A DNA stretch of 24,918 bases from a virus. The notes below the pieces were generated by a model, which did no database searches, was not told the DNA's origin, and worked only from the letters and a program-made list of their open reading frames with translations. Below, in pieces: positions 1 to 24,918 of the stretch. Position 1 is the first letter of the stretch; the number at the start of each line of letters is the position of its first letter. Location of the stretch: positions 1 to 24,918 of the IMG/VR virus record IMGVR_UViG_3300042143_000004, one strand, 5' to 3'. A program made the position numbers and the translations under genes.

Positions 1-2
1 CA

Positions 3-176
3 AACCAATTTGGTGCTGATGGCTGTTACCAGTATGGTAGTGCGAACCAAGTCCCCATGGCGTCTGGGAGCTGGGGCGTCGCCGCGGGTGCGGGGGTGTT
101 CTTCCGCTTCTGGAGCGTCTATCGCGCGAATGCCAACGTCGACGTTGGCTTTCGGTGTGCCGCCTATGGATCGTAA
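3..176 (+). CDS. DGR target protein, C-terminal end only (C-type-lectin-like variable domain)
   Basis: The open frame enters from the left edge and stops at TAA 174-176, giving 57 visible residues. The last 38 residues begin ASGSWGVAAGAGVFFRFW and end with a GFRC motif followed by AAYGS. This is the usual ending of Mtd/TvpA-type DGR target proteins, whose C-type-lectin fold displays variable residues on a binding surface. Residues encoded by positions 60-167 align without gaps to the template repeat at 652-759. The template-encoded version reads ASGNWNNAAKAGVFF, so the Asn/Lys codons of the template have become Ser, Gly, Val and Phe codons here. The start lies outside the window. By analogy with other phage DGRs the protein is probably the receptor-binding tip of a tail fibre; that role is inferred. 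An out-of-frame reading across the same bases is not a gene. Confidence 0.9.
   Translation, partial: NQFGADGCYQYGSANQVPMASGSWGVAAGAGVFFRFWSVYRANANVDVGFRCAAYGS
60..167 (+). repeat. DGR variable repeat (VR)
   Basis: These 108 bp align gap-free with the template repeat at 652-759 (offset 592). I count 26 adenines in the template: 17 are replaced here by G, T or C and 9 are kept. All 82 non-adenine positions are identical. This adenine-only substitution is the signature of mutagenic retrohoming. The 3' part (positions 145-162) is identical to the template and likely includes the initiation-of-homing segment. The match ends at 168, five bases before the target gene's stop-proximal codon. Confidence 0.96.
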
Positions 177-223
177 CTATGTGGGTGGAGCGATAGCGAC
201 ACCCTTAATGGCAAGGGGTTAAA

Positions 224-622
224 GTGCGAGTTAACCATGAGGCTGAAATAATGCTCAAGGCTAGGGACTTAGTCAAGCAAATGCACATTAATTTGCAGCA
301 TTTCCCACGGCACGAGAAGTACGCGCTTTCGCAGCAAGTGCGTAACTCTATGTATACAGTATTAGGTGGGTTAGTCGAATGCCATAAAAAGTACCAGAAC
401 AAAACCAGCCTAACAAAACTGGATATTGAGCACGAAAAATTAAGAACATTGATTAACTTAGCTTTCGAGCTTGGCTATTTTCAATACAAAGACAGTAAGC
501 GTGAGCGTAGCGAAAGTGAGGCTTTGCGCAGATATACAGCCGTGTCGTGCCTAGTCAATGAGCTAGGGGCGATGATCGGTGGATGGATTAAGTCGTTATC
601 TCAAAAAGATAACGGTTTATAG
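224..622 (+). CDS. avd: DGR accessory variability determinant (Avd), four-helix bundle
   Basis: This 132-residue, all-helical, basic protein lies between the target gene and the template repeat, the normal place for Avd. Family-typical stretches are FPRHEKYALSQQVRN near residues 27-41, LDIEHEKLRTLI near 66-77, and ELGAMIGGWIK near the end. Avd forms a pentameric barrel that binds the template RNA and the reverse transcriptase during mutagenic reverse transcription. The start is uncertain. GTG 224 has AAGGGG five bases upstream and keeps a helix-1 sequence that suits the family. ATG 251 has GAGG eight bases upstream and would shorten the protein by nine residues. The gene ends with TAG, a stop used rarely in this window. 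Confidence 0.92.
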   Translation: MRVNHEAEIMLKARDLVKQMHINLQHFPRHEKYALSQQVRNSMYTVLGGLVECHKKYQNKTSLTKLDIEHEKLRTLINLAFELGYFQYKDSKRERSESEALRRYTAVSCLVNELGAMIGGWIKSLSQKDNGL

Positions 623-651
623 GGAGTGCATATTAAATGTATCACGTACTA

Positions 652-759
652 GCGTCTGGGAACTGGAACAACGCCGCGAAAGCGGGGGTGTTCTTCCGCA
701 ACTGGAACAACTATCGCACGAATGCCAACGACGACATTGGCTTTCGGTGTGCCGACTAT
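652..759 (+). repeat. DGR template repeat (TR)
   Basis: This is the donor copy for the variable repeat at 60-167. It lies in the non-coding gap between avd and the reverse transcriptase, as in most DGRs. Its adenines cluster in AAC/AAT-type codons in the target frame, so mutation at A alone can produce many amino acids at chosen sites. The TR RNA probably extends into both flanks (623-651 and 760-877) to form the RNA bound by reverse transcriptase and Avd. A short open frame runs through the TR but has no sign of being a gene. Confidence 0.96.
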
Positions 760-877
760 TTTGCCAAACTCCTGACAACTCTTAATGAGTACACTGGCAA
801 CATAGGGGTATGTGCTTCCTGCATTATGGCGAAATCTGCTTGGAATGGTTTTCTAGTATCTTCGGAGAATGTCAATC

Positions 878-1861
878 ATGCCTAAACGGGTCGGGGGATT
901 ATTTGATTCTATGTTTACGCTAGATGCGCTTCACAGTGCGTATGTCAGCACAAGAACTGGCAAACGCTGCAAGTATAGTGTGATGGCTTTTGAGCGTAAC
1001 TTAGGGGCGAACTTACAAGAATTGTTAGAAGAACTTGAGGCTGGAACATACACACCTAGACCGTACAAGTCTTTCGAGGTGTTTGAGCCTAAGCCAAGGG
1101 TGATTCATGCGCCGCACTTCCGCGATGTTGTCGTTCAGCGTGCGATGTATGCCACACTATATCCGCTTATGGATAAGACCTTCTTGGTAGATAGCTTCGG
1201 CTGTAGGCTAGGTTACGGTACACATAAAGCATCGAATAAAGTTCAGCAGTATTTGCGAGAGTCTGGTGTTGACAGTTATACGCTGCAGATGGATATACGA
1301 AAGTTCTTTTATAGAATTGATCGTACCATTCTGCTGGCTTTATGGAAGAAGAAGATTAAAGACAAGCGCGTGTTGTGTTTACTCGAACAGTTCACAGACT
1401 ATGAAGGAACTGGCATACCGATAGGTAATCTGATGAGTCAAGTGTCCGCGCTCGTATACTTGAATGCTTTAGACCATTTTGTTAAGCGCGAGCTAGGTGT
1501 TAAAAAGTATGTGAGATATGTCGATGACTTTATTATTTTCGACTTGACAAAAACTGAGGCGCACGAATTACTAACCAAAATTAGGAGTTTTCTAGCGACT
1601 GAGTTAAAGCTCGAATTGTCTAAGTATGGAATCACAAAAACCCAGCGCGGCGTTAACTTTTGTGGGTTTAGGACGTGGCGCAGGACGCGGTTTATCCGTA
1701 AGCACTCTCTACTAACTTTTAAGCGAGCAGTCAGAAGAGGTAAAACCGAAAGCATTATTAGCTGTCTTGGGCACGCGAAAGCCACAGCCAGCTATTCAAA
1801 GATGCTAAACCTAGCTTTAGCGTCGGGTACTCAGTTACCACAAAGCCTACTAAAACGATGA
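878..1861 (+). CDS. DGR reverse transcriptase
   Basis: The protein is about 327 residues, usual for a DGR reverse transcriptase. It has the retroelement motifs in order: RVIHAPHFRDVVVQRA (fingers), QMDIRKFFYRID with the first catalytic Asp, GIPIGNLMSQ (the IGxxxSQ form typical of DGR enzymes), YVDDF with the catalytic Asp pair at residues 216-217 counted from ATG 878, and FCGFR near the thumb. It copies the TR RNA with errors at adenines, and the cDNA replaces the VR. ATG 878 is preferred because GGAG at 864-867 is ten bases upstream. ATG 869, in the same frame, lies one base from that GGAG. All catalytic residues are present, so the enzyme looks active. Confidence 0.95.
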   Translation: MPKRVGGLFDSMFTLDALHSAYVSTRTGKRCKYSVMAFERNLGANLQELLEELEAGTYTPRPYKSFEVFEPKPRVIHAPHFRDVVVQRAMYATLYPLMDKTFLVDSFGCRLGYGTHKASNKVQQYLRESGVDSYTLQMDIRKFFYRIDRTILLALWKKKIKDKRVLCLLEQFTDYEGTGIPIGNLMSQVSALVYLNALDHFVKRELGVKKYVRYVDDFIIFDLTKTEAHELLTKIRSFLATELKLELSKYGITKTQRGVNFCGFRTWRRTRFIRKHSLLTFKRAVRRGKTESIISCLGHAKATASYSKMLNLALASGTQLPQSLLKR

Positions 1862-1872
1862 GGAATTAGAAA

Positions 1873-2334
1873 ATGTCAACTATTTATAAATATGAGAAGC
1901 AGGTAATCCATGGTGCTAACGGCTCTGTGACTGGTTTTACCCCCCGTGAGGACGAGAGTAGCGGAAACACTGCTCACCCCTTAGAGCTATGCACGATAGG
2001 CGGGGTAACCTACCTAAGTGTTCCTGAGGGTTATGTCGTTCCGACACAGCCGACGAGCATTAACTTTAGTGCTGTAACACTAACTGATGAATTACGTGAG
2101 CTAATTAAAGCTAATTCTAGGGCAGTAAAGTTAATTACCGAGGATGTACAAAACCGTATCCGCAGCAAGTACAGTATCGAAGATGAGCAATACTTTTCTC
2201 GCATTGGTGTAGGGGTTGCCTTAGGGGCTTACACTTTTCTAGCTGGCGAGCAAGAAGCGTTACTAGCTTTTGGGGCTTATGTCGAAGAATGTAGACAGCA
2301 TGGCAAGACTCAGCGTGCAGAGCTAGGCTTGTAA
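1873..2334 (+). CDS. Unknown protein linked to the DGR, possibly fibre-associated
   Basis: This 153-residue protein starts 11 bases after the reverse transcriptase stop, so the two are probably co-transcribed. I do not recognise it with confidence. The N-terminal half is beta-rich with an exposed Gly/Thr/Pro content; the C-terminal half is helical and charged (LTDELRELIKANSR, then RSKYSIEDEQYFSRIGVG). A short beta part followed by a helical tail resembles small tail-fibre assembly proteins, but that is only a resemblance. Its G+C-richer codon use matches the DGR block rather than the AT-rich genes that follow, so it may belong to the same acquired cassette. Confidence 0.7.
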   Translation: MSTIYKYEKQVIHGANGSVTGFTPREDESSGNTAHPLELCTIGGVTYLSVPEGYVVPTQPTSINFSAVTLTDELRELIKANSRAVKLITEDVQNRIRSKYSIEDEQYFSRIGVGVALGAYTFLAGEQEALLAFGAYVEECRQHGKTQRAELGL

Positions 2335-2359
2335 GCCGCAACTGATATGGCTACCGTAA

Positions 2360-2626
2360 ATGCAATCAGTTACTAAACGCTTAACCCTTATAGCTTTACT
2401 TCCACTGCTATTGCTGGCAGTGGTTTGGTGGGCTTTAAAGTATGTCTGGGCTGTGGCATTCGCTCCAGTTCAAGCGTGGAAGCTGGCAGTATCTGCTGAC
2501 CAATTAGCTAACAGTGCATTTAATGGTAACGAAGATGAAACGATTAGTTCTAGAGCAGGTAGACATAGCCAAAATAATACCGACCGTGAGTGTGTGGCTG
2601 TGTTGGTTGCTAGACAACTTAGATAA
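2360..2626 (+). CDS. Small membrane protein, frameshifted copy of the gene at 12253 (likely pseudogene)
   Basis: The N-terminus has one strong membrane segment (about residues 8-30). It is followed by the motif NGNEDETISSRAGR, which I recognise from small proteins in phage lysis and late regions; their function is not known to me. From 2522 to 2593 the DNA is identical to 12403-12474. Compared with that copy, eight bases (TGGGCAGT) are missing after 2593. This changes the frame and replaces the conserved ending with VAVLVARQLR and an early stop. The expected ending (WLCWLLDNLDKDYCEKY) is still readable one frame over, downstream to about 2650, so the loss looks recent. The ribosome site is weak. 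The product may be non-functional. Confidence 0.65.
   Translation: MQSVTKRLTLIALLPLLLLAVVWWALKYVWAVAFAPVQAWKLAVSADQLANSAFNGNEDETISSRAGRHSQNNTDRECVAVLVARQLR
2522..2593 (+). repeat. 72-bp direct repeat, left copy
   Basis: This is identical over 72 bp to 12403-12474, in the same orientation. The similarity continues more weakly on both sides, including the shared AGGAGTATAAAATG ribosome-binding and start region of the next gene. It lies 9.9 kb from its partner and, with it, encloses the fibre genes, glycosyltransferase and carbamoyltransferase. Confidence 0.95.
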
Positions 2627-2656
2627 AGACTATTGTGAAAAATATAGGAGTATAAA

Positions 2657-2968
2657 ATGGCAGCTTCTCATAGGCAAGGGGATTCTTGGGTGTATGTAGG
2701 TAAAGCGTCAGTTAAAACTATTGATGGTGAGCTAGTAAATGTGGTTGGGTGGGATATTTCTAGTGCTGTAAAAAGAGCTAACGGTGATTTGATAGCAAAT
2801 ATAGATACTACTTGGGTAAGTACTGCAGAGCAGACATTTACTCATACAAAGTTAGATACTACTGCATGGCCTTTAGGTACCCAGTACTTCAATATTAAGC
2901 TCACATCACCAGAAGGTGAGATAATTAGTTCTACTCCAGCGGCAGTTACTATTACTAAAGGTTTCTGA
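2657..2968 (+). CDS. Small beta-sandwich virion protein, possible fibre anchor
   Basis: This 103-residue protein is predicted to be mostly beta strand. It has the pattern seen in N-terminal fibre-attachment domains of phages, ending in a strand-rich segment (WPLGTQYFNIKLTSPEG, then AAVTITKGF). AGGAG at 2645-2649 gives a good ribosome site; the same leader stands before the gene at 12548. The next gene starts two bases after its stop. A structural role in the tail is inferred from this context and the fold type; no enzyme motif is visible. Confidence 0.6.
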   Translation: MAASHRQGDSWVYVGKASVKTIDGELVNVVGWDISSAVKRANGDLIANIDTTWVSTAEQTFTHTKLDTTAWPLGTQYFNIKLTSPEGEIISSTPAAVTITKGF

Positions 2969-2970
2969 TA

Positions 2971-4785
2971 ATGTCTGATATTTTAATTCAACCAAAATAT
3001 ATATTAGATATAGAAGAGTTCTATACGAACACTCCTTCTAGTTTTTTACTAAAAGAAACTAGAATGATTCCAAAGTATATTATGGAAGTAGTTCTTAACG
3101 TAGATGAAGCACCGCCAACTACTGTATATAGTACTGGCGAGTTCTACACTGCCCCCATTAAAGAATTTTCTGTAGATATGCGCTCATCTAAATCGCTAGT
3201 AACAATAGACTTTGTAAATGAAGACGCTGTTACTATACCTACCTCCCTAGCTGCTATGTTTACAGGGCCTAAAGGGGATAAGGGTGATAGCCCACCTCCA
3301 CCAGATGTAGTATTTATAACAGGGGTAGTACCAACTAGCTCAGGCATAGTGGGTAATAAACTATATGAAGATACTGTACCTCACAGTAAGGTAGTTAAAG
3401 AATTTACTTCAGACACTAACTTAGTTACAGTCACAGTAGAGCTTAATGGTAATACAAAAACTTATTCTCCCACAGTCACTATTAATGGTGTAAATGCTAC
3501 AGTAGAAGAAACTAGTACTATTAGGTGGTTCACAGCCACGGCAGAAATAGACATAAGTAATACAGATACAATTACAGTAGTTACAAATTCAGGTGCTGTA
3601 GCAAACTGCAAGGCTAATTTAGCTACGGTAGGGCCAAGAATTATCTCAGCAGTTTTAGGTAGTTACCCTAATAGTCAAACATCGTTAAAGCAAGGTGACA
3701 TTATTAAAGCTACGATTACTACAGAGCCTTCAGCCACTAAAATTACTTTATTAGGTATAGGCGCAGCTAGTAGTCCTATAGATTTTAATGTAGTTAATGG
3801 TACTGCAGTCGTTTATCTAGTAGTAGGAAGTACCACAGTTAGTAGTTTATTCACGTTAAAAGCCAGTAACCAACTAGGCACTTACGGTAATGAATTTAAT
3901 ACAGTAGTAGTTGATATAGACCAAAATAAGCCAGTAATAGACAGTATAGTCACTAACTACATTAGTGGTACAGCAGCTGCTAAGAGTGGGGATGCTATTA
4001 CAGTGACAAGTAATGTAACAGATTTTAGCTCTATCGAGTATTTAATAAATGGTGGTACTACTCCTTATAGTAATATGTATGAATTAAGTAAGCAAGTTAC
4101 TATAACTAGTAGTAGTTATGTAGATTCAGGAACTAACTATGCAATAACTGCTACTAAGAGTAGTAATGGTTCATCTACCACAAAGTCAGGTCTAGTAAAA
4201 ATATCTTCTACTTCTCCTACTGCAGTGCTAAGTATAAGCCATACAGGAAGACTTATTAGTAGTGAGGTAGGTATCAACTATACGGTTACTATAAATAGCA
4301 CACAGAGGTTATTTATAGCTCCTATGCTTAATGCTAGCATAGGCACTTGGACAGGAAACTGGGCAGGTTCAGGTAAGATATGGACTAGATCATTAGCAAT
4401 TAATGATTCTATGAGTAAAGGTAGTGCTTACTTTAGTTCTATATCATTACAGAATGAAGCTTTATTAATAGGCAGTACTATAGATGGTAGTAGTACTTAT
4501 TCAGTAGGAGGGTTTACTACTAGGGTAATTACTTTCCCTGCATTTAGTAGAGTAGCCCCTATAGGTACTATAGTTACTAATATTAGTAAAACTAGTTGCC
4601 AGTTAGTAGGTGGTGGTATGCTTGCCTTACAAAGTAATAATAACAACGTAGAGGGTGGATACTACATAGCCAATAGTGACGGTAGTTACAACCAGTACGG
4701 AGCTTACTTAGGGGTATCAGATACCGCGTTTGTTGGTTCTAATACTTCAGGTACACTTCAGCTATCAATAGGGGAGGCAGCTTAA
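2971..4785 (+). CDS. Large Ig-like tail-fibre or adhesin protein
   Basis: This 604-residue protein is rich in Ser, Thr, Val, Ile and Gly and has no Cys-rich or enzymatic part. A short collagen-like run, GPKGDKGDS, begins at residue 99 and is followed by a Pro stretch. Such runs are common trimerising linkers in phage fibres. After it come several repeated beta-sandwich-like segments with strands such as VTVTVELNG and ITVTSNVTD, consistent with tandem Ig-like domains. The C-terminal part (about 420-604) looks like a separate Gly/Ser-rich beta domain. It overlaps nothing and abuts the next gene directly (stop 4783-4785, ATG 4786). A tail-fibre or virion-surface role is inferred. Confidence 0.75.
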   Translation: MSDILIQPKYILDIEEFYTNTPSSFLLKETRMIPKYIMEVVLNVDEAPPTTVYSTGEFYTAPIKEFSVDMRSSKSLVTIDFVNEDAVTIPTSLAAMFTGPKGDKGDSPPPPDVVFITGVVPTSSGIVGNKLYEDTVPHSKVVKEFTSDTNLVTVTVELNGNTKTYSPTVTINGVNATVEETSTIRWFTATAEIDISNTDTITVVTNSGAVANCKANLATVGPRIISAVLGSYPNSQTSLKQGDIIKATITTEPSATKITLLGIGAASSPIDFNVVNGTAVVYLVVGSTTVSSLFTLKASNQLGTYGNEFNTVVVDIDQNKPVIDSIVTNYISGTAAAKSGDAITVTSNVTDFSSIEYLINGGTTPYSNMYELSKQVTITSSSYVDSGTNYAITATKSSNGSSTTKSGLVKISSTSPTAVLSISHTGRLISSEVGINYTVTINSTQRLFIAPMLNASIGTWTGNWAGSGKIWTRSLAINDSMSKGSAYFSSISLQNEALLIGSTIDGSSTYSVGGFTTRVITFPAFSRVAPIGTIVTNISKTSCQLVGGGMLALQSNNNNVEGGYYIANSDGSYNQYGAYLGVSDTAFVGSNTSGTLQLSIGEAA

Positions 4786-5082
4786 ATGGCGGATTTTAAC
4801 ACGTTTGTACAGAAGGAATTGCCGTTACGTCCTTTCGTAGCCACAGATGGTTACCCAGGGCAAGTACTCATTAGAAGTAACAATGCACAGGCAGTAAGAG
4901 AATTAGTGTGGACTAACTTAAGCGGAATAGACGGTTCAGGTAAATCAGCTTATGAAGTAGCCTTAGCCGCAGGATTCGTAGGCACACCACAGGAGTGGTT
5001 AGATTCCTTGTCATTTGAGGCTTATTTACAAAAATCTGATTTTAATATACAATTAACATATATAACAGCTAGAGGTTTATAA
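4786..5082 (+). CDS. Small fibre-linked protein with GKSAYEVA motif
   Basis: This 98-residue protein carries GKSAYEVALAAGFVGTPQEW at about residues 53-72. That motif (GKSAYEIA..GF.GTE.EWL) is very common in phage tail-fibre proteins, often next to collagen-like or coiled-coil parts. The GGGGAGG-type ribosome site lies within the end of the previous gene. Its last base is the first base of the next start codon (TAATG at 5080-5084), so translation is probably coupled. It may be one segment of a fibre split over several small genes. Confidence 0.7.
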   Translation: MADFNTFVQKELPLRPFVATDGYPGQVLIRSNNAQAVRELVWTNLSGIDGSGKSAYEVALAAGFVGTPQEWLDSLSFEAYLQKSDFNIQLTYITARGL

Positions 5083-5633
5083 TGGCAAATTTAGAACAAC
5101 GGTTAAATGATTTTGCTACCATAGTTGGTACCGATATAAAAACACTTAATAGTATATTAGGTGGTGGTACAGCTAACGTAGCTACTGCAGTAGGTGCTAC
5201 AGGCGATAAGACAGTAGTACAGGCTTTAGCTGTATTAAAAGACGCTATTACAGTAGTTGCTGCCAGTACAGATATTATTAGTGATACCGCACTTACTACT
5301 ACTACAAATAAAACGTACTCTATCGCAAAAATTTCAGAGCTACTAGCTACTTTAGAGACTAAAGTATTAGGTGGTATTGCCCCTTCTGCATTAGATACTA
5401 TTAAAGAGTTAGCAGATTACTTATCTGGTGAGGGTATTGCTGGTAATATTGTAGATAAACTTAGTAAGAAAGTAGATGTAGACAGTGTACAAACATTTAC
5501 GTCAGCACAGCAAGAGCAGGCTCGTATTAACATTAATGCTGCTTCTACTACTGCGTTATTAGGCTTAGCTACGGCAGTGGGTAATACAGACCAGAATCTA
5601 GTAAGTATATATACTGCAGCTAAGACAACATGA
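5082..5633 (+). CDS. Tail-fibre protein, helical/trimeric domain
   Basis: This 183-residue protein starts with the helical LEQRLNDFATIVGTDIKTL. It then has a segment typical of phage side-tail-fibre repeats: ISDTALTTTTNKTYSIAKI, followed by LLATLETKVLGGIAPSALDT and IKELADYLSG. These segments usually form intertwined trimers. The start overlaps the previous stop by one base, and the end overlaps the next start by four bases (ATGA). The N-terminal 20 residues are paralogous to those of the next protein. A fibre role is well supported by the family pattern; the exact position in the tail is unknown. Confidence 0.78.
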   Translation: MANLEQRLNDFATIVGTDIKTLNSILGGGTANVATAVGATGDKTVVQALAVLKDAITVVAASTDIISDTALTTTTNKTYSIAKISELLATLETKVLGGIAPSALDTIKELADYLSGEGIAGNIVDKLSKKVDVDSVQTFTSAQQEQARININAASTTALLGLATAVGNTDQNLVSIYTAAKTT

Positions 5634-5830
5634 CACTAGAACAGAACTTAACTAACTTTGCTACTGAAGTAGGTAATGATATAAAAGATATAAAAACAAG
5701 TATACCTACTTCAGTTAAAAATATTATCATGACAGACTCAGAAGTAGAGAATATCTTAGTAGATAAAGTAGTTGAGGCTTCTGCACCTGCATTAAAGAGA
5801 GTTAAGAGATTAGCTCTATTAGGCTTTTAA
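5630..5830 (+). CDS. Short fibre-like protein, paralogue of the preceding N-terminus
   Basis: This 66-residue protein starts LEQNLTNFATEVGNDIKDIK after the initial MT, closely matching the start of the preceding protein. The rest is helical, and the gene ends with KRLALLGF. It overlaps the preceding gene by ATGA, which suggests coupled translation. It looks like a duplicated fibre-connector module or a fibre stub left after domain shuffling. No other function is visible. Confidence 0.6.
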   Translation: MTLEQNLTNFATEVGNDIKDIKTSIPTSVKNIIMTDSEVENILVDKVVEASAPALKRVKRLALLGF

Positions 5831-5860
5831 CTTAGCACATTTTTAGATAAGGAGATATAG

Positions 5861-6607
5861 ATGGCTGCATCACTACTATCGGCAGTTCAAGCAATAAAAG
5901 ATAAGGTCACTCTATCAGCTGGCAATGCTACTCCAGAAGAGTTAGCGTATTTAGGTACAGCATTAGATCGTATTGGTGGCCGTGCTACTGTATATGAAGT
6001 TGTTGAGATGGGTGATGTTAAGATGGCAGAATTGACTACCCTTGCCACCGAGTTGACAGCAGCAATGAACATAGACACTACAGCAGAGCTTGCAGCGTTT
6101 GTTAAGAAGGTTGACGATAAAATAGCCTTGATGACAGCATCTGCAGACATACTAGTAACTACTTCTATGCAGAACATTGAAGACAAGCGCGTAGCTTCTG
6201 ATACTTTTATCACGCAAGCTAAAGATAATGCTGAAGCATATATCACAGACACAAGAAATAGTGCTGATACTTTTATCACAAGTTCAAGAAATAGTGCTGA
6301 AGCGTATATCACTCAGACTAAAGATAGCGCTAAGACTTTTATCATAGACACAAGAGATGACGCTGAAACATATATTGTAAACGTTAAAAATGATATGTCG
6401 TCATACGCAAGTACTACCTTGGTACAAACTAGTGCTGTGATAGCCTCTAACAAAACTGAAGCTATTTTGGCTGTCAGTGATAAGTTAACAGCGCTTAAAG
6501 CAACTGTAGATGATGCTGTTGAAGCACTATCAAGTGCTGCTGCGGAAGCACAACAACAAGCTGCAGATGGCTCACTATACAAGCATTTCTTTTTAGCACA
6601 CATATAA
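5861..6607 (+). CDS. Coiled-coil fibre protein with 11-residue repeats
   Basis: This 248-residue protein is mostly helical with AAGGAGA ahead of its ATG. Residues 114-179 consist of six consecutive 11-residue units of the form DTFITxxRxSA / EAYITxTKxSA. The alternating DTF and EAY starts suggest a 22-residue superunit. An 11-residue (hendecad) period implies a nearly straight or right-handed coiled coil, as in extended fibre shafts. The C-terminus has a further Ala/Glu-rich helix and ends LYKHFFLAHI. The likely role is a rod-like tail-fibre shaft or spacer. I see no enzymatic motif. Confidence 0.75.
   Translation: MAASLLSAVQAIKDKVTLSAGNATPEELAYLGTALDRIGGRATVYEVVEMGDVKMAELTTLATELTAAMNIDTTAELAAFVKKVDDKIALMTASADILVTTSMQNIEDKRVASDTFITQAKDNAEAYITDTRNSADTFITSSRNSAEAYITQTKDSAKTFIIDTRDDAETYIVNVKNDMSSYASTTLVQTSAVIASNKTEAILAVSDKLTALKATVDDAVEALSSAAAEAQQQAADGSLYKHFFLAHI
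6200..6397 (+). repeat. Six tandem 33-bp coding repeats
   Basis: Six 33-bp units encode the 11-residue coiled-coil repeats of the enclosing gene. Units alternate between GATACTTTTATCAC and GAAGCATATATCAC beginnings. DNA similarity is strongest between units 1/3 and 2/4, so a 66-bp pair may have been the unit of duplication. Copy number could change by recombination. Confidence 0.9.
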
Positions 6608-6617
6608 GGAGTTTTTA

Positions 6618-7418
6618 ATGGGAATTTTAGGTAAAATTACCCCTATTTCCACTGAGTACACGTTACTATACGTTGTACCTACTGCTAGAAAAGCGGTATG
6701 TACGGTAGCTATAACAAATACCAGTGAAGCAGTAAATACAGTATCTGTTGCATTGTCATCTTCTAATGATTTAGAAGTAGCTGCTATAAATGTCGCAGCC
6801 GGTGGTACAGGTTTAGTAAGTATACCGACATTGACGGTTGCTGGTACAGGTTCAGGCGCGGAAGTGTCCGTTTCTAGCGTAAAGTTGACTGAATATAATA
6901 TAAACACTGGAGGTACAGGTTACACTATCGGAGATGTGTTAACACTAATAGGCGGTGAAGGTACGGCAGCAAAACTAACTGTAACAGCGGTAGACGGCGA
7001 TGGTGCGGTGACAGCTACTACTATTTCAACTGCAGGTGCGTACACAAGCATCATTACAGGTGCGGTGGCAACAGATACGGCAATTACTGTTACGGGTGGT
7101 ACAGGAGTTGACTTCACGGTAACTATAGCTGATATTTTCTACGGTATCAATATGATTGCTGTTGATGCTGCAGGTAACAATTACACGTCAGCACCTACAG
7201 TAACTGTTTCTGCGGGTACAGGTATTGTACTAGCTGCGCAGATGACACGTGCGGCTATTCAAGATAATGATGCCATTGAATGGGGTGTACGAATTCCAAA
7301 TGCAGGTGTATTAGAGCGCACCGCCCTTACGCTATCAGCTGGTGAGGCTATTTACATCAAGTCAGGCATTGTAGGTGGCTTAAACGCCTTCGTGTTTGGT
7401 ATTACAGAAATCGCTTAA
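6618..7418 (+). CDS. Beta-rich virion or fibre protein with Gly-Thr repeats
   Basis: This 266-residue protein has GGAG a few bases before its start. The N- and C-terminal parts look like one split beta domain: residues 1-55 (TLLYVVPTARKAVCTVAITN) and the end (LSAGEAIYIKSGIVGG). They resemble small phage structural proteins in which the strand pattern VPxGKxAxVxIxN is followed by an LxxGExxYIKSG ending. Between them lies an inserted segment with repeated GGTGYTIGDVLTL-like units (about 95-175), common in virion surface proteins. This arrangement suggests a decoration or adhesin domain inserted in a structural scaffold. Function beyond virion association is not known. Confidence 0.65.
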   Translation: MGILGKITPISTEYTLLYVVPTARKAVCTVAITNTSEAVNTVSVALSSSNDLEVAAINVAAGGTGLVSIPTLTVAGTGSGAEVSVSSVKLTEYNINTGGTGYTIGDVLTLIGGEGTAAKLTVTAVDGDGAVTATTISTAGAYTSIITGAVATDTAITVTGGTGVDFTVTIADIFYGINMIAVDAAGNNYTSAPTVTVSAGTGIVLAAQMTRAAIQDNDAIEWGVRIPNAGVLERTALTLSAGEAIYIKSGIVGGLNAFVFGITEIA

Positions 7419-7432
7419 AAGGAGCAATAAAG

Positions 7433-8755
7433 ATGGGACGTTTTGCAACATTTTCGTTAAACTCTAACAGCGCTATTATGCTACCTTCTAGTGCAGCTGA
7501 TGCTGATGCAGGTAAGGTGCTTATCGTCAAGGAAGCTGATAAGGTGGTATTAAGCGCACTTAAATTTCCAACTTCTGTAGAAACTACAGATGCTGGAAAG
7601 ACACTTGTAGTTGATGGCACCGGTAAGCTAATATACAAGGCTGTACTTCCTTTACCTGCTACACTGCCTATAGCAGGTAAGATACTACAATCGGATGGTA
7701 CTACAATTATAGATTCTGGGTTCACTTTACCGACAGCTGCAGTAACCACCGATATTGGTAAAGTCCTAACAGTAACTGACTCCGGCGTAGTTGACTTTAC
7801 TGCACTATCAGTAGCTGTTCCTACAATATCTTATTGGAATAGTGGTACTTCCTATGCACCTGTACTACCTGATTCAAGTACATTACTATTCGGGAAGACC
7901 GGCGTAACCACTCTAGTAGTAGGTGGTGATGTATGTGATGGTCGCTACTGTAGCGCAGCAGGTCTGTGTTGCCTATGGACTGTTCCTACTGGTGCTACAG
8001 AAGCTGAATTCCAGATTTGGGGAGGTGGTGGTAATAGCGCAGGCTGTAACCATGGTACTTGCTACGCTTTAGGTGCCCCTGGTGGTAATGGTGAGTATAC
8101 TTATGTACGTATGAATGTAACTGCTGGACAGACTTACACGTTATGTGCAGGGGGTGCATTGACACAAGGTAGTTGTTACTCATACACCAACCAAAATGGC
8201 TGTAACTCATTTGTATGCGGTGCTAACTCTACTTGTATTATGTCTTGTGGTGGTCAGAATGGTCTATGCAGTGATGCTACATTTTATTGTACCTACTATC
8301 CTTCTTTCCCTGCAACATATAATAATACCACAATGTGGGTATGTACCTGTGACCAAGGCAATCCTACTGGCGGTGAAGGTACAGGCCAACGCTATCGTCA
8401 TGATGGTGCCTGTGGTGTAGGTAAAGTAACCTCTGCAAACAAAATAGCAGTAATCGCTAAAGTACCTTCTTCTATTGGCAGTACTAAACAGTGCTGTGGG
8501 GGATACTACTATGGCAAGCATAGTAACCGTGGAATTAAGTTAGATCATAGTCTATCTATGACGGGACATTGTGGGCATGTCTCTCAGTGCTATGGCTGGG
8601 GTTGTACGTGGGAAAGCTGTAGAACTAGCTACTCTTTAGAGCCTGGACGCTTTCCTGGGATGGGTGGTGTACCTTCTGCATATTTCTGTGGGTCTTATGA
8701 CAGCTACTATGGAGACCGTGGTGCTTCGGGCTTAATTCGTGTATCTTACAAGTAA
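7433..8755 (+). CDS. Gly/Cys-rich fibre tip protein
   Basis: This 440-residue protein has AAGGAG before its ATG. Residues 1-130 are repeated short units of the type DAGKVLxVxxxGxVxxxxL, a known fibre-surface repeat. From residue 168 to the end I count 24 cysteines together with many Gly, Tyr and Trp residues. The segment includes EFQIWGGGGN and GAPGGNGEYTYV, which match the Gly-rich tip domains of phage and cyanophage fibres. The C-terminus GASGLIRVSYK is a typical final strand. The likely role is receptor contact. The cysteine load is unusual for a protein folded in the cytoplasm and may mean metal binding, buried thiols or oxidation after release. Confidence 0.75.
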   Translation: MGRFATFSLNSNSAIMLPSSAADADAGKVLIVKEADKVVLSALKFPTSVETTDAGKTLVVDGTGKLIYKAVLPLPATLPIAGKILQSDGTTIIDSGFTLPTAAVTTDIGKVLTVTDSGVVDFTALSVAVPTISYWNSGTSYAPVLPDSSTLLFGKTGVTTLVVGGDVCDGRYCSAAGLCCLWTVPTGATEAEFQIWGGGGNSAGCNHGTCYALGAPGGNGEYTYVRMNVTAGQTYTLCAGGALTQGSCYSYTNQNGCNSFVCGANSTCIMSCGGQNGLCSDATFYCTYYPSFPATYNNTTMWVCTCDQGNPTGGEGTGQRYRHDGACGVGKVTSANKIAVIAKVPSSIGSTKQCCGGYYYGKHSNRGIKLDHSLSMTGHCGHVSQCYGWGCTWESCRTSYSLEPGRFPGMGGVPSAYFCGSYDSYYGDRGASGLIRVSYK

Positions 8756-8765
8756 GGAATAAATC

Positions 8766-9350
8766 ATGACAACTATCAACTATGAAATTGGAGGAGTCGC
8801 TAAGACTCTTTCAGTAGACCTCCCAATTAAGTTCTATGTACGAGTAGATTGGAACACAGACCATGTGCTAGCTGCATCTGCTAAAACTGGTGCTTTTAAG
8901 GATGACCCAGTAGACATGTACCGCTATGGTACTGTAACTTCTGCTAAAGAGCCCATATTTGCGTTTATCTTGTTAGCACAGTACACAGATATTGAACTCG
9001 CTACAGAAGAACTTAAAGCTGCCTATGCTGAACTAGTATCAGAATATGCATTCACCCAAATATTTAATGCAGCTACTTCTACGGTAACAACTACAGTAGA
9101 AACTATTAGTAAACCTAAAGCAGATAAAGTTGGTACTTACACACTTAACGGGGTAGAGTACGCAGTGGCTTTACAAGTAGAAGACCAAAATACGGTAACC
9201 TCTATTACTGTAGGTGTAATGGCTAAAGCTATTGCTAAGACAGTTGTCCAGTTTAGTAACGGTGTAGTTATGCCTATTACTGCTGATGAGTGGATGGAGT
9301 TTGCTATATGGTTTGCTACACAGCGCAACAAGTTTTTTATCACAGATTAA
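8766..9350 (+). CDS. Hypothetical fibre-region protein, possible fibre chaperone
   Basis: This 194-residue protein follows the Cys-rich fibre protein by ten bases. It has a beta-rich start and a mixed middle. Its ending, MPITADEWMEFAIWFATQRN, resembles the helical ends of small proteins encoded after fibre genes. That position and shape fit a fibre assembly helper or a small fibre-tip partner. I do not recognise the family and no active-site motif is visible. It is the last gene before the hairpin and promoter at 9400-9466. Confidence 0.6.
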   Translation: MTTINYEIGGVAKTLSVDLPIKFYVRVDWNTDHVLAASAKTGAFKDDPVDMYRYGTVTSAKEPIFAFILLAQYTDIELATEELKAAYAELVSEYAFTQIFNAATSTVTTTVETISKPKADKVGTYTLNGVEYAVALQVEDQNTVTSITVGVMAKAIAKTVVQFSNGVVMPITADEWMEFAIWFATQRNKFFITD

Positions 9351-9399
9351 TATACATGAAAACAACTACTTGTAGTTTATAGGTAGAAAAGATAGTAAA

Positions 9400-9431
9400 T
9401 TCACGATAAATTTGTCTAGGTTTATCGTGAA
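9400..9431. terminator. Perfect 11-bp hairpin, possible terminator or operator
   Basis: Arms TTCACGATAAA (9400-9410) and TTTATCGTGAA (9421-9431) are perfectly complementary around a 10-nt loop. No clean T-run follows directly; the T-run at 9452-9458 comes 20 bases later. It could stop transcripts from the fibre genes, or act as a DNA operator just upstream of the promoter. A second small dyad, AACTAC-TT-GTAGTT, lies at 9364-9377. Confidence 0.6.
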
Positions 9432-9437
9432 AAACTA

Positions 9438-9466
9438 CTGAAAATTCCTAATTTTTTTGTTAAAAT
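9438..9466 (+). promoter_or_regulatory. Sigma70-like promoter for the sugar-modification genes
   Basis: A -35-like CTGAAA (9438-9443) is followed, after 17 bases, by -10 TAAAAT (9461-9466). The -10 has an extended TG at 9458-9459. Transcription would start near 9473, about 30 bases before the ATG of the glycosyltransferase gene, giving that two-gene unit its own promoter. Confidence 0.6.
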
Positions 9467-9502
9467 ACTTACATGTTTTTAGCGAAAAGTGGGGAATTTT
9501 AT

Positions 9503-10429
9503 ATGAGAAGAGCTTTTTTTATTAATGGTGGTATAGGACGCATACTTTGTGCACTGCCAGCGCTAGAGTATTATGCTAAAAATACAGACCAGTCTGTAAT
9601 TATTGTTGCTGAGGCGTGGCCAGAAATTTATGCTTTAAGTCCTGTCTTACGCAATAACGTCTATCCAGCAGATCATAAAGATATGCTTAAGCTACTTAAG
9701 AACCATGAAATCATAAGCCCTGAGCCTTACCGACTCAATGCTTACTTCAATCAGAAGGCTAATTTAATTCAAGCATTTGATATGCTTATTAACTATAAGC
9801 AACCACCTAAAGCTGTACCAGCTAGCAAGTCTTTCAATCTTGTACCGTCTAAGACAGAAGATGCCTATGCAGAGAGCATTATAAGCCAGATTAAAAAAGA
9901 TACAGGTAAGTCTAAAGTAATAGTATTCCAGCCACTAGGCTCTAGTGCTAAAGTAGATAGTGGTGTTTTAGTAGATCCATCAGGCCGCAGTTTTGAACAT
10001 AAAGATATTATTACTATCACTAAAGCACTCACTAAAGATTACGCCGTAATATTAATGACTAATATAGACATCCCAACTAAAGAGCCTATGCAAGCAGCAA
10101 TATTAAATAATGCCAGCATGCTACATTGGGCTAGTATAATTAGTAAAGCTAATTATTTTATTGGCTGTGATTCTGCAGGGCAGCACTTTGCTAATGCTAT
10201 GGATATACCTGCCACAGTAGTTATCGGTGCTACCTATCCTGAAAATATTACCTACCCTGAAAATAGTAATTTTACAGTTGTAGACCTTGGGGTAGGTCGT
10301 CGTATCTATTCGCCTATACGTGTTAACAGCGATGCTATGATTGAGCGTAATAATGAAAACCTAATGAACATGACAGACCAACAGGTACAGCAAGTTATTA
10401 AAACATTACAAAACAAGATGGGGGCATAA
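9503..10429 (+). CDS. Glycosyltransferase family 9-like (heptosyltransferase fold)
   Basis: This 308-residue protein has the two ends of the GT9 fold. At the N-terminus FINGGIGRILCALPALEYY corresponds to the GIGDxLxALPAL loop. In the C-terminal half WASIISKANYFIGCDSAGQH, with GCDSAGQH at residues 221-228, corresponds to the nucleotide-sugar-binding segment, followed by NAMDIPATVVIGATYPE. The expected product transfers a sugar from a nucleotide donor to a glycan or other acceptor in the cytoplasm. ATG 9503 is chosen over ATG 9473 because GTGGGGA precedes it and it starts right at the fold. The carbamoyltransferase gene follows one base after the stop, so the two probably act on the same product: host or virion glycan, or modified DNA. 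Confidence 0.85.
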   Translation: MRRAFFINGGIGRILCALPALEYYAKNTDQSVIIVAEAWPEIYALSPVLRNNVYPADHKDMLKLLKNHEIISPEPYRLNAYFNQKANLIQAFDMLINYKQPPKAVPASKSFNLVPSKTEDAYAESIISQIKKDTGKSKVIVFQPLGSSAKVDSGVLVDPSGRSFEHKDIITITKALTKDYAVILMTNIDIPTKEPMQAAILNNASMLHWASIISKANYFIGCDSAGQHFANAMDIPATVVIGATYPENITYPENSNFTVVDLGVGRRIYSPIRVNSDAMIERNNENLMNMTDQQVQQVIKTLQNKMGA

Positions 10430-10430
10430 T

Positions 10431-12242
10431 ATGCATAGTAATACTACAGGGTACATCTTAGGTGTTTCTAGAGGACATAATGCAGGAGTATGCTTACTTA
10501 AAGATGGGAAAATAGTGTTTAGCTTAGAAGAGGAACGCCTCTCTAGATATAAATATGATGGTTCTCCTTATGCAGCTATTAAGAAAGTCTTAGAATACAC
10601 AGACAAAGTAGATTTTGTCGTTACAGTACATACGCAAGCACTGCGCGGTGGCAACTCTACTGCAGGCATAGTAGAGTATACAGGCGATGATACTTACACA
10701 GGTTTAGCACGTAAGTTTGGACTAATTGATCGTACTATTAAAGATGTTCGTAATCACCCCCAAGTAATTGATATGTCATTACGTCACCATGCAACTCATG
10801 CAGCTGTAGCTTTCTATAACTCTGGTTTTGATAAAGCAGCAGCAGTAGTTATTGATGGCGCAGGTAGTGCTTTTAATGACAACTCTGGTAACGTGCTATG
10901 GGAAGTTGAGTCTATTTTAGATTGTTCTTATACTAATGGTATACAGACCGTGTTTAAGCACCTAGGGTGTCGTGAGCCTATCCCTACGTATACCCAAAAA
11001 GGCAGTGGTGAATTCTTTGGCGAGCCTAACTCTACAACTACAGTAGTCGTTTCAGATAGGGCAGGTATTGTAAAAGCCTATGAAGCAGTAACTCAGTTTT
11101 GTGGATTCCACGCAATTGAAGCAGGTAAAACAATGGGACTATCCCCCTACGGCAGAGAAAACCAAGGTATCCCTGCTATGATGCTTGCAAATACGAGTAT
11201 CCCATTAGTATCAAGAGATGTAATTTTACCTACTTACCCTAATGCGGCTATCTTAAACAGTATGTTATACCCGGCCCTAGCAGAGGTAGTAGAACAAGGA
11301 AAAGATGCAACACTTTTACAGTCTCGTAGGGATGCTGCTTACTGGGTACAAAGGGAATCTCAAGACGCGGCTTTAGCTTGTATACTACAAGCGGTAAACT
11401 TAACTGGTAATAGTAAAGTAGTCCTATCAGGTGGGTATGGGTTGAATTGTGTGGCTAACTATTACTATCTAACTAAGTTAAATGAACTTGGTATTGAGTT
11501 GTATGTTGAGCCCATTAGTAATGATGGTGGTACAGCAATAGGTGCAGCTTTACTATTTTATTATGAAAATACCCCACAGGACACAGCTACACGCCCTAAA
11601 TTAGACTCTCTTTATCTAGGTCCGCAGTATCATTACTCAGATGCTGATTTTGACACAATGGCTACTAAGTTTAATGCACAAGTCATCTCGAATATAACTA
11701 ATAAAGAGATTGTAGATTTACTTATAGCTAAGAACATAGTATGTATGTATCAAGGTAGGTCTGAGAATGGTCCTAGGGCATTAGGGAATAGAAGTGTGTT
11801 ATTTGACCCTACATTTAAAGATGGCAAAGACTATGTTAACTTAATTAAGCGTAGAGAATACTTCCGTCCATTTGCTGCTTCTGTGCTAGCCGATAAGGCT
11901 GACAAGTGGTTTGACTTACGAGGCATGTCTTCATCACCTCACATGATGTATGCGGTTAACTGCTTAGACGGGGTAGCTGAAAAAATCCCATCAGTAATAC
12001 ATGAAGATAATACATGCCGTATTCAAACAGTTACCGCTGAGCAGAATAGTAACTACTACGACTTAATTCAGGAGTACGAGAAGGTAAGTGGTATACCTCT
12101 ACTATTCAACACGTCATTTAACTTAGGTGGTGAACCTTTAGTGGAAACGTTAGAAGATGCCTTCTGGACCTTATCTAAATCTAATCTACAGTACTGCTAT
12201 TTCCCAGAGTATGGTAAACTAGTACTTATTAAAAATACTTAA
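10431..12242 (+). CDS. O-carbamoyltransferase, NodU/CmcH/TobZ family
   Basis: This 603-residue protein has the normal length and both domains of the family. The N-terminal Kae1-like part starts ILGVSRGHNAGVCLLKDGKI and EEERLSR. It contains HHATH at residues 119-123 (metal-binding His) and VIDGAGS around 140-146. The C-terminal part has GRSENGPRALGNRSVLFDP starting at residue 442, the family's strongest signature, followed by YFRPFAASVL and LLFNTSFNLGGEP. These enzymes make carbamoyl-adenylate from carbamoyl phosphate and ATP and transfer the carbamoyl group to a sugar or other hydroxyl. A GGGGG ribosome site precedes ATG 10431. In phages the acceptor may be a glycan or, as reported for some family members, 5-hydroxymethylcytosine in DNA; the acceptor here is unknown. 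Confidence 0.93.
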   Translation: MHSNTTGYILGVSRGHNAGVCLLKDGKIVFSLEEERLSRYKYDGSPYAAIKKVLEYTDKVDFVVTVHTQALRGGNSTAGIVEYTGDDTYTGLARKFGLIDRTIKDVRNHPQVIDMSLRHHATHAAVAFYNSGFDKAAAVVIDGAGSAFNDNSGNVLWEVESILDCSYTNGIQTVFKHLGCREPIPTYTQKGSGEFFGEPNSTTTVVVSDRAGIVKAYEAVTQFCGFHAIEAGKTMGLSPYGRENQGIPAMMLANTSIPLVSRDVILPTYPNAAILNSMLYPALAEVVEQGKDATLLQSRRDAAYWVQRESQDAALACILQAVNLTGNSKVVLSGGYGLNCVANYYYLTKLNELGIELYVEPISNDGGTAIGAALLFYYENTPQDTATRPKLDSLYLGPQYHYSDADFDTMATKFNAQVISNITNKEIVDLLIAKNIVCMYQGRSENGPRALGNRSVLFDPTFKDGKDYVNLIKRREYFRPFAASVLADKADKWFDLRGMSSSPHMMYAVNCLDGVAEKIPSVIHEDNTCRIQTVTAEQNSNYYDLIQEYEKVSGIPLLFNTSFNLGGEPLVETLEDAFWTLSKSNLQYCYFPEYGKLVLIKNT

Positions 12243-12252
12243 TGGGTGATGT

Positions 12253-12546
12253 ATGCAAAGATTAGTATTAGTTATTGTGCTCTTACTAGCCATAGTAACG
12301 TTTACATACTGGGGCTTAAGGTATGTATGGTATTTTGTAGTAAACCCTAGCGTGTCTTGGAAACTAGCAGTAAGTTTAGACCAATTAGCTAATACTACTA
12401 TAAATGGTAACGAAGATGAAACGATTAGTTCTAGAGCAGGTAGACATAGCCAAAATAATACCGACCGTGAGTGTTGGGCAGTGTGGCTGTGTTGGTTGCT
12501 TGATAAAATCGACCCGAGTCACTGTGAAAAGAGTATAGGAGTATAA
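12253..12546 (+). CDS. Small membrane protein with DETISSRAGR motif, intact copy
   Basis: This 97-residue protein has one N-terminal membrane segment (about residues 4-28) and then ISSRAGRHSQNNTDREC. It ends WLCWLLDKIDPSHCEKSIGV, which matches the LLDxIDxxHCxxS ending typical of the family. It is the undamaged version of the gene at 2360 and shares a 72-bp identical block with it. Small proteins of this type lie in or beside lysis regions of many phages, and this one opens the run of membrane-protein genes here. Its role is unknown. It ends one base before the next start. Confidence 0.75.
   Translation: MQRLVLVIVLLLAIVTFTYWGLRYVWYFVVNPSVSWKLAVSLDQLANTTINGNEDETISSRAGRHSQNNTDRECWAVWLCWLLDKIDPSHCEKSIGV
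12403..12474 (+). repeat. 72-bp direct repeat, right copy
   Basis: This is identical to 2522-2593. It is followed by TGGGCAGT (12475-12482), which is missing from the left copy, and then by the shared GTGGCTGTGTTGGTTGCT. AGTGT occurs on both sides of TGGGC, so slippage could explain the deletion in the left copy. Confidence 0.95.
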
Positions 12547-12547
12547 A

Positions 12548-12817
12548 ATGAGTGATAGTGTAGGTACCTCATACGTAGATATAAAAGGAAAGGTTGAGCT
12601 ACTAGACCAAAAGTTTACTCATCGAATTGATACTATTGTTGATAAGCATCTTACTCTTAAAGCAGACTTTGATAAGTTAACTGCTAGTGTTGTAGCTTTA
12701 TCTGCTACAGTAAATAATGCAGTAAAGTATTTATTAGGTGGTGCAACTGTAATTAGTTTCTTAATGTCGGGGTATGGTGTAAAAGTATTAAGTATACTAG
12801 GAGGTGTAAATGCCTAA
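12548..12817 (+). CDS. Small coiled-coil plus membrane protein, XhlA-like shape
   Basis: This 89-residue protein has a helical, charged region (residues 10-60, with a heptad-like pattern) followed by a C-terminal hydrophobic segment (YLLGGATVISFLMSGYG). This shape matches small lysis-associated membrane proteins such as XhlA-type hemolysin/holin partners, although sequence identity is not obvious. It has the same AGGAGTATAAA leader as the gene at 2657 and overlaps the next gene by eight bases. A lysis or membrane-adaptor role is inferred from its location. Confidence 0.6.
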   Translation: MSDSVGTSYVDIKGKVELLDQKFTHRIDTIVDKHLTLKADFDKLTASVVALSATVNNAVKYLLGGATVISFLMSGYGVKVLSILGGVNA

Positions 12818-13301
12818 TATTGATAAGCAAACAAAGATGCTTGAGTGGGTAAATAGATTAATATTGACATTTATGGTACTTGCAGTAGCTACTGTAGCAT
12901 ACTGGGTAGTGGACCCAGACCCTTTAACAGTAGAGCCTGTAGGCAATAGTTTTAGTACATGCACGACTAGGGAGATAGAATTTACTAGATACATCAAGTC
13001 TAGCAGGGCTTTAGAAATACATGTACAAAATAGATGGCATGATGAAGATGGGTTCATGGATTACAACAGTATATATGGAGAATTAGTTTTACCACAGCCA
13101 GATTTTTACCTGCTAGATGCAGGATTTGAAAAAGTAATGACATTTCATAAGATAGTACCTAACTCGTTGCAAGTTGGTAATTATTTATATACACCAATAG
13201 CTACGTATAAAATAAATCCTATAAAGACAATAACAAAAAAGCTGCCTTCACAGCAGGTGCATGTGTCTTGCGATTACGATGTAAATAAACACCAAAAGTA
13301 A
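12810..13301 (+). CDS. Membrane-anchored hypothetical protein
   Basis: This 163-residue protein has one N-terminal membrane segment (about 14-36, LILTFMVLAVATVAYWVV). A soluble, probably periplasmic, domain follows; it is beta-rich, with two cysteines (CTTREIEF near residue 51 and VSCDYDV near the end) that could form a disulfide. GGAGGTG at 12800-12806 is a strong ribosome site inside the preceding gene. It is not recognised. Its place between small membrane proteins and the outer-membrane barrel suggests an envelope role. Confidence 0.6.
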   Translation: MPNIDKQTKMLEWVNRLILTFMVLAVATVAYWVVDPDPLTVEPVGNSFSTCTTREIEFTRYIKSSRALEIHVQNRWHDEDGFMDYNSIYGELVLPQPDFYLLDAGFEKVMTFHKIVPNSLQVGNYLYTPIATYKINPIKTITKKLPSQQVHVSCDYDVNKHQK

Positions 13302-13310
13302 GAGGATAAT

Positions 13311-13946
13311 ATGGAATTTATATTACAGTTATTAGCAGCCACAATAGTATTTTGGGCTACACTAATAACGCCTAACGAGGCTGATGCTGCTCAAGTGACT
13401 ACTTACCTGCTTTATGGCAGTGGTTATGCTACAGGAGACGAAAGTCGTAGCACAGCCAGATTTGATGCCACAGAAGCAGGTAAGTATGGAATGTTCTACG
13501 GAAGAGCAGATATAAGTTCATTCAACGATGGTAGTACCAGAGTAAACACTAGAATGCTAGGACATCTAGGTAAAGGTACACATCTAGCTGCACAGCTGCA
13601 AAGTAGTAACAATATATCTAACGCAGTATTAGGTATAGGATTCTCAGCTTTGACTAAAGACTATAAGTGGGGAGTAGATCTAGGTAGATTATCATCAAAC
13701 TACTACGGAGATGGGCTACATTTATTTACATTTACCGCTTTTCCTTTAACAGAGTATCTGTACTTCGACGGATGGGCAGAAGTATACAAATTAGAAGTAG
13801 GTAATGACGCACTACTAGCACAGCCCTCTATTATGTACAAATGTAGTAATCTATTAGTAGGAATAGAATACCAAGTAGCTTACAATAAGAACGGTACTGG
13901 TTTAGACGAGAGTGTGCCTCAATTAAAAATTAAGATGGAGTTTTAA
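13311..13946 (+). CDS. Phage-encoded outer-membrane beta-barrel, Tsx-like
   Basis: This 211-residue protein has a Sec signal peptide ending near PNEADA-AQ (cleavage about residue 26). The mature part is rich in alternating polar and hydrophobic strands with aromatic girdle residues and ends KIKMEF; the final Phe is the usual signal for BAM-dependent outer-membrane insertion. Segments such as GLHLFTFTAFPLTEYLYFDG, LLAQPSIMYK and VGIEYQVAYNKNG resemble the later strands of Tsx nucleoside channels. Phage barrels can change host permeability or block receptors against other phages; which applies here is unknown. It is flanked by lysis genes, so expression is probably late. Confidence 0.75.
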   Translation: MEFILQLLAATIVFWATLITPNEADAAQVTTYLLYGSGYATGDESRSTARFDATEAGKYGMFYGRADISSFNDGSTRVNTRMLGHLGKGTHLAAQLQSSNNISNAVLGIGFSALTKDYKWGVDLGRLSSNYYGDGLHLFTFTAFPLTEYLYFDGWAEVYKLEVGNDALLAQPSIMYKCSNLLVGIEYQVAYNKNGTGLDESVPQLKIKMEF

Positions 13947-13948
13947 GT

Positions 13949-14257
13949 ATGAATAAGAAAGATATGTTAAAGAATGTTGGTACAGATTTTAGGTTTTATT
14001 TACTATTAATACCAGCGACTCTTATACTAATGATAGATGTACCAATGCTATTAACAGTATTACAAGCAATGTCAGTAATGCTTATTGTAGCTGCTGTAAG
14101 TCATATAACTCGCAAAATAGCATTTCCTTACCTAGATATGGAAAAAGTGATGCTTAAAGCTATAGAGACTGCTTCAGGGGCAGGTTACGTGTTTTTAGGG
14201 GTTAGTGGTTTATTAATGGCTATGGTAGTAGGTTCAGTGCTATGGTTATCCCACTAA
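13949..14257 (+). CDS. Putative holin (three membrane segments)
   Basis: This 102-residue protein has hydrophobic segments at about residues 16-32, 35-52 and 78-99. The conserved-looking middle reads RKIAFPYLDMEKVMLKAIET, then GAGYVFLGVSG. The gene overlaps the endolysin gene by 16 bases, and holin directly before endolysin is the common order. Three membrane segments fit a class I holin. The holin call rests on topology and position, since I see no decisive family motif. Confidence 0.65.
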   Translation: MNKKDMLKNVGTDFRFYLLLIPATLILMIDVPMLLTVLQAMSVMLIVAAVSHITRKIAFPYLDMEKVMLKAIETASGAGYVFLGVSGLLMAMVVGSVLWLSH

Positions 14258-14931
14258 TAACGATATTAGCTGCATTAACTTACAATATAGTTAGTGCAGC
14301 AGACCATGCAGTATTAGCAGCATTACCAAGTAACGCTCAAGTTTACCTACCGTTACTTAGGTCAGAAGCTACAGCACAGTGGCCAACTAATAAAAATTTA
14401 ACACTACTAGCAGCACAAATAGAACAAGAAACATGCCTTAGTATGAAGCACTCTAAATGTTGGTCTCCACTGGCGGAGTTAAAGACGGATAGAGAGTGGG
14501 GAGTAGGTTTTGGTCAGTTTACCAAGACTAGTAAATTCGATACTATTAAAGAGTTACGAGATAGACATAAAGACTTATTTGGTAACTGGTCATTTGATAA
14601 TCCTTATCAACCTGTATATCAGATGCGTGGTTTAGTAGTTTATATGCGTAATATCAATAGTAGTATAAAGAATACTACTAACGACGATGAACGATACGCT
14701 ATGACCCTATCAGCTTATAATGGAGGTCAAGGGGGATTGATGAAAGACAGGATGCTTTGTAATAATACCCCAGGATGTGATAATACTAAATGGTGGGGTA
14801 ATACGGAGAGTACCAGCTTTAAAGCTAAAACAGCTGTTAAAGGTTACGGTAAAAGTTTCTATACTATTAATAGGGAATATGTAGTGCAGATAATGAAGGT
14901 TCGCTATAAGAAATATGAAGGAGCTTTTTAA
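14242..14931 (+). CDS. Endolysin, lytic transglycosylase (SLT/lysozyme fold)
   Basis: This 229-residue protein has an N-terminal hydrophobic signal or signal-anchor segment (residues 2-18, ending VSAAD). The catalytic region has the SLT order of motifs: AAQIEQETCLS with likely catalytic Glu63, GVGFGQFT at about 87-94, and LSAYNGG at 156-162. It would cleave the glycan strands of peptidoglycan in the periplasm. The signal segment lacks the usual positive charge at the start, which would fit a signal-anchor-release endolysin activated when the membrane is depolarised; that is inferred. It overlaps the holin gene and is followed directly by Rz. Confidence 0.85.
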   Translation: MVIPLITILAALTYNIVSAADHAVLAALPSNAQVYLPLLRSEATAQWPTNKNLTLLAAQIEQETCLSMKHSKCWSPLAELKTDREWGVGFGQFTKTSKFDTIKELRDRHKDLFGNWSFDNPYQPVYQMRGLVVYMRNINSSIKNTTNDDERYAMTLSAYNGGQGGLMKDRMLCNNTPGCDNTKWWGNTESTSFKAKTAVKGYGKSFYTINREYVVQIMKVRYKKYEGAF

Positions 14932-15252
14932 GTGTATTATTTTATGCTGTTAGTAATAGGTATGGGGATAGGTGGAACTGTACAAGAGTGGCGATACAGT
15001 GGTATACTTGCTGAAGTAAATGCAGAGCATAAAGCAGAATTAGATAAGATTAGAGATGAGACTTTAATCCAAAAGAATATGCTAGATAAATTGGGTGCTG
15101 ATTTAGCTCAAGCGTTAATAGCAAAGAAAGATAAGAGAAGAGAGGCGGTAGTAGTTAAGAACGAGGAAGTTAACAATGTACAAAAAAGTAATCCTGCTAA
15201 ATGTAAGTTTGATGATAAGTGGGTGCAGTTATACAACGAGTCCTTTAATTAA
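14932..15252 (+). CDS. Rz: Inner-membrane spanin (Rz-like)
   Basis: This 106-residue protein starts with GTG at 14932, directly after the endolysin stop. It has an N-terminal membrane segment (residues 2-16) and then a long charged helix (about 20-85), the usual i-spanin layout. The Rz1-like gene begins within its 3' part in another frame, which strongly supports the call. The pair joins the inner and outer membranes at the end of lysis. The C-terminal Cys in AKCKFDD may form an inter-subunit disulfide. Confidence 0.82.
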   Translation: MYYFMLLVIGMGIGGTVQEWRYSGILAEVNAEHKAELDKIRDETLIQKNMLDKLGADLAQALIAKKDKRREAVVVKNEEVNNVQKSNPAKCKFDDKWVQLYNESFN

Positions 15253-15418
15253 GCCAATGCCACAACCGCAATTACTAGCTGCTCCATTACAGCCTTTACC
15301 ATTTAATGGTGGAGATGAGTACGATTTATTACGGCTGCATCTAGAGAATAAGAGTAGATGGGCAAACACTAGGGATCAATTAGAAAAATTGATAGAATAC
15401 GTCAAAAGTTTAAATTAA
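15176..15418 (+). CDS. Rz1: Outer-membrane lipoprotein spanin (Rz1-like)
   Basis: This 80-residue protein begins inside the Rz-like gene and overlaps it by 77 bases in a different frame. The N-terminus MYKKVILLNVSLMISGC is a lipoprotein signal with lipobox ISGC; lipidated Cys17 would start the mature protein. A Pro-rich part follows (PMPQPQ, then PLQPLPF), as is usual for o-spanins, and a C-terminal helix. It extends past the end of Rz, so the arrangement is overlapping rather than fully embedded. The product would sit in the outer membrane and bind Rz across the periplasm. Confidence 0.85.
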   Translation: MYKKVILLNVSLMISGCSYTTSPLIKPMPQPQLLAAPLQPLPFNGGDEYDLLRLHLENKSRWANTRDQLEKLIEYVKSLN

Positions 15419-15427
15419 AGGGTGCAC

Positions 15428-15952
15428 ATGAAAATCGATTCTACCACATTACCACTAATCCAGAAACAGATTATGTATGAAAATACTAACTCTATTATCT
15501 ATCTGCACCTACATAATTGGTGTAAGTTCAATGGCTATAATGCAATGGCTAAGCTATTTAAGAAGCAAACAGACGACGAACTGATGCATCGAGATAGATT
15601 TATTAAACTACTACTAGATAGTGGTTATATGCCAGAGCCTTATGCTACAGAGGCATTTAAGTTTACTATTACAGTACTAGAAGATTGTGTTAAAGCGGCA
15701 ATTAAAATAGAGCAGAAAACTACGGCAGAAATTACTGCTATTGGTATGGCAGCAGATGCAGCGAAAGACTATAACGTGTACCAGTTTATTCAATGGTTTA
15801 TTGAAGAGCAGCGAGAAGAAGAGGCTCTGTTTATTGATATTATGGATTTCTGTACTAACATCGGCTTATTCGATAAAGAGACACCAGAGTGGTTTAAAAA
15901 GAATCTACGCAATGAATTAGAAAAACGTACAGAAGAAACTCTGGAAGATTAA
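15428..15952 (+). CDS. Ferritin, complete with ferroxidase centre
   Basis: The 174-residue protein, counted from ATG 15428, matches bacterial ferritin (FtnA) along its length. Ligand positions match E. coli FtnA with a constant offset of one: Glu18, Glu51, His54, Glu95, Gln128 and Glu131, with Asp50, Glu127 and Glu130 at the third iron site. Supporting stretches are SIIYLHLHNWCKF, DDELMHRDRF and FIQWFIEEQREEEALF. Ferritins form 24-subunit cages that oxidise Fe(II) and store Fe(III). ATG 15428 has AAAGGG five bases upstream; GTG 15422 would add two residues. The gene lies between the spanins and the portal and should be expressed late. Ferritin genes are rare in phages; the role here (iron storage, protection from oxidation, or iron for the virion) is open. 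Confidence 0.92.
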   Translation: MKIDSTTLPLIQKQIMYENTNSIIYLHLHNWCKFNGYNAMAKLFKKQTDDELMHRDRFIKLLLDSGYMPEPYATEAFKFTITVLEDCVKAAIKIEQKTTAEITAIGMAADAAKDYNVYQFIQWFIEEQREEEALFIDIMDFCTNIGLFDKETPEWFKKNLRNELEKRTEETLED

Positions 15953-15962
15953 AGGTAATAAT

Positions 15963-18900
15963 ATGGCAGTTGATAAACACGAACTACTTACAGCCCTTAA
16001 ACGAGATTTAAAGGCAGCTGAAACTACGAAAAAATTATGGGATTCAAAGAGAGCGGACTACAAAGCTGCGCATGATGGCGAGCCTTATGGCAATGAAGTG
16101 GAAGGTCGTTCTAGGATAGTTAGTAGAGAGATTAAGAAGCAAAGTAGCTGGAGTATTCCAGCACTAGTAGATCCATTCGTTAGTAGTAATGATGTTATTA
16201 AATGTCATCCTATTACAGCAGAAGATACATTAGCAGCTAGACAAAATGAGTTGTTACTAAATACGCAGTTCTGCCGTAAGTTTAATAGATACAATTTTAT
16301 GAATAAGGCTATTAGTATTCTTGATGTACAGGGTACAGTAGTTATCCAGACAGGTTGGGAATACGAAGACTCCAAAGTAATGGAAGAAACAGAGACAGTA
16401 GCTATAGATGAATATGGTAATGAGTATATTACTACCGAAGAAGTAGAACAGACTATCGTTAAGAAGAACCAACCTACTGCTAAAGTATGTCGTAACGAAG
16501 ATATTTATATTGACCCTACATGCGAAGATGATATGGATAAATGCCAGTTTATTATCTATAGATATGAGACAGATATTAGTACATTACGTAAAGATGGTAG
16601 ATATAAGAATTTAGAAAGAGTAGAGAGCTCACTAGGTACAACTACTCATGATGCAGACTATCGTCCAGAGGATAAGACACGTTATCAGTTTGGTGATAAT
16701 CCTCGTAAGAAACTTATAGTACACGAGTACTGGGGTAACTATGATGTAGATGAAGACGGAGAAGCAGAAGCTATTGTATGTGCATGGATTGGTAATACTA
16801 TTATTAGATTACAAGGCAATCCATATCCAGATGGTAAGCCTCCATTCATTATTGTGCCTTATAATGCAGTACCATTCCAAATGTTTGGTGAAGCAAATGC
16901 GGAATTAGTTGGTGATAATCAGAAAATTAAAACTGCTATTATTCGTGGTATTATTGATAATATGGCACAAAGCAATAATGGACAAATCGGCATTCGTAAA
17001 GGTACATTAGACATAGTTAATAGAAAGAAGTTGCTACAAGGCAAGAATTTCGAGTATAACGGTGATGTTAGCTCTATTTGGCAAGGTAGTTATAATCCTA
17101 TTCCTAGCAGTGCTTTTGATATGATAGCTTTAATGAATAACGAGATTGAATCATTAACAGGTACTAAGAGCTTTAGTGGTGGTATAAGTGGTAACTCATT
17201 AGGAACTATGCTAGATATAAATACTGATGTTCCTATGATAGATGGTTCTGTTAAGCTGTTGGGTGATATTGTAGATGGCGATGTAATCGTAGGGTCTAAT
17301 GGTAAGGGAACTACCGTAGTTAAAGCCCATGAGATTGCGTACCCTAAGCAAGCCTATGATATGGTATTTGGTGACAGTACAGTAATTAAGTCCGGTGGGG
17401 AGCACCTATGGACAATTAAAGTCTTTGGCACTAAGCATAGGTTAATAGAGTGGCATACTGTTGATGCAGATACCGTGTACGCTCACCTGCAGGCAGGTCG
17501 TAGGGTAGTAGTCCCTAAGATGAGGGAAGTACACACAGGGACTAGAGCTACAAGTACTATAGACCCTTATGTACTTGGGTACTGGTTAGGTGACGGTATG
17601 AGCTATAGTGCTAGTATAACTACTATGGACTATGAAGTGGTAGAGTACTTTAATGCAGCAGGGTACCAATGTGTACCGGTTAAGGGTAGTAGTAAGTGCG
17701 AAAAAGCTACCATGTATGACGTATACAAGCATGGGGTAGATAATGGGTCACTACACGGAGAGTTAAGGGAGCTTAACCTGTTAGCTAGATATGAGGGTGG
17801 TGGTAAACATGTTCCTGAAATGTTTATGACCGCTACCTACGAAGAGAAAATGGAGCTAATTAGGGGGCTTATGGATAGCAATGGTTATCACCATGGCAGT
17901 TCCTTTGTGCAGTTTGCTCAGTCTGAAAGTAGGTTAAAAGATGATGTTATAAAGCTACTAGGTTCATTGGGGTTAGCTGTTAGTACTCGTGTTAAAGACA
18001 TGGATAAGATTAACGAGGCTAAGCTACGCCACTCACTTGCTACCGGTACAAAGATGGTATGGTCTAGAAGAGATATATATGAGATAGGATTTACTCCTTG
18101 GAGTAACCCATTCAAGATTACACGTAAGGCAGAAGGGTGGAATGCACCTAGATGTAAGACAGTACGAATTACGTCTATGACGAAAGTAGATAATGTGCTT
18201 ATGCGCTGCTTAACGGTGGATAGTGAAGATAAATTATTTGCAGTTACTGATAGGTTTATTCTTACCCATAATACTGCTACTTCCGCTAGGGGTGCTATGG
18301 ATGCTCAATCCGTACGTAGGATGCATATCGTTCGTAATATTGCAGAGAATTTAATTAAACCTTTACTGCGTAAGTGGATGGCATACAACTCAGAGTTCTT
18401 AGAGGACGAAGAAGTAGTTCGTATTACTAACGAGCAATTTGTACCAGTACGTAGAGATGATTTAAGTGGAAGTATAGATATAGATTTAAGTATTGCTACT
18501 ATGGAAGATCAAAGTGCTAAGTCACAAGAGTTAAGTTTCTTATTACAGACGTTAGGTAATACAGTGGCTCCAGAAATTACTCAAGAGTTAATGGCACAGA
18601 TTTTAGAGCTAGGTAGAATGCCAGATCAAGCTAAGACAGTTAGAGAATTTAAACCAGAACCAGACAAAGTACAAGAACAGCTGAAGCAACTAGAGTTACA
18701 AAGACTGCAGATAGAGATTCAGAAAGGAATGTCTGAGATTAAACGTAACGAAAGTATTGCCGCAGAGAATAATATTGATAGACAAGTTAAGTTAGCAAGA
18801 GCAGCCAGAGATGAAGCGCAAGCTAGACTAATTCACAGTAACGCTGATAAGACAGACCTAGAGTTCTTAAAAATAGATTCAGGCGAGAATGAAGCAGCAG

Positions 18901-19079
18901 AGATTAGAAAGGAGATAGCTAAACTGCAGGCTAAGTTAGCAGAGAAAGATGCAGACCATCGTTATAATTTAGAACATAAAGTACTAGATCATAAAGCTAA
19001 ATTAGATGTAGAAGCAGTAAAGGCTATGCAGAATGACAAAAAGTTGGAACATAATAAAAATAACAGACTTAATAAATAA
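15963..19079 (+). CDS. Portal protein precursor containing an intein
   Basis: The full frame is 1038 residues. Residues 1-415 and 771-1038 are the portal; about 355 residues between them are an intein. The portal begins with a helical region (LLTALKRDLKAAETTKKLWD) and the clip-proximal core SSWSIPALVDPFVSSNDVI, continues to GTKSFSGGISGNSLG, then after the intein TATSARGAMDAQSVRRMHIV. This is the conserved portal segment read across the splice point. The C-terminal 160 residues are a charged coiled coil (KVQEQLKQLELQRLQIEIQK). The spliced product would be about 683 residues, fitting N4-like portals. The portal forms the dodecameric DNA gate at one capsid vertex. The portal call rests on this pattern, the capsid neighbours and gene order. 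Confidence 0.88.
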   Translation: MAVDKHELLTALKRDLKAAETTKKLWDSKRADYKAAHDGEPYGNEVEGRSRIVSREIKKQSSWSIPALVDPFVSSNDVIKCHPITAEDTLAARQNELLLNTQFCRKFNRYNFMNKAISILDVQGTVVIQTGWEYEDSKVMEETETVAIDEYGNEYITTEEVEQTIVKKNQPTAKVCRNEDIYIDPTCEDDMDKCQFIIYRYETDISTLRKDGRYKNLERVESSLGTTTHDADYRPEDKTRYQFGDNPRKKLIVHEYWGNYDVDEDGEAEAIVCAWIGNTIIRLQGNPYPDGKPPFIIVPYNAVPFQMFGEANAELVGDNQKIKTAIIRGIIDNMAQSNNGQIGIRKGTLDIVNRKKLLQGKNFEYNGDVSSIWQGSYNPIPSSAFDMIALMNNEIESLTGTKSFSGGISGNSLGTMLDINTDVPMIDGSVKLLGDIVDGDVIVGSNGKGTTVVKAHEIAYPKQAYDMVFGDSTVIKSGGEHLWTIKVFGTKHRLIEWHTVDADTVYAHLQAGRRVVVPKMREVHTGTRATSTIDPYVLGYWLGDGMSYSASITTMDYEVVEYFNAAGYQCVPVKGSSKCEKATMYDVYKHGVDNGSLHGELRELNLLARYEGGGKHVPEMFMTATYEEKMELIRGLMDSNGYHHGSSFVQFAQSESRLKDDVIKLLGSLGLAVSTRVKDMDKINEAKLRHSLATGTKMVWSRRDIYEIGFTPWSNPFKITRKAEGWNAPRCKTVRITSMTKVDNVLMRCLTVDSEDKLFAVTDRFILTHNTATSARGAMDAQSVRRMHIVRNIAENLIKPLLRKWMAYNSEFLEDEEVVRITNEQFVPVRRDDLSGSIDIDLSIATMEDQSAKSQELSFLLQTLGNTVAPEITQELMAQILELGRMPDQAKTVREFKPEPDKVQEQLKQLELQRLQIEIQKGMSEIKRNESIAAENNIDRQVKLARAARDEAQARLIHSNADKTDLEFLKIDSGENEAAEIRKEIAKLQAKLAEKDADHRYNLEHKVLDHKAKLDVEAVKAMQNDKKLEHNKNNRLNK
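17208..18272 (+). mobile_element. Class 3 intein with LAGLIDADG homing endonuclease
   Basis: Precursor residues 416-770 form the intein; the first residue is Met416 (or Thr415), not Cys or Ser. Block A reads LDINTDVPMIDGSVKLLGDI then VDGDVIV. Block B is GDSTVIKSGGEHLW with His481 and Trp483. Block F is MRCLTVDSEDKLFAV with Cys749. The end is ILTHN, with Thr768, His769 and Asn770, followed by +1 Thr771. Trp (B:12), Cys (F:4) and Thr (G) are the triad of class 3 inteins, in which the block F Cys is the first nucleophile and the N-terminal residue is not. A two-motif LAGLIDADG endonuclease is inserted: VLGYWLGDG (537-545, Asp544) and LIRGLMDSNG (632-641, Asp638), so both catalytic acids are present. 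Confidence 0.9.
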
Positions 19080-19100
19080 TTTAAGTTATAATAATAACAC

Positions 19101-19148
19101 GTAGTACTTAGTACCAACTATATATTTACATTTATACTATAGTACTAC
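19101..19148. promoter_or_regulatory. Inverted GTAGTACT / AGTACTAC elements before the 97-residue gene
   Basis: GTAGTACT (19101-19108) and AGTACTAC (19141-19148) are perfect 8-bp inverted copies 32 bases apart; a further TTAGTAC lies at 19108-19114. TATACT at 19133-19138 could be a -10 box but has no good -35. The same TAGTAC core forms the palindrome in the promoter at 20340-20367, so it may be a shared operator. The rest of this 98-base gap is AT-rich and ends with AAGGAG before ATG 19178. Confidence 0.4.
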
Positions 19149-19177
19149 AAATTAATTAGTAAATAAGGAGTCATTAA

Positions 19178-19471
19178 ATGGGCGAAATGGAACCAGGTTT
19201 AGCCGAGCAGTTAAGTCAGTCTAGTAGTGCTACACAGGCAGGTAGCAGCGATCAAATGCCTACTGTAGAAGAGCTGGTGCAGTTAATTATGCAAGGTATC
19301 ACACCACAGCAGCTAATAGAAGCAGGTATTCCTCAGCAGTTGGTAGATCAAGCAGTAGCTATGGCGGGTCAAATGGCACAGCAGCAAGGTCCTACAGCAG
19401 GTGGTATGGGACAAGGTAGTATTCCTATGGATGACCAAGGTTTAGCTGCTATGGGCCAAGGTGGGATGTAA
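19178..19471 (+). CDS. Small Gln/Gly/Met-rich protein after the portal
   Basis: This 97-residue protein has a good ribosome site (AAGGAG). The middle has two short helices, TVEELVQLIMQGITPQQLIE and AGIPQQLVDQAVAMAGQMA, a pattern seen in small proteins encoded beside phage portals. The C-terminal third is low-complexity (QQQGPTAGGMGQG). It may be a virion or portal-associated protein. It belongs to no family I can name. Confidence 0.6.
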   Translation: MGEMEPGLAEQLSQSSSATQAGSSDQMPTVEELVQLIMQGITPQQLIEAGIPQQLVDQAVAMAGQMAQQQGPTAGGMGQGSIPMDDQGLAAMGQGGM

Positions 19472-19554
19472 TTGGTAGTCTAGCTGCAATATACGATAAA
19501 GGTAGTAATACGATTACTAACTACTGTGCAGGAACTATAGATGCACCAAAATAA
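19471..19554 (+). pseudogene. Decapitated gene remnant after the 97-residue gene
   Basis: The frame reads IGSLAAIYDKGSNTITNYCA then GTIDAPK and TAA, which looks like the end of a small virion protein. It has no ATG, GTG or TTG start in frame, and upstream stops at 19420 and 19432 block it. Either the 5' part was lost, or the end of the preceding gene is reached by a frame change. Confidence 0.4.
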
Positions 19555-19593
19555 AAGGAAGATAAAAAGATGCGTAAGCCGAAAGGGAAATAA

Positions 19594-19797
19594 GTGCTAA
19601 CCACGTATACTGTTATGCTACAAGAAGTAGGCTATACGCTAATAGTTAACAAAGTAGCAGCCTTATAGTTTAACGACATAGTTAGTATAGCTGTGACAGA
19701 TGATGCTATTCCCAGCGAGTCAGGTTTTAAAACTACTATTGGACAACTATACACTAACGGTAGGGTGGAATGTATGTGTGGGCTAAAAGAAATTTAG
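19594..19797 (+). pseudogene. Small structural gene interrupted by an in-frame TAG
   Basis: GTG 19594 starts a 67-codon frame: LTTYTVMLQEVGYTLIVNKV, AAL, then TAG at 19666-19668, then FNDIVSIAVTDDAIPSESGF and TTIGQLYTNGRVECMCGLKE ending at TAG 19795-19797. The parts before and after the first TAG read as one short phage protein; Gln (CAG) at that site would be natural. AAAGGGAAATAA upstream could serve as ribosome site. Just before it, a seven-codon frame, MRKPKGK (19570-19593), has its own AAGGAAG sequence and could be a leader or a chance ORF. A damaged gene is the simplest reading; TAG readthrough is the alternative. Confidence 0.45.
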
Positions 19798-19840
19798 GTA
19801 GTAGCAGTATAGAAAGTGCATGAGTGCTGGAGGATGTTAC

Positions 19841-20318
19841 ATGAATCTACTAGGTACTAGATATTCTCCGTTTATAGTTACTAATGACACTACAGACTAC
19901 ACATCGTGGATTAGTATATGAAGTAAGCGGTAGTTTTACTTTTACAGGAAATGTAGGAGCTACTCCAGCACACTTTCGTGCTCTAAGTGTAGAAAGTTCT
20001 GCAGGACCGGTTACTATATCTTTAATAGAAGCTACCATAGTTACGGTGATAGGAACTACAACTCCAGCTATAGCTAAGAATAGGTTAATAGACAAGCCTG
20101 CAGAAATGTTAATACATAGCAATAGTACTATAACAGATGGTACTGTATTAGGTACTAGGACTATATTAGCAGTAGGCGGTGGGGCACATACTTCAGGAGG
20201 GGATAACTCTTTTACTGGTGAATAGGTGTTAAATCCTAATACTACTTATGCCATTAAAATTACAGCAGATGCTGCTATTACTTGGTCAGCAGTATTTCAC
20301 TGGTATGAACTAAGATGA
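19841..20318 (+). pseudogene. Beta-rich structural gene broken by a frame change and a TAG
   Basis: ATG 19841 follows a strong GGAGG and begins MNLLGTRYSPFIVTNDTTDY, but this frame ends at TGA 19919-19921. The +1 frame is open from 19878 to TAG 20223-20225 and encodes EVSGSFTFTGNVGATPAHFR, with later segments such as ILAVGGGAHTSGGDNSFTGE. Past that TAG the same frame continues VLNPNTTYAIKITADAAITW and AVFHWYELR to TGA 20316-20318. Read through, the pieces make one beta-rich virion-type protein of about 158 residues. Both frames are open at 19884-19921, so a +1 shift could occur there, for example at ATA-TGA. It is annotated as broken pending sequence confirmation. Confidence 0.5.
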
Positions 20319-20339
20319 TAGATATATTTAATAAATATA

Positions 20340-20367
20340 TTGACAAATAGTACGTACTATGTATAAT
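20340..20367 (+). promoter_or_regulatory. Perfect-consensus sigma70 promoter with palindromic spacer
   Basis: TTGACA (20340-20345) and TATAAT (20362-20367) both match the sigma70 consensus exactly, with a 16-base spacer. The spacer holds a perfect 14-bp palindrome, ATAGTACGTACTAT (20347-20360), placed where a repressor or activator would block or bend the promoter. It would start transcripts near 20374, ahead of the 198-residue-frame gene (ATG 20431), the scaffold-like protein and the capsid protein. A related imperfect GTACATGTGTAC follows at 20378-20389. Confidence 0.8.
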
Positions 20368-20430
20368 CTAATATGAGTACATGTGTACGTATTATTAATA
20401 ACTTGTAATCAATAAATGAAGGAACTCTTA

Positions 20431-21012
20431 ATGAGCAATCTTGCAACTGATGAAAACTCTAGCGAATTAATCGCTACAGATAATAGCTACTGGGTAGCGA
20501 TGAAAAATGCTTTAACTACATTAGAAAACCGTCCTGGTTTCAATGATTTAGTTTTAGAAGGGTACTTTAAAGATAGAGTAGATAGTTTATTACGTGAGTT
20601 GATAGATACTGACGTAATGGAAAAAGGACTACGTGGTGGTGTTATCGAGCGTTTAGTTGCTATTGCGCGACTAAAAGAGTACTTCAGTACTATTAAGGCT
20701 GTAGGCGGTAACGGCACACAAGAACAAGAAGACGAAGAAGATAGAGCGTACTTAGAAAAAATTAACAAACGTGCCTCTGCTCTACGGGGAATGGAAACAG
20801 ACTCTAACTTTATTAGGGTACTGTTAGATGGATTTATTAAAGATCACGCTGTACGTCAGACTAGTTTTATTGCAGTTGGTGGTATTATGCGAATGGAGGC
20901 CTTAGAGACATTAGCATCTATTTCATATTTTAGCAAGTACTTAGCACAGATTGCTATGGACTATACCTCAGTAGTAGAAGAACAGGATGACGAGGACGTA
21001 ACAAATGCGTGA
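20431..21012 (+). CDS. Helical head-region protein with internal duplication
   Basis: This protein is 193 residues from ATG 20431, which has AAGGA seven bases upstream; ATG 20416 would add five residues and has no ribosome site. Two helical modules resemble each other: ALTTLENRPGFNDLVLEGYF (start) and ALRGMETDSNFIRVLLDGFI (second half). Both are followed by KDxxVRxxxFI-type residues, so a 60-70-residue unit seems to have been duplicated. An acidic linker (QEQEDEEDRA) separates them, and the end is acidic. It overlaps the scaffold-like gene by eight bases. Similar small helical proteins precede scaffold genes in N4-like phages; I do not know a function. Confidence 0.65.
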   Translation: MSNLATDENSSELIATDNSYWVAMKNALTTLENRPGFNDLVLEGYFKDRVDSLLRELIDTDVMEKGLRGGVIERLVAIARLKEYFSTIKAVGGNGTQEQEDEEDRAYLEKINKRASALRGMETDSNFIRVLLDGFIKDHAVRQTSFIAVGGIMRMEALETLASISYFSKYLAQIAMDYTSVVEEQDDEDVTNA

Positions 21013-22162
21013 TTATACAGAAGACGAATTATATGATATGTCAGATGACGAATTAGCAACAGCCTTTAAGGAAGCTAAAGTCAATATGGCAAACGAAGAC
21101 ACTAACACTACTGCAGAAGAATCTGCAGAGGAAGATTTTACAGAATCGGATGACCTTGATAACTCTCAAGAATCCGATCTAGATGGTGCGGAAAGCGGTA
21201 CAGGCACAGAAGATAAAGCAGCCTCAGAAGATGTTGATGATGTAACCGACATGGACACAACAACTCCAGAAGAACAAACTGCTGCAGATAAAGTAGATGT
21301 AAAGCAGGAAGTACAACCAGTACAGAAATATAGTTATAAGGCTAATGGTAAAGAGTTTAAGTTTACTGAAGAGGAGATAAAAGCTCAATTTCCAAAAGTG
21401 TTTGCTCAGGCAATGGACTACACTAAGAAGATGCAAGCCATTAAACCTTATCGTAAAACTATAGATGCAATTGAACAGGCTGGGTTGAGTCATGACGACG
21501 TTAGTTTAGCAATTGATGTACTGAAGGGGGACAAAGCGGCAATCGCAGCGTTACTAAAACGAACAGGTGTAGATACCCTCGAATTAGATACGGACGATAC
21601 AAGTTATGTACCTAAAAGTTATGGTCGTGATGAGAATGCTCTCGCGCTTAAAGACGTAGTAGATGAAATCAGATTAGACCCAGAGTATGTAATTACAGAA
21701 CGTGTAATTGACAGAGAATGGGATCAAACTTCATGGGATGAAATGAAAAAGAACCCTGTAATGATTAAAGGGTTACATGCAGATATTAAATCAGGGTTAT
21801 TTCATAAACTACAACCTATAGCGGATAAGTTAAAAGTATATAATCCTAATGCTGGTTCAGACTTAGATTATTATTTTGCGGCTTACAAAGAGCATAAGCG
21901 AGAGTTAGCTACGCAGCAGCAAGCTCAAGCTGTACAGGAAGTGCAACAAACAAGACAAGTACAACAAGTGCAGCAAGCGCAGAAAGTTGCTCAGGTTAAG
22001 ACACAAGATGTGTCCCGTAAATCAACAGAACAAGCTGCTGCAAAGCGAAAGGCTGCTGCCCCAACTAAAACAGGGCCAAGCAAGCCTCAAGGTATCACGG
22101 ACTACTTAGATGATTCAGACGAGTCATACTATGCGTGGTATAAGAGTTTACAAAATAAATAG
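21005..22162 (+). CDS. Scaffold-like head assembly protein
   Basis: This 385-residue protein begins with about 100 highly acidic residues (DDELATAFKEAK, then many Asp/Glu). The middle is helical with KYSYKANGKEFKFTEEEIKA near residues 108-127. A Gln/Ala-rich coiled coil follows (about 298-345), and the end is basic then acidic (GPSKPQGITDYLDD and SYYAWYKSLQNK). Low hydrophobicity, high charge, coiled coil and its place directly before the capsid gene match phage scaffolding proteins, which guide capsid assembly and then leave. It starts at ATG 21005 inside the end of the previous gene, and ends with a TAG followed by GAGG for the capsid gene. Confidence 0.75.
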   Translation: MRDYTEDELYDMSDDELATAFKEAKVNMANEDTNTTAEESAEEDFTESDDLDNSQESDLDGAESGTGTEDKAASEDVDDVTDMDTTTPEEQTAADKVDVKQEVQPVQKYSYKANGKEFKFTEEEIKAQFPKVFAQAMDYTKKMQAIKPYRKTIDAIEQAGLSHDDVSLAIDVLKGDKAAIAALLKRTGVDTLELDTDDTSYVPKSYGRDENALALKDVVDEIRLDPEYVITERVIDREWDQTSWDEMKKNPVMIKGLHADIKSGLFHKLQPIADKLKVYNPNAGSDLDYYFAAYKEHKRELATQQQAQAVQEVQQTRQVQQVQQAQKVAQVKTQDVSRKSTEQAAAKRKAAAPTKTGPSKPQGITDYLDDSDESYYAWYKSLQNK

Positions 22163-22175
22163 AGGTAATTAGGAA

Positions 22176-23378
22176 ATGGCAACACAGATTTATGGTAATG
22201 GTACCACCACAGCGTCAGCAGGTGTTAATACCGTCATCCATCACTACGACCGTGCTGGTATCGAAGCTGCTAACGCAGTAAACGTATACCAACAGTTTGC
22301 TTCTGCTAAACAGATGCCAACTAACTCGGGTAAGACATATAAAATTAGTAAGTTCCTTAAGATGTACGACCGCGATCAGTTCGAGTCAAATGGTACAGTT
22401 AAAGCGGACTTTGCTAAATATGGCTACTTGACAGGTCGTGCATTGGCAGACGTACAGGCAGGTTTAACAGCTTCAGCTTTGGCAGAAGGGGCAGGTGCAG
22501 TTAACCAAAAAGGCATTAAAAAGATCACAGTAGAAGCAACAGTAAACCGTTATGGTGAAATGACCGAGTATTCGGACGAAGTAGATTTGTTCTCGGAAGA
22601 TATTATTCAAGCACGTTACCGTGAGTCTTTAGGTGAACTTGCTAACCGTCGTTGGGAAGATTTGCTACAGTTAGACATGTTAGCTACTCCTACACGCATG
22701 TACTCAGGTGTTGCTACATCTCGTGCTACAGTAGGCGGTTCAGTATCTGCAGACGGTACAGACGACGCAGAAGCGATGATTAGCTACGATTTAGTTCGTG
22801 CCGCTACTCGTAAGCTTACAGCTAACCGTGCTAGTAAGAATACTGAATTGGTAAAAGGCTCTGTTAAGATTGATACCATGACAGTTGGTAAAGCTTACTA
22901 TGCTATTATCGGTTCTGACGTTAAGAAAGACATGGAAAACCTTACACGTGGTTCTAGCTACGAGAAAGAGTTCGTATGGAAACCAGTACAGAAGTACGCA
23001 GATGCATCTATGCTAGCTGATGGTGAAGTAGGTTCAATGTATGATGTACGTTTTATCGAATCAGAAGCAGCTGTCGTGTATCGTCAAGCCGGTGCTACAG
23101 TTCCTACAAGTTATGCAGGTAACTTGCAGTATACTGGTATTATTGGTACAGATGCTAAGTTCGATGTATTCCCAGTACTTTTCCCAACTAAAGATGCATT
23201 TGCTACAGTTGGCTTAAAAGGTAAAGGTAAGATTACATTTAACTCTGCAGGTCCTGCTGAAGTGAGTATCGTTAACCCTTACGGTACAAAAGGTTTCTTC
23301 TCTTATAACTTCTTCTATGCTGGCATCATATTAGAGCCAGAAAAGCTTTTAGTTATTGAAGTAGCTTCTAGTAAGTAA
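22176..23378 (+). CDS. Major capsid protein, N4-gp56 family
   Basis: The length of 400 residues is right for the family. The N-terminus has the family pattern VIHHYDRAGIEAANAVNVYQ, then AKQMPTNSGKTYKISKF, LAEGAGAVNQKGIKKITVEA and TVNRYGEMTEYSDEVDLFSE. A central RYRESLGELANRRWEDLLQLD helix and a C-terminal YGTKGFFSYNFFYAGIILEP follow, as in HK97-fold capsids. It forms the icosahedral head. Codon use shifts toward more GC-ending and strongly used codons here, which fits high expression. It is followed by a clear terminator, so the preceding promoter and this terminator delimit a head-gene unit. Confidence 0.93.
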   Translation: MATQIYGNGTTTASAGVNTVIHHYDRAGIEAANAVNVYQQFASAKQMPTNSGKTYKISKFLKMYDRDQFESNGTVKADFAKYGYLTGRALADVQAGLTASALAEGAGAVNQKGIKKITVEATVNRYGEMTEYSDEVDLFSEDIIQARYRESLGELANRRWEDLLQLDMLATPTRMYSGVATSRATVGGSVSADGTDDAEAMISYDLVRAATRKLTANRASKNTELVKGSVKIDTMTVGKAYYAIIGSDVKKDMENLTRGSSYEKEFVWKPVQKYADASMLADGEVGSMYDVRFIESEAAVVYRQAGATVPTSYAGNLQYTGIIGTDAKFDVFPVLFPTKDAFATVGLKGKGKITFNSAGPAEVSIVNPYGTKGFFSYNFFYAGIILEPEKLLVIEVASSK

Positions 23379-23391
23379 CTTTAATCAGTAT

Positions 23392-23411
23392 GGCTCCTCT
23401 TGCGGGGAGCC
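23392..23411 (+). terminator. Terminator after the capsid gene
   Basis: GGCTCCTC (23392-23399) pairs with GGGGAGCC (23404-23411), eight pairs including one T-G, around a TTGC loop. An AT-rich TATACTTTATATATAA tract follows. A possible -10 (TATAAT, about 23423) in that tract could start the next unit, but no good -35 is visible. Confidence 0.85.
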
Positions 23412-23471
23412 TATACTTTATATATAATACAGACTTTATAAACGACTAAAGAACCGAGAGGAATTAGGCAA

Positions 23472-23957
23472 ATGGCAAAATCACTAGTCAGCTTAAAAAC
23501 AGAGGCTATTCAACTTAACCTGGATTACCCAGAAGATATTAAAGCAAGCGAATTAGAAAAGCTAATTGATGCTCATTACGAAGCATTAGAAGTCGCTGAT
23601 AAACAAGATACAGCTAGTACTACTAATGTAGTATCAGCAAAGACAGAAGTCGCTAGTGTCAAAAAGACACTAGGGCAAAAAGCAAAAGATGCAGAAGCTG
23701 CTGCACGTAAAACACGTATTATTATGGTATTTGATAATGATACACGTGAAAACAGTGAAACTACTGTCGCAGTAGTTAATTGCGGTAACCAGTGGTTTGA
23801 CTTAGGTACAGTATACATCCCGCTAGGTGAGAAAGTAGAAGTAATGCAAGGTCATATCGACGTATTGAAAGAAGTTGATATTCCACATCACATGCGAGTA
23901 GGTGATAGTAGTCGTACTACTATTCGTAAGCGCTACACTATTAGCTACGAAGACTAA
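23472..23957 (+). CDS. Small structural protein after the capsid
   Basis: This 161-residue protein has a helical N-terminal third (LVSLKTEAIQLNLDYPEDIK) and an Ala/Lys linker. A beta-rich C-terminal domain starts RKTRIIMVFDNDTRENSETT and continues VAVVNCGNQWFDLGTVYIPL. This pattern, a note of strands followed by VxMxxGHxxVLKE, is common in small proteins encoded after N4-type capsids, where they decorate or complete the head. It stands alone between two terminators. GAGAGGAATTAGGCAA precedes ATG 23472. Confidence 0.7.
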   Translation: MAKSLVSLKTEAIQLNLDYPEDIKASELEKLIDAHYEALEVADKQDTASTTNVVSAKTEVASVKKTLGQKAKDAEAAARKTRIIMVFDNDTRENSETTVAVVNCGNQWFDLGTVYIPLGEKVEVMQGHIDVLKEVDIPHHMRVGDSSRTTIRKRYTISYED

Positions 23958-23970
23958 GTAGTTTATTATG

Positions 23971-23986
23971 GCACCCTTCGGGGTGC
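23971..23986 (+). terminator. Short GC-rich terminator with TTCG loop
   Basis: GCACCC (23971-23976) pairs with GGGTGC (23981-23986) around a stable TTCG loop; TTCAT follows. It separates the small structural gene from the next fibre-type genes, though GGAG for the next gene lies only 11 bases away, so termination may be partial. Confidence 0.75.
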
Positions 23987-24005
23987 TTCATCTGCAGGAG
24001 TTATT

Positions 24006-24365
24006 ATGCTTGGTGTTAAGAGATTTAATGTTACTAAAGGCATAAATAACGAGTTCATTTTCAATATCAAAAAATCACACTCTATAGAGGCAATGTCTAT
24101 TAGTAGTAGTGATACCTTTACAGCTAATATTATAGATCTAGATACAGAAGAAGTAGTACTCAGTAAGCCATTACATGTAGTTAACGCTATAGGTGGTAAA
24201 GTAGGTTTAACTATTACAGCAAACGAATCGTCATCTCTAAATAAAGAAGTAGGTACTCATGCAGATAGGTATTATAATATAGCTACTTATAGAATAATGC
24301 TTAAAGCCGTTACAGCAGCTAATGGGGAATTTACCGCTCATATAGGAAAAGTGTATGTCAAATGA
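24006..24365 (+). CDS. Small beta-sandwich virion protein
   Basis: This 119-residue protein has GCAGGAG before its ATG. It is mostly beta strand: NNEFIFNIKKSHSIEAMSIS, DTEEVVLSKPLHVV, GKVGLTITANESSSL and ATYRIMLKAVTAANGEFTAH. The domain type resembles fibre-attachment or neck-surface domains and is similar in kind to the protein at 2657, although I cannot show homology. It overlaps the next gene by 11 bases. A virion role is inferred. Confidence 0.6.
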   Translation: MLGVKRFNVTKGINNEFIFNIKKSHSIEAMSISSSDTFTANIIDLDTEEVVLSKPLHVVNAIGGKVGLTITANESSSLNKEVGTHADRYYNIATYRIMLKAVTAANGEFTAHIGKVYVK

Positions 24366-24918
24366 TATAATGTGCAATTACAGTAGTAATGAGTTTAGTG
24401 TGGTAGGTGACGCATGCGTTATCAACCCTTCAGATATGCCAGGCTGGTTAATAACTTACCTAAATCAGTTAATAGATAGTAAGATAGCAGGACTAAAAGG
24501 TTATGTAATAAATACTACTAATATAACAGAGTATTACAATAATGTAATAGGTGATATAACTACCATAATAAATGATTTAAGCACTGGTGCTATTGATATA
24601 CACACTACTATAAACAACATCAATACTAACATACTACGTGCTTTAGACGAATTAGAAATAGCTAAAAATGACTATGACTCTTACGCAATAAAAAAGTTAA
24701 CTGACTACGAAAGTTTTGTGGCTGCGGTAACTACATTAAACGCTTCTATAAGTAATAATGATGCCTCTATTAAAAATCTGTTATTAACATACGCTACTAA
24801 AACAGAAGCATTAGCTTATATTTCTTCATCAATATCAGCAGCATTAAATGGTGGATTAATTGGGTCTAAAATAGCATCTGTGGAAACTGCTATGGCTACA
24901 CAGTATGGTGCTATGGCA
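24355..24918 (+). CDS. Second tail-fibre gene, 3' end beyond the window
   Basis: The frame is open from ATG 24355 to the right edge with no stop (188 residues). AGGA at 24343-24346 is eight bases upstream; ATG 24370 is an alternative start. The protein is helical with repeated Ile/Asn/Thr stretches such as TTNITEYYNNVIGDITTIIN and SISAALNGGLIGSK. TYATKTEALAYISSSISA resembles phage fibre and host-specificity segments that form trimeric coiled coils. It overlaps the end of the previous gene in another frame, suggesting coupled translation. It probably begins a second fibre or tail locus; its full length and tip are not visible. Confidence 0.65.
   Translation, partial: MSNDIMCNYSSNEFSVVGDACVINPSDMPGWLITYLNQLIDSKIAGLKGYVINTTNITEYYNNVIGDITTIINDLSTGAIDIHTTINNINTNILRALDELEIAKNDYDSYAIKKLTDYESFVAAVTTLNASISNNDASIKNLLLTYATKTEALAYISSSISAALNGGLIGSKIASVETAMATQYGAMA

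Follow-up and report, generated by a model that had tools for sequence, protein, structure and literature searches.

The virus sequence analysed here, IMG/VR record IMGVR_UViG_3300042143_000004 in its full length of 24,918 bases (the window), almost certainly encodes an Ftn ferritin that belongs to the phage and has kept its diiron site intact. The gene (15428..15952, + strand; 174 amino acids, ATG start, TAA stop) lies between lysis genes and a portal gene. We put at roughly 60% the probability that its product is a functional FtnA-type accessory ferritin that oxidises Fe(II) and stores iron late in infection, limiting peroxide damage. Viral ferritins are already on record; what lifts the present case above the ordinary is a recurrent linkage of ferritin to portal genes, together with an altered third iron site.

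The start codon is better placed at the ATG at 15428 than at the GTG at 15422, judging from the sequence, because the GTG falls within a Shine-Dalgarno-like AAAGGGTG, which with the stop codon of the preceding spanin gene occupies 15416..15427 (+ strand), and because the nearest homologue begins at the same Met. The protein belongs to Pfam family PF00210 (E 4.5e-22; 78.9 bits against a curated cut-off of 24.5) and falls in PHROGs into the unnamed family phrog_16594. The NCBIfam FtnA model NF007638 matches it at 2.8e-21 with 76.2 bits, short of the equivalog cut-off of 178 bits, and we regard it as FtnA-type rather than as an FtnA orthologue. In the PDB, FtnA from E. coli and from Vibrio comes closest to it in sequence (about 1e-18). 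The AlphaFold model (mean pLDDT 96.1) has five helices, at residues 8-34, 38-64, 84-111, 115-144 and 154-172, that is, the four-helix bundle and short fifth helix of an Ftn, and the top Foldseek matches are the E. coli and V. cholerae ferritins (1e-8, TM 0.84-0.90). The homology is far beyond chance. Three other identities were considered and set aside: bacterioferritin, for which no bfr equivalog in NCBIfam matched at 1e-3; Dps, since FtnA is best by both sequence and fold and no Dps model appeared among the Pfam and NCBIfam results; and rubrerythrin, whose Pfam and NCBIfam matches were weaker or absent.

The alignment with E. coli FtnA has no gaps over residues 11-144 and a constant offset of +1. 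The six main iron ligands, which the preliminary description had placed at such an offset, are all present: FtnA Glu17, Glu50, His53, Glu94, Gln127 and Glu130 correspond to E18, E51, H54, E95, Q128 and E131 of the window protein (codons at 15479, 15578, 15587, 15710, 15809 and 15818, within 15479..15820, + strand). These form the complete intrasubunit A/B diiron site of an Ftn, and FtnA Tyr24 is matched by Y25 (15500). In an alignment of 65 diverse ferritins, nine columns and no others are without variation (Y25, E51, H54, E95, E127, Q128, E130, E131 and E132), and E18 is nearly invariant.

The claim that three third-site acids are conserved as well held only in part. All three positions are acidic, and FtnA Glu126 and Glu129 are retained as E127 (15806) and E130 (15815), as is Glu130 of the third site, but the position of FtnA Glu49 is occupied by Asp50 in the window (15575..15577, + strand) and by Gly in its nearest relative, L024. 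Glu stands here in all 166 rows that come from bacteria or prophage flanks and have a proper site; among 75 viral rows, some of them duplicates, 62 have Glu and 13 have Gly or Asp. The 13 are the window, L024 and 11 ferritins of a set of viruses that we call group D, and the replacement occurs only there. The third site thus appears to have drifted in the window/L024 lineage. In E. coli FtnA, mutation of Glu49 lowers the Fe:O2 ratio from about 3 to about 2, and the centre regenerates faster (PMC4653698). Because the third-site Glu49 is replaced, the window ferritin is predicted, by analogy, to act like the E. coli site-C mutants, with about 2 Fe per O2 and a faster regeneration of the ferroxidase centre.

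The C-terminal tail (residues 148-174; 15869..15949, + strand), with its predicted helix at 154-172, also departs from the bacterial pattern. Bacterial homologues end in a fifth-helix motif like GxALFFIDKDL; in its place the window and L024 proteins have conserved tails that are predicted to be helical. Between the two, the tail is 73% identical and residues 1-60 are 57% identical.

A scan with the major capsid protein (22176..23378, + strand; 54-58% identical to Alteromonas phage capsid proteins) returned 80 related loci. L024 and L026, two of these, are separate assemblies of one virus that agree at 8520 of 8540 bases; the ferritin of this virus, 66% identical to that of the window, lies 9 bp (stop to ATG) upstream of the portal gene. 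The genes upstream of the ferritin are not the same in this virus and the window virus; therefore, ferritin and portal stayed together while their neighbours changed. This bears on whether the window gene is an assembly chimera or host contamination, an account to which the databases lend a certain plausibility: many IMG/VR ferritin matches are host flanks of predicted prophages, and most of those in isolate-genome prophages are found where a contig ends and resemble flanking host DNA (L002-L019, our negative control). Here, however, the same junction recurs in L024 and L026, phage genes stand on both sides, the GC and GC3 of the ferritin gene match those of neighbouring genes, and no sampled bacterial ferritin exceeds 32% identity. 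The two assemblies make a chimera very unlikely, and we allow that account virtually no weight; the ferritin gene is genuinely the phage's own.

The same data argue against a passenger gene (a moron) picked up recently from a host and of little or no use to the phage. Between the window and L024 ferritins pN is 0.218 and pS 0.709, with dS near saturation, and the gene is under purifying selection similar to that on the capsid gene. That selection has persisted across 34% protein divergence with every A/B ligand kept, and the 32% ceiling to bacterial ferritins tells against a recent acquisition. What speaks for a passenger is its patchy presence and variable slot. L023, the closest relative by capsid protein, has no ferritin and carries directly before the portal a short lipoprotein-like ORF, probably an outer spanin; the ferritin is also absent from 20 further related records, several of them fragments, and the window's family has a hypervariable slot just ahead of the portal, with 23 gene families at 41 loci. 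The ferritin is accessory in this phage group, and we consider it improbable that it is a mere passenger. The group itself is, by its proteins, N4-like (Schitoviridae-type): portal and capsid are of N4 type (PF23899, phrog_1216), relatives are annotated with an N4 gp59-like portal, and the named relatives are N4-like phages of Alteromonas. The giant virion RNA polymerase is not within the 25-kb fragment; the relative PT11-V19 has a long gene for an RNA polymerase downstream of that for the capsid protein.

As described beforehand, the ferritin sits beside lysis and portal genes, and the array is tight and on one strand. It comprises a holin (13949..14257; phrog_8226, 4e-10), an endolysin with SAR endolysin relatives (14242..14931; phrog_669, 1e-22), an Rz-like inner spanin (14932..15252; phrog_4297, 1e-5), an Rz1-like outer spanin whose gene is nested in that of the inner spanin (15176..15418; phrog_1267, 3e-6), the ferritin, and an intein-interrupted portal protein of SU10/N4 type (15963..19079; PF23899, 2e-135; phrog_1216, 9e-173), all on the + strand. 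Between 10431 and 15963, where the portal gene starts, genes lie on one strand with gaps of at most 10 bp or overlaps, and the ferritin stop TAA overlaps the AAAGG ribosome-binding site of the portal gene (15950..15965, + strand, including the start of the portal ATG at 15963). This packing and this overlap make it likely that the ferritin is co-transcribed with the lysis and head genes, which by analogy with other phages would be late genes. Late expression, which the preliminary description had stated outright, is inferred here from gene order. A promoter scan of the window gave fewer promoter-like sites than shuffled sequence did, and we accordingly assign the ferritin gene none.

Several other features of the window may be recorded. 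A perfect sigma-70 consensus (TTGACA-16-TATAAT) lies at 20340-20367 on the + strand, ahead of a gene at 20416. The intein within the portal gene (17214-18272) has a LAGLIDADG-like domain; its first residue is seemingly Asp, not Cys or Ser, its end is HN|T, and L050 has a 63% identical intein at the same portal site. A diversity-generating retroelement occupies 60-1861, with Avd at 224-622, a reverse transcriptase at 869-1861, a variable repeat at 60-167 and a template repeat at 652-759; the repeats differ at 17 positions, all of them among the 26 template adenines. The ORFs at 2360-2626 and 12253-12546 have a nearly identical stretch, GNEDETISSRAGRHSQNNTDREC, with a relative at 1297-1596 of L026. 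At 9473-12242, a Nol-type carbamoyltransferase gene (phrog_1601, 1e-159) directly follows a weak heptosyltransferase-like gene; surface or DNA modification is a possible role for these genes.

According to PHROG scans of neighbours, the portal genes that have a ferritin gene next to them come from no fewer than four families unrelated to one another: phrog_1216, phrog_2739, phrog_6547 and phrog_2662. The order is ferritin-portal (phrog_1216) in the window, terminase-portal (phrog_2739)-ferritin in L293, and terminase-portal (phrog_6547)-ferritin in L303, L319 and L320; in L303 and L319, a gene of 400 residues and then a capsid protein (phrog_11589) follow the ferritin. Group D has terminase, ferritin and portal (phrog_2662), with one small gene between the last two in L343. 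In L332 and L377, the ferritin lies a few genes ahead of terminase and portal. When group-D portals alone were used as the seed (portals 37-100% identical to the query, grouped into distinct viruses by eye), 10 of the 13 viruses had a ferritin gene immediately ahead of the portal, in one of them a partial gene at a contig end; the exceptions are L389, L394 and L395. The stop and start codons of the two genes overlap (TAATG or ATGA) in most. Three remoter portals (29-30% identity to the query) have no ferritin upstream. Among the matches listed in a literature search of titles and abstracts, there was no report of ferritin-portal linkage in phages.

Such an arrangement suggests that phages may manage iron during the production of new particles, and it invites the proposal that the ferritin works inside or at the surface of the head under assembly: attached to the portal or to the procapsid, or carried within the virion, it would shield DNA during packaging or export iron in the particle. 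Adjacency in the four portal families (the window; L293; L303, L319 and L320; group D) speaks for this, as do the frequent group-D position and codon overlap and the confinement of Gly or Asp at position 49 to window/L024 and group D. However, the pre-portal slot of the window's family is the hypervariable one mentioned above, and several phage ferritins are far from the portal: the L306 type, L322 (a DNA polymerase beside it), L326 (a tRNA nucleotidyltransferase) and L329. The ferritin scans involved no selection for portal proximity, but the pattern was seen after the fact, module boundaries tolerate insertions, and gene neighbourhood by itself is no proof of a physical link. We hold a head-linked role, in either function, to be unlikely, although the recurrent adjacency lends it some indirect support. 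Slightly less likely still is a whole class of head-module ferritins, expressed together with the portal and at work in the procapsid or the virion. Several phage lineages unrelated to one another would have arrived at this class, two of them with loss of Glu49, which would link ferroxidase turnover to head assembly. As to the L306 group, L306, L310, L312 and L295 belong to a freshwater-type phage ferritin clade beside a conserved gene of 650-710 aa; we rejected this neighbour as an unrecognised portal, its NDLDIFI-type motif marking it as nucleotidyltransferase-like.

Whether the portal-adjacent ferritins form one clade depends on the comparison made. The window/L024 pair sits on a long branch. 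One tree joins the window, L293 and group D (support 84/89); another has a Sedimenticola ferritin as the neighbour of the window pair (76/84). A single portal-adjacent clade is not rejected by AU tests (p 0.39 and 0.27). Profile comparison scores the window pair at 176 against bacterial FtnA and at 99 against group D, which favours bacterial FtnA over group D as its nearest kin. Since the placement shifts with taxon sampling and the profile scores are nearer to bacterial FtnA, we set aside the single clade; repeated acquisition seems likelier. The pre-portal position and the Glu49 loss common to window/L024 and group D may then be convergent, although two lineages are suggestive only.

Full ferritins had been called rare in phages. 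They are uncommon but not singular, given published mentions and about 60 metagenomic contigs, some near-duplicates, with FtnA-type ferritins in ferritin-alignment scans of IMG/VR. In many of these contigs, from records of up to 395 kb, the ferritin is mid-contig; phage neighbours were checked for the named loci. All viral ferritins tested keep the A/B diiron ligands, which suggests that catalysis is selected. Among 50,697 phage records searched by tblastn, there was no credible isolate with a ferritin, and the few GenBank phage matches were either short gut contigs that carry no annotation or came from a single Staphylococcus source. The latter consists of unannotated Staphylococcus "phage" records with a ferritin gene (OR845001.1, 36102-36512, and OR850087.1), which seem likely to contain host DNA. 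In L021, a lambdoid-type prophage in an isolate genome, a host-like FtnA gene (7974-8471) lies on the opposite strand between lysis and terminase genes.

Returning to the preferred reading, that of a functional accessory ferritin, the fold, the complete diiron site, the phage residence, the purifying selection and the tight lysis-head packing were computed, and the steps that follow are conditional. Transcribed late with the lysis and head genes, as their order suggests, the subunits would assemble into a ferritin cage (24 subunits in the Ftn family), oxidise Fe(II) at the A/B sites and store Fe(III). Labile iron would thereby be taken up as the iron enzymes and the homeostasis of the cell fail, and there would be less Fenton damage to replicating and packaged DNA. 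Two points count against this reading: the C-terminal helix is unlike that of bacterial ferritins, and most related phages are without the gene. A further proposal, the published Ferrojan horse hypothesis, has iron in tails or fibres exploiting host iron-uptake receptors, and a putative tail-gene-linked ferritin is known in Vi01-like phages (PMC10892097). In that case, hosts deficient in TonB and in FeoB were infected no less readily than the wild type (PMC10892097), and the window gene has lysis and head genes around it rather than tail genes; we consider this very improbable here.

The window ferritin offers a concrete protein for the idea that phages manage iron. If it is active, lysis would free iron as a caged mineral, altering what neighbouring microbes can use; should it prove to act at the head, virions or their assembly would turn out to have an unforeseen component. 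For ferritin enzymology, a third-site ligand that was lost in nature offers a ready comparison.

Among known systems, the FtnA proteins of E. coli and V. cholerae (1eum, 4ztt, 3qz3) are alike in fold, length, A/B ligands, Tyr24, Gln127, Glu126 and Glu129; the window protein differs in being about 28% identical, in having Asp or Gly (L024) for Glu49 and another C-terminal helix sequence, and in being phage-encoded beside a portal. A ferritin listed among the oxidative-stress genes of freshwater phage genomes is likewise phage-carried; the passage that lists it gives no details of site or position (PMC6802176). BFVD entry A0A8D9C9X5, from an uncultured marine phage, is also a named non-heme ferritin, and its model is 23% identical to that of the window. 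The bacterioferritin encoded by a lake-sediment virus (PMC10904782) is an iron-oxidising cage protein of a phage or archaeal virus and is also under purifying selection, but it belongs to a different subfamily. The Dps-like proteins of Lactobacillus phages (PMC6669764) and Gratiaviridae (PMC8008677) are members of the ferritin superfamily proposed to act against oxidative damage; Dps proteins are dodecamers with the ferroxidase centre between subunits, whereas the window ferritin has its diiron site within the bundle of each subunit. SynFtn of marine Synechococcus (PMC7762939), thought to serve in stress response, has an incomplete third site too. It is a cellular protein in which the site-C side chains are wholly absent, whereas in the window ferritin only the Glu49 position has changed.
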